NCBI GenBank assembly: GCA_949472775.1
Contig: CASWVG010000001.1
Span: 62,001-126,000, forward strand
Length of the DNA stretch: 64,000 bases
Reading direction: 5' to 3'
From: an uncultured Lachnospiraceae bacterium
GTDB taxonomy: Bacteria; Bacillota; Clostridia; Lachnospirales; Lachnospiraceae
Numbering within the stretch: the first letter of the stretch is position 1; each line of letters opens with the position of its first letter. The position numbers and the translations under genes were made by a program. Of the stretch, positions 1 to 64,000 are shown piece after piece. The notes beneath the pieces were generated by a model, which searched no databases, was not told the DNA's origin, and saw nothing but the letters and a program-made list of their open reading frames with translations.

Positions 1-51
1 TGTGAGCATGGACTCCGCCATGAAGCCAGTGGTCGATTATATCGAATCCTC

Positions 52-960
52 TCAACGATAGTGCTCTGTCCTTCCGAAATGTCCCTTCCGATAGTCCTCG
101 ATTCCCTGCAAGGTTGCCCTGACCAGTTCTATCCTTCCGCGTACAAGCCAGAGCAGGCAGCACACCGTCCGGTTCAAAACGTAGTATGCAAGAAACAGCG
201 GGTAGCGCCGCCCCAGATGCAGCCTGTTGCACAAAAGCCAGTTGCGCGCTATATAGTAAGCGCAGAGCGCACTGTCCGCTCCCCTTGTGCTCGCCCCGAC
301 TTTGTGGTACATTACCGCCCGCGGACAGTAATAAATGGGGATGCCCATCCTGTGCAGACGGAAGCTGTATTCTGTATCCTCATAGTAAAGAAAAAAGCGC
401 GCATCCAGCGTTCCCGCTTTCTCAATCACTTCCATCGGAATCCACAGACAGCACCCCGTGGCAAATCCGATCTCCCTCTCCTGATCATATTGCCCTTGAT
501 CCGTCTCATTCAGACCGATATGTCCCGCTTTTTTTATGACCGGTGAAAAGCTTCCTCCCGCAGACCAGAGACGTTTTCTGTCGTCACTGTAATAAATCTT
601 TGGCACAGCCACGCTGCCGGGATGCCTTTTTGCGCACTCCCATAATTGAGACAGCATATCCGGCATGATTTCCGTATCATTATTTAAAAGTATTACATAA
701 TCTGCTCCCTGTTCTTTTGCTCTGTCAATTCCCACGTTGTTGGCGTAGGAAAATCCATAATTGTCGTCCAGGCGGATCAGCTCCAGCTGCTCATTCCCCG
801 CATACTTCTCCCCCAGCAGGCGCATGGAATCATCCTGTGACGCGTTATCCACCACAATGATTTTCAACTCCGCCGCGCCGCTGTTTGCCAGTATGGATTC
901 TATACACGCAACGTTATATTTTTCCCCATTATAATTTACCAAAATAACCGCCAGTTTCAT
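52..960 (-). CDS. GT2 family glycosyltransferase, rhamnosyltransferase-like
   Basis: A 302-residue family 2 glycosyltransferase that would transfer a sugar from a nucleotide donor to a growing lipid-linked glycan at the cytoplasmic face. It starts with the canonical VILVNYNG strand, has VVDNAS at about residues 36-41 and the acidic LLNNDTE donor and metal motif near residue 92, then the FLYYEDTEYSFR acceptor-side motif common in WbbL-like rhamnosyltransferases. The C-terminal 60 residues are hydrophobic and basic, suggesting membrane association. An AGGAG lies about 10 nt before the ATG. It is the last complete gene of the block. Family assignment is strong; the rhamnose donor is only a guess from the subfamily look. 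Confidence 0.9.
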   Translation of the reverse strand: MKLAVILVNYNGEKYNVACIESILANSGAAELKIIVVDNASQDDSMRLLGEKYAGNEQLELIRLDDNYGFSYANNVGIDRAKEQGADYVILLNNDTEIMPDMLSQLWECAKRHPGSVAVPKIYYSDDRKRLWSAGGSFSPVIKKAGHIGLNETDQGQYDQEREIGFATGCCLWIPMEVIEKAGTLDARFFLYYEDTEYSFRLHRMGIPIYYCPRAVMYHKVGASTRGADSALCAYYIARNWLLCNRLHLGRRYPLFLAYYVLNRTVCCLLWLVRGRIELVRATLQGIEDYRKGHFGRTEHYR

Positions 961-1032
961 AACTGCACTGCTCCTGTTCTTCCCGTTGCCGTTCTTTATT
1001 CCGTCCCTGCTTTCCCCTCATAAAAGCCTGTC

Positions 1033-2148
1033 TTAAGCAAGATGCTCTCTCAGCAGTTCAAAGTATTTCCGGCTCAGCTCCATCTGGTCATACTGGCTAA
1101 AGTCCACCTCAACGATCCTGTCAACCGGATTTTCCATTACTCTGATCCATTCTTCCACATCATAGGGGTCTTTCACATAGTTCGCCTTTCCCTGTGTCAC
1201 TTCCGGAATGCACGCCCTGTCCGTAGCGATCACCATCGTACCGAAAAGCATGGCTTCTATCGTCGGCATACCAAAACCCTCAAACACACTTGGAAAAAGA
1301 AATGCCCGGCAATGCCGGTACAGCGCATTTCGCTCAGCATTCTCCACAAACCCCGTAAGTGTCACCTCCCGCTCTAGTCCTCTTTCCCTAATCTGTTTTT
1401 CCAGTTTCTCCCTGCTTTCCCCGTTCACCCCGGAAATCAGCAGCCTGTGCGGCAGCTTAACCCCAGTGTTTTTAATACGCTCCATGACAGCGATCAGCGT
1501 ATCCAGATTCTTATGCGGAATCAGCTGCCCTACCGTGTAATAAAAGTCTTTTTCCGCCACATGATATTTTTTTGCAAGGCAGTCAAATGAAACAATTTCT
1601 TCCTTTACCACCGTAATGGGATCGTAGATCGTTGTAATTTTCTCACTCTTTACATGATATTTTTCCCGGATGTCATCTCGCACCCAGTCGGATATCGCCA
1701 CAAGGTGTCTGGATAAATGCGCGTCAAGCCACCAGCACAGTCTGGAGTAGGCAATTTCGTGAAACGGGTGGTATTCGGGGTGATGTGCTGCCTGCAGATC
1801 ATGGATTACATTGACATAGGCAACGCCGCCATTAAACAGCGGACGGCAGTATACCGGCACAAAACATTTGCGGATGCCTCTTTTTCTGAGAAAACGGTTC
1901 TGACAGAAAAAGTTCCACAGAATCCGCCCCGCAATATTGGCAGATACCACTTCCGTCTCCAAAAGTTCCATCCTCTTATCCTCTGTATAATGACGGAAGG
2001 TCTCCTTATTATCTTTTGATACGAGCAAAAAGAGGTGAAACGGTTCCTCAAGTCTTAAAAACCCATCCAGCAAATTCCTGATATAAAATTCTGTTCCCCC
2101 CACCTTTTTTGGGCGGAGCCACAGTAAATCAACCGCTGCTACAAGCAT
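1033..2148 (-). CDS. GT4 family glycosyltransferase
   Basis: A 371-residue GT-B retaining glycosyltransferase. The N-terminal domain contains the glycine motif KKVGGTEFYIRNLL. The C-terminal Rossmann domain has YTVGQLIPHKNLDTLI and the EX7E catalytic signature FPSVFEGFGMPTIEAML, typical of mannosyl-, glucosyl- and rhamnosyltransferases that use GDP- or dTDP/UDP-sugars. The reading frame is open up to 2208, but the ATG at 2148 is preferred: it is preceded by GGAAGGG at proper spacing and lies just downstream of the stop of the CotH gene at 2165, so the two are probably translationally linked. Donor and linkage cannot be read from the sequence. Confidence 0.9.
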   Translation of the reverse strand: MLVAAVDLLWLRPKKVGGTEFYIRNLLDGFLRLEEPFHLFLLVSKDNKETFRHYTEDKRMELLETEVVSANIAGRILWNFFCQNRFLRKRGIRKCFVPVYCRPLFNGGVAYVNVIHDLQAAHHPEYHPFHEIAYSRLCWWLDAHLSRHLVAISDWVRDDIREKYHVKSEKITTIYDPITVVKEEIVSFDCLAKKYHVAEKDFYYTVGQLIPHKNLDTLIAVMERIKNTGVKLPHRLLISGVNGESREKLEKQIRERGLEREVTLTGFVENAERNALYRHCRAFLFPSVFEGFGMPTIEAMLFGTMVIATDRACIPEVTQGKANYVKDPYDVEEWIRVMENPVDRIVEVDFSQYDQMELSRKYFELLREHLA

Positions 2149-2164
2149 AGTTACCCTTCCCGTT

Positions 2165-4072
2165 CTAATCTGTCCCTGTAATTTCATGACTTCGTTCATA
2201 CACCACAATATCTTTCACAACAGGCGTCGCAGTATCGAAGTATGTACCTTCTTCCGTATACCATCCGTCAAACATCCTGTCTCCGCTCAGAGTCCCCGGC
2301 TCCGCTCCTGGCATCCGCTCCATGCACTCCCCTTTTATCACACTCACATAATTGTGGGCAATTCCCTCTTCCGAAGCAAAACAAACCGTACAGATCTCTT
2401 TTTCTCCTGCCCATACTTCATCCAGAAACGGCTTGCGCAATGACAGGAAATCCCTTATTTTCTGCACTTCGCTGTCATAGTCGACCTGCTCCCCATAAAT
2501 CTCTTTCCATCTGATCAGATCCATATCCTTGGAGACGCTGATCTCTGATACATATTCGTCAATTTTTACGTCCAGGATCTTCTGCATATAGTCGGAGAAA
2601 AATTCTTCATAGCACGCTGACACCTCCTGCTGAAACTCGGAATGGGCATTCAGATGCCAGAAGAGCGTAGTCGGATCCGTACCTCTCTGCATCAGATAAC
2701 ACAGGTCCTGCGTCGACTCGTTGATCCCATCCAGATTGGCATAAGCCTTGTCATAATCCCACACGGGTCCGGCAAACAGTTTCCTGCTGACCGAATCATC
2801 CGGCTTGTAGAAAAAAGAACTGGTCGCTCCCGCACCGTTATTCTTACATAGCTCCTCAATAATATATTTTTGCGCAAAAGACCGCATATCTACATAATCC
2901 GAAAAATGCTTACCGCTTTCAGAATTCACGCCGTCCTCAGAAACAACGGCTTTCTCCAGGGCATTCACCATTCCACTGATATAATCCACCTGCGCTTCGG
3001 ATGCGTATGACGGCTCTTTGATTGTATACAGATCCTTTAATGTTTCTGTGTAAAACCCGCTGATTTCCTCGCGGTATTTTTCGGCCACATCCCGTTCCAG
3101 AAGATACCCTCCCGTGATGTCCGGCGGCTCGGCAGAAAGCACCACGCCTTTTTTTCTCTCTGTCTCAAAGCGTCCGCAGTTTTCAATCTCCCTGTTCCGA
3201 TTTTTATTCTCCGCCTCCAGATCAGCAATCGGCACTCTCTCCGGGTCAATCTCCACCTTCTCGCAGAGCTGGTACATGCCGTGGTATTTGTGATTCACGT
3301 AGAGGTCGACATACTGCGACTGCGGCGATCCCGCCATTCCTGCCGCCACACCCATATCATAAGTAATCTTATTGCGGATGTAGGAGCGGTCTTCCACATT
3401 GCTCAGAAGAATCCATTTGTCGGCGCTCCCCATGCCAAACAGATCCGCCCGGTTCTTCAGACGGATACCGTATGACTTCTTCGGGTAGGCCCAGGTGGAG
3501 TTACCCCTCCCGGAAATTCGGTCCAGTCTGTCCGTGCAGGCTACATTTCCGTCCGCATCAAACAAAACGATCCTTCCCTTTTCCGCATAATTTTTATCTG
3601 CGTCCAGATCCCTCATAGAACCGCTGTCCGTCTCCAGAAAGACAGCCGGAAGACTGGCAGAATGCATAATGACTATTTCCTGTTCTTCCAGCTTTTCTCC
3701 CCTCCTGCCGCAAAAATACATATCGTATTTTTCATCGTAATCCAAGGCGCCGATCTTCTCGCCACTGACCAGTGAAATCTCCCCTTTGTCGCCCGAAAAA
3801 ACCACCGTTTCCGCCCCGGAGAAGGAAATACTCACCTCATTTTTTTCCGCATAGGCAGGAAGAAACAGATAATTGATCTGATCCGCCGCGTCCGTAAAGC
3901 AGAATATTTCCTGTTCCGATGCGGAATTGCCCAGTACAAAACAGAGATTATTCATGTAGTCGCCGTCTCTCTGTATCCGGTTATCTTCCTCTGTTTCCAT
4001 TAAAATCACGGCCCCAATCAGGAAAATGACAAGAAAGCCAAGCATTCCCCACCGTTTTATCCTATATATCAT
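2165..4072 (-). CDS. CotH-family protein kinase, membrane-anchored, with InlB-like C-terminus
   Basis: A 635-residue protein with a single N-terminal membrane helix (about residues 9-25) and an extracytoplasmic body. The CotH fold is marked by SGRGNSTWAYPKKSYGIRLK near residues 187-206, the region LLSNVEDRSYIRNK, and GPVWDYDKAYAN around residues 435-446, which corresponds to the acidic active-site segment of CotH kinases. Bacillus CotH phosphorylates spore coat proteins. The last 65 residues (CFASEEGIAHNYV to DGWYTEEGTYFDTATPV) look like an InlB B-repeat or Listeria-Bacteroides repeat, a surface-adhesion-like fold. A paralogue with the same architecture is at 14920-16788. Its presence inside a glycan locus suggests phosphorylation of a surface glycan or an exported protein; that role is inferred. 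Confidence 0.87.
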   Translation of the reverse strand: MIYRIKRWGMLGFLVIFLIGAVILMETEEDNRIQRDGDYMNNLCFVLGNSASEQEIFCFTDAADQINYLFLPAYAEKNEVSISFSGAETVVFSGDKGEISLVSGEKIGALDYDEKYDMYFCGRRGEKLEEQEIVIMHSASLPAVFLETDSGSMRDLDADKNYAEKGRIVLFDADGNVACTDRLDRISGRGNSTWAYPKKSYGIRLKNRADLFGMGSADKWILLSNVEDRSYIRNKITYDMGVAAGMAGSPQSQYVDLYVNHKYHGMYQLCEKVEIDPERVPIADLEAENKNRNREIENCGRFETERKKGVVLSAEPPDITGGYLLERDVAEKYREEISGFYTETLKDLYTIKEPSYASEAQVDYISGMVNALEKAVVSEDGVNSESGKHFSDYVDMRSFAQKYIIEELCKNNGAGATSSFFYKPDDSVSRKLFAGPVWDYDKAYANLDGINESTQDLCYLMQRGTDPTTLFWHLNAHSEFQQEVSACYEEFFSDYMQKILDVKIDEYVSEISVSKDMDLIRWKEIYGEQVDYDSEVQKIRDFLSLRKPFLDEVWAGEKEICTVCFASEEGIAHNYVSVIKGECMERMPGAEPGTLSGDRMFDGWYTEEGTYFDTATPVVKDIVVYERSHEITGTD

Positions 4073-4108
4073 ATCCCTCTTTGTAACTCCTACGATCTAT
4101 CCATGCCG

Positions 4109-4471
4109 TCATTTCGAATCTGTCTTCTCCAATTCCCTTACCCGCTTGTCCAGAATCGCCAGTTCCTGCGTCAGTGTCCTAATCTTTCGGTTCTGCCTTG
4201 ACGCAATTGATGTCAGGGAAAGCAAAATCATAATTATAAATCCGATACCGAATATAAACAGGCCATTCATATTGTCCTGAATGCCAAATATCCGAATAAT
4301 CTTCACAAGAAGCTCCGGCACAACAATCAGAATGCCCATAACCACCCCGGCCACCAGCCACAGCAGCGTATACTTTAAGTTGAGCGCCTTCTGCTTTAAA
4401 AAATACAGAATCATAATAAAATAGCAGATCACCGCAATTATTAATGTCAGTCTCAGTGTAGCAGGTATCAT
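4109..4471 (-). CDS. DUF2304 family small membrane protein
   Basis: A 120-residue protein with three predicted membrane helices (about residues 6-25, 35-54 and 69-90) followed by a basic, coiled-coil-like tail (NRKIRTLTQELAILDKRVRELEK). This is the DUF2304 pattern. Members are usually encoded next to a polyprenyl-phosphate sugar GT2, as here, where its ATG overlaps the stop of the GT2 gene by an ATGA. It probably assists, tethers or flips the product of that GT2; the biochemical role is not established. Confidence 0.88.
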   Translation of the reverse strand: MIPATLRLTLIIAVICYFIMILYFLKQKALNLKYTLLWLVAGVVMGILIVVPELLVKIIRIFGIQDNMNGLFIFGIGFIIMILLSLTSIASRQNRKIRTLTQELAILDKRVRELEKTDSK

Positions 4472-5229
4472 TTCCCTTGCTCCTTCCCACGCGGCTTCTG
4501 AAGATCCTCCCGCTTCCCTCTTCGGACTCCATAGCCCATACGGCAGATCAGTATTGCCAAAGTGACCTTAATCATATAGTAAATAGATTTTTTGAAGGTG
4601 ATGGAACTTATTCCACCTTCCCTGGCCCGCATCCGCACCGGCACTTCCTTCACTCTTCCAAGATGCATGATCGCGGCAACGATAGCCTCCGGCTCAGGGT
4701 AATCCATCGGATAATCTTCGCTGTATATTTTGATAAACATTTTATTCACTGCCCGGTAGCCGCTGGTCACATCCATAATGCGCCTGCCGGTAACAAGCCA
4801 GATCAATGCACTCAGAATATTAATTCCCATTCTGCGTGTCACAGAGGACTGAAATCCTTCCTTTTCCAAAAAACGGGAGCCAATCACCACATCGGCCTCC
4901 CCACTGTCGATCGGTTCCAGCAGCTTGTCCAAATAGGCTATATCGTGCTGTCCATCCCCATCCACCTGCACGGCAATATCGTAATCATACTTGCGGGCAT
5001 AGATATATCCCGCCTGTACAGCTCCGCCAATCCCCATATTGATCGAAAGATCCAGATAATGAAAATTCTCCCTCCGGCACAGATTCGGCGTATCGTCAGT
5101 AGAACCATCGTTGATTACCAGATAATCATACTGCGGCGCCACTTCCATCATATGATTTACCACATGCACAATATTTTCCGCTTCATTGTATGCCGGTATG
5201 ATCACCAGCACCCTCGGTTCTTGTCCCAT
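4468..5229 (-). CDS. GT2 family polyprenyl-phosphate sugar synthase-like (DPM1/GtrB-type)
   Basis: A 253-residue GT2 resembling dolichyl-phosphate mannose synthase and GtrB: VLVIIPAYNEAENI at the N-terminus, VINDGSTDDT, then QVDGDGQHDIAYLDKLL with the catalytic DGDGQHD, and GSRFLEKEGFQ. It probably loads one sugar onto undecaprenyl phosphate for later use by a GT-C enzyme on the outer face. The ATG at 5229 is preferred over the frame opening at 5274 because AAGGGA precedes it and the MGQEPRVLVII start fits the family. It overlaps the DUF2304 gene by 4 bp, and the GT-C-like membrane protein at 5304-6881 immediately upstream is a plausible user of the lipid-linked sugar. Confidence 0.9.
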   Translation of the reverse strand: MGQEPRVLVIIPAYNEAENIVHVVNHMMEVAPQYDYLVINDGSTDDTPNLCRRENFHYLDLSINMGIGGAVQAGYIYARKYDYDIAVQVDGDGQHDIAYLDKLLEPIDSGEADVVIGSRFLEKEGFQSSVTRRMGINILSALIWLVTGRRIMDVTSGYRAVNKMFIKIYSEDYPMDYPEPEAIVAAIMHLGRVKEVPVRMRAREGGISSITFKKSIYYMIKVTLAILICRMGYGVRRGKREDLQKPRGKEQGK

Positions 5230-5303
5230 AAATTTTCCCTTGTCCTTATACGCTGTTTCACAGCCACACAGCATTTACGCGGCAGAGATTTCCCCGCCTG
5301 CTT

Positions 5304-6881
5304 TTAGCTGCCCGTTCTCCGGTTAAAATATTTTATCACCTTTTCGCGGATATGACGATTCCACAACTCTCGCAGCAGCAAATAATAGGCGATATAGAAA
5401 GCCCCGAAATTATATACCAGATATCTCTGCTGTCCGAAGAAAACCAGCGATATCACGATTACCATCACAACATTGCTTCCCAGAACAACACCTATAAGCT
5501 CTGCACTTTTATGATCCGCTTTCCTGTCAATAAACCCCCATGTCATCAGCATAAGCGCTGATACATAAAGAAACAGCGTTATCAGATGGCACAACAGATA
5601 AATCGGTCTGATCTGGAAAAAAACCGTACAGATAAACGCCTGTGGGAGCATCATCAGCGTATGGTACAGGAACCGGCCAAAATGCGCCTTAAGCAGGGTT
5701 ATGCCTATCAATGTCAGATGCGCGTTACGGGTTTCGTTGTAATTATCAGACAGTACAATCTCCGGGTAGTTTTCTGCGTAATACTGTGACGGTACCCACA
5801 AGCATGTCTTTCCCACTGTTCCTATCCCGCCCACGATGTCCCGCCACATCCACAAACCTTTCCGGGCATAAGCGTAACGCTGCTTTTCCGCATCCGCCGC
5901 CATATACAGCTCACTATACAGTCCTCTTACCACTTCATCCTCAAATAAATAAACATCTTCCCTGTCTGCCTCATACATACCGCGTGAAAAAATCAGACTG
6001 ACATACTGGCTTGTAGCAATCTGTCCCGCCAGCTCTTCCACCGAAAGCTCCCTTTCTTCGTCCGCTTTCTCTTCAGAGGTCTCGTCCACAACTGCTTTTC
6101 CGTCATCCATATGGCTTAAAAGATATGTCTCATAATCCTTCGGAAACTGCACCTTCATCACAAACAGGGAAAACTTTTCATTTGTTGTAATCATATTCTT
6201 ATATCCGGCTGTTAATCCGGATATTACAAAAATACCTGCCAGACATATACATAATGCTCCTGCTACTGCAAGTACTGTCCGGATCCACACATACACTTTC
6301 CGCCCGCCCTGTTTCCGTCCGCAAACCACATATAAGAAAATAACACCACAGACCACAAATAAAATCTGAAACTGCGAACGCAGCATCGCCATCGCAAATG
6401 TCATCGCCAGACTGCCCGCAAACCATGTATATTTTTTTGTCCACACCGCCTTGAGTAAAACAGTCAGGAACAGATAAAAAAGCGCGTATGACAGTCCTTC
6501 CGTCAAAATCTGCTGTGTGGCCATAGACTGCGGCATCTCCGTAGTGAACGGTATCAGGGATAAGAAAAAAGCCAGGTATGTCTCCCAGTAATTTAAATAA
6601 AACTCATCCTTTAAAGTTTTAACAAAAAGCAGCACACACACCGTCGCTAAAACAGCCTGCTCGACGACAACCACATCCAGATATCTCTCCAGGCCGAACA
6701 CATATTGATTCAGCAGTAAAAAAAGCGGATAGACAGGCATTACGCCTTCAACATTCTTTATTATTGTATAGGAGCCGCTGTCATCAAACAAAACCGGTTC
6801 TCTTGAACCGAATAACAGAAATGCAATGAAAGCAAGCACCGCTAAAGATATATAAAGTATGAAATTATTCTTTTTTTGCAT
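5304..6881 (-). CDS. Multi-pass membrane protein, GT-C-like
   Basis: A 525-residue protein with roughly ten or more membrane helices. TM1 (about residues 7-27) is followed by an acidic outer loop LFDDSGSYTI and then MPVYPLFLLLNQYV, a layout like GT-C glycosyltransferases that use polyprenyl-phosphate sugars. A large hydrophilic loop with an EETSEEKADEERE stretch lies in the second third. The ATG at 6881 has GGGAGG 5 nt upstream and overlaps the end of the acyltransferase gene by 17 bp. Its C-terminus (QQRYLVYNFGAFYIAYYLLLRE) closely matches the partial protein at 63736-64000, so the window holds two members of one family. No named family could be assigned with certainty. Confidence 0.75.
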   Translation of the reverse strand: MQKKNNFILYISLAVLAFIAFLLFGSREPVLFDDSGSYTIIKNVEGVMPVYPLFLLLNQYVFGLERYLDVVVVEQAVLATVCVLLFVKTLKDEFYLNYWETYLAFFLSLIPFTTEMPQSMATQQILTEGLSYALFYLFLTVLLKAVWTKKYTWFAGSLAMTFAMAMLRSQFQILFVVCGVIFLYVVCGRKQGGRKVYVWIRTVLAVAGALCICLAGIFVISGLTAGYKNMITTNEKFSLFVMKVQFPKDYETYLLSHMDDGKAVVDETSEEKADEERELSVEELAGQIATSQYVSLIFSRGMYEADREDVYLFEDEVVRGLYSELYMAADAEKQRYAYARKGLWMWRDIVGGIGTVGKTCLWVPSQYYAENYPEIVLSDNYNETRNAHLTLIGITLLKAHFGRFLYHTLMMLPQAFICTVFFQIRPIYLLCHLITLFLYVSALMLMTWGFIDRKADHKSAELIGVVLGSNVVMVIVISLVFFGQQRYLVYNFGAFYIAYYLLLRELWNRHIREKVIKYFNRRTGS

Positions 6882-7920
6882 GGCCGCCTCCCATTTTCCC
6901 CAGGAAAAGCACCCGGATAACCGGAACATGTAAAAGTCCCTTTGAAAAAACACTGCACACGCCACATACCAGTATACTGACGGCACAATACCAGATCAGG
7001 TTACCAACTATTCCAAAATCATGTATTCCGATCAATCCACTATATCTCAAAACCCATTCGTGCAAAATATATATCAGCAGGGAGTTCTGTCCGTAAATGA
7101 CAAATAATCTGCATATCCGGCCAGACACACGCAGATGCCTGGAAAGCTGGAGCAGTATTACCACTGCACACATTCCCAATACCATTCTTAAAAGCGATGT
7201 TGCGACACTCACATGATCAAAATCAAACCTACCTATCAGTAAAGCAAAAACGATTAGCGCCGCAACCAATGCCATATATCTGTGAAACAGCTTATAAACC
7301 CATTTCAGCTCCATGTACATAACTGCCGCAAAGAAAGGGATCGTAAAACCTACGATATCCCTGAACACCTGATACTTTGTAAAAAACATCAGCAGAACAA
7401 AGGTACCTGTCACACAGACACAGCTTACAAAATTAATCCCTGTCGCAGCCTTCTCATCCGATACCTCCCATTCCCGCAAACTCCATATGAACTTTCTGAT
7501 CCAGCAATAACATACATAGCCGGCAAGAAGCCCATATAACGTCGGGAGAAACCAGAACATCCGGTTCGTGATAAATGTCCTGGTCATCACATCATCCCAG
7601 TCAACATTTCCAATAGGTCTGGAACCTGCCAGCGATAAGCATACCGCCCAGACAAGATAAGGCAAAATAATATTCACAAACCTCTTTGCCAGATATTTCA
7701 TTCCTCCACGGGCACGATTCCGATAGGAAATCACTGCCGTACATCCGGCAAGAAACATGAATAACGGCATATGAAAAGAATATATAAAATTATACAGCCA
7801 GTGATACTCCTCTTTAGCGGTCACAATATGTCCCAACACTACCAGACAGGCCGCCACCCCTTTCAGAATATCAATAGAAACCATTCTACCTTCTTTTACG
7901 CCATTTATCGTATTGTCCAT
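6865..7920 (-). CDS. Acyltransferase 3 family protein (OafA/NolL-like)
   Basis: A 351-residue integral membrane acyltransferase with about ten helices. The N-terminus SIDILKGVAACLVVLGHI is the signature first helix with its conserved histidine, followed by FHMPLFMFLAGC and the basic YLAKRFVNIILPYLVW segment with the conserved arginine. Such proteins O-acetylate surface polysaccharides using cytoplasmic acetyl-CoA. The ATG at 7920 is directly preceded by a TTG in frame; an alternative ATG at 7884 (MVSIDILKG) has GAAGG just upstream and could equally be the start. It follows the ABC exporter gene by a few bases and overlaps the next gene by 17 bp. Confidence 0.9.
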   Translation of the reverse strand: MDNTINGVKEGRMVSIDILKGVAACLVVLGHIVTAKEEYHWLYNFIYSFHMPLFMFLAGCTAVISYRNRARGGMKYLAKRFVNIILPYLVWAVCLSLAGSRPIGNVDWDDVMTRTFITNRMFWFLPTLYGLLAGYVCYCWIRKFIWSLREWEVSDEKAATGINFVSCVCVTGTFVLLMFFTKYQVFRDIVGFTIPFFAAVMYMELKWVYKLFHRYMALVAALIVFALLIGRFDFDHVSVATSLLRMVLGMCAVVILLQLSRHLRVSGRICRLFVIYGQNSLLIYILHEWVLRYSGLIGIHDFGIVGNLIWYCAVSILVCGVCSVFSKGLLHVPVIRVLFLGKMGGGHAKKE

Positions 7921-7924
7921 CAAT

Positions 7925-9706
7925 CTACCGCTCTCCGAACACCCCGGCCTTGCTGCGCTCCACTACCTCACCGTCCCCCACCTCGTAAATCACATCCACG
8001 TTGCGGATCGTGGTCAGCCTGTGGGCAATGATGATCATGGTTTTCATACCCTGCAGATGCTCGATCGCCTCCATGACCGCCGCCTCCGTCTCATTGTCCA
8101 GCGCGGAAGTCGCCTCATCAAGTACGAGAATTTCAGGGTCATGGTAGAGCGCCCTGGCAATACCGATACGCTGCCGCTGCCCACCGGACAATCTGACACC
8201 CCTGTCACCTACAATGGTATCCAGTCCGTGAGGCAGGCTCTCGATGAACTCCTTAAGCTGCGCCTTTTCCACTGCAGCAGCCACCGCTTTCTCGTCAATC
8301 TGCTCTTCGTGCACACCAAAGGCAATGTTATTGCGGATGGTATCGTCAGAGAGATAGATTGTCTGGGGAATGTATCCCACCTGCGCGTGGAACGTCTTTT
8401 CCTGCTCATGGATATTGATCTCATCCGCCATCACAACGCCTTTTACCGGGGACAGAATGCCCAGTATAATATCCACCATGGTAGTTTTCCCCGATCCGGT
8501 GGAACCGATAAACGCCACGGTTGTGCCCTTTTTTATCGTTAAGTTCACGTCCTTTAACACCCACTCCTCCGTATCCGGATAGTGGTAGGACATCCCCTGC
8601 ACAGAGATTTCTTTCTGCAGTTTCCAACCCGCAATATATTCCTGTCTGTCATTCTCGATCAGTCCCTCAATCTCCACCAGATCATGATAAACAAGCTCCA
8701 CGGAAGGCAGTGCGTACAGCATGTTGGAAGCATGCTCATTGATCCGTCCCACACTCGGCATCAGCCGCATTGCCGCCACCGCGAAAGCCGCGAGCTGGGA
8801 AATAAAATAGACCATATCCGCCTCGCCGAAAATCAGTTTCACAATGACGGCAATCAGAAGACCTGTCATGGAGACAGCCTCCACCGTATACTTCGGGAGA
8901 ATCGATATCGTTCTGGCAATACGCAGCCCCCTCGCATACTTTTTCCAGTATTTACGAAATTCGTCCGTAAAATAAGTCTCACGCTCTAAAATCTTTATCT
9001 CTTTGATCCCGCCAAGCGCCTGATTCATCCACTGAAAAATCTTACCCTCATACCCCTGGTTTTCTAACCCGAACCGCCGGCTGTACTTTCTGCTGATCAG
9101 AAGAAATCCACCCACAAAAACAGCCAGCAGCCCCAGCACGATGATCGTTATGGTCTTACTGATAATCAACAGGTAGGTCACCAGCACCGCCGCAACTGCA
9201 AGCTCCGCCCCCAGCTCCAGCGCATAGAGAATAACCTGCATAAAGCGTGACGTATCTTCGTATAGACTTCTCTGTAAAACCGCAATATTGTGATTCAGAT
9301 GAAAGGTGTACGGTTCTCTCATGTATGCAGACAGAAGTCTGGTGGATAGTTTCATCTGTGTATTGTACGAAAAGCGGAAGATATAATCTTTTTCTATAAT
9401 CAGATAGGCGTTTTTCGCAACATAAACCACGATAATGCAGACGGCAAGTATGATCATAAACTTTTCGGCGCTGTGCAGCCCGAGCAGCTCATAAACCATT
9501 TTCAGATACCATTTCGTCTGAATGGTTTTCGGATTCTGCAGGACGTCAATAAATGGCATAAAAACCATCACCGCAAGAAGCTCCAGAAAGCTTCCAACCG
9601 CAATGGCTCCTGTGAGCAGCAACAGTTTTCTTTTATCCCTTTTGTCAAAAATATATCCAAGCTTGGTGAACAATCCTACCTTGGCATAATTGCTTCTTTC
9701 GCTCAT
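7925..9706 (-). CDS. PglK-like ABC transporter, fused permease and ATPase (lipid-linked oligosaccharide flippase)
   Basis: A 593-residue half-transporter: six membrane helices in the first 330 residues, then a nucleotide-binding domain with Walker A GSTGSGKTT (about residue 395), Q-loop VGYIPQTIYL, signature LSGGQRQRIGIARAL, Walker B EILVLDEATSAL and H-loop IIIAHRLTTI. The architecture matches PglK and MsbA-type exporters that flip lipid-linked oligosaccharides as homodimers. Upstream AAAGGAG lies about 11 nt from the ATG. A second exporter of identical length is at 37317-39098, so two different lipid-linked substrates may be exported from this locus. Confidence 0.92.
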   Translation of the reverse strand: MSERSNYAKVGLFTKLGYIFDKRDKRKLLLLTGAIAVGSFLELLAVMVFMPFIDVLQNPKTIQTKWYLKMVYELLGLHSAEKFMIILAVCIIVVYVAKNAYLIIEKDYIFRFSYNTQMKLSTRLLSAYMREPYTFHLNHNIAVLQRSLYEDTSRFMQVILYALELGAELAVAAVLVTYLLIISKTITIIVLGLLAVFVGGFLLISRKYSRRFGLENQGYEGKIFQWMNQALGGIKEIKILERETYFTDEFRKYWKKYARGLRIARTISILPKYTVEAVSMTGLLIAVIVKLIFGEADMVYFISQLAAFAVAAMRLMPSVGRINEHASNMLYALPSVELVYHDLVEIEGLIENDRQEYIAGWKLQKEISVQGMSYHYPDTEEWVLKDVNLTIKKGTTVAFIGSTGSGKTTMVDIILGILSPVKGVVMADEINIHEQEKTFHAQVGYIPQTIYLSDDTIRNNIAFGVHEEQIDEKAVAAAVEKAQLKEFIESLPHGLDTIVGDRGVRLSGGQRQRIGIARALYHDPEILVLDEATSALDNETEAAVMEAIEHLQGMKTMIIIAHRLTTIRNVDVIYEVGDGEVVERSKAGVFGER

Positions 9707-9773
9707 AAAACAGCCTGCTCCTTTATCCCGGCATCCCGCCGTTTCCGCATCCTCTGTATTTCCAGATTTTTCT

Positions 9774-10361
9774 TCAGCTTCCGGCCTGTGAAAACAAGGC
9801 GCTGCACAGATTGCTGTGCGAATCCTGTCCGCTTATCTTCCTTGCCGGGCATCCCGCCCAGGTAGTGCCGGGCTCCGCAATATCTTTCGTCACCACGGCG
9901 TTCGCCCCCACCGCCACATCATCCGCTATGCGGACAGCGCCGATCACCTTCGCGCCGCTCCCAAAATAACAGTTATCCCCGATTACAGCCGCCTTGTGGC
10001 TTCCGTTCGTCGCACCGATGGTCACACCTTCCTGCAGGCGGCAGTTTTTCCCGGCCCGCACATTCCCATGCACCACAATCGTCCCGTAATGGGGTATGGA
10101 AAGTCCCGGCCCAAACACATTGGGCGGAATCGTAAACCCAAGCCTGACGCTCAGACGGTGAAACCGCATTTTGTGCCACTTACCAATCAGTTTTCCCATG
10201 ACTGCGCGACGGCAGTTCAGATCAAACTCCACCTTCCGCAACAGAATCTCAAACTTCCAGATCTCATCCCCAAACAGGCGGGGATGCGCATCCTGCTTCC
10301 GTCCAAGTGCGAGCTGATCCTGTATGATATATTGTCGATATGTTTCCCTACTGTCTATCAT
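9774..10361 (-). CDS. Serine O-acetyltransferase-like hexapeptide acyltransferase
   Basis: A 195-residue protein with a short alpha-helical N-terminal segment and a left-handed beta-helix from about residue 75: IPHYGTIVVHGNVRAGKNC, LQEGVTIGATNG and VIGDNCYFGSGAKVIGAVRIADDVAVGANAVVTKDI. This is the CysE/EpsC-like pattern with the catalytic histidine in SIPHYGTIVV. In polysaccharide loci such enzymes usually O-acetylate a sugar or a lipid-linked intermediate from acetyl-CoA rather than make O-acetylserine. It lies between the GT-D gene and the ABC exporter. The start at 10361 has only a GGGG just upstream. Confidence 0.85.
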   Translation of the reverse strand: MIDSRETYRQYIIQDQLALGRKQDAHPRLFGDEIWKFEILLRKVEFDLNCRRAVMGKLIGKWHKMRFHRLSVRLGFTIPPNVFGPGLSIPHYGTIVVHGNVRAGKNCRLQEGVTIGATNGSHKAAVIGDNCYFGSGAKVIGAVRIADDVAVGANAVVTKDIAEPGTTWAGCPARKISGQDSHSNLCSALFSQAGS

Positions 10362-10460
10362 ATCCCCAGCTTTTTCCTCATCTTATTATGCACAAATATG
10401 CCGATACACAGCCTGAGCGGACAATCATTTCACAAGGAGCCCATCAAAATGCATCGGCAC

Positions 10461-11324
10461 TTACACCCTCACCTTAATCTGCTCCAGATACGCCGTGAAT
10501 CCCGCCGCCCGGTTCGCCTCCTCGCTGACAAACTCATGTTTCTCCAATTTCATCTTCCCGGGCGAACGCCTCACGAACCACTCATATTCCATGTCAAGAT
10601 TCCCGATGTCCAGCACGCGGTATCCCTGCCCGAGCAGTTTCACCGCCAGAAATTTCGCGGCCACACCCACCGACAATAAAAACAGCCTGTCCTTACCGTA
10701 GGCCGTGCAGGCTTCCAGAATGGCGGGAATCGCCCCGTAAGCATTGCTGGGAGGGCAGATGATGCGCTCTACGCTGCGCGCCGTGTCGAGCAGGTCGTTG
10801 CCGACGCCATTGTGCGTCCGCTCCCCCTCCACCACAACAACGTCTCTATTTTCCCATATTTTTCTGATTTTAGCAAACTGCGCCCCACAGCCGCTCCGGT
10901 CAGCAGCATAATAGTAACAGCGAGAAATGAAAGTGCTGTAATAAACCCTCCCGGGATTGCAGTATTTCTCGTAAGTTTTTCTACAAAAAAGCAGATGGTC
11001 CTTCCAGAACTGCCGGCTTTCCCTGTGGTGATCGGAAAGGGTTTCAAAAATACCCGGTATCGTCACAATCAGATCATCGTAAGAGTAAGCGAGTATCCCG
11101 GCAAGCCCCTCCGCAATCTCCGGGGATGCCTTCTGCAGCATCAGATCGCCGCCCTTTATCATCACGATTTCCCCATCCCCGAACCGTACCATACTCTTTT
11201 CGGTATTTAAAAGTACGTCGATGGTCTCGTCGATGGAATGCACCTTTATTCGGTTGTGCAGGATGCCTTTTTCATATAAAAAGTAGGCAATCGCCGCAAG
11301 AATATCTTTCATTTTCTGTTTCAT
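10461..11324 (-). CDS. GT-D fold glycosyltransferase (SP_1767 / DUF1792 family)
   Basis: A 287-residue protein with the hallmarks of the GT-D fold first described for a streptococcal glucosyltransferase acting on serine-rich adhesins: SMVRFGDGEIVMIKGG at about residues 39-54, the acidic VVVEGERTHNGVGNDLL near 165-180, and the Rossmann-like segment CPPSNAYGAIPAI. A nucleotide-sugar-dependent sugar transfer in the cytoplasm is expected. In polysaccharide loci family members probably add a glucose-type residue to the repeat unit. It follows the GT4 gene at 11374 by about 50 bp. Confidence 0.85.
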   Translation of the reverse strand: MKQKMKDILAAIAYFLYEKGILHNRIKVHSIDETIDVLLNTEKSMVRFGDGEIVMIKGGDLMLQKASPEIAEGLAGILAYSYDDLIVTIPGIFETLSDHHRESRQFWKDHLLFCRKTYEKYCNPGRVYYSTFISRCYYYAADRSGCGAQFAKIRKIWENRDVVVVEGERTHNGVGNDLLDTARSVERIICPPSNAYGAIPAILEACTAYGKDRLFLLSVGVAAKFLAVKLLGQGYRVLDIGNLDMEYEWFVRRSPGKMKLEKHEFVSEEANRAAGFTAYLEQIKVRV

Positions 11325-11373
11325 TTCTTACCGCCTGCTCCGGGTTCCGCTTCCCGCCTTTTTGGGCCGTCAA

Positions 11374-12522
11374 TCAACACAGATGCTCCCGCAAAATTTT
11401 ATCCCTCATCCCTGTTATTGTATCTAAATAGCTCTTAAAGTTGTACTTTTCCACCACCGCTCGGTAGCCTGCCGCCCCCATGGAAAGCATCCGCTCCCGG
11501 TCAGACAGCATAATATCCAGCCTGTCCAGAAGATGTGCCTCATCGCAGTCCCGGAAAAGATAGCCGGACACACCGTCCTCCACATAGCATGCCGTACCGT
11601 TCGTATCGCTGCAGATCACCGGCAGGGAATAGCTCATAGCCTCCAGCTGTGATACCGACGCCATCTCCAGCGTACTCGGAATCACATACAGATCCGCCGC
11701 CAGATACTCTTTCTCCATGTCACGCTTCGCCACATTTGTCTTCACCGTAACCAGATTTTCCATGTGGTGTTCCCTCACATAAGCATTTACCTGCTCACAG
11801 TATGCCTTCTGAAAACGGTTCGTCGCCTCTCCCACAAGCGTCACATGCATGTCATATTTATCCCGAAGTTCCTCTGCCGCCCGCAGAAGCTCCAGATGGT
11901 GCTTTCTGATCTCATACTTGCCGATGCAGAGGATATGTATCCTGCCGTCTGCGAAATAAGTGCGCTCTTTGGGCGCTCTCTGCGGATTGACCACAAAGGG
12001 GACAAAGTAATCGTTCTCCCGCACGGTCATACCCGGCTTTTTCTCACCCATCACGGGCGTCATGCGAAGCGCCGGCGTCATGCGGTCCACCAGCCGGTGC
12101 GCCAGATCCGTCTTTGCAGGCGCCGACCAGAGCGGATTCTGGTTGTAGAGAATACAGGGATACCCCTTCTTCCTGCAAATATGATATGCCGCCATGGAAT
12201 ACACCGAGCGTTCCCGCAGAATAACCAGATCCGGCTCAAATCCGCAGATCAGTTTTTTCAGTTTCCCAAGGGGCGGAAATCCATGCTGTATTTTAAAAAC
12301 AATGGCTGTCGGATCTTTCCTGTGAATCACCTTTACATAGAGAAAATCAATGAGTTTGTAAAGTTTTGAATACCCCAGCACAATGGGCGTCACACAGGAA
12401 TAGTCCTCGATGATGGCCGCATAGTGGCTGATAAAGCGCACCTCATGCCCCAGCTGTGTCAGTCCCTTCATGATATCCATCTGGTTGGTATGGTAGCGCG
12501 GCGCCACATACAGGAATTTCAT
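11374..12522 (-). CDS. GT4 family glycosyltransferase
   Basis: A 382-residue GT-B enzyme. The N-terminal domain begins MKFLYVAPRYHTNQ and contains DLVILRERSVYSMAAY; the C-terminal donor domain has ILCIGKYEIRKHHLELLRAA and the EX7E motif IPSTLEMASVSQLEAMSY. In that motif the first glutamate follows TL rather than the usual phenylalanine-glutamate pair. The ATG at 12522 with GGAGG 5 nt upstream is chosen over the frame opening at 12549. It lies directly downstream of the radical SAM gene (12568). Donor sugar unknown. Confidence 0.88.
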   Translation of the reverse strand: MKFLYVAPRYHTNQMDIMKGLTQLGHEVRFISHYAAIIEDYSCVTPIVLGYSKLYKLIDFLYVKVIHRKDPTAIVFKIQHGFPPLGKLKKLICGFEPDLVILRERSVYSMAAYHICRKKGYPCILYNQNPLWSAPAKTDLAHRLVDRMTPALRMTPVMGEKKPGMTVRENDYFVPFVVNPQRAPKERTYFADGRIHILCIGKYEIRKHHLELLRAAEELRDKYDMHVTLVGEATNRFQKAYCEQVNAYVREHHMENLVTVKTNVAKRDMEKEYLAADLYVIPSTLEMASVSQLEAMSYSLPVICSDTNGTACYVEDGVSGYLFRDCDEAHLLDRLDIMLSDRERMLSMGAAGYRAVVEKYNFKSYLDTITGMRDKILREHLC

Positions 12523-12567
12523 GCCATCCTCCAAAATTCGTCTCTTCATCAGACGCTTTTTTCATCT

Positions 12568-13575
12568 CTATTTCCGCCCGATATATTTATTCTCTTTCAG
12601 ACTGTACTTCCCGCCCTTTAAGAATTTATGCTTAATCACCCACCAGCCGGGCACCCAGATATACTTGTGCATGGCCGGGGACGCGGAACCGATCATCCAG
12701 CAGTTCCTGTCGCATTTCCTCGTACACGCCCTTACTTTCTCGGCCTGCTCAGAGTTCCAAAGCTCGTCCCAGGACTGCTCTCTGAGATTTCCCATGACCG
12801 CCTTCTTCTCCATGCCGTTACAGGGAATCACATCGCAGAACGGGTCGATAAAAAAGGCGTTTTTCGACATATCGCAGGGCAGAAGCCGTTTATTACCGTA
12901 AATATAGTTGATCAGTCCGTGGTTAAAGTAAGCGCGGAACCACTTCTTGGGAGATTTACTCTTTAACAGCTCATTGATCAGCTTCTCAAAATTCTGCGCC
13001 ACCTTGTATTTGTCGTCAATCTTATTGTCTGTCTTTCGGAAATAGAAAGAATTGTGCAGAGTCGCCGTGGCAAACTCCATCCCCATATCGTTGGCGATAT
13101 TGTAGAGTGGCACCAGATCCTCACAGTTCATGTCCTGCACCGTCATGCCAAATCCCACGTCGGGATGCCCCATCTCCACCAGTGTCTTGAGCGTCTTATA
13201 ACCTCTGTTAAAACCGTCGGGAATCCCCCGGATTTTGTCGTTCGTCTCCTGCAGTCCCTCGATACTGATGCGGATTCCCACCTTCGGAAACTCCCTGCAA
13301 AGCGCAATGATGCGGTCCGTGAAATAGCCGTTGGTAGATATGACAATCCTGTCAGATTTCTTGTACAGCTCCCGCACAATATCCGGGATATCCTGTCTGA
13401 TGAAAGGCTCCCCGCCCGTGATGTTCGTAAACGCCATCTCCGGCAGCTTTTTGATATCCTCCAGCGTGATCTCCTCGTCGGGCCTCGTCGGATCCTTAAA
13501 ACAGTCGCACATATTGCAGCGTGCGTTACACCTATATGTCACTATGACCGTCCCGTAAAGTGTTCGTCTGGACAT
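12568..13575 (-). CDS. Radical SAM / SPASM domain protein
   Basis: A 335-residue radical S-adenosylmethionine enzyme. CNARCNMC at about residues 17-24 is the CX3CX2C motif that binds the catalytic 4Fe-4S cluster; NITGGEPFIRQDI supplies the GGE motif that contacts SAM. The C-terminal third is a SPASM-like region with further cysteines (LLPCDMS, CDVIPCNGM, CTRKCDRNCW) that should bind one or two auxiliary clusters. SPASM enzymes modify peptides or, in some aminoglycoside pathways, sugars. The product here is unknown, but its position between two GT4 genes implies a role in this glycan. AGGAG lies 8 nt before the ATG. Confidence 0.9.
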   Translation of the reverse strand: MSRRTLYGTVIVTYRCNARCNMCDCFKDPTRPDEEITLEDIKKLPEMAFTNITGGEPFIRQDIPDIVRELYKKSDRIVISTNGYFTDRIIALCREFPKVGIRISIEGLQETNDKIRGIPDGFNRGYKTLKTLVEMGHPDVGFGMTVQDMNCEDLVPLYNIANDMGMEFATATLHNSFYFRKTDNKIDDKYKVAQNFEKLINELLKSKSPKKWFRAYFNHGLINYIYGNKRLLPCDMSKNAFFIDPFCDVIPCNGMEKKAVMGNLREQSWDELWNSEQAEKVRACTRKCDRNCWMIGSASPAMHKYIWVPGWWVIKHKFLKGGKYSLKENKYIGRK

Positions 13576-13630
13576 TCTGTTTGCTCCTATCTGTTATTTT
13601 CTTGTCAAATATCCAATGCGCCTGCCCACA

Positions 13631-14911
13631 TTACATATATACATTCTTCACTATTTTATCACAGTATTCCCCAACTGTGTCAAAATTTATCTCTTTACAG
13701 TTTGCCCGGTACGTCCGGCACAGCTCGGGCTGATCCCAAAGTTCCCGGATATGCGCAGTCAGTTCCTCTACGTCCCCGCCCCGGAAAAGTTCTCCCGTCC
13801 GTCCTGCCTGCACCAGTTCCGGTGCGCCGCCAAGGTCCGAGACGAGTACCGGTGTACCGTATATCTGCGATTCCATCACAGAAAACGGGCAGTTCTCGTA
13901 CCACTCGGAAGGATAGACTGAAAACCGCGCCCCCGCAATCAGTCTGTGCAGTGCCGTCCCCGTGACGAAGCCTTTATTCTCCACATTTTTCACCCGGGAC
14001 ACCTGCTCCGCAAGCGGTCCCGTCCCGGCAAAAACAAAAGGAATGTCAGGCAGAGCTTCACAGGCCGCAAGCAGCGTGCCAATCCCCTTCTCCTCGGAAA
14101 AACGCCCGAAGTACAGCACATAATCTCCGGTGGACGTATCGTCCGGCATGCCTTTTCCCGCACCGTCCGGCTTCTTCCTGTCTGCGCTGCCTCCCGCCCC
14201 CAGGTTTGCACTCTCCAAATCTACATCCACCGCCCGCTCCACAAAATTGTGCATCATCACCGTTTTCTCCTCCAGAAGAGGGCTGGTGTCGAGCTGTCTT
14301 TTCATAAATTCACTGGGACAGATAATGACGTCAACCATGCCGTAAGTCCTGCGGTACATATAAAACTTTGCCTCGATCGTCCCCAGCAGGCTCTTTATTC
14401 GCGAATTGTGAATGCAACGGTTTCTGGTACACGCGCCGAAATACCCACCCCTGCAGTCAAAACAGATTTTTCCCGTGGCGGGAATGCGCATCATATGATT
14501 GGGGCACACCCACTGGTAATCGTGCGCCGTATACACAACCTTCACTTTTCTCCTGGTTCTCTTTTCATGGGCACGCACCGCGTAGATCACGGAGGGCGTG
14601 AGTTGGAAATTGATGTTATTGAGATGCACCACGTCGGGATTCATGTCCCGAAGCACCCTGCTCATCCTGCGTTTCGCCTCAAGGGAGTATATGATCTTAA
14701 AAGGATAGAGCAGCTTTTGCAGTTTTCCCGTATGGAAATCCATATCGGACGTGTAACAGCCGATCCGGTTTCCCACAATGCGCCCCTCATGCTCCATCCC
14801 GAAATACTGTACCTCGTGTCCTCTCCTCTGTAATTCTTCCCCAAGCTGGAAAATATAAGTCTCCGAACCGCCGTTAGGATATAAAAATTTGTTCACCATC
14901 AGAATTTTCAT
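13631..14911 (-). CDS. GT4 family glycosyltransferase
   Basis: A 426-residue GT-B enzyme. The N-terminus MKILMVNKFLYPNGGSETYIF is classic for GT4, with CPSEFMKRQLD in the middle, YVLYFGRFSEEKGIGTLLAA opening the donor domain and the catalytic YPSEWYENCPFSVMESQIYG. A polar insert of about 20 residues (GGSADRKKPDGAGKGMPDD) sits just before the donor domain. A cysteine-rich stretch, CPNHMM to CFDCRGGYFGACTRNRC, at about residues 125-155 resembles cluster- or zinc-binding segments seen in some GT4 enzymes. The ATG at 14911, 8 nt below the CotH stop, is preferred over 14929. Confidence 0.9.
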   Translation of the reverse strand: MKILMVNKFLYPNGGSETYIFQLGEELQRRGHEVQYFGMEHEGRIVGNRIGCYTSDMDFHTGKLQKLLYPFKIIYSLEAKRRMSRVLRDMNPDVVHLNNINFQLTPSVIYAVRAHEKRTRRKVKVVYTAHDYQWVCPNHMMRIPATGKICFDCRGGYFGACTRNRCIHNSRIKSLLGTIEAKFYMYRRTYGMVDVIICPSEFMKRQLDTSPLLEEKTVMMHNFVERAVDVDLESANLGAGGSADRKKPDGAGKGMPDDTSTGDYVLYFGRFSEEKGIGTLLAACEALPDIPFVFAGTGPLAEQVSRVKNVENKGFVTGTALHRLIAGARFSVYPSEWYENCPFSVMESQIYGTPVLVSDLGGAPELVQAGRTGELFRGGDVEELTAHIRELWDQPELCRTYRANCKEINFDTVGEYCDKIVKNVYM

Positions 14912-14919
14912 ATGTTTTC

Positions 14920-16788
14920 CTACTCCCATTTTGAATTATACAGTTCCATATCCTCATAAATGGGAATATAACTGCTGTAAGGCTCACCGCCCCGTCTGAA
15001 TGTCCACCCCTGATACACACTGCCGTCATAGTCCGGTACGTGTGAAAGCACCTCCCCGTCGGGAACTTCCATCTGCTCCACCACACCCTCATAGACAGAA
15101 AAGGTGACCTGATGCGTCCCCCCGTCTGCAGGCGCGGTAAAATTCCCGTATGGCACTCCCCATCTCGTACACAGGCAGTTTAAGCGGTTTGCGAGAAAGA
15201 ATCCGATATAGTTGACACTCGCGTCATAATTTGCGTATCGCGACAGCTCGTTCCCGGAAGCCCGGCTGTTTTCCCATCTGATATCATCCATCGCCACGGA
15301 AGCTCTGATCTGGTCTGCATACCTGTCAATTCCTGTGTCCAGAAGCTCCTCGAAAAAGGGCAGAACACCCGTATACTGCTCCACAATGCACTGATACAAT
15401 TCGGGCGTCTCATAAAGTTTCTGATACCAGTTAATGGCTATGGCAAGCCGCTCGTTATTGTTCACGATGGTTTCCCCATAATTCACATAAAAACTGTCGC
15501 CGCCATCCTCGCCAAACGCCCTGTCATAGTCCCAGGCAGGACCGGAATAGAGTTTATCATCGCCCTTTTCCTTATAAAAATACATACTGGTAGAGCCCGT
15601 ATCCACCTCCAGCGCAATCTCGTCCACCAGAAACCGTCCGGCAAAGCTCTCAAGATCCAGCTTCTCCCAGACCGCGGGATCCATGTTCTGTACAAGCGCG
15701 TCAATTTCTTCCACATAGTCCTGTATATAAGTCACCTGCTCCTTCGACGCATGCTGCGGCGCATTGATGGTAAAGAGGTCTCCCCTGGAAAGACGGAAAC
15801 CGCTCTCCTCCACTTCCCAGTGCTTCGGATGGTCCTTCTCGATCAGATAGCCCACATCAGTCTCAGATCCATTTTCCAGAAGAAATCCTTTCTGATCTTC
15901 TTCCACATAACTGCGCGCCGTCCCCTCCTTTATGGACTTGTTTTTTTGTTTATTTCTCTTCTCTGTGTCGTTTATATCGACACGTCCCGGTCCTACGGTA
16001 ACGGATTCCGTCAAAAGATAGATACCCCGATACTCTCCATTCAGATACAGGTCCACCCAGGTTCCCTGCGGGCTGTAATCCAGTCCCAGCTCCTGCATCA
16101 AGTCCATGGCAATTTTATTGTCCATCCTGCTGCCCTCATTCCAGAGAGCCAGAAGCCGCCACCGGTCGCTCTTCCCCAGACCGCACAGAGGCTGATCCTC
16201 CTTCAGCTTGAGGGCATAAGGTTTTTTCTCAGACTCCCAGGTAGAATTTCCTCTTCCGGATATTCTCGGCAGCCAGTCCTGATATTCCATCGTACCGTCC
16301 GCCTGCAGTACACAGATCTGCCCCGTCTCCTCGTTTTCCTTATCTTCGTGCAGATACTCCAGCCCACCGCTTGCAGTGTCGATAAACAGGGCCGGAATAT
16401 TCGCGGATTTCATAAAGCTGACCTCGCAGGTATGCGAATCATAAGAGCCGTCCGTGATCTGAAAAGACAGGCTGCGCCCTTCCTCCCATGAAAAGGCGTC
16501 TCCCTTCCCGTAAAGCTGCCCGTCTATCCTCACACTGCTCTCTCCCGTATCTCCCAGGCGGATCTTATGATGACCGACGCAGGATGGAAGGAAAAAATAT
16601 CCTGCCGTCTCTTCCCCATCCTGCCACAGAAACACCCGGTTCTCGCCCTGGGATGTCCGTACCGTGACACAGGGCTGCCCGTTCTCCACAGTGAGCAGCA
16701 CATTATTTTTATCTTTGAAGTACAGACAGCATACCGTAGCCACAACCGCCACGGCCAGCATAATGCCCATACAGGTTCTCTTGCGCAT
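14920..16788 (-). CDS. CotH-family protein kinase, membrane-anchored, with InlB-like C-terminus
   Basis: A 622-residue paralogue of the protein at 2165-4072. It has an N-terminal membrane anchor (about residues 8-23) and an extracytoplasmic CotH kinase region with SGRGNSTWESEKKPYALKLK near 178-197, YLNGEYRGIYLLTESV, and GPAWDYDRAFGEDGG near residue 420. The C-terminal 65 residues (HQVTFSVYEGVVEQMEVP to GWTFRRGGEPYSSYIPIYED) again resemble an InlB B-repeat. AAGGAG lies 8 nt before the ATG. Two CotH genes in one glycan locus argue that the kinase activity is part of surface assembly and not only spore coat formation; the substrate is unknown. Confidence 0.87.
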   Translation of the reverse strand: MRKRTCMGIMLAVAVVATVCCLYFKDKNNVLLTVENGQPCVTVRTSQGENRVFLWQDGEETAGYFFLPSCVGHHKIRLGDTGESSVRIDGQLYGKGDAFSWEEGRSLSFQITDGSYDSHTCEVSFMKSANIPALFIDTASGGLEYLHEDKENEETGQICVLQADGTMEYQDWLPRISGRGNSTWESEKKPYALKLKEDQPLCGLGKSDRWRLLALWNEGSRMDNKIAMDLMQELGLDYSPQGTWVDLYLNGEYRGIYLLTESVTVGPGRVDINDTEKRNKQKNKSIKEGTARSYVEEDQKGFLLENGSETDVGYLIEKDHPKHWEVEESGFRLSRGDLFTINAPQHASKEQVTYIQDYVEEIDALVQNMDPAVWEKLDLESFAGRFLVDEIALEVDTGSTSMYFYKEKGDDKLYSGPAWDYDRAFGEDGGDSFYVNYGETIVNNNERLAIAINWYQKLYETPELYQCIVEQYTGVLPFFEELLDTGIDRYADQIRASVAMDDIRWENSRASGNELSRYANYDASVNYIGFFLANRLNCLCTRWGVPYGNFTAPADGGTHQVTFSVYEGVVEQMEVPDGEVLSHVPDYDGSVYQGWTFRRGGEPYSSYIPIYEDMELYNSKWE

Positions 16789-16814
16789 CCGCAGTTCTCC
16801 TTCTTTCTATTCCT

Positions 16815-18749
16815 TCACCCCTGCTTCGTACAACCGGCCTCTTCCCCGGCCGCCCTCCCGTACACAGCTAACGTCCGCTTCGTCACATCATCCCAGTCAT
16901 GCTTGCCGCAGATATAATCCACACTCTCTTCCCCCATGCGATGCACTTCATCGGGATGTTCCAGAAGCCATACAAGCTGTTTTCTCAGATCTTTCACATC
17001 GCCTTTTTTGAAGGTTAGTGCCTTATCCTCCACCACCTCTGTATTTTCCCGAATGTCACTGACCAGACAGCAGGCGCCATAACTCATGGCCTCTAACAGA
17101 GTCAGCGCCATGCCCTCCACATCGCTTGGCAGCACGAAAGCGTAAGCATTGGCATACAGCTCTTCCAGAACCTGTCCCTGCACAAAATCAGTCATGAGGA
17201 TTCTTTCATCCTTCGACGCCATCCGGTGAATCTGTTCCATATAGCCGTAAGCCTGGGAACTGCCCCCGGCAATTACCAGTTTTTTGTCCGTTTCCAGACC
17301 GGAGAATGCCTCAATCAGATAGTGCAGCCCCTTCTCCGGAACAATCCTGGCAAGAAACAGGAAATAACCGTCCTTGCGCAGATCATACTTTTCCCTGATA
17401 ACCGTTTCACCCTGCGGCTTTGGCCTGGTTATCCCATTGGGAATATAAATCGTCGTTCTGTTATATGTTTCGGCAAAATACTGCTTTACGTTTTCCGACA
17501 GTACAATAATCTCATCCGCGTATTTCGCGGCCATACGCTCACCAAACTTGATCACAAAGGACGCAAAGTTCCCCCACTTCGCCCGCTGCCAGTCCAGCCC
17601 ATGAACCGTCACCACAATCTTTCTTTTCAGAAAATGCGGCAGCCAGAGCATGGCGCAGGGGCCTTCCGCGTGATAGTGGATCACGTCATAACGGTGGAAA
17701 AGCGCCATGATCGTCGCAAAAAAGGAATAGACGATGGCGTTCAGACTGCTCCGCCTGAACGTTGGCACGATGTAGACGCGAACGCCTTTATAAAATTTCC
17801 TCCCCTTCCAGCCATATTCCTGATCGTACTTTTTCCCGGACACGTGATGTCCAAACCGATTGTAGGCATCCACCCGGTGTCCCAGCGCGGCCATGCGCAC
17901 AGAAAGTTCCTCCACCACGACCTCCACGCCGCCTTCTCTGGACGGAATCCGCTTGTGGCCGATCATGGCGATGTGCAGTCCCTGCTGTCTCGCCTGCCTT
18001 AACGCCTTGCCTTCCCTGCTGACATAGTAGAGAAACGCAAAATTCGTATTCAGATATCTGGGCAGCATGCGTTTCGGATCCCGCAGAATCCGGAACACCC
18101 ATTCAAGACAAAGCTTCTGCATCCACATGGGAGCGCGCTTTACCGTGCCTGCCGTAAAGTCGAATGCCGCACCCACGCCAAGCATCACCGCTTTGATCCG
18201 ATGCCTGTGCTCATACATCCACCGCTCCTGCTTCGGCGCACCAAGCGCCACCCACAAAAAGTCGGCGCCGCTTTCGTTAATATGTCTGACAATCTCCTCA
18301 TCCTCATCCTTCGTCAGCTCCCTGAACGGCGGCGAATACATACCCGCAATCTGCAGTTTCGGATAGCGTCGCAACAGTGCCGCCCGCAGCGCCGCCAGAG
18401 TGACATCCGTACTGCCGTAAAAATAATGACGGTACCCCGTCTTTTGCGAGAGGTCGAGAATGGCCGGCATCAGATCAGGTCCCGGCACTCTTCTCGCCTC
18501 CGAAAAGCCCCGCTTTCTGCTGACAATGGACAGAGGCTGCCCATCCGGAAGCGCCATCGCCGCGCTGTTCTGCACCCGCCGATACTCCTTGTCCCTAAAA
18601 GCCATCACCGTGGTGTGCACATTGGAGACACAGATGTAATCGCCCTTCAGCTGCTCCAGATTGTCCGTAAGATAGGCAATCGTATCCTCCATATTCGTGA
18701 CATTAATGTTTGTTCCCAGAATCTTACAGTAGGTTAATTTCTCTTTCAT
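16815..18749 (-). CDS. Bifunctional GT26 (WecG/TagA/CpsF) - GT4 fusion glycosyltransferase
   Basis: A 644-residue two-enzyme fusion. Residues 1 to about 235 form a complete GT26 domain: ILGTNINVTNMEDTIAYL, ICVSNVHTTVMA, ALPDGQPLSIVSRKRG and FLWVALGAPKQERWMYEH, the family that transfers ManNAc, glucose or related sugars to undecaprenyl-diphosphate-linked acceptors. From about residue 255 a full GT4 enzyme follows: HIAMIGHKRIPSREGGVEVVV, YFLFLARIVPEKGLHYLIEAF and LPSDVEGMALTLLEAMSYG. The ATG at 18749 has GGGGAG 4 nt upstream, better than 18761. Fusion suggests that two successive transfers are coupled, probably the second and third sugars of the repeat unit. It follows the Wzy gene in the same unit. 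Confidence 0.92.
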   Translation of the reverse strand: MKEKLTYCKILGTNINVTNMEDTIAYLTDNLEQLKGDYICVSNVHTTVMAFRDKEYRRVQNSAAMALPDGQPLSIVSRKRGFSEARRVPGPDLMPAILDLSQKTGYRHYFYGSTDVTLAALRAALLRRYPKLQIAGMYSPPFRELTKDEDEEIVRHINESGADFLWVALGAPKQERWMYEHRHRIKAVMLGVGAAFDFTAGTVKRAPMWMQKLCLEWVFRILRDPKRMLPRYLNTNFAFLYYVSREGKALRQARQQGLHIAMIGHKRIPSREGGVEVVVEELSVRMAALGHRVDAYNRFGHHVSGKKYDQEYGWKGRKFYKGVRVYIVPTFRRSSLNAIVYSFFATIMALFHRYDVIHYHAEGPCAMLWLPHFLKRKIVVTVHGLDWQRAKWGNFASFVIKFGERMAAKYADEIIVLSENVKQYFAETYNRTTIYIPNGITRPKPQGETVIREKYDLRKDGYFLFLARIVPEKGLHYLIEAFSGLETDKKLVIAGGSSQAYGYMEQIHRMASKDERILMTDFVQGQVLEELYANAYAFVLPSDVEGMALTLLEAMSYGACCLVSDIRENTEVVEDKALTFKKGDVKDLRKQLVWLLEHPDEVHRMGEESVDYICGKHDWDDVTKRTLAVYGRAAGEEAGCTKQG

Positions 18750-18829
18750 GCCGCTCCCCATTTTTGTTTATTTCCACCATTCGTTTCACGCGTAACTGTG
18801 TCGCCGTTCTTCCTTTTTTGCCCCTGTGA

Positions 18830-20470
18830 TCATCGGTCATACCCGGAAATCTCAGCAACCGCCACAGCAGATTTCCTCCGCCAGCGTCCCATATGCCACA
18901 AAATCGCCGCAACCGCGCCAGCCAGAGCGCCGAGCAGTGCGCTTCCCACGTAATAGCGCGCCGTCTCCAGCTTCACGGCATTTCCCGACACGATCTGCAT
19001 AGGCGTTTGGGCATCCTGGTAATTCATGACCCGGTATCCGTCATACGCCGGATCGTCCTCACTCTCCAGATAGACGGATGTCTCATCCTGCGCGTCCGTG
19101 TAGAACCGCTGCACTACATAGCCCTTGGGCTCTCTGTACAGAAGACCGCAGAGAAGAAGTCCCAAAACAGCCCCGGCCGCCACGCCGGCATACATTTTTC
19201 CTTTATGCCTCCTCCATACTGCGCATACAGCCGCCAGAAACGTGTCCGGCAACTTTGCCAGCGGAATGGTTACCTCGCGCCACCGCTGCGGAATGCGTGA
19301 CGACAGCCCATACTCTGCCATGCCCTCCCTCTGGAGAAACAGAAACTCTCCCAGAAAAAGCAAGGTAATGTTCTTAAAGGAACTGTTAAACAGAAGCTGC
19401 TCCGTCCACCCAGCCGCCAGGAAGCATGCCAGAATCACCAGCTCCCTCGTGCGTTGTTTACGCGTATCATAAAAAAGCAGTGCAAAATATCCGAGCATGA
19501 TCACCATCGTAAAGACCAGACCATAGTTGATGCAGCACCAGATATAGGAACAGTCCATGTTCATAGAAGAACTGACAATCTGGGACACATCCGTCCCAAA
19601 CAGACTTGTGTACCCCGATTTCAAAAACTGCTCCGCCAGCCAGATTCTGGTATTCAGCAGATTATTTAATTTATGCGTCCATATGCCAATCAAAGGCATC
19701 CCAAATACGTAAATCAGCGAGAAATAGTCATACAGGAAAAACGGCAGCACAAAGGAAAGCAGCAGGCAGACGGGCAGCACCAGATTTACCAGCAGTTTTT
19801 CTGCAAAGCAGAATCTGGGACGGAATTTCACATAGAGGCCGCCCATCAGCAAAACCGCCACCATGCCGAACCCCGTATAACTGATGGAATAGAAAAATAC
19901 CAGAAAATTCCCTGCCATGAGAAGCAGATACTGCTTAAAGCCATATGCTTTTTCCAGTTCATATATAATCAGCGCACAGAGCATCAGATACGTGATATGC
20001 AGAATGTTTGGATGGGTAAAACCCAGGCTCCAACGGAAAATATGCCCCATTCCCAGCTTCGCGTGCACCCGGTAAACCGTATGTTCCAGGCGGAAAAAGG
20101 AAAATACCGTGAGCGCGACGGCACAGGCTGTCCACACCCAGACAGCCAGATGGAGTATCTTTTTTAACGAAATCCCCTTCATTCCGAGCACGGTAAATAC
20201 CACAAAAAAAATGGCAATCTGCCGCGATTCATAGTAGACCACCGCCGCCAGAGCCAGACCTACAATCTGTAAAACTACCTGTATTTTTGTGTAGGACGTC
20301 AGAAGAATTTTCAGAAAACCCAGAGCAAGCGCCGGCACAACAAGCAGATAAAAAAACTTCTGGCCCTCGTAAAACCCAAGCCCCTTCGCCAGCGACAGGA
20401 GGATGAAAAAGCCGTAGTAACATGCCTCCTGTATGCCGATCGTTTTTTCGTATTGTTTCATGCGCCCCAT
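18830..20470 (-). CDS. Wzy-like O-antigen/polysaccharide polymerase with extra C-terminal two-helix domain
   Basis: A 546-residue membrane protein. The first 390 residues or so contain about ten helices and an O-antigen polymerase look: HIFRWSLGFTHPNILHITYLML, and the outer loop LNTRIWLAEQFLKSGYTSLFGTD before CSYIWCCINYGLVF. It would join repeat units on the outer face of the membrane. The last 150 residues add a second module: a helix (GVAAGAVLGLLLCGLLY), about 70 extracytoplasmic residues, and another helix (YYVGSALLGALAGAVAAIL) with a basic tail, reminiscent of Wzz-type topology. The ATG at 20470 has GGAGG 5 nt upstream; the frame is open to 20524. Confidence 0.8.
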   Translation of the reverse strand: MGRMKQYEKTIGIQEACYYGFFILLSLAKGLGFYEGQKFFYLLVVPALALGFLKILLTSYTKIQVVLQIVGLALAAVVYYESRQIAIFFVVFTVLGMKGISLKKILHLAVWVWTACAVALTVFSFFRLEHTVYRVHAKLGMGHIFRWSLGFTHPNILHITYLMLCALIIYELEKAYGFKQYLLLMAGNFLVFFYSISYTGFGMVAVLLMGGLYVKFRPRFCFAEKLLVNLVLPVCLLLSFVLPFFLYDYFSLIYVFGMPLIGIWTHKLNNLLNTRIWLAEQFLKSGYTSLFGTDVSQIVSSSMNMDCSYIWCCINYGLVFTMVIMLGYFALLFYDTRKQRTRELVILACFLAAGWTEQLLFNSSFKNITLLFLGEFLFLQREGMAEYGLSSRIPQRWREVTIPLAKLPDTFLAAVCAVWRRHKGKMYAGVAAGAVLGLLLCGLLYREPKGYVVQRFYTDAQDETSVYLESEDDPAYDGYRVMNYQDAQTPMQIVSGNAVKLETARYYVGSALLGALAGAVAAILWHMGRWRRKSAVAVAEISGYDR

Positions 20471-20548
20471 CATTACCTCCATGTCAGAGTCCCGAATCTC
20501 GCCGCCAGACCACCGTCTGGCCATCCCTGTATTCTATGTCCGGCCCGC

Positions 20549-21697
20549 TCACAGCACCTCGAGCGCCGGGCCAAGAGACCACGGATATGCACCGTAACAC
20601 TGCGGATACTGTGAAAACCCCTCACACTCCCCGGAACAGCGGTACACCCGGCCATCCCTGACAGACCGCTCCAGCGCATGCCTTCCCGCCTCGAAAGCCT
20701 TCTCATATGTTCCGCCCGCAAGAATACCGCTTTCCATTCCGCTCTTTAATCCGGTACAGATCATCCCTGTCGCAGAGGTATCCGCAGGCCCGTCCAGAGC
20801 TTCAAGCTGCCAGGAGAAAAAACCGTCCGGCCTCTGCCATGCAATCGCCGCATCCGCAAGCGCAGTACAGGGTCCGGCAAGCCTCTCCCTGCCATACCCG
20901 GAAACCATACAGCCCGCCATGCCCCGGAGCAGCCATCCCACAGCCCTTCCCCAGCCGATAATCCCGTACTTACAGCCGTCCGTCATATCGTAGCCATGGT
21001 AAGGAAGCCCTGTTTTCCCGTCCATGCCGTAGGAGAGAAAATTCACGATCTGCAAAACCGCCAGTTCTTTATATTCCTGCCTGTCAAAAACCTCACCGTA
21101 TTGATAGAGAAAAGGACATGCCAGACCGATCCCGTCAACGAAAACTGTCTTCTCCCCGCCAGCCGGGCGGTAGAGAAAACTTCCCGCCCCGTCTCTGGGC
21201 TGATCCGCGCCATAGAAAGCCATCCTGTCTACCCCGGTTTTAAGCTGTTCTTCGGAAATACTCTCCCCGAAATCCGCCTTCTTGTCCCGCACACACCGGT
21301 ACATATTTAACAGTGTTTCTCCGGCAAGCAGATCATCCACATATATAAGGGGCATACCCTTTTTCAGCCATCTGTCAAAATATGCCACGAGCGAGCGTTC
21401 TATCCCGGCAGTTACCTGTCCGGTATGCCAGAGTTTCGCATCGTCTCCCGGTCTCTGCCCCGCATTGTCCGGAAGCGCTGCACCTACCCTATCCTTCACA
21501 GCCGCCGCGCTCTCCTCCCTGCACGCCCACAGACCTGCCGCCAGAAGCCCGGTCGGCCAGAAAATCAGGTCTTCCCCCGGCGTCTTGCGCTGCAGAAGCA
21601 GTCGCTTCGCCAGATCCCTGCCCTTTTCCTGCCACCCGCGGACACCGTACTCCATCAGCTCTTTACAAGCATTCTCGATCAGAGGAATCTTATTCAT
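20549..21697 (-). CDS. GH88/GH105-like glycoside hydrolase (unsaturated uronyl hydrolase-like)
   Basis: A 382-residue alpha/alpha-barrel protein similar to YteR/YesR unsaturated rhamnogalacturonyl hydrolases: TVFVDGIGLACPFLYQY with the expected acidic active-site residue, YDMTDGCKYGIIGWGRAVGWLLRGMAG, and DTSATGMICTGLKSGME. No signal peptide is present, so a cytoplasmic location is expected. That is odd for an enzyme placed between the Wzx and Wzy genes. It may trim or recycle misassembled glycan, or act on a uronic-acid-containing oligosaccharide. The ATG at 21697 with GGGAGG 5 nt upstream is preferred over the frame opening at 21793, which overlaps the flippase gene. Catalytic competence is not certain. 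Confidence 0.78.
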   Translation of the reverse strand: MNKIPLIENACKELMEYGVRGWQEKGRDLAKRLLLQRKTPGEDLIFWPTGLLAAGLWACREESAAAVKDRVGAALPDNAGQRPGDDAKLWHTGQVTAGIERSLVAYFDRWLKKGMPLIYVDDLLAGETLLNMYRCVRDKKADFGESISEEQLKTGVDRMAFYGADQPRDGAGSFLYRPAGGEKTVFVDGIGLACPFLYQYGEVFDRQEYKELAVLQIVNFLSYGMDGKTGLPYHGYDMTDGCKYGIIGWGRAVGWLLRGMAGCMVSGYGRERLAGPCTALADAAIAWQRPDGFFSWQLEALDGPADTSATGMICTGLKSGMESGILAGGTYEKAFEAGRHALERSVRDGRVYRCSGECEGFSQYPQCYGAYPWSLGPALEVL

Positions 21698-21747
21698 CCG
21701 TACCTCCCAGATTTCCGCATCGTAAAATTTTAGTTTGCGGAAGCTTC

Positions 21748-23286
21748 TCACTCTTTCCCCAATGCGGGAATCCTCGCCGCCACTGCTTTCCACAGGTAGG
21801 AAAACTCCTCTGTCCTGTGGAATACCGCCAGAAAGACCAGATTATAAAGCAGCGTGATCAAAATAACCATCAGGGCGAAGGTAAGGATCGTAACCTCCCC
21901 CATGACCACATGGCGGACCGGCGTAATCACCGCCCCCACCGCCAGAATCACCCCGATATATTTCAGGGAATCCTTAAAATAGGCTCCTGCTTTTTTGTCA
22001 AAACAGACCCGGTAGATAATCCCCGGGCGGATCAGATTAGCAAGGATACCGGACACTAATGTCCCCACATAGACGCCCGTCACGCCAATCTTTATCACCA
22101 GCGCGATCGAAACCACCAGATTGACGGCCCCCTGTATCAACGGCAGAAACCTGTCCTGTTCGAAAAGCCCCGACGCGATCTTGAAATTGAGAAGCACCGT
22201 GCGCCCGCCTTTCAGATAAAAGTCCATCACCAGAAGTGTCACCGTCACCTGCGGCAGCGTCCAGCTCATATCCCGCAGCCAGACCCCGCCGATAAAGGGG
22301 GAGAGCAGATGAAAGAAGCCCACCGCACCAAAGCCGAAAAGCCAGCAGGCAAAAAAACGGTACACCTTAAAGAGAAGATACTGACGCTCTCTCGACTCCG
22401 TGGCTACCACATTGCCGAAACCCGAAATCACGGAGTCAAAGATAATATTTACGAAGTTACCCACATAGGTGATGATGTACACATAGTTGCCCACTATGGC
22501 CGAGGTATCCACGTTGACAAAGGAAGAAATCACAAGGATATCCGTCTGCAGTCTTGCCACATCACCGACCTTATGGCAGATCAGCGCCTTCGTTTTCGTG
22601 GCCACCACCTGGGTCTCCTGCGCTGTCAGTTTCTTCACATCTTTATCCCGCAGATAGGGATAAACCCTGTCCAGATAGACTGTCACAAAAATTTTCTGTA
22701 AAAGCTCCACCACAGACTGCGCCAGCAGATAAAAAAGGAAATTGCGAAACAGCAGCAGAACGGTAATCTGCACCGTGGCCGTCGCAATCTTTGTCAATGT
22801 GTTGATATTGGTCTGGATATAGTTTTTCTGCTCCGCATTCGCCAGGCTGTATTTGTAGGCGACAAAATAGCTGATCACCGTGTTAAACAGAAACAGGTAG
22901 TAGTAGAGTGTCAGCTCTTTCACGGTCAGATTGCCGGGGTTTTTCAGAATATACTTCAAAAACGGGGAAATGGCGATTCCCAGAACCGCGATGACGCCCG
23001 CAATCGTCAGATACGCCTTTTTGTAGAAGCGCATGTAGGACTTGATCTTCTCAGTATCGTGCTCCGCCACCGGCTTGTAAAGACTGTAATTTAAGGCTGT
23101 GCCGATTCCCAGTTCCGCCAGGGACAGAACGCTTAAAACGTTCGTATATGTCTCGTTTACCCCCGAGAATGTCCTTCCCAGCACATCGATAAACACCGTC
23201 CGCTGGATAAAATTCACCAGCAGGATCACCAGATTGCTGATATATCCGAATATGATATTTTTCCCGGCTTTCTGTATTCTGCCCAT
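21748..23286 (-). CDS. Wzx-type polysaccharide flippase (MOP superfamily)
   Basis: A 512-residue protein with about 12-14 membrane helices. The start RIQKAGKNIIFGYISNLVILLVNFIQRTVFIDVLG and the downstream LSVLSLAELGIGTALNYSLYKP are characteristic of Firmicutes polysaccharide flippases. It should move undecaprenyl-diphosphate repeat units to the outer leaflet for the adjacent Wzy polymerase. AAAGGA precedes the ATG. It follows the pyruvyltransferase gene and is the only Wzx-type flippase in the window. Confidence 0.93.
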   Translation of the reverse strand: MGRIQKAGKNIIFGYISNLVILLVNFIQRTVFIDVLGRTFSGVNETYTNVLSVLSLAELGIGTALNYSLYKPVAEHDTEKIKSYMRFYKKAYLTIAGVIAVLGIAISPFLKYILKNPGNLTVKELTLYYYLFLFNTVISYFVAYKYSLANAEQKNYIQTNINTLTKIATATVQITVLLLFRNFLFYLLAQSVVELLQKIFVTVYLDRVYPYLRDKDVKKLTAQETQVVATKTKALICHKVGDVARLQTDILVISSFVNVDTSAIVGNYVYIITYVGNFVNIIFDSVISGFGNVVATESRERQYLLFKVYRFFACWLFGFGAVGFFHLLSPFIGGVWLRDMSWTLPQVTVTLLVMDFYLKGGRTVLLNFKIASGLFEQDRFLPLIQGAVNLVVSIALVIKIGVTGVYVGTLVSGILANLIRPGIIYRVCFDKKAGAYFKDSLKYIGVILAVGAVITPVRHVVMGEVTILTFALMVILITLLYNLVFLAVFHRTEEFSYLWKAVAARIPALGKE

Positions 23287-23394
23287 GTTCCTTTACCCTC
23301 AGGCCGTCTTCCGAAGCTTCTTTGGTTTCACGCCGTTTCCCTGCCACTCCGGATCGTCATGCCGCTTCCATGCAGTCCGTAGCTTATATCCCGT

Positions 23395-24600
23395 TTATTG
23401 CTCCGCCCTGCTCTCATGCAGTTCCCTCCACAGCCTGCGGATCTCATCCCCCGCCCGGGCTGCCTTTTTGCAGTAGTCCGGCATAACTTTCTGCAATTGT
23501 GCCCTGATTTCGCCCTCTCTCTCCATCATCCACTCAAATGCGCCGATCAGTTCCTCGGGGTTTGAAAGGGTCTGTACGGGCAGCACATATTTCTCCCATG
23601 TGCCAAAGATATCCTGCGCAATCCCCTTCGCCTTCACGGAATAGCCCACCACCAATGTGGGAACCATGGACGAGTATGCCGCAATGGTCGCGTGTGTCCT
23701 CGCCCCGATAAATGCCCGGCATCTGGAAATCACATATTTAAGCTTCTGGCAGGACATATCCTCGAACTTCACAACCCGGTCATTCCCCTGGTAAACGCCG
23801 TAAAGTTCATGTATGGTCAGTCTGTCGTCATTGTTCTTCCAAATGACATGGGGAACCAGGGCGATATGGCAGTCCGTGGTCTCCAGAATATGATCAATCA
23901 GCTTCCTGTAATTCATAATGGTAATGCCGCTTTTTTCCTCATATTTGAGAATCATCGGGCTGATATTGATGCCGATGGTATTCCCCTCGCTGAATCCGAA
24001 GGGAAGTTTCGTCCTCTCCGGCTCCAGGGCAAAGGCTGGATCGGGAAACTGCTTCACGTTCTCCGTCACCCCGGCTGCCGCGAGCGCCTCCGTCGTGATG
24101 GATTCCCTCGGCGTAATCAGCGCGTACCGTTTCATATCCTCCACCACTTCGGGCTTTTCCAGAAGTTCCGGCTCAAGGGAGCAGCCCCAGAGAACCGTCT
24201 TCGCCCCCGCTCTGTTAAACGCGCTGTTTGCGGTGATCGCCTCTCTCATGGAGAGCTCGTAGCAGTACATATCCCCGCCGATGGAGAGATAGAGCGGCGC
24301 CAGATTCCTGCCCATCACCTCGCGGAAGCGATAGCGCATAAAGGACTCTGGATCGTGAAAAACCTTCCGCCAGACATAGTACCACACATGTGCCCAAAAA
24401 TGCTCTGCGATCTTGCGCTCCTGTAAAATATCGCAGAGAGGTTCCACCGAGTAGTGTCTGTCCTCCTGCTCGCTGTTGGTCACAAGGAGCCTGGGGATTT
24501 CTCCTAACATATGACAGGTGCTGTTGACAATCGCCTCACAGCCGTGATTGCCACTGCCACCATGTAAATACATCACAATTTTGTCGTTGCCGTATTCCAT
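23395..24600 (-). CDS. Polysaccharide pyruvyl transferase family protein
   Basis: A 401-residue CsaB-type enzyme: YLHGGSGNHGCEAIVNSTCHML at the N-terminus, LSIGGDMYCY near residue 105, TPRESITTEAL, and the C-terminal CRAFIGARTHATIAAYSSMVPTLVVGYSVKAKG carrying the conserved arginine and histidine of the GT-B-like fold. It would add a pyruvate ketal from phosphoenolpyruvate to a sugar of the repeat unit, giving a negative charge. The ATG at 24600 has AAAGG 7 nt upstream and fits the family start; the frame is open to 24654. A strong promoter lies 130 bp upstream (24733-24761). Confidence 0.9.
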   Translation of the reverse strand: MEYGNDKIVMYLHGGSGNHGCEAIVNSTCHMLGEIPRLLVTNSEQEDRHYSVEPLCDILQERKIAEHFWAHVWYYVWRKVFHDPESFMRYRFREVMGRNLAPLYLSIGGDMYCYELSMREAITANSAFNRAGAKTVLWGCSLEPELLEKPEVVEDMKRYALITPRESITTEALAAAGVTENVKQFPDPAFALEPERTKLPFGFSEGNTIGINISPMILKYEEKSGITIMNYRKLIDHILETTDCHIALVPHVIWKNNDDRLTIHELYGVYQGNDRVVKFEDMSCQKLKYVISRCRAFIGARTHATIAAYSSMVPTLVVGYSVKAKGIAQDIFGTWEKYVLPVQTLSNPEELIGAFEWMMEREGEIRAQLQKVMPDYCKKAARAGDEIRRLWRELHESRAEQ

Positions 24601-24732
24601 ATAAATACCTTTCCAAAACTTCGCATCTAAACAGTGCAGGCTTCGCCCTATCATCCGTTAATCTGGCAAAATCGCCTGCAAGCAGCCTTTTTGCCATCTT
24701 ACCGTCTGGCACTGCTCATTGCCATCGCGAAG
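24601..24732 (-). other. Structured 5' leader of the pyruvyltransferase transcript
   Basis: About 125 nt between the predicted transcription start and the ATG at 24600 contain several complementary segments: GGCAAAA with TTTTGCC (stem around 24664-24695), TGCAGGC with GCCTGCA farther downstream, CAGTGC with GCACTG, and CTTCGC with GCGAAG. Some of these overlap and could form alternative folds. No known riboswitch class was recognised and there is no coding region. It could be an unnamed regulatory leader or only an untranslated spacer. Confidence 0.35.
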
Positions 24733-24761
24733 ATTATACCATCATTTCCCTTTTATATCAA
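24733..24761 (-). promoter_or_regulatory. Sigma-A-type promoter before the pyruvyltransferase gene
   Basis: On the minus strand TTGATA (24761-24756) is separated by exactly 17 nt from a perfect TATAAT (24738-24733). The -35 box overlaps the stop codon of the upstream fucosyltransferase gene. The predicted start of transcription is near 24726. This would allow separate expression of the pyruvyltransferase, Wzx, hydrolase and Wzy genes within the longer unit. Confidence 0.65.
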
Positions 24762-25669
24762 ATGACCGCTCCATCCGGGGTGACGAGGGTCCAGCCTTCC
24801 CACAGTTTTTTCATCTGTTTCGGGACGCAGGTCTGTGTATTTTTGTGAATGGACGGCCGCAGCATGATCTTATCGGGGTTTCCGTTAAGACGCGCCCCCC
24901 AGAAGCTGAATGTGCTGTTGGCGCATATATTGTGCTTACAGCAGCTCATCAGCAGCATATCATAAAAACTGTTCTCTCCCCTGTTCCAGTCCACAATGCG
25001 AAATTCTCCGCCGGAAAAATGTGCCCGCACATAGTCCGCATCATCCGAAAACACATAGAAAACCGCGTCGGGACACTTCTCTTTTATATAATTGACACAA
25101 CTGTCATAATAAGCTTCCGTACAGATGCCGCCAAACATGGCAGCGTTCACCGCATCCAGATAATCCCCCCTGCGGACATGGATACTGACGGAAGGCTGAT
25201 CCGCCATTTCCGCAATAACCTCCTCGTTTCTTGCGTCACCGCTCCCGGGGAAACGGATCTCCTCCCTAAGTCTGTCCAGAATATCCGCATAGTACGCCTC
25301 GCATGCCCAATACCCGGCCAGATACCGGTTCTGCCACGAGAAAATCTGCGGATGATACATCTCCGATTCCTCAAACAGGCGACTCTTTTCCGGCATAAGC
25401 CTCTTTTTCACTTTTTCCGCCAGCCCCGCCTGTTCCTCATAAGCTCTCCCGAGAAGCGCACGCACCTCCTGTGCGGAGGCCGTCTGTAACGGCATCCCCT
25501 CAAAATCAGAAAGCGCATACTTTCTGGGTGCCGCTGCCTCCTCCTGTGATTTTTGTGAAAACCATGAGAGGTCCAGCTTCGCCTCCACACCCAGACTCTG
25601 AAATTTTCTAAACAGCGCGTACTGCTGCAACTGATTGCCCAGCCCGCCCATGACCCTTATAATAATCAT
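24758..25669 (-). CDS. GT11 alpha-1,2-fucosyltransferase
   Basis: A 303-residue GT11 enzyme: MIIIRVMGGLGNQLQQYALFRKF at the N-terminus, SIHVRRGDYLDAV (the HxRRGDY motif that binds GDP-fucose) near residue 165, FYVFSDDADYVRAHF, and CCKHNICANSTFSFWGARLN. It should transfer fucose in alpha-1,2 linkage to a galactose-type acceptor, producing an H-antigen-like epitope. No GDP-fucose synthesis genes are in the window. A second typical GT11 is at 39160-40116 and an atypical one at 36142-37239. Confidence 0.92.
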   Translation of the reverse strand: MIIIRVMGGLGNQLQQYALFRKFQSLGVEAKLDLSWFSQKSQEEAAAPRKYALSDFEGMPLQTASAQEVRALLGRAYEEQAGLAEKVKKRLMPEKSRLFEESEMYHPQIFSWQNRYLAGYWACEAYYADILDRLREEIRFPGSGDARNEEVIAEMADQPSVSIHVRRGDYLDAVNAAMFGGICTEAYYDSCVNYIKEKCPDAVFYVFSDDADYVRAHFSGGEFRIVDWNRGENSFYDMLLMSCCKHNICANSTFSFWGARLNGNPDKIMLRPSIHKNTQTCVPKQMKKLWEGWTLVTPDGAVI

Positions 25670-25805
25670 GCCTGTCTCCGTTCCTCTTTGCCGCCGCTTC
25701 CCTTTAGGGGCAGCTCGCCATACACTTCACATCCACTCCGGTTTTTGCCTCAATACATGACCAGTGTGAATTGTAACAATGACGCACTCACATTCCCCGG
25801 ATGGC

Positions 25806-26828
25806 TCACTTCCGGTCATAAATGCGAAGGATCAGCCGCAGCACCCGCAGCAGCACGCCGCCGGGATACATCATACCCATATACAGGAGCTGGTTGGATC
25901 GCTCCGTCACCGCGACCGGCGTATTCTGCAGCATTGTTCTGATTTTCTTCTCCCCGAAAATCGTCTGAATCCGTTTCCGGTAATCCTTTCCTGGCGCGCG
26001 CAGTTCATTCTTTATCACATACAGAAGCATATAGCAGTACTCGCGCGCTGCCGCGCCTGCGGCATCCGGCGCTTTTTTCTCCTCCGCCGTCCGCTTCACA
26101 GCCGCCATCAGCCGCTCCACACCCGCAAAAAGCCCCTCGTCATAGCCATGCACCAGCGACCCTTCCACATAGCGGTAATGGTAGTAGAACGCATCCTTCA
26201 TAATAACCACCCGGCTGCTTTCAAGCAGAGCCGGATACATCAGATTCGTATCATCCCCGAAGCGGAGACTGTAGTCATAATACACTTCGTTGCCCGCAAA
26301 AAGGGATTTTTCGCACAGCTTCATACAGCGGGACAGGGGAATGACTTTCCTCTCTTCCCCGATCAGCCTCGCCTTGATCTGCTCCCGCAGTCTCTCACCC
26401 TCGTAGATGCCGGGCGTGACGCCGTTTCTTACCTGCTCGGTCCCCCGCTGTTTCTCCACCAGATGATCGCAGCAGACGATCTCACCCGGCACGCCTGCCA
26501 GACGTTCTGCCATCTCGACAAGCGTCTCCGGCTCCAGATAATCGTCGCTGTCCACAAACATATAATACCCGCCGGACGCCGCTGCCATGCCTGCCGCGCA
26601 CGCCGCCGTGGGTCCGCCGTTCCTCTGGTGAATGACCTGTACCCTGGCATCCGCCTGCACGTACGCATCGCAGATCGCGCCGCTTCCATCCGTGGACTCA
26701 TCATCTACCAGAATGACCTCGATCCGCCGGTAAGTCTGTCCCAGAATGCTGTCCACGCATTCCCGCAGATACGCCTCTTTGTTGTACACCGGCACAATTA
26801 TGCTGATTAACGGATTTGTCCTCTTCAT
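25806..26828 (-). CDS. GT2 family glycosyltransferase
   Basis: A 340-residue GT-A inverting transferase: LISIIVPVYNKEAYLRECVDSIL, VDDESTDGSGAICDAY, HQRNGGPTAACAAGMAAASGGYYMFVDSDDYL with the donor-binding DSDD, then a helical C-terminal region. It resembles enzymes that add galactose, glucose or N-acetylhexosamine to cell-wall glycans. The ATG at 26828 with AGGGA upstream is preferred over the open frame to 26894. It is followed by the GT11 gene after about 135 bp and preceded by another GT2 gene of the same subtype. Confidence 0.9.
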   Translation of the reverse strand: MKRTNPLISIIVPVYNKEAYLRECVDSILGQTYRRIEVILVDDESTDGSGAICDAYVQADARVQVIHQRNGGPTAACAAGMAAASGGYYMFVDSDDYLEPETLVEMAERLAGVPGEIVCCDHLVEKQRGTEQVRNGVTPGIYEGERLREQIKARLIGEERKVIPLSRCMKLCEKSLFAGNEVYYDYSLRFGDDTNLMYPALLESSRVVIMKDAFYYHYRYVEGSLVHGYDEGLFAGVERLMAAVKRTAEEKKAPDAAGAAAREYCYMLLYVIKNELRAPGKDYRKRIQTIFGEKKIRTMLQNTPVAVTERSNQLLYMGMMYPGGVLLRVLRLILRIYDRK

Positions 26829-26980
26829 TCGCTTTCCCTGTTCCCTCTGTTTTTCTCCCCATTCTCTTTTGATGACAAACCGTGGAAGGGTCATCAGAAC
26901 ACGGTAATCACCCGCACGGTCCCATCCACTTTACATCTATCTCACATTGCCCTCGCGCAGTAGAAGCGCAGACCGGGCTG

Positions 26981-28021
26981 TTACAATTTCATGCAGTGAT
27001 ACAGCCACACATAGAGCCCTGGCAGACAGGCGTACAATCTCACCTTGATCCCATAGCCCGCGGGCAGGCACGGATAGCATGCCCTCTCTCCGACAATCCC
27101 CCTCAATTTTCTGTGGCACACCCGCAGATACGCCTTTGCCTTTCTGCGCTCTCTCCCGGGAAGCAGGGCGATCTTTCCCACCGTCAGCATGACCGCCACC
27201 ATGATCTGGGCGTCCGCCTGCACCGACAGGTCCGGCTCTCTTTTCACAATCAGTTCGCGCGCCATCTCCCAGCAGTAAATCTGGTCCATGTAGTCCGGCG
27301 TAAAAGGCCTTTGCATCGCACCGGCCGGGTTCTGGTAATACCCGTAACCGGGATAAGCCGTCTCCACAGCCTGTCTCATACGCGGCAGAAGCTCCACAAG
27401 AAACAGCATATCCTCACCGATCGTCAGTCCCTCCCGGAACCGCACCTGTCCGATCAGCTCCCTTCTGTAGAGCTTACTCCAGCAGCGGGTATTTCCCCGC
27501 AGAATATTCTCTTTTAAATAGCAGCCGCTGTCGTATATTTTCCCCGCATTCCCGCCTGTAAGCTCTTCCGGCATTTCTTCCCCGGTACGCAGCCGTTCCC
27601 ACTCTGCAGGCGACCCCCACGCGGCAAATCCACAGCCCGCCATATCGCTGTCCGTCCGCAGCAGCAATCTGTGCAGGCTCTTAAGCATCCCCGGACAAAG
27701 CCGGTCATCGGCATCCACGAACATAATATATGCCCCCTCCGCCTGCTCCAGTCCACGGTTCCTCGCCACCGAAACGCCCAGGTCGGGCAGCGTGATCACC
27801 CGCAGGCAGTCATGTTTCCCGCACAGCCGTTCACAGACCTCTGCCGTATTGTCCGTCGAGCCGTCATTTATGATGAGCACTTCCAGCGCTTCATAGTCCT
27901 GCGCCAGAATGCTGTCAATACATTCTTCCAGATAGGACGCCCCGTTGTGGACCGGGACGATCACGCTAATTTGATCCACTTGTTCGTCATGCTCCCTTTT
28001 ACTTTGATGAAATCGGCGCAT
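26981..28021 (-). CDS. GT2 family glycosyltransferase
   Basis: A 346-residue GT-A enzyme: [69 protein letters not shown] with the acidic DADD motif, and a C-terminal helical domain. The ATG at 28021 overlaps the upstream acetyltransferase gene by 23 bp and has only a weak GAGAGA site, consistent with translational coupling. The frame is open to 28066. Close in form to its neighbour at 25806-26828; donor unknown. Confidence 0.9.
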
Positions 28022-28544
28022 ACACTGTCTCTCTTTTCTGGTAACAGATTGTATGAGCCGGCACATCTTTGTTAATGACGCTTCCCGCCGCGATCACACA
28101 GTCGTCTCCGATATGCACATCTTTTAAGATAGTGCAGTTTGCGCCAATCCAGACGCGGTTTCCAATTGTAATTTCTCCGACCAGAAACTCCCCGCCCTGA
28201 TTTCTAAAATTATGGTCGTGGTCAACAATGACAACATTATTGCCAAATCTACAGTAATCCCCTATTTTGATATGCCCCATACACGTAATACAGCCGCCTA
28301 TCGCATAGATGACATGATTTCCTATCTCCAGTCTGCCATCGCCCGCACAGATAAAATGCATCCTGCCCCGGTTCTCGTTTCTCACACCGAAGCTCATATG
28401 TCCCTTCTTGGACAGTTCAAGATAGACGCGGTCAAATCCCTGTATCCAGGGCATCTTCAGCCGGGATCCGTAGCGGCACTTCCAATAAGCTATTTTAAAC
28501 AGACTTTTTAACGCTTTCAATTTCACATTCATTTTGCCAGGCAT
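27999..28544 (-). CDS. Hexapeptide-repeat O-acetyltransferase (WcaF/Maa-like)
   Basis: A 181-residue left-handed beta-helix acyltransferase: [42 protein letters not shown], then [44 protein letters not shown]. The DHDH segment supplies the likely catalytic histidine. It would acetylate a sugar hydroxyl in the cytoplasm from acetyl-CoA. The gene overlaps the GT4 gene by 16 bp and the GT2 gene by 23 bp, so the three are translationally linked and probably act on the same repeat unit. Confidence 0.9.
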
Positions 28545-29587
28545 GCCTTTCTGTAAGTCTCTTCCAATTTCTGCAGATGAATCTTTAAACTATATTTCTG
28601 TTCTGCTGTTTCCCTTGCCAGTTCTCCCATATTGCGGCATAACGCTTCATCCTGTATAAGGGCACTGACGTCTTCAGCTATAGCGGACAGGTCACCGGGC
28701 TCTTCCAGAAATCCGCTCTTTCCATGAGTGATTAATTGCGGGATTCCACCTACGTTTGTCGTGACAATGCCTAGCCCGTAACCCATGGCGTCCAAAACTG
28801 CCATCGGCATCCCTTCATGGTAGCTTGGAAACAGGAAAATACCGCTCCCGCAAAGGAGCCGCTCCTTCTCCTCCCCCCGCACCCAGCCGGGAAAGGACAC
28901 GTCCCCCGCAATCCCCCTTCGGGAAAACGCCTCTTTGATGCGCGCCATCTCCCCGTCCCCCGCCATCACAAGCGATGCGCCGGGGCATTTCTTTTTTACC
29001 TGTTCCCACACCGCGGGAATGTCAAAGCACCCTTTTCTCTCTCCCAGCTCTCCTAGAAATAACACCTGTTTTCTATTTCTTCCCGTCTCGGACGGCTTTT
29101 CCGGAATGCGGCAGTAATTTTCCAGAACATCAATTCTCTCCCGGGGCACAATCTGCTGCAGACGCACCGCCCACTCCTCCGACAAAGCCACCAGCCGCGT
29201 ACATCTGCCGTAAACCTTCCGCACCCGCTTTCGCTTTGCCTCGGAAACATTCTCGTAAAACGCGTCAAATTCCGCCCCGTGTATATGGTTGACCACCGGA
29301 ATGCCGCGCGATGCGCTCCACAGAATAAAGGGCATTTTCCGATAAAAACTGGGCCCGAAGGAAGAGTGTACATGCACCAGATCCGGGCGGTCCTTTATGA
29401 GAAGCCTGCGAAATGCCACATACCCCTTAAGAGCCTTTATCAGCTTGTCCCATTTGCTGCCGTCCCGATAAGATTCGATATAGGTAATGCGGTGATGTTT
29501 CTCCAACTCACTGCCCCGGTAGCCGTTCACCACGGAGGCAATTCCGCCCTTTACAGCCTCATTGGGCACAATCATACATACATGCAA
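28529..29587 (-). CDS. GT4 family glycosyltransferase
   Basis: A 352-residue GT-B enzyme: [59 protein letters not shown], and the catalytic [19 protein letters not shown], where aspartate replaces the second glutamate of EX7E. The start is read as TTG at 29587 because GGGAGG lies 7 nt upstream; the next in-frame ATG, at 29575, is 19 nt from that site. It directly follows the PGT gene, so it may add the second sugar to the undecaprenyl-diphosphate-linked primer. Confidence 0.88.
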
Positions 29588-29651
29588 TGTCCGTCCTCCC
29601 TCTGTTTACATGCCACGGCATTCGCCAACTCCCCGCCTGCCAGCAAAAATT

Positions 29652-31064
29652 CTACCTGGATCCCCTGCCCGTGAGCACCACCCAGACCGTCTGGAACAGA
29701 ATTTTGATATCCAGTCCCAGCGTCCAGTTGTCGATATACTCCAGATCCAGCTTTACGACCTCGTCGAAATCCACGATTTCACTTCTGCCGCTGATCTGCC
29801 AGAGCCCCGTAAGTCCCGGCGTCATGCTGATCCTGCGCCTGTAGTGGGAATTGTACTGCTCGAACTCGCCCTCGGTGGGGGGCCTGGTTCCCACCAGGCT
29901 CATGTCGCCCTTCACGATATTAAAAAACTGTGGCAGTTCGTCTATGCTTGTCTTTCTGATAAATCTGCCTACCTTCGTGATGCGCGGGTCGTTCTCCATC
30001 TTAAACATAAGCCCCTGCATCTCGTTTAGCGCTTCCAGCTCTTTTTTTCTCGCCTCCGCGTCCATATACATGGAACGGAATTTGTAAATCTTGAAACGCC
30101 GTCCGTTTTTGCCGATTCTGGTCTGCGCAAAGAAAACAGGTCCCGGCGAATCCAGTCTGATGGCAATCGCAACGAAAGGAGTAATAACAATCGTTATTAA
30201 GCACCCGGCGAGTCCGCCCACAATGTCGATCAGCCGCTTCACCACCATGCGCCTGTAATCAAAATGATTGATCGAGTATGTCACCACCGTAAACCCGGCG
30301 AAACTTCCCACACGCACTTCCTTGCTTGGCCGTTCTATGATATCGATGTTATAATGACACGCCACACCCATGGACTCCAGATCATAAATGATATGCTTTA
30401 CATAGGCCATATCCTCGTCCGGCAGGCTGATAAACACCTCGTCGAGCGGCATCTGCCTTGCCATGGACAGCACGTTTTCCCGGTTTGCGTTGACCGCAAT
30501 GCCCTCCACGGTCTCACCTTTCCTGTCCTTGTCCACACAGGCAAGCGCCACAATCTCATAATTGATATCCATGGCGCCCTTAAGCTTGGAAAGCGTCTTT
30601 TCCAGCGCTGCGTCTTTCGTGATAATCATGATTTTGACAATGTTGGACTTAGCTGTGAACCAGGCCCGCAGAGCCTTCTTCATGGCAAGTCTCACAAGCC
30701 AGACGATAAAAATATTCAGAATGGCAAAATATCCCATCACCAGACGGGAGACATCCGCACCTTTCTGCATCATGAAAAGAAAGGCCATTACGGACAGCTC
30801 CATAAAGACATTGAATTTGGTAACCGCTATAAATTCAACGAGGATACCTCTTTTAATAAACTCCCTGTTCCAGTCAAACAGAAAGCTGTAGATCGTACAG
30901 AACAGCAAAAACCCGATACATACCACAAAGTGAAGCTCCGGCTCCATAACTCTCGAAAACTTCCCGTACCGTATCAGAATGGCGATGATATAGGCAAGAG
31001 TTATGCTGCACAGATCCGTGAGAAGCAGCAGATAGCTCTCAATCAGTTTCATTCTACGATTCAT
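29652..31064 (-). CDS. Polyprenyl phosphate sugar-1-phosphate transferase (WcaJ/WbaP-type)
   Basis: A 470-residue initiating enzyme that transfers a hexose-1-phosphate from a UDP-sugar to undecaprenyl phosphate. Four N-terminal helices (about residues 8-120), a Rossmann-like middle region, then the membrane-reentrant segment KRLIDIVGGLAGCLITIVI and the catalytic core DSPGPVFFAQTRIGKNGRRF, IYKFRSMYMDAEARKKELE and IDELPQFFNIVKGDMSLVGTRPP. Length and order match the polytopic PGT class. It is the first gene after a clear promoter and a terminator-like leader hairpin, so it opens the transcription unit that runs to the low end of the window. Confidence 0.95.
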   Translation of the reverse strand: MNRRMKLIESYLLLLTDLCSITLAYIIAILIRYGKFSRVMEPELHFVVCIGFLLFCTIYSFLFDWNREFIKRGILVEFIAVTKFNVFMELSVMAFLFMMQKGADVSRLVMGYFAILNIFIVWLVRLAMKKALRAWFTAKSNIVKIMIITKDAALEKTLSKLKGAMDINYEIVALACVDKDRKGETVEGIAVNANRENVLSMARQMPLDEVFISLPDEDMAYVKHIIYDLESMGVACHYNIDIIERPSKEVRVGSFAGFTVVTYSINHFDYRRMVVKRLIDIVGGLAGCLITIVITPFVAIAIRLDSPGPVFFAQTRIGKNGRRFKIYKFRSMYMDAEARKKELEALNEMQGLMFKMENDPRITKVGRFIRKTSIDELPQFFNIVKGDMSLVGTRPPTEGEFEQYNSHYRRRISMTPGLTGLWQISGRSEIVDFDEVVKLDLEYIDNWTLGLDIKILFQTVWVVLTGRGSR

Positions 31065-31080
31065 AAAAATACCTCATTAT

Positions 31081-31124
31081 AAAAAATGTAAAGTCTTTTT
31101 CAACACATGGACTTTACACTTTTT
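31081..31124 (-). terminator. Terminator-like hairpin in the PGT leader (possible attenuator)
   Basis: On the minus strand TGTAAAGTC (31118-31110) is followed by a 14-nt loop and its perfect complement GACTTTACA (31095-31087), then six T (31086-31081). Pairing can extend by a G-T and five A-T pairs to about 15 bp. It lies between the promoter at 31167-31195 and the PGT start codon. It could therefore stop transcripts before the gene unless antiterminated, or end read-through from the upstream operon. The stem is AT-rich, so strength is uncertain. Confidence 0.5.
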
Positions 31125-31166
31125 ATTTGGTTAGGCTTGTTGCTATTTAGTTGATTAATCAGTTTA

Positions 31167-31195
31167 ATCATAACAGATTACCCAAAAGGTGTAAA
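31167..31195 (-). promoter_or_regulatory. Sigma-A-type promoter of the PGT-led operon
   Basis: On the minus strand TTTACA (31195-31190) and TATGAT (31172-31167) are separated by exactly 17 nt, each matching consensus in five of six positions. Predicted start near 31160, about 95 nt before the ATG at 31064. The -35 box lies inside the 9-mer GACTTTACA (31198-31190), which recurs in the downstream leader hairpin. A perfect 10-bp palindrome TGATTAATCA (31152-31161) sits at the predicted start and could be an operator. Confidence 0.7.
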
Positions 31196-31234
31196 GTCCC
31201 AGCGCTGCACTATATGTTCTTACGGTCAGCGCAG

Positions 31235-32458
31235 TCAATGCGCAGACCTCTCCGAACTGTCGCACCCAAACATCATAAGCAGATAATTCCTGCCGATGTA
31301 CACGGAGATCAGATGCGCCTCCACCACCGTATACACCGCAAACATCACAAAGAGCGCGAGTCCGCAGGCATCCCGCCTGCGCCAGATCCGCCACAGAAGA
31401 ATCAGGTTCGCCGCCACATACAAAATACCCGGAATCACACCGTAGCGGTAAAACACCTTAACCCAGCCCATATCAAAATAATAATTCATATTATTCTCAC
31501 AGGAAAAAGCCGACCACGTCTGTATCATGCCGTCATTCTTTTCAGAGTCCGTCAGTGAGACGATTCTGCCGTTGATATAGCGGTCGATTTTGCCGAGCAG
31601 CACAATATGCTCATTATCCCCGGGGGTCCAATAGAAGAACTCGTTCCACTGCGCAGTCCTCACCCGCTGGGCGCAGACCGCCGCGTCCACAGAAAAGGCG
31701 ATACACAGGAGAAAGACAAGCAGCCCGCAGACATAGAGAAACGTCAATTTCCGCAAACCCTTCCAAAACGTCAGGAGACAGGCTCCACATAGATATGCCG
31801 TTGTGATAAGCATACTGGTCTTGGAGCCAGTCAGCAGATAGACCCCCACATTTAAGAGCATCAGACACAGGTAACCATACCACTTCATCTTGTCAAACCA
31901 GACATAAACTCCCAGAGCCGCCAGCATAAAAAACATACAGGAAAGCGCGTTCGGATGTCCCATACCGAGTGTATAGCGGGTTTCTTCCGCCGCCTCCTCA
32001 CCGATATAGCGGGTGGTTTCCGCTGATTCATGGCCGAAAGCCTGCGTCAGGCTGATATCCCCGTAAATCCCCGTCACAGAAAGCGCCACAATGACAAGGC
32101 AGCCTGTCAGCGTCACATAAAATGTATATCTGAGGGCTTCCTTTAGCGGAATCCCCTTACAGGCCGCCACAAAAGTCACCACGCGGATGATGTCGTTGGC
32201 CCCCGTTACCCGGTATGAAATAAAGCCTGCTGCCTCCATCACAAGAATGAGTGCCCACTCCCTAAGCTCATAGCGCGTGAGCAGGAGCTTACACGCAAAC
32301 AGAAGAAAAGTCAGCCGAAACAGATACCCTTCGATGGGATTGACATAGTTGCTCTTGTCGATAATCACCATCAGCAGCTCTATGGTCAGTCCGATATAGA
32401 AAGCAAGGCGGGGAACCGGGCTTTCTTCCCGCAGCCGCCTGTAAATATCCTTTATCAT
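31235..32458 (-). CDS. Wzy-like O-antigen polymerase/ligase family membrane protein
   Basis: A 407-residue protein with about 10-11 membrane helices. The segment GMGHPNALSCMFFMLAALGVYVWF is similar to the corresponding conserved region of other Firmicutes polymerases, and a long outer loop (RTAQWNEFFYWTPGDN to NNMNYYFDMGWVKVFYRYG) follows helix 8 or so, as in Wzy and WaaL. It would polymerise or ligate undecaprenyl-linked units outside the cell. The ATG at 32458 has GGAGG 5 nt upstream; the frame stays open to 32557, but that part lies inside a strongly structured leader. A second polymerase is at 18830-20470. Confidence 0.82.
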   Translation of the reverse strand: MIKDIYRRLREESPVPRLAFYIGLTIELLMVIIDKSNYVNPIEGYLFRLTFLLFACKLLLTRYELREWALILVMEAAGFISYRVTGANDIIRVVTFVAACKGIPLKEALRYTFYVTLTGCLVIVALSVTGIYGDISLTQAFGHESAETTRYIGEEAAEETRYTLGMGHPNALSCMFFMLAALGVYVWFDKMKWYGYLCLMLLNVGVYLLTGSKTSMLITTAYLCGACLLTFWKGLRKLTFLYVCGLLVFLLCIAFSVDAAVCAQRVRTAQWNEFFYWTPGDNEHIVLLGKIDRYINGRIVSLTDSEKNDGMIQTWSAFSCENNMNYYFDMGWVKVFYRYGVIPGILYVAANLILLWRIWRRRDACGLALFVMFAVYTVVEAHLISVYIGRNYLLMMFGCDSSERSAH

Positions 32459-32469
32459 AGTTTCCTCCA

Positions 32470-32594
32470 TGTCGGAGCATCTTTTCGCGACGACACGCGA
32501 GTAAAATCTCAAATTTTGCTCTGCGATTCCGAGTTTGTGGCTCCGACACAAACTCACGATTGAAAAATAAGGTCATCAGACTTATTTTTCAATC
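32470..32594 (-). repeat. Multi-hairpin intergenic element / structured leader before the Wzy gene
   Basis: In 125 bp there is a perfect 14-bp inverted repeat (32558-32571 with 32581-32594, loop 9), a perfect 9-bp inverted repeat (32531-32539 with 32547-32555, loop 7), a 9-bp stem with one G-T pair (32499-32507 with 32513-32521) and a 5-bp stem (32485-32489 with 32496-32500). The loop of the second hairpin, TCGGAGC in the RNA, is complementary to GCTCCGA just upstream of the GGAGG ribosome site of the polymerase gene. It could be a dispersed palindromic repeat or a regulatory leader. Confidence 0.55.
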
Positions 32595-32659
32595 TTTCCT
32601 CCACTCCGAAGAGTCAGTCCCTACGGGAACCGTATATCGCAGCTTTTAAACCGCTGTCC

Positions 32660-33601
32660 TCACCGCCGCAAAATCCGCGCGGCCGCACCATGCGCCCTGC
32701 GCAGACACTGCTTCCCCGCAAGCTTCGCCCGCTTCCATAAAATTCCCCCCGGACTGACTTCCGGGGCAATCAGAAAGTCGTACTCTTGCCGGTGCTCCCG
32801 CAGATACGCGGGAAAACTCTCGTCGATTTCCACCCGCACAAACTTCGCATCCCGGTCAAAAATATCCTCACCACAGAGCAGCCTGTCCACCGCCTCAGTT
32901 AAATAACGTTTGCTATTATATTCCTGGTGGGCTGCCGCCTTCACTTTTACGCCGATGCGCTTCGCCACATCCCGCTCACCGTCACCACCCATATAGCCGA
33001 AATGCCAGCCGCCGTCCGCAACCCGCACGCTGCGTGGATCTTCTGGCGACACCTCTCGCAGATATACAATTCCCTCCTCCGGCAGCTCCGAGAAACTGCA
33101 GATCTTCGTGCCAAGCCACTGTCTTCTCTCCACGCCCGGAAATTCCCCCGTGATGGACAAAAGATTCCCGGAAACTTCCTCCATGTTGAGAAAACAGTAA
33201 AACATCCGCTGCGCCAGATGGTAGATTTTCCCGGGTTCAAACCCATCAAACAGTCCCGTCAGCGTCTCCGGATCCGGTATCTCGTCCACATCGCTGAATA
33301 TAATGATATCCTCCGGCTTACAGCCGGAAAGTCCCCGGATCAGCTGGTTTTTCTGAAACTTATCCCGCTCGTGGGTGGTAACCCCCTCCATGGGAGAATT
33401 GTCCACCGCCACATAGATAATTTTATCCGCAAACTCTTCAAACATCTCCCTGTTTCTGGCGAAAACCATCTCTTTTGGCTCCCCCGAAAACGTCACTGTG
33501 GATTCCTCCAGTACAAACCTGTCAACATAGGGAGCGAGGATCTGCATTCGGAGTTTCAAAATATCCAGTTCGTTGAAAAAGGGAATACAATCATATATCA
33601 T
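32660..33601 (-). CDS. GT17 family glycosyltransferase
   Basis: A 313-residue protein of family GT17, best known from the eukaryotic bisecting N-acetylglucosaminyltransferase III and found sporadically in bacteria. Visible marks: MIYDCIPFFNELDILKLRMQ at the N-terminus, RDKFQKNQLIRGL, IIIFSDVDEIPDPETL with the metal-binding DVDE near residue 103, and GGWHFGYMGG near residue 200. A beta-linked HexNAc transfer is plausible, but bacterial specificity is unknown. AAAGGA precedes the ATG. It is followed by a hairpin-rich spacer and the Wzy gene. Confidence 0.9.
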   Translation of the reverse strand: MIYDCIPFFNELDILKLRMQILAPYVDRFVLEESTVTFSGEPKEMVFARNREMFEEFADKIIYVAVDNSPMEGVTTHERDKFQKNQLIRGLSGCKPEDIIIFSDVDEIPDPETLTGLFDGFEPGKIYHLAQRMFYCFLNMEEVSGNLLSITGEFPGVERRQWLGTKICSFSELPEEGIVYLREVSPEDPRSVRVADGGWHFGYMGGDGERDVAKRIGVKVKAAAHQEYNSKRYLTEAVDRLLCGEDIFDRDAKFVRVEIDESFPAYLREHRQEYDFLIAPEVSPGGILWKRAKLAGKQCLRRAHGAAARILRR

Positions 33602-33670
33602 GTGCTATTTTATCCTTTCCCTCAACATTTAGTCATCAGACATCTATCATGCCTTTCTGCCGGTATCCTC

Positions 33671-34456
33671 TCAAAATCTGCGCCAGAAAAGCAGCGGCCG
33701 CAGGACATCCTTGCATTTTTGCCATCTGACCTTCCATGGGTTTACAAACTTCGGGTACTGCGCGTTTCTCCCCCGCCACTTGTGAAAGAGAAAGGGTTTC
33801 TCCACATCCATGATCTCGGGAATCATATGCTCATGCCCGAAATATTTTGCCTCCTCAATGGGAGCAAAACGCATCCCCGCCTCCTCGATCACATTTTTAT
33901 ACTTACAGCATAAAAACGTATCTTCATTATAATTATCGTCTTCCGCCATCTTCTCCCATTTAAGCCCTGCTTTTTTCGGAAAGTCCAACAGTCTTTTACT
34001 GCGGATCGACACACTGTTACCCACCCGGACAATCTCGCCTCTGGCGTCCCGATAGGCATAGTCATTCTCCGGCAGCGGCCATGGCGAACCGATATAGTCA
34101 TAATTTAAAAATTCATCACGCCAGCTCTCCGGGTGCACCACAAAACCGTCCGCGTGTACAATCAGCGCAAACTCCGTGTGAATGTGTTCCCCAAGCTCAT
34201 ACACCATTTTGTAGTTAAACTTGTCAATATCATCCAGTTTTGACGTGTGGGAGTACCGGATCGTCCCCGGCAGCGACAAAGGCTTCCGATGGGTGACCAG
34301 TACCACGTCACCGAATGCAATCCCCCGCATACTGTACTCCAGCGCGCGGATTGTCTCATAAATATTCACACTGGTCATCGCCGCCAGCGTCACATTCGGC
34401 AAAGACACCTTCTTTGCCGCGTCGGTGTTTGCCTTTTCTCCCTGTGCTTTGTCCAT
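33671..34456 (-). CDS. DUF5672 family protein, putative glycosyltransferase
   Basis: A 261-residue protein matching DUF5672: LPNVTLAAMTSVNIYETIRALEYSM, FALIVHADGFVVHPESWRDEFLNYDYIGSPWPLP, and VGNSVSIRSKRLLDFP, with HMIPEIMDVEKPFLFHKW near the end. The HADGF segment is in the place of a GT-A DxD-like motif, where many relatives have QWDGF. Such proteins occur in surface glycan loci and are thought to be glycosyltransferases, without biochemical proof known to me. The ATG at 34456 has AGGGG 6 nt upstream. It lies beside the GT17 gene. Confidence 0.8.
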   Translation of the reverse strand: MDKAQGEKANTDAAKKVSLPNVTLAAMTSVNIYETIRALEYSMRGIAFGDVVLVTHRKPLSLPGTIRYSHTSKLDDIDKFNYKMVYELGEHIHTEFALIVHADGFVVHPESWRDEFLNYDYIGSPWPLPENDYAYRDARGEIVRVGNSVSIRSKRLLDFPKKAGLKWEKMAEDDNYNEDTFLCCKYKNVIEEAGMRFAPIEEAKYFGHEHMIPEIMDVEKPFLFHKWRGRNAQYPKFVNPWKVRWQKCKDVLRPLLFWRRF

Positions 34457-34568
34457 CTGCGTCCCCTCTTTATACTTCCACATTACTGTAGAGCATGCCG
34501 CTTTTCATGCATTCTCCCAAACGAAACATCGTACTTCCCAGTCAGTTTTGCCGGCTTTGCGACCCATA

Positions 34569-36095
34569 CTATGGCCGGGCGTCTTCGGAAATACTTTTCG
34601 TGTTTCTTACACTGTCCTTATGGTAATACCGTGCCACCGCCAGATTCAGCCAGTTCTCCGGATCTTCGCTCAGATCGTCGAAAGAGAACAGATGGGGCTT
34701 CTCCCTGTAAGGCGAAACAACCACATCCGTCTGCGCCTCGTCCGTATAGAGCGCATATCGCTCCATGGAGTCCTCGTAAAACGTCTGTGCCTCGCCCTTC
34801 GCCAGCGACCTGACCGCAGAGATGCTCGTGTATGTGTTCTTATCCGCCGTAAGCGCCCACACCGCCAGCAGCAGAATTAAACATACCGCACTCATGCGTC
34901 CGTCCGCCCGCTCCAGGAAAATGCCCAGAGCCTCCGCAACGCTTCCGGCGCTTTCCTCCCGCTTCCTGTGTGCAAAAAAACCAAGCCAGTAGACCGTGAC
35001 CGCCAAAGCCGCCACATAGTAAGTTATCTGAATAATATTATCCACCCGGGACAGTCCTACCATACCGACCGCAAAGAGGGTGGGCGTAAACATTGCCGAG
35101 AGCACGCAGTACACGCCCGCCGTCACCCATACCGGATGCGCAAATTCCCGTTTTGACGCCTTTGCCATCCTCCACAGAAGAGGCAGAAGCGCCATCCAGA
35201 CAAGCACGGCAAACACCGGCGTCCACCGGATCGCAAACACCGGCATATTGTAGAAGGAAAGAAGAACCGACTTTAGCGCGGAGTATCCCTCATCCACATC
35301 CGCGCCCGCCCGTGCCCCGTTGCCCGGCGCGAGCACATTAAAGAGAAACCCCACGCTTCCCGTGAGGAAGGGTATGATACTATATAAAATTTTATTTCGC
35401 TTTTTATAGAAGACATACAGGACGAGAAACGCCATGACAATCTCTGCCTGCAGCCCCGTTACCAGATTGCCGCCGCCCACAATCACAGAAAGGATTGCCG
35501 CCGCCGCACAGCAGACCGCCGCGCGTCCTTTTCCCTCCGCCCAGATAGTTTCTGACACAAGTGTCAGCGTAAAAAACCAGACTGACTGCATAAGCACGTA
35601 GTGGGTAGAGCCATTGTACCAGTAAATGCCCTCAAAGGGCGCTTCTATCACCTGGTAAAACAAAAAGAGCAGAAGGAGCACCGCCACGGTAACGCCCTGC
35701 CCTTCACAGCCAAGCCACCTGGTCAGAATTTGCCGTCCCAGCACAAAAGTGGAGACAGCAAGCATGCCGATCATCAGAAAAGGCACCAGCCAGGCCACCT
35801 CGTACCGGAAGTTCATGGGACACATCGCCATCAGAAAACAGGACACGTAAGTCCCCTGCCAGTCCCGGTAAAAGTCCATGTTCTGCCGCCACGCCTCCTG
35901 TGCGGAAGCCGTAAAAGAACCCGTCGCCTGCCAGACGTCATGCACCCGCCGTCCGTAATCGTAGTCGTCGATGCACATGACATTATATTTTCCCAGCCAG
36001 AGCAGAGGGATCAGCGACACAAACAAAAGCACCGCCGTCAGAACCGCCGCCCGTCTGCCACCCAGGAAATTCTCAACTTTTTCCCAAACCTTCAT
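34569..36095 (-). CDS. DUF6056 family multi-pass membrane protein (GT-C-like)
   Basis: A 508-residue membrane protein with about 11-12 helices. After TM1 the outer loop carries MCIDDYDYGRRV, then a conserved DWQGTYVSCFLMA motif near residue 100, typical of DUF6056. The acidic pair after TM1 recalls GT-C glycosyltransferases, so it may glycosylate from a lipid-phosphate sugar on the outer face; that is inference. The soluble C-terminus ends WLNLAVARYYHKDSVRN, matching the end of the paralogue at 49002-50507. The ATG at 36095 with AGGCGGA upstream is preferred over 36149, which overlaps the neighbouring gene. Confidence 0.8.
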   Translation of the reverse strand: MKVWEKVENFLGGRRAAVLTAVLLFVSLIPLLWLGKYNVMCIDDYDYGRRVHDVWQATGSFTASAQEAWRQNMDFYRDWQGTYVSCFLMAMCPMNFRYEVAWLVPFLMIGMLAVSTFVLGRQILTRWLGCEGQGVTVAVLLLLFLFYQVIEAPFEGIYWYNGSTHYVLMQSVWFFTLTLVSETIWAEGKGRAAVCCAAAAILSVIVGGGNLVTGLQAEIVMAFLVLYVFYKKRNKILYSIIPFLTGSVGFLFNVLAPGNGARAGADVDEGYSALKSVLLSFYNMPVFAIRWTPVFAVLVWMALLPLLWRMAKASKREFAHPVWVTAGVYCVLSAMFTPTLFAVGMVGLSRVDNIIQITYYVAALAVTVYWLGFFAHRKREESAGSVAEALGIFLERADGRMSAVCLILLLAVWALTADKNTYTSISAVRSLAKGEAQTFYEDSMERYALYTDEAQTDVVVSPYREKPHLFSFDDLSEDPENWLNLAVARYYHKDSVRNTKSISEDARP

Positions 36096-36141
36096 GCCAA
36101 TCCGCCTTTTCCCTGCTATCCTACACTTTGCTGACGTATCA

Positions 36142-37239
36142 TCACGCAACGTGCGCCAGCTTTTTCAGCCTTCTCATCACGCCCCTGCCGATCTTGCACA
36201 GGTACGCCTTCTTATAAATATACCACGCGTGAAGCTTCATCATCCGCAGCCTCATGCCCACGGGCTTCTGGTTTACGGTGGCATACTTTTTTGACCGTTT
36301 TTTATATGCCGCCAGCTCTTCCCGGCACTCTTTGTCCGTGAAGACCCTGCCCTTCCGGTCCATATAATGCCATCCCTCATAAATGTTCTGTTCCGAAGCC
36401 CAGTAGCCGTCGGACACATTGTGCCTCGCCCAGTACTTCGGCGCCAGAATGTACTGCACCGTATCGCTGGTGAATGCCGGAAAATATGCGAAGGATGAGT
36501 TCGCCAGTAATAAATAACGTGCGTTTTTTAATATCGCATAATCCTTTGCCAGATCGAAATTGTAAGCCGGAACGCCGGGCAGAAACTTGTTCGCCTCCCG
36601 CACGTCGTTCGTGATAATCATGAACTCCATGTCCGGGTTGATCGTTCGCATCTGCCGCATCCCCTGTATCCAGTAGCGTTTGCGCAGATAAAGCTCCGGT
36701 GAGCCCATATAATCGCTGCAGCGAAGATGCAGGATGCAGAGATTCTCCCGGCTGTACTCTTTACAGTCATACTCGGGCTTAACCTTAAGCCACTCCTTGA
36801 TCTCCTCCTTGTGGGAGATAAAATATGCTTCCGCCTGCAGATTGCCGTAGAGGAGCGTGCCGTCCTCCACCTCGAAAAGCTGCCTGTCCGCATCCGTCAC
36901 ATAAACGCCGTGGGTCAGATCATGTCTGGAATTTCCCGCAAAAAGCCGGGTTTCCTTCTCATAGCAGACCTTCGTGTAGTCCTCCTTTTTCGAGGGGACG
37001 CCCATATCCAGATCCATAAAATACAGCCCACAGTCGCTGTGCATATTGTTGGCAAAGTGCTCCGGGTCAAGCACGCTGAACAGATATCCCTTGTCCTGCG
37101 CGATGCACCGGGTCGTCACATAGAAAAAAAGCTGATTCCCAAGGCCGAAGCCCTCCTGTGTCTCAATCCCCAGCATCTGTTTTCTATTTCCTCCTCTTTG
37201 TGCGGTTTTCATCAGCCTTTCCACCGGCTTTTTAGCCAC
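36142..37239 (-). CDS. GT11-like glycosyltransferase with divergent donor motif
   Basis: A protein of up to 365 residues related to alpha-1,2-fucosyltransferases: IETQEGFGLGNQLFFYVTTRCIAQ at the start and ILHLRCSDYMGSPELYL where GT11 enzymes have HxRRGDY, followed by MEFMIITNDVREANKF and NARYLLLANSSFAYFPAF. The RG of RRGDY is replaced by CS, so donor binding may differ. The outermost start is a GTG at 37239; ATG 37212 or ATG 37176 (GAGGAGG 13 nt upstream and closest to the family start) are alternatives. A basic C-terminal tail of about 60 residues is extra compared with typical members. Confidence 0.78.
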   Translation of the reverse strand: MAKKPVERLMKTAQRGGNRKQMLGIETQEGFGLGNQLFFYVTTRCIAQDKGYLFSVLDPEHFANNMHSDCGLYFMDLDMGVPSKKEDYTKVCYEKETRLFAGNSRHDLTHGVYVTDADRQLFEVEDGTLLYGNLQAEAYFISHKEEIKEWLKVKPEYDCKEYSRENLCILHLRCSDYMGSPELYLRKRYWIQGMRQMRTINPDMEFMIITNDVREANKFLPGVPAYNFDLAKDYAILKNARYLLLANSSFAYFPAFTSDTVQYILAPKYWARHNVSDGYWASEQNIYEGWHYMDRKGRVFTDKECREELAAYKKRSKKYATVNQKPVGMRLRMMKLHAWYIYKKAYLCKIGRGVMRRLKKLAHVA

Positions 37240-37316
37240 TGTGTCCTATTGGCTCATTTCCCCTTGTCCCGCTGACTCCTTTTCCCTTTTCGGTACAGTA
37301 TATAACATCTGATATA

Positions 37317-39098
37317 TTATTCGAGAGCCGTCTCGGTAATCTTTCCGTCTTCTACCTTATAAATAACGTCGCATTTGGCGATGGTGTTCAGGCGGTGGGC
37401 GATAATCACCATCGTCTTTTTGCCGTGGAAACTGTTGACCGCCTCCATGACCGCCGACTCCGTATCCCCGTCCAGCGCGGAGGTCGCCTCATCGAAGACG
37501 AGAATCTCCGGATTGTGGTAGAGTGCTCTGGCAATTCCCAGGCGCTGCCTCTGTCCGCCGGAAATTCTGACACCCCTGTCACCTATCGTCGTCTCCAGAC
37601 CGTCCGGCAGCTCCTCCACAAAACTCTTGAGCTGCGCTTCCTCCAGCACCTCCCATATCCGCTTATCGTCGATCTGATCCGCGTCTATGCCGAAAGCGAT
37701 ATTGTCCCGGATGGACTCGTCGATCAGATAGATGGACTGCGGAATATAGCCGATCTTAGAAAGCCAGGAAGGATAGTTCTCAAAAATATCCCTGCCGTCA
37801 CAGGTGATCGTTCCCCCCTGCACATGCAAAAGTCCGAGCAGAATATCCACGATAGTCGATTTACCCGCTCCCGACGGTCCCATAATGCCCACCGACTGCC
37901 CTTTTCTGACTTCCATGTGGGCGTCCGTGAAGATAGGCTTGTCCGTATTCGGATAAGTAAAGCTGATGTGATCGAGCACGATCTTATCCTTCAGCGCAAG
38001 TTCCGGCAGCTCCTCCTTTGCTTCTCCCGTAAGCCCCGTCACACTGCCGTTCACGTCCTGCTTCATACTGTCCGTCAGATTCTCGTAGAGATAATCCAGA
38101 CAGGGCTGCGCGTAGGCAATCTCCGACAGATAAGTGTTGATCCGGTTCGTCGCCGGCATCACACGAACCGCCGCCGCGGCAAACGCCATGAGCTGGGGCA
38201 TCAGCACGGTGATATCACCGTCCCGCAGAATAAAGACAAGGATAAACGACAGCATTGCCGCGATAAAGACGGACTCAATCAGAAGCCTTGGCGTATTGTT
38301 CATCACCGCGTAATTTCTCGCCACATTGGCGCCGATCGCACCGCTCTCATAATAATTGCGCACAAAAAACTCTTCCCTGTGCAACACTTTTACGTCCTTT
38401 AAACCGTAGATGGACTGGATTCTCCACTTCGCAATCCGCGACTGAATAGACTGGTTCTTCCGCCCGATGGCATTCAGCCGGGGCTTTAATACCCTGGTGA
38501 TCATCAGCGTCATACCAAGGAAAAGCACGCCACAGCCAATGGAGATCAGCGGACTCATCCACATCAGCACGATACAGATCGACACCGCCACCACGATCTC
38601 CGTGGTCATCTGGATCAACACCAGTATCAACTGGAACGCGTTGGGAATGTCGCTGTCCGTCAGCCGGAATACCGTGGGAATGTCCGCACCCAGATAGTCC
38701 TCGTACGGGCGATTTAAAAACTCCCGCATCACCCGGCTTATCATCCGGTTACGGTTCCTCGTCACAAACGTGTTCTGCACGTAAGTCAGAAACAGAAGAT
38801 ACACATTCTTAAAGATAAAGATGGCGATCAACGCCCCGAGCAGACAGACAATCAGTGTCCTCGAGGAATCAATCCCGAGAAAGGCAACCAGCTCTCCCAC
38901 CAGCTCGTTCTCCATAATCTTGTCCGGCGCCATCACCGCCTCCGCCACGGGAAGCATCATGGAAACGCCAAGCGTCTCCAGAATACCGCCGATCAGGATA
39001 AGAAAAGCAAGTCCGCTAAGTTGCCAGAACTGTTTTCGGTCAAAAAGATATGCGATTTTTTGCAGCAGGCCTACCTGCTCCTGATTCTGTTTCTTCAT
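37317..39098 (-). CDS. PglK-like ABC transporter, fused permease and ATPase (lipid-linked oligosaccharide flippase)
   Basis: A 593-residue half-transporter with six N-terminal helices and an ATPase domain: Walker A GPSGAGKST (about residue 400), Q-loop IGYIPQSIYL, signature ISGGQRQRLGIARAL, Walker B EILVFDEATSAL, and H-loop VIIAHRLNTI. It is clearly related to the exporter at 7925-9706 and has the same length, but the sequences differ throughout, so this is an old paralogue and not a recent copy. It lies among fucosyltransferase-type genes and probably flips their lipid-linked product. Confidence 0.92.
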   Translation of the reverse strand: MKKQNQEQVGLLQKIAYLFDRKQFWQLSGLAFLILIGGILETLGVSMMLPVAEAVMAPDKIMENELVGELVAFLGIDSSRTLIVCLLGALIAIFIFKNVYLLFLTYVQNTFVTRNRNRMISRVMREFLNRPYEDYLGADIPTVFRLTDSDIPNAFQLILVLIQMTTEIVVAVSICIVLMWMSPLISIGCGVLFLGMTLMITRVLKPRLNAIGRKNQSIQSRIAKWRIQSIYGLKDVKVLHREEFFVRNYYESGAIGANVARNYAVMNNTPRLLIESVFIAAMLSFILVFILRDGDITVLMPQLMAFAAAAVRVMPATNRINTYLSEIAYAQPCLDYLYENLTDSMKQDVNGSVTGLTGEAKEELPELALKDKIVLDHISFTYPNTDKPIFTDAHMEVRKGQSVGIMGPSGAGKSTIVDILLGLLHVQGGTITCDGRDIFENYPSWLSKIGYIPQSIYLIDESIRDNIAFGIDADQIDDKRIWEVLEEAQLKSFVEELPDGLETTIGDRGVRISGGQRQRLGIARALYHNPEILVFDEATSALDGDTESAVMEAVNSFHGKKTMVIIAHRLNTIAKCDVIYKVEDGKITETALE

Positions 39099-39159
39099 AT
39101 TATATATAGTTTCCTCTCAAATGCTGTAGCAGATTGCGCCAAAGCTATCGTTATGGTTC

Positions 39160-40116
39160 TTACGACAGCACAATTTTGCGCATGTCCGCCCGGTAAAAGT
39201 CGCTATCGTCCGTCCCGTTCAGCCAGCGCTGCGGCGCGAGAATCGTTTTTTCCTGATTCTTATTCAGATAGGACGCCCACCAGCTAAAACTGCTGTTGGC
39301 GAGAATATGATGTTTGCAGCAGCTCATGAGAACAAATTCCGTATAGTCGTTATCGCCAGACCCCGGCAGGTCGATCCACGTCATATCCGAAAGTATACCG
39401 TCCGCAAATACCGCCGTTCCTTTACTCCCATTCTCCGAAAACTGCCGCGCTGCCCATTCTCTGTCGTTGGTAAAAAGGAAGAACCGGCATCCTGGAAATT
39501 TCTCCCTCATCTGACGGATTCCTTCTATATAATAGGCGTCCGTACAGATACCGCCGAAAAGCACCTGGTTCTCGGGCGTCAGATAATCTCCCCTGCGGAC
39601 ATGCAGGCTTATAGAACATGTGTTATTTATTTCATCCAGATAGTCCTGCGCCGTTTTGCGCTTCCCGCTCACCGCGCCGGTTCCCCAACAGCCCGACCGC
39701 CTCAGATATGCCGTCAGCTTGTCCGTATCGTAAGCCTCCTGGACCTCCTTCTCCACCTGTCGAAAATATTTTTCCGTCTGCCAGTAGCCCTCCAGATAAA
39801 TATCATCCCAGGTCAGCACCTCCGGCATAAAAAGTTTTCCTTCCTCAAAGTAGGCCTTTTTATGTCTGCCCAAAAGCTTGCGCCGCACCTTATGCCATAA
39901 CATGGGCGAGGAATCCAGCATCCGCCGAAGCTCCTCCTCCGAGGGCCGCTCATAGGCAATCCCAAAGGGTGAAAGCGCAGGCGTTCTCTGCCCGTCTTCC
40001 ACAAACCCCGCCACGTCGTCGATTTTCACTTCTCTGCCCAGACTTTTCAGTTGCACATACAGAGCGTACTGGAACATCTGATTTCCCAGACCGCCCGCCA
40101 GCTGTATAATTACCAA
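39160..40116 (-). CDS. GT11 alpha-1,2-fucosyltransferase
   Basis: A 318-residue enzyme with IIQLAGGLGNQMFQYALYVQLKSLG at the N-terminus, SLHVRRGDYLTPE (HxRRGDY donor motif) near residue 171, FFLFTNDREWAARQF and CCKHHILANSSFSWWASYLN. Activity as a GDP-fucose-dependent alpha-1,2-fucosyltransferase is well supported by the family. The start is a TTG at 40116, which begins the protein exactly at the first beta strand and has AGGA 7 nt upstream; no ATG is available nearby. It is followed by the ABC exporter gene. Confidence 0.92.
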   Translation of the reverse strand: MVIIQLAGGLGNQMFQYALYVQLKSLGREVKIDDVAGFVEDGQRTPALSPFGIAYERPSEEELRRMLDSSPMLWHKVRRKLLGRHKKAYFEEGKLFMPEVLTWDDIYLEGYWQTEKYFRQVEKEVQEAYDTDKLTAYLRRSGCWGTGAVSGKRKTAQDYLDEINNTCSISLHVRRGDYLTPENQVLFGGICTDAYYIEGIRQMREKFPGCRFFLFTNDREWAARQFSENGSKGTAVFADGILSDMTWIDLPGSGDNDYTEFVLMSCCKHHILANSSFSWWASYLNKNQEKTILAPQRWLNGTDDSDFYRADMRKIVLS

Positions 40117-40175
40117 ATCTTAATCCTGTCCTTTTCCAATCGTATGTTATTATATTTTCAAAAATCCACAGCCAG

Positions 40176-41261
40176 TCAATGCCCTTTCAGCCGTCTGATC
40201 ATTCGCTTGATCCTGACCTTTGCCGGAATCACTATCTGCTCCTCCCAGCGCACTTTTCTGACATACGCCGCGGGTGACCGATAGAAAAGCCGCAGTTTTT
40301 TCCCATCCCGCGGATCCGCCACAGGCGTCCGGAACGCCTGCAGCGCCCGTTCCCTGTCCTTAGCCAGAATCTCTTCGATCCGCAGCAGATAGGTTGCTCC
40401 GTCCCCGGTTTTCTCCAGATCCGCATAAAACAGCAGCAGTCTCTTGTAGAAAAAATAATCGTGGGTCAGCGCCAGATCTTCCCTGCCAAGCTCCTGCAGA
40501 AACTTTGTCTTCTCATAATACGCCGGAATCTGATCCGTAAACGTGCGCGGATTGATCCTCCGGTTCATGATGCTGCCCTCTCTGTCTATTATATAGTTAT
40601 ACATTGCCGTGTCAAGGTAAATACAGCGATTCGCCCGGGCGAGCGCCGCTGTTGCAAACATGATATCCTCGTACCACTGTCCCGCCGGAAACGTCACATT
40701 CTTAAGAATCTCCCGTCGGTAAAGCTTGTTCCACGCCGCGTTCTGAATCTCGCATTCCTTCCGTTCTTCCACGTAACACGCCAATGCCTCCTGCCCCTCA
40801 AAAAGCACCGCCCTGTCCACCGACTCATCCAGCGTGTGCGTGCAGGAAACCTGACGGTAACGGCAGATCGCGATATCAGCCCTCTGGTCCAGAAGGGCGC
40901 TCAGAAGCTTTTCATACATGTCTGCGTCGATCCAGTCGTCCCCGTCCACATAGCCGATATATCTGCCCTTCGCCTCCGCGGTTCCCACGTTTCGCGCCTG
41001 GGCCGGTCCTTCGTTTTCCTTATGGATTACCCGCACACGCGCATCACGCTCCGCCAGGTCATCACAGATTCTCCCCGTGGTGTCCGTGGAACCGTCATCC
41101 ACCACGATAATCTCCAGATTCTCATAGGTCTGACTGCAGACCGAACGGACCCCTCTCTCAATATAAGCTTCTATATTGTAGGCGGTAACGATCACGGAAA
41201 TCAGTTCCGTCTGCTCTTCCTTATGCAATGCTGGTGGTCGGTACCGCTCAAAAATCTTCAT
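40176..41261 (-). CDS. GT2 family glycosyltransferase
   Basis: A 361-residue GT-A enzyme: ELISVIVTAYNIEAYIERGVRSV, VDDGSTDTTGRICDDL, HKENEGPAQARNVGTAEAKGRYIGYVDGDDWI with the donor-binding DGDD, and a C-terminal helical region. This is the EpsH/EpsJ-like subtype common in capsule loci. GGGGGAG precedes the ATG by 5 nt. Upstream is the 244-bp AT-rich gap that separates it from the asparagine-synthase-type gene and holds one Spo0A-box-like site; it may therefore start its own transcription unit. Confidence 0.9.
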   Translation of the reverse strand: MKIFERYRPPALHKEEQTELISVIVTAYNIEAYIERGVRSVCSQTYENLEIIVVDDGSTDTTGRICDDLAERDARVRVIHKENEGPAQARNVGTAEAKGRYIGYVDGDDWIDADMYEKLLSALLDQRADIAICRYRQVSCTHTLDESVDRAVLFEGQEALACYVEERKECEIQNAAWNKLYRREILKNVTFPAGQWYEDIMFATAALARANRCIYLDTAMYNYIIDREGSIMNRRINPRTFTDQIPAYYEKTKFLQELGREDLALTHDYFFYKRLLLFYADLEKTGDGATYLLRIEEILAKDRERALQAFRTPVADPRDGKKLRLFYRSPAAYVRKVRWEEQIVIPAKVRIKRMIRRLKGH

Positions 41262-41436
41262 TTCCGCTCCCCCTCTCTCCCTGACCGTACCCGGTCTTTG
41301 TCTGTCCCTTCCCGTCGCTTTTGTTTACGTGTTTGCAATTCTCAGACCGTATCAATATCTTGTGCTATTCTATATTACACTCGATTTCTTTCGCTATGAT
41401 CTGTAATAAATAACACTGGTCAACTGTTATGAAATA

Positions 41437-41447
41437 TTTCGTCAAAA
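41437..41447 (-). promoter_or_regulatory. Spo0A-box-like site
   Basis: The 11-mer TTTTGACGAAA on the minus strand contains TGACGAA, matching the Spo0A-box consensus TGNCGAA. It lies about 180 bp upstream of the GT2 start at 41261. The same 11-mer occurs twice in the gap before the GT4 gene at 45887. The rest of the 41262-41505 gap is AT-rich; no convincing -35/-10 pair was found in it. Confidence 0.35.
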
Positions 41448-41505
41448 AGTCGTGTTTGACCCATAACATCCGTTTGTCAGTCGTTATATGCCGCAATAAA
41501 TTAAA

Positions 41506-43458
41506 TCATAATTTTATATTTGAATGTTTCCACCACTCCTGGAACATCAGAATGTACCAAATCTGCGGCTTCCAGGCATTTTTCATTATATAATCATCCC
41601 ATAATTTTTTTACACTTTTCGCCTCAAACAGTCCCTGCTCCTCCAAAAAAGATGGCGAGAGAAGACTCTCTGCCCACTCCCGCAGCTCCTTCTCCTTCAG
41701 CCAGCGATGAAGTGGAATGGAGAACCCTTTTTTGGGCCGCTCCATCAATTCGCGGGGCACATAACGGTAAAGAATGTCCCTCAGAATCTTTTTGCTGACC
41801 CCTCCGCCCTGCCGGAATGACAGGGGAAGCGTCCACGCAAATTCAACCACATCCTTATCCAGCATCGGCACACGTGTCTCCAGTGACACCGCCATCGCCG
41901 TCCTGTCCACTTTATTTAAAATATCGTCCGGATGATACATCAACAGATCCATCAGCATCAGATTGTGCTGTCCGTCTTCCAGAAGTCCTACAGGATAAGT
42001 GTCCATCCACGTTTCTCCCGCTCTGCGGGCCTGTATGGCATCCCAGGCGCCAAAGCCGGGCGCGTTTCCCGTCACCCCGCGTCTGACCAGATTAAGCCCC
42101 TCGCCGATCTCAGAACGCAGATACATATCCTCTATCGACTTTGCTCCCAGAAGTCTGCCCCTGGTCGCCAGCGAAGCTTTCCCCTGCGCGGCAAGCCCAA
42201 GCATGGCGCTTGCGGGCATACGGAGAAATCCCGGTATTTTCCTCACCTTATTCCAGATACGGTCAATAGAATAATAGGTGTTATATCCGCAGAACAGCTC
42301 ATCCCCGCCGTCGCCGCTTAAGGATACCGTCACATGCTCCCTCGTGATCCGGCTTACGAGATAAGTGGGAATCTGGGAGGAATCCGCAAACGGTTCCCCG
42401 AACATCCCGGCGAGCTTCGGTATCACGCTCTTCGCATCCTCCTCCGTAATATAGACCTCCGTATGTTCCGTCCCCAGGCAGGCGGCAATCTCTTTCGCCA
42501 CCGGCGCCTCGTTGTACTGCTCCTCCCACATGCCAACGGTGAACGTCCTGACCTTCTGTGCGCTCTGTGCCTGCATCAGCGCTACCACCGTGCTGCTGTC
42601 GATTCCGGCAGACAGAAAAGCACCCACAGGCACATCCGCCACCATCTGTCCCGCGATGGATTCCCGCAGAAGACGCTCCAGCTCCCCTGCCGCTTCCGCC
42701 TCACTTCCCCGAAAGAGATTTTGCTGTCCAATAACAGCCGTTTCGGTCATTGACCAGTAGCTCTCGACCTCCGGTTTGTTATATGGTGATTTAATCTTTA
42801 ATATTTTCCCCGGTTCCAGCTTCCAGATCCCGCGGTACACAGTATATGGGGCCGGAATATAACCATAACGCATGTAATCGCCCATAATATCTACGTTGAC
42901 CGAATTGGTAAATCCATCCAGCGAGGCGATGGAACCGAGGTCTGAGGCGAAAACAAAGCTGCCATCATTTTCCCTCTTATTTATATCATCTTTTAATATC
43001 CCATAAAATAACGGCTTTTCTCCAATTCTGTCCCGCGCGAGAAATAACGCATGTTCTTGCCTGTCGAACAACGCAATCGCAAACATTCCCTTAGCCATTT
43101 TCAGTGTGTCTGGCAAACCGTACGCAGCAATCGACTCCAGAAGCGTCTCCGTGTCGGAAGTCCCCCGGAAGGCAGGCAGCCGTCCCTCCGCCAGCAGTTT
43201 TCTCCGGATGGCAGTGTGATTATATATCTCCCCGTTATAGGCAATCACATATCTGCCGTCGCGGGATACCATCGGCTGCGCACCCGCGGGCGACAGATCC
43301 ACGATCGAAAGACGCCTGTGCCCAAGAACCACCCTCTGATCATCCGAAGCCCACACCCCCGAGGCATCCGGCCCCCGATGGTACATCCGATCGCACATCC
43401 GCCCGATGTTCTTCTTCCAGTCCCCCCTGAAATTACAAAAACCCGCGATTCCACACAT
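41506..43458 (-). CDS. Asparagine synthase (glutamine-hydrolysing) family amidotransferase
   Basis: A 650-residue AsnB-type protein. The N-terminal glutaminase domain begins MCGIAGFCNF with catalytic Cys2 and continues YHRGPDASG and VIAYNGEIYN. The synthetase domain has VGAFLSAGIDSSTVVALM as the pyrophosphate loop, with SAG in place of the usual SGG, then VSLSGDGGDELFCGYNTY. In polysaccharide loci such enzymes often amidate uronic acids of the repeat unit instead of making asparagine; that role is inferred from context. A second AsnB-type gene is at 46102-48009. Confidence 0.92.
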   Translation of the reverse strand: MCGIAGFCNFRGDWKKNIGRMCDRMYHRGPDASGVWASDDQRVVLGHRRLSIVDLSPAGAQPMVSRDGRYVIAYNGEIYNHTAIRRKLLAEGRLPAFRGTSDTETLLESIAAYGLPDTLKMAKGMFAIALFDRQEHALFLARDRIGEKPLFYGILKDDINKRENDGSFVFASDLGSIASLDGFTNSVNVDIMGDYMRYGYIPAPYTVYRGIWKLEPGKILKIKSPYNKPEVESYWSMTETAVIGQQNLFRGSEAEAAGELERLLRESIAGQMVADVPVGAFLSAGIDSSTVVALMQAQSAQKVRTFTVGMWEEQYNEAPVAKEIAACLGTEHTEVYITEEDAKSVIPKLAGMFGEPFADSSQIPTYLVSRITREHVTVSLSGDGGDELFCGYNTYYSIDRIWNKVRKIPGFLRMPASAMLGLAAQGKASLATRGRLLGAKSIEDMYLRSEIGEGLNLVRRGVTGNAPGFGAWDAIQARRAGETWMDTYPVGLLEDGQHNLMLMDLLMYHPDDILNKVDRTAMAVSLETRVPMLDKDVVEFAWTLPLSFRQGGGVSKKILRDILYRYVPRELMERPKKGFSIPLHRWLKEKELREWAESLLSPSFLEEQGLFEAKSVKKLWDDYIMKNAWKPQIWYILMFQEWWKHSNIKL

Positions 43459-43545
43459 GTGTTATTTTCCCTTCCTCAGATATCTCTCTATTCTTATATA
43501 GAAAAAAGCATCTCCATATATTTATCCCGACAGATTATCCGGACT

Positions 43546-44706
43546 CTACTCCTCTTCCACAATCTCCGCGTAATCCTCGTTCGCAATACGCTCTCTGATG
43601 GTTCTGACAGCCTCATCCTGCCTTGTTTTCCACAGCTCATAAGATTTATCCCATGAATCATAAGAAGCGTCTCCACGGCGGTCCGGGAGCGCGTAGCGGG
43701 CCAGCAGATACTCTTTCAGAAACGCCGTACACTTCTCCGCGCCAACCGCATTGGTGTGGCTGCCGTAATCTGCGAAATCTTCCTCAAAAACAATGCCGAT
43801 CTCATCATAATAATCGTTCATATTCAAAAATCCATAGCCACTCTCCTCCACGATTGCCGCCATATAGTTAAACATCTGCTGTTCCTCCAGAGATTCCCCG
43901 TAGGGAGAAACAATAAACAGCGCCTCCTGCCCGTTTTCCTTTAACCAGGCAAGCAGATCCCGCAGATACGTCTCCTGCTCCTCCGGGATCGCCAGAACGC
44001 CTTCTGCGCCGCCGCAGGCAGGCTGTGGCTGCGGTCCGACCTCATCCCGGAAGGTATATCCCTTTAACGGATGGCTGTGGCGATAGAACATATTAGCCCA
44101 CTCGGAGGGAAGCACCAGCATTTTCCAGTTCGTGTGATACTTCATAATGTCAATGTAGTAGCTAAGCCGCCCCTCCCCGTCATTTTCCGGCACCAGCCCC
44201 TGTATTGTTCTGATCCGCTGGCGGGAATACTTCAGATTGTCTGTCACACCGCGGGTATACGCCATATTTTCCATCAGCCCCGCCTCTTCCATTGTGAACA
44301 TGCGCATCTCAAAAATATAGAGCGCGGGCGACTGGCTTTTCTCTGCCTCCTCCGCCAGATACCGCATGGCGGCAGGACGCTGCACATTGGTCGAGAGCGG
44401 ATACATCGCAATCCCCGCCTCCCCCCACAGCTTAGGCGCGGCATAATAGGGAAATACCGGGCTGGAACCGATCATCACAACATCCAGCGAATCTTTCTTT
44501 TCCGCGTAAAAGCCTGCAAAACGATCCTTCACATCGCCGTTGGTCCTCACCATATAGGACACTGGCAGAAGAATGAAAAAAAACAACAGCACAAAAACAG
44601 CCGCCTGCAGCGCTTCACGCCGCTTTTCGCCGGGTTCCTTTTTTCCAGGCGTTTCCTGCACCGAATGCCGGGATATCACTTCTTCCGTCTGTCTAACCTT
44701 ATCCAC
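43546..44706 (-). CDS. Membrane-anchored SGNH-like hydrolase/acyltransferase
   Basis: A 386-residue protein with one N-terminal membrane helix (about residues 35-52) and an extracytoplasmic domain. DVVMIGSSPVFPYYAAPKLW resembles the serine block of SGNH proteins such as DltD and AlgJ/AlgX, and FADYGSHTNAVGAEK near residue 315 provides an aspartate and histidine in the expected C-terminal block. It probably transfers or removes an acyl group on the exported glycan. The start is a GTG with AAGGAG 7 nt upstream. Distant in sequence from the SGNH protein at 55081-56157. Confidence 0.75.
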   Translation of the reverse strand: MDKVRQTEEVISRHSVQETPGKKEPGEKRREALQAAVFVLLFFFILLPVSYMVRTNGDVKDRFAGFYAEKKDSLDVVMIGSSPVFPYYAAPKLWGEAGIAMYPLSTNVQRPAAMRYLAEEAEKSQSPALYIFEMRMFTMEEAGLMENMAYTRGVTDNLKYSRQRIRTIQGLVPENDGEGRLSYYIDIMKYHTNWKMLVLPSEWANMFYRHSHPLKGYTFRDEVGPQPQPACGGAEGVLAIPEEQETYLRDLLAWLKENGQEALFIVSPYGESLEEQQMFNYMAAIVEESGYGFLNMNDYYDEIGIVFEEDFADYGSHTNAVGAEKCTAFLKEYLLARYALPDRRGDASYDSWDKSYELWKTRQDEAVRTIRERIANEDYAEIVEEE

Positions 44707-44777
44707 AAAAGCTCTCCTTATATATCATATGTTATTTAATTGTCGCCGCAGAAATACAGGCTATTTGCGCACGTCAG

Positions 44778-45887
44778 CTACTTATCCATAACTTTCTCAA
44801 AGTAGTCCTTCCACAGGGTATTTACACGCTCCGGCGCAAGTCTTTCCTGAATCTTCGCCGCCTCCCGGCCAAGCCTGTCCGCATAATCCGCATCCCCCAG
44901 AAGCCTGTCCATCGCACGCGTAAGCGCCGTCTGATCCCCCGCGGGAATCACCAGGCCGTTCACCTCATCCGTCATCAGTTCTTCCGTCCCGCCGCTTGGC
45001 ACATCCGTGGCAATCACGGGCAGTCCCAGCGCCAGCGCCTCAATAAGGGCATTGGAAACGCCCTCAGAATAGGAAGTGAGCAGGAACAGGGACGCCCGCC
45101 AGATCCGCGCTGCCACATCCTGCACCACACCGGGCAAAAAAACCCGCTCCGCCACGCCCAGGTTTGCCACCGTTTCTTCTATATGAGGGCGCAGCTCCCC
45201 GTCCCCGTAAATCTCAAGTGTGTATTCCGGATATTTGTCTTTCAGAGCCGCGAATGCGCGAAGCTGCATCTCCTGGTTCTTGTTGGCGTCCATGCGCCCC
45301 ACAGACACGATTCTTTTCTCCCGCACACCCTCGTACCTCGGTCTGATAAAGACAGGATTCAGAGAGTTTGGCAGAATCACAGCCTTCTCCCCCACCTTCC
45401 TGCAAAAGAAACTCCGGGAACGCTCCGTCTGCAAGATAATCCCCGCCGCGCGGGAAAAAAGAAAATCCGCCAGCAGGCGCATCACCCTGGTAGGATACTC
45501 TTCCTTTGCCTCGCCCACCACCGAGACAACCGCTTTCGTTTTTGTCCCCATGGTGGTGACAACCGCCATAAAATTATTTTTTCCGATACAGGACAGCACG
45601 AGATCCGGTTTCTGTTCTTTCCATATCACATGTAATTTATTTAGCCTTCTGAGGAAATTGACGATCCTGCCTGCAGTCACTTTTTCTTCCCCGATATCCG
45701 AAAGGATTCTATCAATCCCGTCCGGCAGATCATACTCGTCCTCTCTCTGATATTGTGTCACCATCACGACACGATATCCCTCCTCCCGGAAGTACTCAGC
45801 CAGATTTACAAACACACGTTCTGCCCCTCCCTTGCTGAGGGAGCCGATATAGAAAGCTATTTTTTTTTGTTCTTTTTTTTCAATCAT
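44778..45887 (-). CDS. GT4 family glycosyltransferase
   Basis: A 369-residue GT-B enzyme with IAFYIGSLSKGGAERVFVNLAEYF at the N-terminus, RIVSVGRMDANKNQEMQLRAFAAL, and the catalytic LTSYSEGVSNALIEALALGLPVIATD. This is the subtype seen in N-acetylgalactosaminyl- and galactosyltransferases such as PglA and PglJ, so HexNAc transfer is possible. It lies downstream of an AT-rich 214-bp gap holding two Spo0A-box-like 11-mers, which suggests its own regulation. The ribosome site is weak (AAGGA at 14 nt). Confidence 0.9.
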   Translation of the reverse strand: MIEKKEQKKIAFYIGSLSKGGAERVFVNLAEYFREEGYRVVMVTQYQREDEYDLPDGIDRILSDIGEEKVTAGRIVNFLRRLNKLHVIWKEQKPDLVLSCIGKNNFMAVVTTMGTKTKAVVSVVGEAKEEYPTRVMRLLADFLFSRAAGIILQTERSRSFFCRKVGEKAVILPNSLNPVFIRPRYEGVREKRIVSVGRMDANKNQEMQLRAFAALKDKYPEYTLEIYGDGELRPHIEETVANLGVAERVFLPGVVQDVAARIWRASLFLLTSYSEGVSNALIEALALGLPVIATDVPSGGTEELMTDEVNGLVIPAGDQTALTRAMDRLLGDADYADRLGREAAKIQERLAPERVNTLWKDYFEKVMDK

Positions 45888-45951
45888 GGTCTTGCATAAA
45901 TTCCTTCATTTTTCGACTAAAAACACCTGTTTTCAAATGATTTTCCTGCAT

Positions 45952-45962
45952 TTTCGTCAAAA
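45952..45962 (-). promoter_or_regulatory. Spo0A-box-like site
   Basis: Second copy of the minus-strand 11-mer TTTTGACGAAA (core TGACGAA, consensus TGNCGAA), about 65 bp upstream of the GT4 start at 45887. A six-of-seven match, AGTCGAA, follows at 45912-45918. The gap 45888-46101 is very AT-rich and otherwise holds no gene. Confidence 0.35.
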
Positions 45963-46058
45963 TCCGGCAGAAATCTCATTCTTAATTAAATTTTCATTTA
46001 TTTTCGTTCCTTTGAATGTGTTGACAATTTCGCTTATTTTCTGATAACTTTTTTCTGA

Positions 46059-46069
46059 TTTCGTCAAAA
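46059..46069 (-). promoter_or_regulatory. Spo0A-box-like site
   Basis: Third copy of the minus-strand 11-mer TTTTGACGAAA, 107 bp from the copy at 45952-45962 and about 170 bp upstream of the GT4 gene. All three copies have the same orientation relative to the downstream gene. Confidence 0.35.
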
Positions 46070-46101
46070 TAATATCTGTAATATTTTCATTTTATAAGAT
46101 T

Positions 46102-48009
46102 TCACTTGTTACTCTGTTCGTGGAAATTTGTATACCACTGTTGGAAAACGAAGAAGGCCCAGATCAGCCCGGAATAATTTTCACCCGTCCCGCGCCCCCT
46201 GTCTCCTGTCTCAAGGTAGCTCTTAACCATCCTGGACACATACGGTTCATCGAATAAATTCTGGCGTTCTATTACGTCATGGTCCGCATAATATAACAAC
46301 TGTTCTTTAAGCGGTCCCCTGAGCCATTTGTCGAGTGGAACGCCGAAGCCTTTCTTCGGGCGCTCCAACAGCTCTCTCGGAATATAATCGTAGGCGATCT
46401 CTTTCAGGATATGCTTTTTGTTCCCCGCTGCAAATTTATACTCATGGGGAATCCGATAGGAAAAGTCCATCACATCCGGGTCAAGGATGGGGCATCTGGC
46501 TTCCAGTGAATATTTCATGGATGCGCGGTCCATCTTGCAGAGAATATCCCCCGGCAGATAAGTGTCCATATCAAGAAGCATGCGGCAAATCTGCCAGTCC
46601 CTGACCGGATAACTGCTCTCCACTGGATAGTTCACCGGCAGCGCGCGTTTCCCGGAAGGCATTCCGCCCACCATGGCGCACGCCATCCCCGGGTAGTTTC
46701 CCGCGCCAAACTGGGTCTTCGTCTCCCGGTCTCTGTTCCCGGCGATCACACGCACTTTAAAGGGAAGCTTCTTCTCCAGACCAAACCGTCTGATACCCGG
46801 CATGTTGCACAGATCATGTACCAGACCGCCCATCGTATCCAGTTTCTGCGCCTGCGCCACCTTATCATATATATTGTAGCCACAGTAGAACTCGTCACCG
46901 CCGTCGCCCGAAAGTGCAACTGTCACCTGCTCTCTGGCAAGCTTACAGACAAGCATCGTCGGAATCTGTGAGGGGTCGGCAAAGGGTTCGTCATAATATT
47001 CCGGAATGCTCTCCACCATCCGCAGCATGTCAGCCTCATCGATCATCAGCTCCGTATGGGCCGTTCCCAGGTAATCCGCCACCGCTCTGGCGTAGGGCGC
47101 CTCATTGTAGCTCTCCTCGTTAAACCCGATAGAAAACGTTTTAACAGGCTTCCCGGAATTTGCCTGCGCCATCGCCGTAACCAGCGATGAGTCATAACCG
47201 CCGCTCAGAAAAACGCCAAGCGGTACATCCGCAATCATACGCAGCGACACGGCACGCTGCAGGAGCGCCTTCAGCCGCTCTTTCGACTCCTCATAGCTCC
47301 TGACAGGCTGTCCCGACGCATCCGCATATGCCTCCCGCACACTCCAGTAGCTGCGTGTAGTTATCTTTCCCCCATGAAACTTTAAAACCGTGCCCGGTTC
47401 CAGCTTGTACACGTTCTCATAAACGGTCTCCGGTGCATTGATATACTGCTGAAAGAGATAGCGCGAGAGCACACCCCTGTCTATCTCCGCATGAAAATCC
47501 GGACAAGCCATGATCGGCTTTAACTCCGACGCAAACACAAGTTCCTCCTGCTCGTACCAGTAATAGAGCGGCTTCTTGCCGATGCGGTCACGGATCAGAT
47601 AGACCGCCTCCTCCTCCCTGTCAAAAAGAGCGATGGCAAACATCCCGTTAAACCGGTTCAAACAGGAAATGCCCCATTTTAAATAGGCGGCTATGATAAC
47701 TTCCGTATCGCAGTCCGACCGGAAGGGATAGTCCGCCAATTCTTCTCTCAATTCTCTGAAATTATAAATTTCACCGTTATAGACCACAACAACCCGGCCA
47801 TCCACCGAGTGCATGGGCTGATGTCCCAGCGCCGAAAGATCCATAATGGCGAGCCTCCTCTGCGCAAGCCCCACCCGGTAGCCGCCCGCCATCCCGAAAA
47901 ACTCTTCCCCGCTGTCGTCGGGACCCCTGTGATACATCGTATCATTCATCTTCTTAAGCTGCCCGGGCGAAACCTCCCGCCTTCTAATGTATCCACAAAT
48001 CCCGCACAT
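46102..48009 (-). CDS. Asparagine synthase (glutamine-hydrolysing) family amidotransferase
   Basis: A 635-residue AsnB-type protein. Glutaminase domain: MCGICGYIRRRE with Cys2, YHRGPDDSGEEF, VVVYNGEIYNF. Synthetase domain: LGVFLSGGYDSSLVTAMA (intact SGGxDS pyrophosphate loop) and VALSGDGGDEFYCGYNIY. Starting at 48009 with AAAGGAG 6 nt upstream places the catalytic cysteine at position 2, which the family requires; the open frame to 48081 runs through a hairpin-rich spacer and is rejected. Likely to amidate a sugar acid in the glycan. A paralogue lies at 41506-43458. Confidence 0.93.
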   Translation of the reverse strand: MCGICGYIRRREVSPGQLKKMNDTMYHRGPDDSGEEFFGMAGGYRVGLAQRRLAIMDLSALGHQPMHSVDGRVVVVYNGEIYNFRELREELADYPFRSDCDTEVIIAAYLKWGISCLNRFNGMFAIALFDREEEAVYLIRDRIGKKPLYYWYEQEELVFASELKPIMACPDFHAEIDRGVLSRYLFQQYINAPETVYENVYKLEPGTVLKFHGGKITTRSYWSVREAYADASGQPVRSYEESKERLKALLQRAVSLRMIADVPLGVFLSGGYDSSLVTAMAQANSGKPVKTFSIGFNEESYNEAPYARAVADYLGTAHTELMIDEADMLRMVESIPEYYDEPFADPSQIPTMLVCKLAREQVTVALSGDGGDEFYCGYNIYDKVAQAQKLDTMGGLVHDLCNMPGIRRFGLEKKLPFKVRVIAGNRDRETKTQFGAGNYPGMACAMVGGMPSGKRALPVNYPVESSYPVRDWQICRMLLDMDTYLPGDILCKMDRASMKYSLEARCPILDPDVMDFSYRIPHEYKFAAGNKKHILKEIAYDYIPRELLERPKKGFGVPLDKWLRGPLKEQLLYYADHDVIERQNLFDEPYVSRMVKSYLETGDRGRGTGENYSGLIWAFFVFQQWYTNFHEQSNK

Positions 48010-48028
48010 ACAATACTCCTTTATATCC

Positions 48029-48114
48029 GAGAATGCCTGCCTTTGGCATTCTCGCACATAAGACTTAGAAGTTCCTGGCATCGCGTCCTATGGCACGATG
48101 TCTTTAGAACTTCT
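48029..48114 (-). repeat. Hairpin-rich spacer before the asparagine-synthase-type gene
   Basis: A perfect 9-bp inverted repeat (48029-48037 with 48045-48053, loop 7) and an 8-bp inverted repeat (48067-48074 with 48107-48114), enclosing CATCG and CGATG, fill the space between two genes. The 16-mer at 48106-48121 recurs with one mismatch at 61693-61708, also just after a gene end. This suggests a dispersed palindromic element; function unknown. Confidence 0.45.
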
Positions 48115-48124
48115 TCTCACGTTG

Positions 48125-48883
48125 TTACTTTACGTCCTTACCCATAAAATATTCCCTGTATTCCCCAAAATCCTTGCATTCATTGTCCACGGAATCCACC
48201 AGTTCCTCGTATTTTTCCTGGATCAGCGCCCGATAGTTTTCAAAATTATTGCATCCCTTCTTACTCCATGCAAACGGATGGGTCAGAATCTGTACTTTTT
48301 CATAACCCGTAATATTCGCCTCGTCCGGATAACCATAACGCCAGATATGATTGGCGTCTGACAAATACTTCACATTTAATTTCGTATCCTCTGTTATTTT
48401 ATCAGAAAAAGTAAAAAAATCATCCTGATAAGCATTGAGCAGGCCATCCAGTTTGATATTCTCCCTGAGCACATCCTTGGAAGGTCTGTGCACAGAAAAT
48501 TCTGTGATGGCAAAGCCGAACATTTCGCTTAAAATATCTATTTCCATGCGGATACGCCTTTTGATCTGTTCCATATCCGTCATGCCATTTAAAGCGAAAT
48601 GAAGCCCGATATGCTGTCCTCTCTCGTGCATATCCTTGATGATGTCCATATTCTTCCGGGAAAGGATATTATAAGAATTGTTTGTCCACTGGAAAAAGAA
48701 AGTGGAGGTGAAATCCATGCTCTGCTCCACCCTGGCAAGCTGCCACGCTCTCTCCACGCTGTACTCCACATCATGGCGCATAATAATAAAGGAGTCCCTG
48801 TTGAGTGCATCCGCGTAGCCGCACTGACGCCCTGTGGCCTTTATGATTCTGATTATTTCTTTGTAATCGTCAAATGAAAACAT
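48125..48883 (-). CDS. NodB-like polysaccharide deacetylase-fold protein
   Basis: A 252-residue soluble protein with a divergent polysaccharide deacetylase look: SFIIMRHDVEYSVERAWQLARVE around residues 32-54, with the metal-binding aspartate in RHDVE, TSTFFFQ, then QHIGLHFAL with an HxxxH pair, and QILTHPFAWSKKG towards the end. No signal peptide is present, so it probably acts on a cytoplasmic sugar precursor or lipid-linked oligosaccharide, for example to free an amine. GGAGG is close to the ATG. It lies just upstream of the second AsnB-type gene. Confidence 0.75.
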   Translation of the reverse strand: MFSFDDYKEIIRIIKATGRQCGYADALNRDSFIIMRHDVEYSVERAWQLARVEQSMDFTSTFFFQWTNNSYNILSRKNMDIIKDMHERGQHIGLHFALNGMTDMEQIKRRIRMEIDILSEMFGFAITEFSVHRPSKDVLRENIKLDGLLNAYQDDFFTFSDKITEDTKLNVKYLSDANHIWRYGYPDEANITGYEKVQILTHPFAWSKKGCNNFENYRALIQEKYEELVDSVDNECKDFGEYREYFMGKDVK

Positions 48884-48898
48884 ATTTACCTCCGCTCT

Positions 48899-48939
48899 GG
48901 GCGTTTACGCCCCACTGCCTGTCCCACAAACCGATTATA
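48899..48939 (-). promoter_or_regulatory. Possible weak promoter and short hairpin before the NodB-like gene
   Basis: On the minus strand a perfect TATAAT (48939-48934) lies about 50 bp upstream of the start at 48883, but no good -35 box is found at 16-18 nt. A small hairpin GGGCG-TAAA-CGCCC (48899-48912) follows, just before the ribosome site. The promoter is uncertain. Confidence 0.3.
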
Positions 48940-49001
48940 ACTGTCCAGATACTGTCGTGGGTCCGAACTGTAATAAGTTTACCACATTTTAAAAAAAACC
49001 G

Positions 49002-50507
49002 CTACTGCGCCCGTCGCACAGACTTTTTCCCGTAATAGGATGCAATCCCCTGATTCACCCAGCCGGTTTCGTCTTCATCAAAATAAAGACACTCAAAATC
49101 TTCAATATACTCCGGCATTTCCAGTTCCACGTCCTCCTCCGGACAGGTTTCCAGATACTCATAGAGAGCGGCGCATTTTTCATAATAATCCCGGTAGCTT
49201 CCGTTGTGCACATAGCGCGCCACCCTGTAAAGAGGCAGTTCCTCCACAGACAAAGGCGTGACAATCAGCACCGCCAGAAAAATGTAGAGCAATACCGCTG
49301 CCGTACGGCCATCCGACGGCAGGCCCCAAAGCCTGTGACCGCAGACGCCCAGAAACAGCGCCAGATTTAAGAGCGCTATCACCATAGATGTGTCTATTAT
49401 AAAATAACATCTGTTTGGCACATAATACCCGCCATACCCGAGAGCTACCGGGAAATACGCCACTGCTCCCGAAAGAAGCGCAAATGCGGTGGCAATGCCA
49501 TATTCACGAATCGCAATCCTGCATCTTCCCGACAGATACACACCGGCCACAATCAGCAAAAGAAACGCCAGACCAAGCATTGTCTCCCGGAACAACCTGC
49601 CCGACTCCTCCACAAACATACGCGCCATATAGACAAGAGCCTGCCCGAAATGCAGACCTGCTCCCGCCGTCCCGTCATGTCTGGAAAAGTTACCGGGTGC
49701 GACCGCGTTGATCAGCGCGCCTGCGAACCCCGCCGCAAAAACAACCAGATTACACCAAAGCAGCTTACCTGCAGAGAGAAAAAATACCACCGTCAGCACT
49801 AACGTCACATAGCATCCCACACCTGCAACCGCCAGAGAACCACCGGAAGAAAAGAACAGAAGAACCGCCGCAATGCCCGCACAGACTTTTTTTCTTCGGG
49901 GATTTTCCTCTTTATTCATAAGAAGAAACAGCGTCAGTGAAATGAGCAGAAGCGAAAAAGGCATACTGTATGCCACCGCCCCGGAAAACCAGAAATAAAT
50001 CTCCGCATAGACATCCGCGTTCACCACGGTCAGAAAGAAAAGTGTAAGAACCGCAAGCCGCAGAGAAACAAGGCTCTTTGCCCCGCCCGCCGCTGTTTCG
50101 CGTGACGCGTCAGTCTCTTTGCCGCGCAATCCCGTCCCTGCCAGGAAAAAAGAAAGCCCTACCCACAAAAGCGCCGCCAGAGAACCGAGAAACAGCAGCG
50201 CGTTTCCCACCATCACAGCCCTGAGCTGCGGCAGACCAAAATTGTTGATCGGCGAGAGAAACGCTTGCAAAAACATGGAAAACCAGGTTCCCTGCCAGTC
50301 CATATACAGATCCTTTACATACAGAAGGGACGCCACAAAATACTCCGGCAGCGGGACATGAAAAGCCCCAACCCGCACACCATGGGTAAAATCATCTCCG
50401 CTGATCACCGTATAACCCGCGCCTGTAGAGAAAACAAGAATTGTGGACACAATTATAATAACGCATGCTATTGAAAACAGAATTTCCGCTGTCTTTTTTC
50501 CTTTCAC
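49002..50507 (-). CDS. DUF6056 family multi-pass membrane protein (GT-C-like)
   Basis: A 501-residue paralogue of the protein at 34569-36095, with about 12 helices. The first outer loop has VISGDDFTHGVRVG followed by MDWQGTWFSMFLQAFL, the same two motifs as its paralogue, and the C-terminus ends GWVNQGIASYYGKKSVRRAQ. A polar insert (GLRGKETDASRETAAGGAKS) lies between helices 3 and 4. The start is taken as GTG at 50507, with GGAAGGAG 7 nt upstream and just past the MBOAT stop; the frame is open to 50567. A GT-C-type sugar transfer is possible but unproven. Confidence 0.8.
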   Translation of the reverse strand: MKGKKTAEILFSIACVIIIVSTILVFSTGAGYTVISGDDFTHGVRVGAFHVPLPEYFVASLLYVKDLYMDWQGTWFSMFLQAFLSPINNFGLPQLRAVMVGNALLFLGSLAALLWVGLSFFLAGTGLRGKETDASRETAAGGAKSLVSLRLAVLTLFFLTVVNADVYAEIYFWFSGAVAYSMPFSLLLISLTLFLLMNKEENPRRKKVCAGIAAVLLFFSSGGSLAVAGVGCYVTLVLTVVFFLSAGKLLWCNLVVFAAGFAGALINAVAPGNFSRHDGTAGAGLHFGQALVYMARMFVEESGRLFRETMLGLAFLLLIVAGVYLSGRCRIAIREYGIATAFALLSGAVAYFPVALGYGGYYVPNRCYFIIDTSMVIALLNLALFLGVCGHRLWGLPSDGRTAAVLLYIFLAVLIVTPLSVEELPLYRVARYVHNGSYRDYYEKCAALYEYLETCPEEDVELEMPEYIEDFECLYFDEDETGWVNQGIASYYGKKSVRRAQ

Positions 50508-50532
50508 ACCGATGCTCCTTCCGTTCAGCACA

Positions 50533-52113
50533 CTAGAAACTTTGATACAGAAACGCCGCCGTATCATAACTTCCGCCGTAAATCCCCGTAACCAGCAAAA
50601 GCAGCACCACGCCGTAATAACAGCACCACCTCAGCGCCATGGGGCTGTCCGCAATCATCCGACGCACGTCTCTCCCCTTTTCCTCCCAGACGGAAACCGC
50701 AAGCCACAGAAGGCATGCCGCCGCCAGCAGCAAAAAGCCGTACCTGCTGAGCCCATAGTCTGTCACGCTAAGGATTCCCTCTTTCAGCCGGAAGTCTGTG
50801 AAAAGCGCCCGGTAAACCTCACCCGCCTGGGAAAGACTCTCCGAACGGATCAGCACATCCGCCACAAACACAATCGCCCACGTTCTTGCCATGGTAAAGT
50901 ACCCGTAAGCTTTTCCCTCTCTGATATGAAGCTTTTCCTTCCATATACTATACTGCGATTCCAATACGAGGGAAATGCACATGATCACGCCGTAATAGAC
51001 GCCCCACAAAATATAGCTCGCCGTTCTGCCGTGCCACATGCCCGTCAGCAGCCAGACAAGCATTGTTCCGATGATGCCCGTCACATGCTTTCCCATGCGG
51101 GGCATTTTTTTCTTCGCCGCCTTGCCGATCTTGCGCCCCGTACCCGACATGACAAAGGAAAACATCACATAGTCCTTAAACCACGTCCCGAGGGTGATGT
51201 GCCATCTGCGCCAGAATTCCGCCACTGATTTTGAAAAATAAGGTCTTTTAAAGTTCTCCGGCAGGTAAATATCGAAGGTTTCGCTGATGCCAAGCGCCAT
51301 ATCCATATATCCCGAAAAATCCGCGTAGAGCTGCAGCATATAGAGAACAACCGCCAGCCCGTAAATACTGCCTGGCAGCCCTCCTGCCACATTGCCGAAC
51401 ACATTTTCCACAAAGAGATTGATTCTGTCTGCAATCACCAGTTTCTTGAAAGCGCCCCAGACAAAGCGCTGCACACCGAACAGCATTCTCCCGTAATCAA
51501 AGACATGTCCCCTCTCAAGTTCCTCCTGCAATTTCGCATAGCGGTTAAAAGGCCCCTGCGTAATCGCCGGAAAATAAGTAAGAAACAGAAACAGTCTGAA
51601 CGGATTTTCCTGTGCCTTGCACTGTTCCCGCCCCACGTCCACCACATAGCCAATCGCCGTCAGTGTGTAAAAGGATATCCCAAGAGGCATAACCACGCGC
51701 GCAAAGAATGCGTCGCCCACCGGCGTGGTCAGCCCAAGCTCCTGCAGAAAGGGCAGGATCACAACCATATACTTCGTACAGAGCAATATGCCGAGACTGT
51801 ACACAAAATAAAGGATTTGAATGCGTTTTCTGCGCCTCTCAAATCCCAGCTTCAACGTCTTTTTCCGCTCTTTATCCGCAATATCCGAAAGCGCCTTTTT
51901 CTGTTTTTCCAGACTGCGCGCCAGATAAATACCGCACCCGTAAGTACCTGCACCTGTAAGAAGAATCCCAACCGGAATCCCCCCCGTACCAGCCACGTAA
52001 AACAGTCCGCTTGCCACGGCAAGAACCACCCACTGCCGTTTTTTCGATACCAGGTAATAAAGGGCGAAAAAAATCACCCACATTATGACGAAATTGGTTG
52101 ATAAGAGTTTCAT
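50533..52113 (-). CDS. MBOAT family O-acyltransferase (DltB/AlgI-like)
   Basis: A 526-residue membrane-bound O-acyltransferase. Characteristic segments: LGISFYTLTAIGYVVDVGR, FFPAITQGPFNRY (written FLTYFPAITQGPFNRYAKL), FWRRWHITLGTWFKDYVMF, and the catalytic-histidine region TGMWHGRTASYILWGVYYG around residues 345-365. DltB takes a thioester-bound D-alanine from DltC across the membrane; AlgI moves acetyl groups. The carrier protein gene is only 12 bp upstream, so a DltB-like use of the carrier-bound acyl group is likely. GAGGAG precedes the ATG. Confidence 0.92.
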   Translation of the reverse strand: MKLLSTNFVIMWVIFFALYYLVSKKRQWVVLAVASGLFYVAGTGGIPVGILLTGAGTYGCGIYLARSLEKQKKALSDIADKERKKTLKLGFERRRKRIQILYFVYSLGILLCTKYMVVILPFLQELGLTTPVGDAFFARVVMPLGISFYTLTAIGYVVDVGREQCKAQENPFRLFLFLTYFPAITQGPFNRYAKLQEELERGHVFDYGRMLFGVQRFVWGAFKKLVIADRINLFVENVFGNVAGGLPGSIYGLAVVLYMLQLYADFSGYMDMALGISETFDIYLPENFKRPYFSKSVAEFWRRWHITLGTWFKDYVMFSFVMSGTGRKIGKAAKKKMPRMGKHVTGIIGTMLVWLLTGMWHGRTASYILWGVYYGVIMCISLVLESQYSIWKEKLHIREGKAYGYFTMARTWAIVFVADVLIRSESLSQAGEVYRALFTDFRLKEGILSVTDYGLSRYGFLLLAAACLLWLAVSVWEEKGRDVRRMIADSPMALRWCCYYGVVLLLLVTGIYGGSYDTAAFLYQSF

Positions 52114-52125
52114 ATACTCCTCACA

Positions 52126-52356
52126 CTATTCTTCCACCAACTGTGTCACCAGTTCAATGATCGCCTCTTTGTTCCTGAAATTCTCCGCCACCACGTACTT
52201 GGCATCAATCTCGATATCGAAGACATCCTCCAGCTCACTCACAATATTGATCACTGTAAAGGAGTCGATCACGCCTTCCTCCATCATATTGTCGCCCGTG
52301 TAATCGAGGGCTTCCTCGCAGTACTCTTCCAATATTTCCAATACTTTTTCTTCCAT
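52126..52356 (-). CDS. Acyl/aminoacyl carrier protein (DltC-like)
   Basis: A 76-residue acidic carrier protein: MEEKVLEILEEYCEEALDY, then GVIDSFTVINIVSELEDVFDIEI with the serine of DSF as the expected phosphopantetheine attachment site at about residue 38. Size and surface match DltC and other stand-alone carriers. Position between the formyltransferase and MBOAT genes, next to a DltA-like enzyme, indicates that it carries the activated acyl or aminoacyl group. The ATG at 52356 has AAAGGA 8 nt upstream; an open frame to 52395 is rejected. Confidence 0.92.
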   Translation of the reverse strand: MEEKVLEILEEYCEEALDYTGDNMMEEGVIDSFTVINIVSELEDVFDIEIDAKYVVAENFRNKEAIIELVTQLVEE

Positions 52357-52426
52357 CGTTCCTATCCTTTCTGTTATAGTATTGTACACCTGCATGTGCA
52401 GATTCTCAAATCCTTATTTTGCCATA

Positions 52427-53284
52427 TCATAACATTCGATATTTTATTTTCAGCAAATCCTTGTCCGCTAACGGCAGATACAGCATGTCCGCCCCCTCTT
52501 TTTTCTTTTCCGGGGCAACCTTCCGATACCGTAAAATTTCCGCCCGTTTTCCCGCAACTTCCATCTGCAATGGGGGAAATATGCCGCTTTTCCCGTAATC
52601 CACGCTGCGAAGCAGGCGGTACAGCTTCTCCGGCGGCTCGTTTAAGTCAAGAAATCCGTCTCCAGGTATCTCGGTCGAGCGGTACATCCGTCTCTCCGGT
52701 GAAAACCCCTGCGGTCTCGCAACAGCGTTTTCCTGCAAAACCCCGTCAAAGCATTCACAAAAACCATCGTATGCCAGATCCATCAGCGTTTCCGTCAGTT
52801 CGTACGCCTTCGTATCGGGACCGATCCTGCAGCTTTTCTGGAGAATGATATTGCCTTCGTCCACCCCCGCCGTCACATAGTGCCAGGTGATGCCTGTCTG
52901 CGCCTCACCCCGATAAATAACCCAGCTTGGCGCGTTTCTTCCGGGATAATCCGGCAGAAGCGCATTGTGAAAATTGATGATCGTGATATTTTCCCGCTCC
53001 ACCACTGCCGCTGGAAACAGAAAATTGTTGCTGGCGGAGACAATCAGCGTTTTTTCCTGTATTTCACCGAAATACCGCCCAAGCTCCCGCTTATCCGGCA
53101 TGGACACGAAGGGGATACCCCGTTCCTCACAAATTTGTTTCGTGACCCCAAGCGCGTGAGGCTCATGCTCGATAAATTCCAGCCTATAGCCATAGTCCAC
53201 CCGCCTGTCGTCCGTATATTTTAATATCCCGCCGGTGGCTTTTCCATAACCAATTACCACAACCCGCCGAAAATCTGACCTCAT
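52427..53284 (-). CDS. Formyltransferase family protein (formyl-THF-dependent)
   Basis: A 285-residue member of the methionyl-tRNA formyltransferase fold: VVVIGYGKATGGIL at the N-terminus, LIVSASNNFLFP, and the catalytic block INFHNALLPDYPGRNAPSWVIYRG with the asparagine and histidine, followed by GVDEGNIILQ supplying the aspartate. Such enzymes formylate a primary amine: aminosugars (WbtJ, FdtF type) or, in the linear gramicidin synthetase, a carrier-bound amino acid. It lies between the DltA-like and carrier genes, so the second option is attractive. ATG at 53284 with AAGGAG 4 nt upstream. Confidence 0.87.
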   Translation of the reverse strand: MRSDFRRVVVIGYGKATGGILKYTDDRRVDYGYRLEFIEHEPHALGVTKQICEERGIPFVSMPDKRELGRYFGEIQEKTLIVSASNNFLFPAAVVERENITIINFHNALLPDYPGRNAPSWVIYRGEAQTGITWHYVTAGVDEGNIILQKSCRIGPDTKAYELTETLMDLAYDGFCECFDGVLQENAVARPQGFSPERRMYRSTEIPGDGFLDLNEPPEKLYRLLRSVDYGKSGIFPPLQMEVAGKRAEILRYRKVAPEKKKEGADMLYLPLADKDLLKIKYRML

Positions 53285-53383
53285 ACAGCTCCTTTTCGTA
53301 GCGCATGTTATTTTATCTGCTGCCGATGCTTCTTCCCACGACATTCACAAGACGCGCTCTCTTCGCTTTCCGCCGCTTCCCTG

Positions 53384-55003
53384 CTATTTTATATATTCCT
53401 TCAGCTTCACCCGGTCAATCTTGCCGTTGGCGTTGATCGGCATTTTCTCCACCCGGATCACCTTATTCGGCAGCATATACTCCGGCACAAGATGGGCAAT
53501 CTTTTCGTTGATATACGCCTTGTCCAGTTCCTCCTCGATAAAAAGCACAATCTTCTGCCGCTTCTCGTCATAGAGACAGCAGTTTAGGGAAATGTCAGGC
53601 AGCGAGGATACCGCCGTCTCAATCTCTCCCAGCTCGATTCTGTGCCCCATATGCTTAATCTGGAAATCCTTCCTCGAAAGATAGATAATCTCTCCGCGCT
53701 CGTTGTATTTCACCACATCGCCGGTCCGGTAAATCAGCTCCGGGACCGCCTGGTTCAGCGGGTTTTGCACAAACGCTTCTAACGTCTTCTCCGGGTTCCT
53801 GTAATATCCCATGGACAAGGATGTGCCTCTGACGCAGAGTTCACCCGGTTCCTCCCCCGTAACCAGTTCGTTTTTCTCATTTAACACGAGAATGTCTGTA
53901 TTGGACATGGGAAAGCCGATGGGGAGCGGCTCCTCGTCCGAAAATTCACGGTCTACAATATAATAAGTACAGGCGTCAGTGATCTCCGTGGGACCGTACA
54001 GGTTCGCGTACTGCACCTGCGGCAGGAATTTCCGCCACACGTTAAGCTGCTTGTTCGGCATTACCTCGCCACAGAACAGCACCCGCCGGAGCGTGTCCGA
54101 CAGATCCACGTTTTTGAACGCTTTCAGCTTCGCCACCACAATCAGCGCCGACGGCACCCAGAAAATGGTATTGATCTTCTTTTCCTTCAGATATTCCAGA
54201 AGAGGCACCGGCTGGGCAAAGAGCGTTTTCGGAATAATATAAGTGGTCGCGCCTGTCTTCAGGGTGCTGTAAATGTCCAGAATGGAATTGTCAAAGTAGA
54301 ACGGCGCCTGGTTGCCGAAACTGTCCTTCTCCGTGATGGCAAAGGTCTCCGTCACCCAGTCTATGTAGTCAATCACCGCCCGGTGGTTGATCGTCACGCC
54401 CTTTGGCACGCCCGTGGAGCCTGATGTAAAGAGCACATACAGAAGATCGGTGTCAATGCCGCGCGCGCTCGCCGCCTCCAAAGCCGCCTCCCGCGCGGAC
54501 CCGGTTTCTTTCGTATTTGCAGACAGGCATCCATTCCGCCCATCTTTTCCCTCCGGAGACGAAGAAAACTTCTCCCTTCCGCCATCCTGCCGTTCCGCCG
54601 CCTGTGCATCCACTGCCAGCACATCCTCCAACAGAAGGAACTCTCCCTTATAATCATACGCCAAAAAGACTTCCCGCAAAGCCCCTGCCGTTATCACCAC
54701 GGCGGGTTCCAGTACTTCCAGAATCTTATTGACACGGCTCCCCGGCATGTCCACGTCGATGGGGGAGTAAAAGTTGCAACTGTAAGCCGCCCCCATAAAG
54801 GAGACAAGCACGTCCACGCCCTTTTCCAGAAAAACAGCGACAGGCTTTTTAAACAGCCCTCTCGCCGTCAGTTCACAGGCGATGGCTCTCGCCTGCGCCC
54901 GCAATTCGCCGAATGTAATTTCCTTTTTCTCATCCGCAAAGGCTGTCTTGTCGGGAAAACGCGCCGCCGTCTCGTCCAGCCAGTAGGTAACGTTCGCTCT
55001 CAT
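53384..55003 (-). CDS. DltA-like amino acid adenylating enzyme
   Basis: A 539-residue AMP-forming enzyme that should activate an amino acid with ATP and load it on the carrier at 52126. LLYVLFTSGSTGVPKGVTINH near residues 190-210, NQAPFYFDNSILDIYSTLKTG, RRVLFCGEVMPNKQ, NLYGPTEITDACT, YRTGDVVKYNERGEIIYLSRKDFQIK and the C-terminal INANGKIDRVKL lysine are all present. The FDxS...DIY and FCGE blocks closely follow DltA, including the cysteine linked to D-alanine selection in Bacillus DltA. A polar insert of about 45 residues precedes the P-loop and makes it longer than DltA (about 500). ATG at 55003 with GAGG 5 nt upstream. Confidence 0.9.
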   Translation of the reverse strand: MRANVTYWLDETAARFPDKTAFADEKKEITFGELRAQARAIACELTARGLFKKPVAVFLEKGVDVLVSFMGAAYSCNFYSPIDVDMPGSRVNKILEVLEPAVVITAGALREVFLAYDYKGEFLLLEDVLAVDAQAAERQDGGREKFSSSPEGKDGRNGCLSANTKETGSAREAALEAASARGIDTDLLYVLFTSGSTGVPKGVTINHRAVIDYIDWVTETFAITEKDSFGNQAPFYFDNSILDIYSTLKTGATTYIIPKTLFAQPVPLLEYLKEKKINTIFWVPSALIVVAKLKAFKNVDLSDTLRRVLFCGEVMPNKQLNVWRKFLPQVQYANLYGPTEITDACTYYIVDREFSDEEPLPIGFPMSNTDILVLNEKNELVTGEEPGELCVRGTSLSMGYYRNPEKTLEAFVQNPLNQAVPELIYRTGDVVKYNERGEIIYLSRKDFQIKHMGHRIELGEIETAVSSLPDISLNCCLYDEKRQKIVLFIEEELDKAYINEKIAHLVPEYMLPNKVIRVEKMPINANGKIDRVKLKEYIK

Positions 55004-55080
55004 CTTATCCTCATTTCCAAACATTTTTGCAGCAGACTTCGCAGCAAATGCAAAGTCTCTGGCCGAACTGTTACGCCATA

Positions 55081-56157
55081 TCACCTCGCCGGAATCACAG
55101 GATAATAAGTGTCCGCCGTCTTTTCTGTCTTTACATGGTACACGTCGTACAGATCCGTCATCTCAAGTCCGCATCCCGCCGGATCGTAGGAACCGTAGAG
55201 TGCAAGCCCACTCTTAGCCGCAAGATTTTTCACCTTTTCCTCCACTTCCAGCGTAATCTGAAATGCCTCCTCAGATTCTATGTAATTATACATCATGGGC
55301 GAATAGGGTGGCAAGTATAAAATGACCTCCACGCCCGCATCCTGCAGATGCGAAATCAGCCGAGAAAGCCGCTGAAAATGCTGCTCGTCTATCTCCTCGT
55401 AATCAGTCATGCGGTATACCACATGCTCTTCCATCGCCTGCCGCGTCATCGCCTCCACGTCTGCCGGATCCACCTCGCGCAGCTCCCGCTGATAACTGAC
55501 ACTTCCGTCATAATGTTTGAGATACTTCTCCGTCTCCCACTCATCCGTATACTTTACGGCAAACCGCTTTCTGTCTGGAAGAAGGGTGATATTGTAGCGG
55601 AAATAGTCCAAAGAGAGGGCTTTTGAAAATTCCCGGCGCGTATCTTTATGGGGGGGCGCAAACTCCGGCGACAGTTTCCCGTCCAGAGTCAGCGACATAT
55701 AGTTTTCGTAACTTTCCAGTTCCCTCCACTTCTCGTTATCGTGGCTTTTGTTAAAAAGAAAAGCGTCCACGCCGATCACAACCGTCTCCGGCAGCTTCTC
55801 CTGCGCGGTCAGGATGCCTGTCACCGCAAGCAGATCATAAATCGTAGCCTCCGACAGCCCCGCATTGTAAAAGGAATCCGTTCCGAACATGGTATGATCG
55901 AACGTATACACCCGGCTGGAGCCGAGAACCATGACCTGGGGCGCTTCCTCCATCCCCTTCAGGCGTGCTGCCAGAAGGTTCCTGTCGTTGTAGTCAGAAT
56001 CCTCCAGACCTTCCACGTTTTTCCCCGCCGCCATCTGCGCGGCAATTTCATCATAAGTGACCCGCAGAAGAGCGTAGGAATCTATATACCAATTAACCCA
56101 TCCTATAAAGAGAAGGAGCGGCAGGAGGAATACCGCCGCTTTAAGCCATTTTTTCAT
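55081..56157 (-). CDS. Membrane-anchored SGNH-fold protein (DltD-like role)
   Basis: A 358-residue protein with one N-terminal helix (about residues 7-24) and an extracytoplasmic SGNH-type domain: VMVLGSSRVYTFDHTMFG with the nucleophile serine near residue 80, VVIGVDAFLFN, VEVILYLPPYSPMMY, and DLYDVYHVKTEKTADTY near the C-terminus giving the Asp-x-x-His pair. It is the first gene of the adenylation, formyltransferase, carrier and MBOAT set, the place a DltD-type final acyl transferase would fill. Sequence similarity to DltD itself is low. GAGGA lies 8 nt before the ATG. Confidence 0.78.
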   Translation of the reverse strand: MKKWLKAAVFLLPLLLFIGWVNWYIDSYALLRVTYDEIAAQMAAGKNVEGLEDSDYNDRNLLAARLKGMEEAPQVMVLGSSRVYTFDHTMFGTDSFYNAGLSEATIYDLLAVTGILTAQEKLPETVVIGVDAFLFNKSHDNEKWRELESYENYMSLTLDGKLSPEFAPPHKDTRREFSKALSLDYFRYNITLLPDRKRFAVKYTDEWETEKYLKHYDGSVSYQRELREVDPADVEAMTRQAMEEHVVYRMTDYEEIDEQHFQRLSRLISHLQDAGVEVILYLPPYSPMMYNYIESEEAFQITLEVEEKVKNLAAKSGLALYGSYDPAGCGLEMTDLYDVYHVKTEKTADTYYPVIPAR

Positions 56158-56167
56158 CGTTTGTTCC

Positions 56168-57985
56168 TCATAAATTCTGGTCAGATAAACTATACGTCAT
56201 TACATTACTAAACAAAAACGGCAGCGCCACAAACACCCCGTAGGCGTACCGGAACTCATTGTACACCGGCGTCGCCAAAAGCAGGCTGCCAAGCAGCATC
56301 ACGCATGGCGCAAAGGCGATCGCCCGACGCCCCCTGTAAAGGGTGCAGGCAAGCGCAAACAACAGCAGCCACGTATTCAGCCCAAGGCTCCACACTCTGT
56401 TGTAAAATGTCTGGAACCACTGCAAAAACCGACTCATTAAAAGACTGGCGTCATAGCTGAAAACCTTCCGCTCATTCTCGATGCCGAAGGGATTCTCCAC
56501 CATAAAATACTCACTGTAAAGAATCTGGTCGTGGGGAATATGCAGTGCGTAATAGCCCGCCGTCTGCCGGATCTCCGCCTCCAGATAGAGCATGGGATTG
56601 CGAAGCCCCACCTCGAGCCAGAGCTTTGCGTATGCGCCTCTGTTTTCCGCAATGACCGACTGGTTACCGTGCTCGCGTATATAGTTCTTCGTCATATCAA
56701 ACAGATAAGGATTGTAATACTCGTCAATATACGCCAAAGGAACAACCGCTTCCAGCATCTCCACTTCCTCCGGCTTGAGGTTTCCTCCTCTGGCATAGGC
56801 GCAGAGCAGATGCTGCACCGGCATGGTCAGACTCTCGATGGTGTCCGGCGGCTGTACATGCAGCGCCGTCAGAATCGGACCCTGCCAGAGCAGGTAGCAG
56901 ACCAGCACCGCCGTTATGGAAGTATACATGCGCCCCCGCTCCTGTCCGATAAGGTTCCGACATCCGCCGTCTTTTCCATTCCGTGCGCCTTCATTCCCTT
57001 TCTGTAAGTTCCGCCTCCCGGCTCCGCCCGCCGCTTTCCCAGAAAAAAACCGCGATATCACAAGCAGCACCGCCGTCCCCAGAAAGACAAAGATCCCGTT
57101 ACTTCTGAGCAGACAGACTGACACTCCCGTCACAAAAAACCAGAACCACCGCCGTCCGCCAGACGCTCCGGAACCCCTCTTACGTCCATCAAAGCTGCCC
57201 GCAGTCTCTGTACGCCCGACTGCCCCCCGCGAATCCTGCGCCGCAGCACAATTATGTACCGCCCATATAAAGAGCAAAAACGCCGCCGTAAACCAGGCGT
57301 CCTTGCCCATGCAGATACTGTACATGCCGTTGACCGGGAGAAGCGCATAGAAAAATACCGCGAGGACAAACCAGAGAATCCTTGTGCCCCGCCGGTACAA
57401 AAGATACAGATAAAACCCAAACACCGCCGCCGTCAGCGCCATCTGACAAAAGGTGTAGAGCGCCACCGCCGCCGTGTAGTTGTGGAAAAGACCATGACCT
57501 GCCGTCAGAAATACCTTGATAATAAGCGTATGGAAATAGGGATGGTGATTGGATTTTGCGGCCATCCCAAGCGCCTGCTCCATCTGCCACACCGCATCGT
57601 TGTTAAACCATGTCGGATAATACATAAGAAAGTAGGGCAGATGGCAGAGCAGACAGAATAAAGTAAACACCAGCCAGATCCACCAGTGACCCTGCCGTTC
57701 TTTCACGGGCGGAAACACTTTGCCGTAAAAGGCTTGCACACCGGAGGGCATAAGAGCGATCAGCGCCGCCCAATTCTCCAAAAGGAAACCCGCCCCGAGC
57801 AGTACGACAAGACTTCCCGCCGCCCAGAGCACAAGCCGTCCCAGATTCTGCGCATTGCTGTAGTCCACCGAGCCCTGCCAGTCCCCCAGCACGACAAAGC
57901 AGGCGTAGCAGAGGGCAAAGGGAACCAGAAGCAGGAGCTTACGTCCCGTGGGGCGCTGTATTTTAATATCCCTGTTAAGTCCCAT
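56168..57985 (-). CDS. DUF6020 family multi-pass membrane protein (GT-C-like)
   Basis: A 605-residue membrane protein with about 12 helices. The block YYPTWFNNDAVWQMEQALGM followed by NHHPYFHTLIIKVF is the DUF6020 signature and resembles the acidic first loop and HHP-type loop of GT-C glycosyltransferases and protein mannosyltransferases. Two polar Gly/Arg/Lys-rich inserts (about residues 245-275 and 318-350) interrupt the membrane domain in cytoplasmic loops. GGAGG lies close to the ATG. It ends 10 bp before the SGNH gene of the Dlt-like module. The 170 bp upstream (57986-58155) hold nothing recognisable. Confidence 0.8.
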   Translation of the reverse strand: MGLNRDIKIQRPTGRKLLLLVPFALCYACFVVLGDWQGSVDYSNAQNLGRLVLWAAGSLVVLLGAGFLLENWAALIALMPSGVQAFYGKVFPPVKERQGHWWIWLVFTLFCLLCHLPYFLMYYPTWFNNDAVWQMEQALGMAAKSNHHPYFHTLIIKVFLTAGHGLFHNYTAAVALYTFCQMALTAAVFGFYLYLLYRRGTRILWFVLAVFFYALLPVNGMYSICMGKDAWFTAAFLLFIWAVHNCAAAQDSRGAVGRTETAGSFDGRKRGSGASGGRRWFWFFVTGVSVCLLRSNGIFVFLGTAVLLVISRFFSGKAAGGAGRRNLQKGNEGARNGKDGGCRNLIGQERGRMYTSITAVLVCYLLWQGPILTALHVQPPDTIESLTMPVQHLLCAYARGGNLKPEEVEMLEAVVPLAYIDEYYNPYLFDMTKNYIREHGNQSVIAENRGAYAKLWLEVGLRNPMLYLEAEIRQTAGYYALHIPHDQILYSEYFMVENPFGIENERKVFSYDASLLMSRFLQWFQTFYNRVWSLGLNTWLLLFALACTLYRGRRAIAFAPCVMLLGSLLLATPVYNEFRYAYGVFVALPFLFSNVMTYSLSDQNL

Positions 57986-58155
57986 GCGTTATCCTCCATG
58001 TCCCGCCGCCACGCTTTTTACTTCCGTCCTTCTCCGCACTTTCCGGCGATTTTTTCCTATCTTCCGTGCCTTTTCTTCCTGCCGCCATTCTTCACCTTTT
58101 ACCCGGTTCCCCTGCTGTCATCCCTTTCCTTCTGCCAGCCGCAGTGGAAACGCCA

Positions 58156-59280
58156 TCATCTCTTATGTTTTCTGCGGTACTCCTCGCACACCTCATCTAT
58201 ATAATCCCGCCACTGTCCGTAAATCGCCTCGTCGTTTGCTCTCGTGGCAATCTTTCTCGCCTCCCGCCCGAGCCGCCCGGCAAGCGCCGGATCCTCAATC
58301 AGCCGGTTGATACCGTCCTCCATCGCTTTCTGGTTCTTGATGGGAATTAAGAGCCCGTCCACCTCATTGGTCATAATCGTGCGCGGGCCGCCGCAGGGGC
58401 AGTCCGTCGCCACAATGGGCAGTCCCAGCGCCATCGCTTCCATCAGCGCGTTCGGCAGCCCTTCCCAGTCCGAGCTGAAAGCAAAGAGCGCCGCGTCCGG
58501 AAGCTGTTTTTCCAGACTGTCGCTGGCTCCCATCAGATGCACATAGTCCTGTGCCTGCAGTTCCTCTATCGTCTTCTCCAGCAGTTCTTTCGTGCCGTCC
58601 TCCGTGTCCCTGCCGTAAATTTTCAAATCGTAATCCGGGTGCTTCTTATGAACCTCGTAAAAAGCGCGGATCAGCATAACCTGATTTTTGAAATCTACCA
58701 GCCGCCCCGACTGCACCACCGTTTTCGTGCGTTTCTCAGGCTCCGGCACACCAATATACTTGGGATTGAGCGGGTTTAAGATAATGCGGGAGTTTTTCTG
58801 CAGTCTGGGCGCAAAGAATTCCCTCGCCCCTTCCGTCTGAAACACACAGCCGTCCGCCCTCGGAAACAGGAAAGGAATCTGCACCTTGTCAAAAGGTCTG
58901 TCGTAATGCCCAACCGGGTCTGTCCGTATGGAAATCAGCACCGGAATCTTAAGGAAAAAAGCCGCCGTCAGTCCGCGGTACAGCGCCTTTCTGGCAAAGG
59001 GTATGAGAATATCCGGCTTTTCCTTCTTCAAAAACTCCTTCAGATAACGGATGCGCAGGAAGAACTGGGTCAGCCGTCCCTTCTTCTCGTCGCCCGGACG
59101 AAGCCCCACATGCACGCGCCGCACCCTCTCGTCAATCCAGAATTCATCCTCGCCCTGCCACTCCGTAGCGACAAGCACCTCATAGCCGTTTTTCACAAAA
59201 CGGTTGGACAGGTTGGAAACTACCCGCTCCGCGCCGCCCTGTTCCAGACAATTTAAGTGAAACGCAATCTTCCTTGCCAT
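58156..59280 (-). CDS. GT4 family glycosyltransferase
   Basis: A 374-residue GT-B enzyme: KIAFHLNCLEQGGAERVVSNLSNRF, TVVQSGRLVDFKNQVMLIRAF, and the catalytic FSSDWEGLPNALMEAMALGLPIVATDCPCGGPRTIM, the subtype of PglA/PglJ-like GalNAc transferases and galactosyltransferases. The ATG at 59280 has GGGGAGG 4 nt upstream. It is the third of three consecutive GT4 genes (60407, 59295, 58156) of the same subtype, which probably act in sequence on the same lipid-linked acceptor. Confidence 0.92.
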   Translation of the reverse strand: MARKIAFHLNCLEQGGAERVVSNLSNRFVKNGYEVLVATEWQGEDEFWIDERVRRVHVGLRPGDEKKGRLTQFFLRIRYLKEFLKKEKPDILIPFARKALYRGLTAAFFLKIPVLISIRTDPVGHYDRPFDKVQIPFLFPRADGCVFQTEGAREFFAPRLQKNSRIILNPLNPKYIGVPEPEKRTKTVVQSGRLVDFKNQVMLIRAFYEVHKKHPDYDLKIYGRDTEDGTKELLEKTIEELQAQDYVHLMGASDSLEKQLPDAALFAFSSDWEGLPNALMEAMALGLPIVATDCPCGGPRTIMTNEVDGLLIPIKNQKAMEDGINRLIEDPALAGRLGREARKIATRANDEAIYGQWRDYIDEVCEEYRRKHKR

Positions 59281-59294
59281 ACTTCCTCCCCGAA

Positions 59295-60410
59295 TCAGAC
59301 AGACCACTCCCGAATCTTCTGAACATATGCCTCCTTGGAAAAAATGCCCGCGCGCTCCACCGACAATCTGCTGTAGCGCGCCAGTTCCTCCTCGTCCTGC
59401 AAAAGCGCCGCCACACGCGCCGCCGTACTTTTCTCTTCCTCTTCTATGTGGGAAGCGTCCATATCCGGCTCTTTTCCCATATTGGGCACTAAAATCCCAT
59501 ACTTCCCGTCAAAAATTTCCGCGGGCCCGGTCATGCAGTCCGTCGCCACCGCCGGAAGCCCCATCGCCATCGCCTCCACAAGCGCGTTGGGAAATCCCTC
59601 CCAATAGGAAGTCAGCAGATAGAGTGTGCCTTTCTTCAGATACGGATACGGATTTTTCTGCAGCCCGGCAAAATACACCGCGTCCGCAACGCCCAGATCA
59701 GCCGCCAGTTTCCGATACGCCGTAAATTCCCCTTTGCCGATAATGAGCAGTTTGGTGTCGGGCAGTTCCCTGTGCACCAGAGAAAAGATTTTTAAAAGAT
59801 GCCAGAAACCCTTGACCACATCCTCCCGTCCCATGGAAACGATCACACGCCCATCCTGCCACGGCAGCGAAGCCTCTGCCTGCGCGGCACATGCCTGAAT
59901 CTGCGGAATATCAAAAAATCCCGTCAGCGTGTATGTACAACGGCACGCGTACTTTTTCTCAATCATACCACGGAGTGTTTCCGAACAGCACAAGAGCCTG
60001 TCCGCCCTCTTGCAGAAAAGTCCCAGCCATGAACTGTCCATATCCATATAACTCATCACGCCGAGCCAGCATTTTGCTCCCTTCCGGGAAAAGAGTCGTC
60101 CCGCAAAAATATTTGCCAGATTTGCCGTGGGACCAAAACTGTATGCTATGTCAATCTGTTCCTTCTTTTTTAACCTCTTAAGCCTGTATCCCCGCCGGAA
60201 AACATTGATGACCTTTTCCAGTTTTCCCGGACGGCTGGGCAGACCCAGATCGGTCACCGGAACATCCTCCACATCAAAATCTATGTTTCTGGAATCAAAG
60301 ATGGCAATGTGTACATCGAAATACGGTTTTAATACAACCGCCGTCGCCGCGCAGACTTTTTCCGCCCCGCCCTGATGAAGAGATGGTACGATCAATAATA
60401 ACTTTTTCAT
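59295..60410 (-). CDS. GT4 family glycosyltransferase
   Basis: A 371-residue GT-B enzyme with LLLIVPSLHQGGAEKVCAATAVVL, VIVSMGREDVVKGFWHLLKIF, and the catalytic LTSYWEGFPNALVEAMAMGLPAVATDCMTGPAEI. Same subtype as its neighbour at 58156-59280. Its ATG overlaps the stop of the preceding GT4 gene (60407) by an ATGA, indicating translational coupling. Specificity unknown; HexNAc or galactose donors are usual for this subtype. Confidence 0.92.
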   Translation of the reverse strand: MKKLLLIVPSLHQGGAEKVCAATAVVLKPYFDVHIAIFDSRNIDFDVEDVPVTDLGLPSRPGKLEKVINVFRRGYRLKRLKKKEQIDIAYSFGPTANLANIFAGRLFSRKGAKCWLGVMSYMDMDSSWLGLFCKRADRLLCCSETLRGMIEKKYACRCTYTLTGFFDIPQIQACAAQAEASLPWQDGRVIVSMGREDVVKGFWHLLKIFSLVHRELPDTKLLIIGKGEFTAYRKLAADLGVADAVYFAGLQKNPYPYLKKGTLYLLTSYWEGFPNALVEAMAMGLPAVATDCMTGPAEIFDGKYGILVPNMGKEPDMDASHIEEEEKSTAARVAALLQDEEELARYSRLSVERAGIFSKEAYVQKIREWSV

Positions 60411-61612
60411 ATCTGTGAACTGTCTCCTGTCAGATAAAACTGCCTGTACCCCTGCGCCTGCGTACGCACGTCAAATCCTGCCTCACGCAGCTCCTGCGAC
60501 GTATCCCTGCGGGCATAATCCACCTGCTTTAAGATTTCCTTTGCCCACCTTGCGGGCGGTTCCTCTATGCTCAGGTAAGTGACCAGATCCGTGGCTTTCG
60601 CCTCTCCCGTGACAGTATCCGACACCAGACAGCGAAGCCCCGCCGCCTGCGCCTCCACCAGCACGCCCGGCAGCCCCTCAAAAAATGACGGCAGGAGAAA
60701 ATAATCCATTGCCTGGTAAAACCGCTCTGCGTCCTTCCGGTTTCCCATAAACCGCACGCTGCCGTCGATGCCCAGCCGTCTGCACTTTTCCTCCATGGCG
60801 GGCCGGTCCTCCCCGTCCCCCAGTAGAAGCAGCACGGCATCCTTTCTCTTCTCACAGACCGCCGCAAAAACTTCCAACAGGTAGGGATGGTTTTTCTGAT
60901 ATTGGAAACGCCCCACGTGCCCGAGCACAAGTTCCCCGGAAAGCCTGAGCTGCGCCCTGGCCTCCTGCCGCGCCTTCTCGTCATAAGTAAATCTGCCCAC
61001 ATCGATGGCATTGTAAATGACTTTGACCTGTCCCTCTTTCATCGCCGCTTCGCCAAACACATCCTGCCCCGCAAGCTGCGAACAGGCAAAGCAAAAGTCC
61101 GCCTTTTTCGCAAGCCCTCTTCTGAAAAAACGGGTCGCAAGCCCCTTCAGTCCCTTTACAACGCCCGCGTTTCTGGCGTGCGCCACAGAGACGGGCACAC
61201 CGGCTCTCTTCGCAATGGGCAGATAAATGCCGGCGGTGCTGGTCATATGCCCCTGCACCACCCGGAAATTTCTGTGCGCCGCAAAAAACGCCTTCACCGC
61301 TTTTTGGTAGGTAAAATAATTATATACTTTAAATTTGGGGAGCACATAAATATGCCCGCCCATAGCCTGTATCTCCTCGTCGTAAAACTCCGGTTTTCTG
61401 ACACACCCGTCACTCTTGTTATTCCGCTCTCCCGTGTCGCTGCCGGTCTGACGCACTTTTTGAAACCCCTTTTTCACGGCAGCCGAGTGTACCAGAAAAT
61501 CAAACTGAATCTCCTCCCGGTCCATCTGCCTGTAGAGGTCCATAATACGGCTCTCCGCGCCGCCAAGCCCCACACCGCCAAGCACATGCAGCACACGTAT
61601 CGGTTTCTCCAT
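60407..61612 (-). CDS. GT4 family glycosyltransferase
   Basis: A 401-residue GT-B enzyme: PIRVLHVLGGVGLGGAESRIMDLYR, VQGHMTSTAGIYLPIAKRAGVPVSVAHARN, LGHVGRFQYQKNHPYLLEVF, and LPSFFEGLPGVLVEAQAAGL. This is the EpsF/CapM-like subtype of capsule glycosyltransferases. A polar insert of about 25 residues (RQTGSDTGERNNKSDGCVRK) breaks the N-terminal domain near residue 60. The ATG at 61612 has GGAGG 7 nt upstream; the open frame to 61669 runs into a hairpin-bearing spacer and is rejected. Confidence 0.9.
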   Translation of the reverse strand: MEKPIRVLHVLGGVGLGGAESRIMDLYRQMDREEIQFDFLVHSAAVKKGFQKVRQTGSDTGERNNKSDGCVRKPEFYDEEIQAMGGHIYVLPKFKVYNYFTYQKAVKAFFAAHRNFRVVQGHMTSTAGIYLPIAKRAGVPVSVAHARNAGVVKGLKGLATRFFRRGLAKKADFCFACSQLAGQDVFGEAAMKEGQVKVIYNAIDVGRFTYDEKARQEARAQLRLSGELVLGHVGRFQYQKNHPYLLEVFAAVCEKRKDAVLLLLGDGEDRPAMEEKCRRLGIDGSVRFMGNRKDAERFYQAMDYFLLPSFFEGLPGVLVEAQAAGLRCLVSDTVTGEAKATDLVTYLSIEEPPARWAKEILKQVDYARRDTSQELREAGFDVRTQAQGYRQFYLTGDSSQI

Positions 61613-61643
61613 ATTCTTCCCTCCGCCCTCCATGATTCCGCTC

Positions 61644-61708
61644 TGCGAAGGCTTAGCACTTTTTCGCAAAGCAGCCCTTGCCGCGAGTGATCAGAAGTTC
61701 TTCTCACG
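61644..61708 (-). repeat. Hairpin-bearing spacer, dispersed repeat candidate
   Basis: TGCGAA (61644-61649) and TTCGCA (61663-61668) form a short stem, and the 16-mer at 61693-61708, which covers the stop region of the formyltransferase gene, matches 48106-48121 in 15 of 16 positions. Both copies lie directly after a gene end and are followed by further hairpins and then the next gene. Possibly degenerate members of one intergenic repeat family. Confidence 0.35.
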
Positions 61709-62624
61709 CTAAAATATCCCCCGCTTCCAACGTCAGACTGCTCTCGTAGCGGTCGATCAGAAGGGATCCATCCACCGTGCGCACCACAGGCTTCCCGTCA
61801 AATACGTCGATCACCTCGCCAGGCGCATAGGCAGAAAAATCAATCATCTCGTCAAAGGGATGCGCCTCCCAGACACGCACCTCCTGCTCTTTGCAATAGG
61901 CAAACGCGCCCGGAAAAGGCGCCGCCACACCGCGGATCAAATTATAAATATCGCGTGTTCTTTTATGAAAGTCAATTTTTCCGTCCGCTGCCGTGCGCTT
62001 CTCATACCATGAATCAAAATCCCTGGAATCCGTGCGGATCTCGATGTGCCCGCTCTCATAGGCGGCAAGCAGCCTGCGGATCAGCCGTTTTGAGCAGATC
62101 ATATTTTTATACTGCGCTGTGCGGATATCGTCGTGGGGCGTGATGGAAAACATTTCCGTGGCAAACACATTAGGGCTGTCCGCCTTCTCGTCATAGCGGA
62201 ACAGATTCAGATTGAAGCGTGTGTCCCCCAGAATCACGGACCAGTTTAAGGGCGAGCGCCCCCTGCCGAAGGGCAGATAACCGCTGTTGCCGTGGAACCC
62301 GTAAATGCCGTACCGGAAACAGTCCAGCACAGAAGCCGGAATCAGCCGCTGCCATCCCATGGAAATACCGACATCAAACTCATTCTCCCGCATCAGCTTC
62401 TGTGTCTTCTCATCTGTCAGGAAATAGCTGTCCGCCTCGTGCACCGGAATCCCGTACTTTTCCGTCAGAACCGACAGCCCTTTATACCCCGAAACCTGGT
62501 TCTTCTTCGTCACCTCCGGGCTGATCGTGATGACCAGATCCACCGGACAGATTTCTTTCTGTATAAAATCCACAATATTCTCGGACGTATCTTTCACCCC
62601 AAAAAGCACAACCTTATACTTCAT
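61704..62624 (-). CDS. Sugar-type formyltransferase family protein
   Basis: A 306-residue formyltransferase with a catalytic N-terminal domain and a C-terminal domain similar to methionyl-tRNA formyltransferase and ArnA. VVLFGVKDTSENIVDFI starts the Rossmann region; ISMGWQRLIPASVLD and IYGFHGNSGYLPFGRGRSPLNW carry the asparagine and histidine; NLFRYDEKADSPN carries the acidic residue. DIYNLIRGVAAPFPGAFAYCKEQEVRVWEA is the usual start of the C-terminal domain. It probably N-formylates an amino sugar on a nucleotide carrier. No aminotransferase for making such a sugar is in the window. Confidence 0.88.
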   Translation of the reverse strand: MKYKVVLFGVKDTSENIVDFIQKEICPVDLVITISPEVTKKNQVSGYKGLSVLTEKYGIPVHEADSYFLTDEKTQKLMRENEFDVGISMGWQRLIPASVLDCFRYGIYGFHGNSGYLPFGRGRSPLNWSVILGDTRFNLNLFRYDEKADSPNVFATEMFSITPHDDIRTAQYKNMICSKRLIRRLLAAYESGHIEIRTDSRDFDSWYEKRTAADGKIDFHKRTRDIYNLIRGVAAPFPGAFAYCKEQEVRVWEAHPFDEMIDFSAYAPGEVIDVFDGKPVVRTVDGSLLIDRYESSLTLEAGDILA

Positions 62625-62697
62625 AACCGTTATCCTCTCCAGACCATCTTCTCTATTCTGAATATTCTTCTCTATACCGTCATTTCATAAGTAACTG

Positions 62698-62752
62698 CGA
62701 AACGCTTCCCGGCGTAAATGCATTGCGCGCGCTGTATACCCTCGGCGTTTCG
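62698..62752 (-). repeat. Inverted repeat between epimerase and formyltransferase genes
   Basis: CGAAACGC (62698-62705) and GCGTTTCG (62745-62752) form a perfect 8-bp stem around a 39-nt GC-rich loop that can fold internally. It lies directly downstream of the epimerase stop codon. No T-run follows, so it is not a classical terminator; it may be a palindromic repeat or an mRNA-stabilising hairpin. Confidence 0.45.
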
Positions 62753-62761
62753 CTCTTACCC

Positions 62762-63739
62762 TCACATCAGATATTCCCGATACCAGTCAATGGCAAGCAT
62801 AATCCCCTTCTCAAAATCATAGGAAGGATCATACCCCAGAAGTTTCTTTGCCTTGCTGATATCCGCGTTGGAATCCCGCACATCGCCTGCCCTCGGCGGA
62901 CCGAAATTCGGCTCCACCGAAACACCCAGCGCCTGACAGAGCTGCTCATACATATCAATCAGAAAGAGCCGTCCGCCCGCGCCGATATTGAATGCCTCTC
63001 CCGCCGCACTGCTTTCCGCCTTGCAGGCGCGTAGATTCGCCTCAATCACATTGTCAATATAAGTAAAATCGCGGGACTGTTTCCCGTCCCCGTTGATGGT
63101 GGGCGTCTCTCCATGGAGGAGCTGTTTGATAAACTTCGGTATCACCGCCGCATACATCCCGTCCGGGTCCTGCCTGCGGCCGAACACATTAAAATACCGG
63201 AGACCGTAAGTGTCGAGCCCGTACAGCTCTTTGTAAAGCCGCCCGTACTCTTCGTTCGTCTTCTTGGTCAGGGCATAGGGCGAGATCACGCGCCCCTCCT
63301 GTCCCTCCCTCTTCGGAAGCTCCGTGGAATCCCCATAGACGGAGGAGCTTGAAGCATAGACGAACTTTTTCACACCGCACTGTGTCGCCGCCTCCATCAT
63401 ATTCAAGGTGCCCAGGATATTGATCTCCTCGTAGACAATCGGCATCTCCATACTTCTTGGCACGCTTCCCCAGGCCGCCTGGTGCAACACATAATCCACA
63501 CCCTCGCAAGCCGACTCACACGTCTTAAAATCCCGGATATCCCCCTCTATGAAAGTAAATCCCTCTTTTCCCATAAAGCGTTCGATATTTTCATACTTTC
63601 CCGTGGACAGATCGTCCAGGCAGCGCACGCTGCAGCCCATGTCAATCAGCGCCTCGCAGAGATTTGAACCGATAAACCCCGCACCTCCTGTCACCAGAAA
63701 TACAGTGCCATTCTCAAATTTGATGTCCTGATAACTCAT
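62762..63739 (-). CDS. UDP-GlcNAc C4-epimerase-like SDR (WbpP/GalE family)
   Basis: A 325-residue extended SDR: VFLVTGGAGFIGSNLCEAL binds NAD, QAAWGSVPRSMEMPIVYEEINILGTLNM and YASSSSVYGDS carry the catalytic serine, SPYALTKKTNEEY the YxxxK pair, and YFNVFGRRQDPDGMYAAVIPKFI is the substrate region typical of WbpP-type enzymes that interconvert UDP-GlcNAc and UDP-GalNAc (or their uronic acids). It is the only sugar-nucleotide enzyme in the window. The ATG at 63739 overlaps the upstream gene stop by an ATGA. Gene symbol not assigned because WbpP, Gne and TviC-type enzymes cannot be separated here. Confidence 0.9.
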   Translation of the reverse strand: MSYQDIKFENGTVFLVTGGAGFIGSNLCEALIDMGCSVRCLDDLSTGKYENIERFMGKEGFTFIEGDIRDFKTCESACEGVDYVLHQAAWGSVPRSMEMPIVYEEINILGTLNMMEAATQCGVKKFVYASSSSVYGDSTELPKREGQEGRVISPYALTKKTNEEYGRLYKELYGLDTYGLRYFNVFGRRQDPDGMYAAVIPKFIKQLLHGETPTINGDGKQSRDFTYIDNVIEANLRACKAESSAAGEAFNIGAGGRLFLIDMYEQLCQALGVSVEPNFGPPRAGDVRDSNADISKAKKLLGYDPSYDFEKGIMLAIDWYREYLM

Positions 63740-64000
63740 TCTTTGCTTCCCTCCGCTTCTTTCCAAAACACTTTATTTTCACACGCTTCCCTGACCAGCA
63801 GATACAGCGCGATATAAAACAGCGAAAAACCGTATATCATATACCGTGACAGGCACATGATCGTGAGCGACGTCGCACACACATTCGCGGCGATAAACAG
63901 TAGCGCCGTTCCCATGACGACCGCCGCCTGAAACCGCCTTTTGACAGCCATCTGCCAAAACAAAAGTCCTGCCGCCAACAGATACAGGAAAAGCGCGGCA
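63736..64000 (-). CDS. C-terminal end of a multi-pass membrane protein (partial, cut by window edge)
   Basis: The frame is open from the window edge to a stop at 63736, giving about 87 residues with two or three hydrophobic helices and a basic tail. The end, LSRYMIYGFSLFYIALYLLVREA, resembles the end of the GT-C-like protein at 5304-6881 (QQRYLVYNFGAFYIAYYLLLREL), so this is probably a paralogue of that family. The true start lies outside the window. It is coupled to the epimerase gene by a 4-bp overlap. Confidence 0.75.
   Translation of the reverse strand, partial: AALFLYLLAAGLLFWQMAVKRRFQAAVVMGTALLFIAANVCATSLTIMCLSRYMIYGFSLFYIALYLLVREACENKVFWKEAEGSKE

Follow-up and report, generated by a model that had tools for sequence, protein, structure and literature searches.

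Bacteria that esterify their surface polymers with amino acids or acetyl groups draw on a small set of protein families, and in the 64,000-nucleotide stretch of DNA analysed here (the window), from an uncultured Lachnospiraceae bacterium, members of these families are joined by a formyltransferase. One system of this kind, Dlt-type D-alanylation, reduces the negative charge of the envelope. The locus raises the question of what the formyltransferase acts on, and whether its product ends up on a glycan.

An ORF check of the window found five intact and co-oriented genes on the minus strand between 50533 and 56157, namely, an SGNH-type acyltransferase (55081..56157), an amino-acid adenylation enzyme (A; 53384..55024), a formyltransferase (FT; 52427..53284), a carrier protein (CP; 52126..52356), and an MBOAT acyltransferase (50533..52113). 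This is the order given in an earlier note on this DNA, and searches with Pfam and NCBIfam models, read against the models' own cut-offs, agreed with the names used there. The ORFs of A, FT, and CP open further upstream, at 55084, 53344, and 52395, respectively. Judged from the sequence upstream and from the positions at which homologues start, the most likely start of FT is 53284, an ATG that follows AAAAGGAG; CP likely starts at 52356, and A likely at 55024 or 55003. With these revised starts, the genes are spaced by 56 or 77 bp (SGNH-A), 99 bp (A-FT), 70 bp (FT-CP), and 12 bp (CP-MBOAT). The same note had drawn the module from 49002 to 56157, of which the five genes at 50533-56157 stand; 49002-50567 is a separate DUF6056 gene, present in only 12 of the 23 related loci described below (2 of the other 11 contigs stop short of it), and is therefore not counted in the module.

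The cassette is surrounded by a large glycan locus, with a sugar transferase, a WecG/TagA-type transferase, glycosyltransferases, and two asparagine-synthase-like genes. The latter encode amidotransferases at 46102-48081 and 41506-43458 (both minus strand), and 17 of the 23 related loci have the first of them downstream of the cassette. Also on the minus strand of the glycan locus are two CotH kinase-family proteins (2165-4072 and 14920-16788) and a second SGNH-like protein (43546-44706) that gave no Pfam or NCBIfam match; the SGNH proteins adjoining MBOATs in two more distant loci, L049 and L050, score best with a profile of this protein.

A matched the AMP-binding family of Pfam (1.2e-68) and passed the cut-off of the NCBIfam amino-acid adenylation model TIGR01733 (329 bits vs 317). 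With the DltA model TIGR01734 it scored 306 bits, the cut-off being 560, and no protein in its own genome exceeded that cut-off. The pocket code of A is DNLWLCLDAK and contains an Asp that we take to bind the alpha-amine and a Lys that we take to be catalytic. Five DltA-model relatives were compared, to which A is 27-31% identical; the pocket of the nearest one (L126, itself below the cut-off of the DltA model) reads DLMSLCTVAK and differs at 5 of 10 positions. The set of genes had been described earlier as the complete teichoic-acid D-alanylation toolkit. Given the difference in the pocket this label is not supported, and the bit score, the low identity, and a shuttle motif borne by the MBOAT itself also speak against it.

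For CP, the Pfam PP-binding model was just above its cut-off (4e-4) and the NCBIfam DltC model below it (3e-10). In an alignment of 14 carriers, G41, D44, S45, and F46 (numbering of the long ORF) are invariant, S45 being the putative phosphopantetheine serine; this and all other conservation counts include the window's own sequence. The MBOAT protein matched Pfam MBOAT (4.6e-9) and, below the cut-off, the NCBIfam DltB model (3e-46, 158 of 375 bits). H361, F521, and Y523 are invariant in 13/13 sequences of the wider set, all of which have the tail FxYxx[FY], with F or Y at the last position, and F[LM]YQSF forms the C-terminus of all 21 core MBOATs, of the 23 related ones, that are complete at that end. 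In the window, this acyl-shuttle motif reads FLYQSF (with Tyr523) and is located at the C-terminus of the MBOAT itself. The SGNH protein matched DUF1574 of Pfam weakly and below the cut-off (1.3e-4), and its GxS81, D338, and H341 are invariant in 21/21 core sequences. In PMC12148441, a tyrosine in the C-terminal motif of PatA is described as carrying the acetyl group, and an acyl-Tyr shuttle as in PatA is reported in DltX for D-Ala; other MBOAT/SGNH pathways are presented there as having acyl-CoA as the donor and no carrier protein. The present cassette, as predicted from its genes, joins a carrier with a shuttle motif that is built into the MBOAT.

FT belongs to the Formyl_trans_N family (Pfam, 3.7e-20), and N124, H126, and D162 are invariant in an alignment of 16 sequences. 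From knowledge of the family, these residues presumably form the catalytic triad, and the catalytic roles of the CP, MBOAT, and SGNH residues above are assumed likewise. The earlier note had seen catalytic residues in each protein; in these four, the residues named here are conserved across homologues. The predicted structure of FT (pLDDT 90.2) resembles several kinds of formyltransferase, and the fold does not discriminate between them. By profile, the best solved relative is the nucleotide-sugar formyltransferase WbkC (124 bits); the F domain of LgrA is not the closest relative by score. When FT was compared with plasmid records, ArnA was found in all of the best 25 of 362. In a tree of 33 rows, 15 FTs form a weak clade (85/81), with a long-branch row from the same genome (C73) beside it (89/67), plasmid homologues form a separate clade (100/99), and ArnA, Fmt, FT2, and others form a third (100/98).

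The earlier note had proposed co-occurrence of the five families in other genomes as a check, and the check was run at two distances. A pattern scan of genome contigs with the window's FT gave 23 loci, 18 of them from Lachnospiraceae and a further one from Ruminococcus, with FTs that are 53-88% identical. The order SGNH-A-FT-CP-MBOAT is kept in 23/23 as far as each contig reaches: FT, CP, and MBOAT were seen in all 23, and SGNH and A in 22 each (the contig of L014 begins at FT, and all that is present of SGNH in L015 is its end and of MBOAT in L011 its start; L011 and L014, being from the same isolate, do not count as independent). L023 is the sole case with an extra ORF, of 506 aa, between FT and CP. 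The 23 loci also have other glycan genes in common, so conservation of the order alone could reflect common descent of one locus.

To reach more distant relatives, 21 FTs were combined in a profile, which matched 9 of 299 genomes in a family sample (E up to 1e-30) and 2 of 398 in a phylum sample (E up to 1e-28), the own genome being included in both. Nine new genomes were obtained, eight from the family and one from the phylum sample, with FTs that are 24-35% identical to that of the window. A and CP lie within ~10 kb of FT in 7/9 of these loci, five of which have an MBOAT too; counting any amino-acid loader, CP with a loader is near FT in 8/9, and an MBOAT is nearby in 6/9. The order is A-FT-CP-MBOAT in L045, L046, L047, and L048, and MBOAT-A-CP-FT in L049. 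Among the neighbours scanned in L045 and L047 were sensor-kinase, oxidoreductase, glutamine-synthetase, and binding-protein genes and no glycan genes; L046 has a glycosyltransferase nearby. A candidate PP-loop ATPase with a Cys-rich N-terminus and weak Pfam matches is encoded directly upstream of A in two of these loci (L047:11827-12861 and L048:5840-6931).

The other four distant loci have different arrangements. L053 has A-A-FT-CP-ketosynthase III, with one A gene split over two overlapping frames, and L044 has A-CP-ketosynthase III, with FT ~7 kb further on; no MBOAT match was obtained at either locus. At L051:6300-10048, an AMP-binding enzyme, CP, an amino acid:[carrier] ligase-like enzyme, and FT stand in a row. 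The best NCBIfam match of this class II synthetase-like protein is amino acid--[acyl-carrier-protein] ligase (157 bits, cut-off 357), and the row is possibly a formyl-aminoacyl-carrier unit that loads via a tRNA-synthetase-like enzyme. In L050, FT adjoins a convergent SGNH-MBOAT pair, with neither A nor CP seen at the locus; the genome has an A-CP-MBOAT-SGNH cassette on another contig (L136), and its FT is sister to that of L048 in the tree (99/91). As a control, the neighbourhood was narrowed to a radius of ~1.5 kb, at which A was found in 6/9 distant loci, and A, CP, MBOAT, or SGNH in 0/28 loci of weaker formyltransferase matches (L056-L083). This context indicates that FT goes with the carrier and amino-acid loading also at loci without an MBOAT match. 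The linkage is strong: the module held, with the order kept in all 23 close loci and A plus CP present in seven of nine distant ones, and this recurrence, partial in the distant genomes, means that the cassette is not a chance arrangement. Because FT-less cassettes are common in the family, FT seems to be an added step.

A further link leads to nonribosomal peptide synthetases (NRPSs). With the FT of L046 as query against plasmid records, 7 of the best 15 of 90 matches were annotated as NRPS or amino-acid adenylation, and all three matches that were domain-scanned have an N-terminal formyltransferase domain followed by adenylation, carrier, and condensation domains. L117, L118, and L121 are such NRPS proteins, encoded on plasmids of rhizobia and Mycetohabitans; between their N-terminal formyltransferase domain and A-PCP-C lie ~280 to 430 residues that match no Pfam family, and the motif of the domain is TWH or SWH, unlike that of LgrA. 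According to a 2022 review, F domains formylate after loading, and carrier-bound N-formylation by them is given for only three NRPS products (PMC8949500).

Taken together, the cassette probably decorates a cell-surface glycan with an N-formyl-aminoacyl ester, through N-formylation on the carrier and subsequent transfer by MBOAT and SGNH. From the parts, the residues, and the linkage read in the DNA, we infer the catalytic steps, the formyl acceptor, the amino acid as a substrate, and the acceptor glycan. A would adenylate an alpha-amino acid and load it on the Ser-phosphopantetheine of CP, and FT, with 10-formyl-tetrahydrofolate, would formylate the alpha-amine of the carrier-bound amino acid. 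On the cytosolic side, the MBOAT would then accept the formyl-aminoacyl group from the carrier and move it to its own Tyr523 (FxYxxF) on the outer side, from where the SGNH serine would take it over and hand it on to a hydroxyl group on the polysaccharide that the surrounding locus produces. Of the N-formyl-aminoacylation proposed in the earlier note, discrete formyltransferase, adenylation, and carrier proteins feeding MBOAT/SGNH are retained as the best reading, and the D-alanylation toolkit is not.

A doubtful alternative is that A-CP-MBOAT-SGNH simply aminoacylates the glycan and that FT formylates a nucleotide amino-sugar destined for that glycan. The profile match to WbkC and the existence of FT-less cassettes are in keeping with it, as are DegT-type aminotransferases, enzymes of nucleotide amino-sugar synthesis, elsewhere on the contig, the nearest in the genome being 18 kb from FT. 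However, two DegT-type queries (E up to 1e-4) found none in the window or in 31 of the 32 related loci (23 close and 9 distant), L053 being the only locus with a match, and FT is accompanied by A and CP, or by CP and another loader, at loci without an MBOAT match or with no glycan genes among the scanned neighbours. A second formyltransferase-like gene in the window, at 61704-62624 (minus strand), also provides a separate candidate for sugar chemistry, although one without the catalytic Asn. Given the gene context, it is unlikely that FT acts only on a nucleotide amino-sugar. The second gene groups with ArnA on a very long branch, has Gly in place of the catalytic Asn, lacks the usual DxG motif, and is present in 10 of the 23 close loci, the flanks of which are often too short; it may not be a formyltransferase.

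It is very improbable that FT acts on an amino acid that is still free, or on one already passed on as acyl-Tyr or glycan ester, instead of on the carrier-bound amino acid. The glycan product would be the same, and the order of steps is invisible in sequence. Against this, the pocket of A keeps the Asp taken to bind the free alpha-amine, which should make A refuse an amino acid that is already formylated. FT also has the predicted fold of a soluble formyltransferase, and the cofactor of this family is cytosolic. Least probable of all is that the formyl-aminoacyl carrier feeds a small secreted compound or glycolipid, with MBOAT and SGNH using another acyl donor: the ketosynthase III-like genes of L044 and L053, where no MBOAT was matched, indicate that the carrier may serve other acceptors, but A, FT, CP, and MBOAT of the window are co-oriented, 12 to 99 bp apart, and found together in related loci.

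If carrier-bound formylation followed by MBOAT/SGNH transfer is correct, the formyl cap would remove the charge of the amine and, by chemical reasoning, should keep the amino-acid ester from cleaving itself. A toolkit of the same kind would then yield a neutral and stable mark with a purpose other than that of D-alanylation, and carrier-bound N-formylation would enter envelope biology. Evenly balanced is the broader proposal that a discrete formyl-aminoacyl carrier unit serves at least two machines (MBOAT/SGNH for surface-polymer esters, and ketosynthase III-like enzymes elsewhere) and that N-formyl amino acids form a so far unrecognised class of Lachnospiraceae cell-surface esters, neutral unlike D-Ala. 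A speculative question would then be whether host formyl-peptide receptors sense formylated amino-acid groups on such bacteria.

Four known systems can be set beside the cassette. Nucleotide-sugar N-formyltransferases (WbkC, ArnA, QdtF, VioF) have the fold and catalytic triad in common with FT, the context of which is A and a carrier instead of amino-sugar synthesis. The LgrA initiation module (F-A-PCP) and other NRPS F domains likewise bring formyltransferase, adenylation, and carrier together; the cassette may work like such a module but is not a member, as judged from its separate ORFs without fusion, and it has no condensation domain; its product would go to the MBOAT. With the Dlt system (DltA, DltC, DltB, DltX, DltD) it shares a discrete A, a carrier, an MBOAT, an SGNH protein, and the acyl-Tyr shuttle motif. 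It differs in the additional FT, in the pocket and overall sequence of A, in having FxYxxF on the MBOAT itself, and in its A-FT-CP-MBOAT order, which is A-MBOAT in the five DltA-model relatives. Like the MBOAT-SGNH O-acetylation pairs (PatAB and those for alginate and cellulose), the cassette has an MBOAT with the His and the C-terminal FxYxxF, and a partner SGNH protein with the Ser and Asp-His; according to PMC12148441 those pairs are carrier-less and use acyl-CoA, whereas here the acyl group would come from A, CP, and FT.
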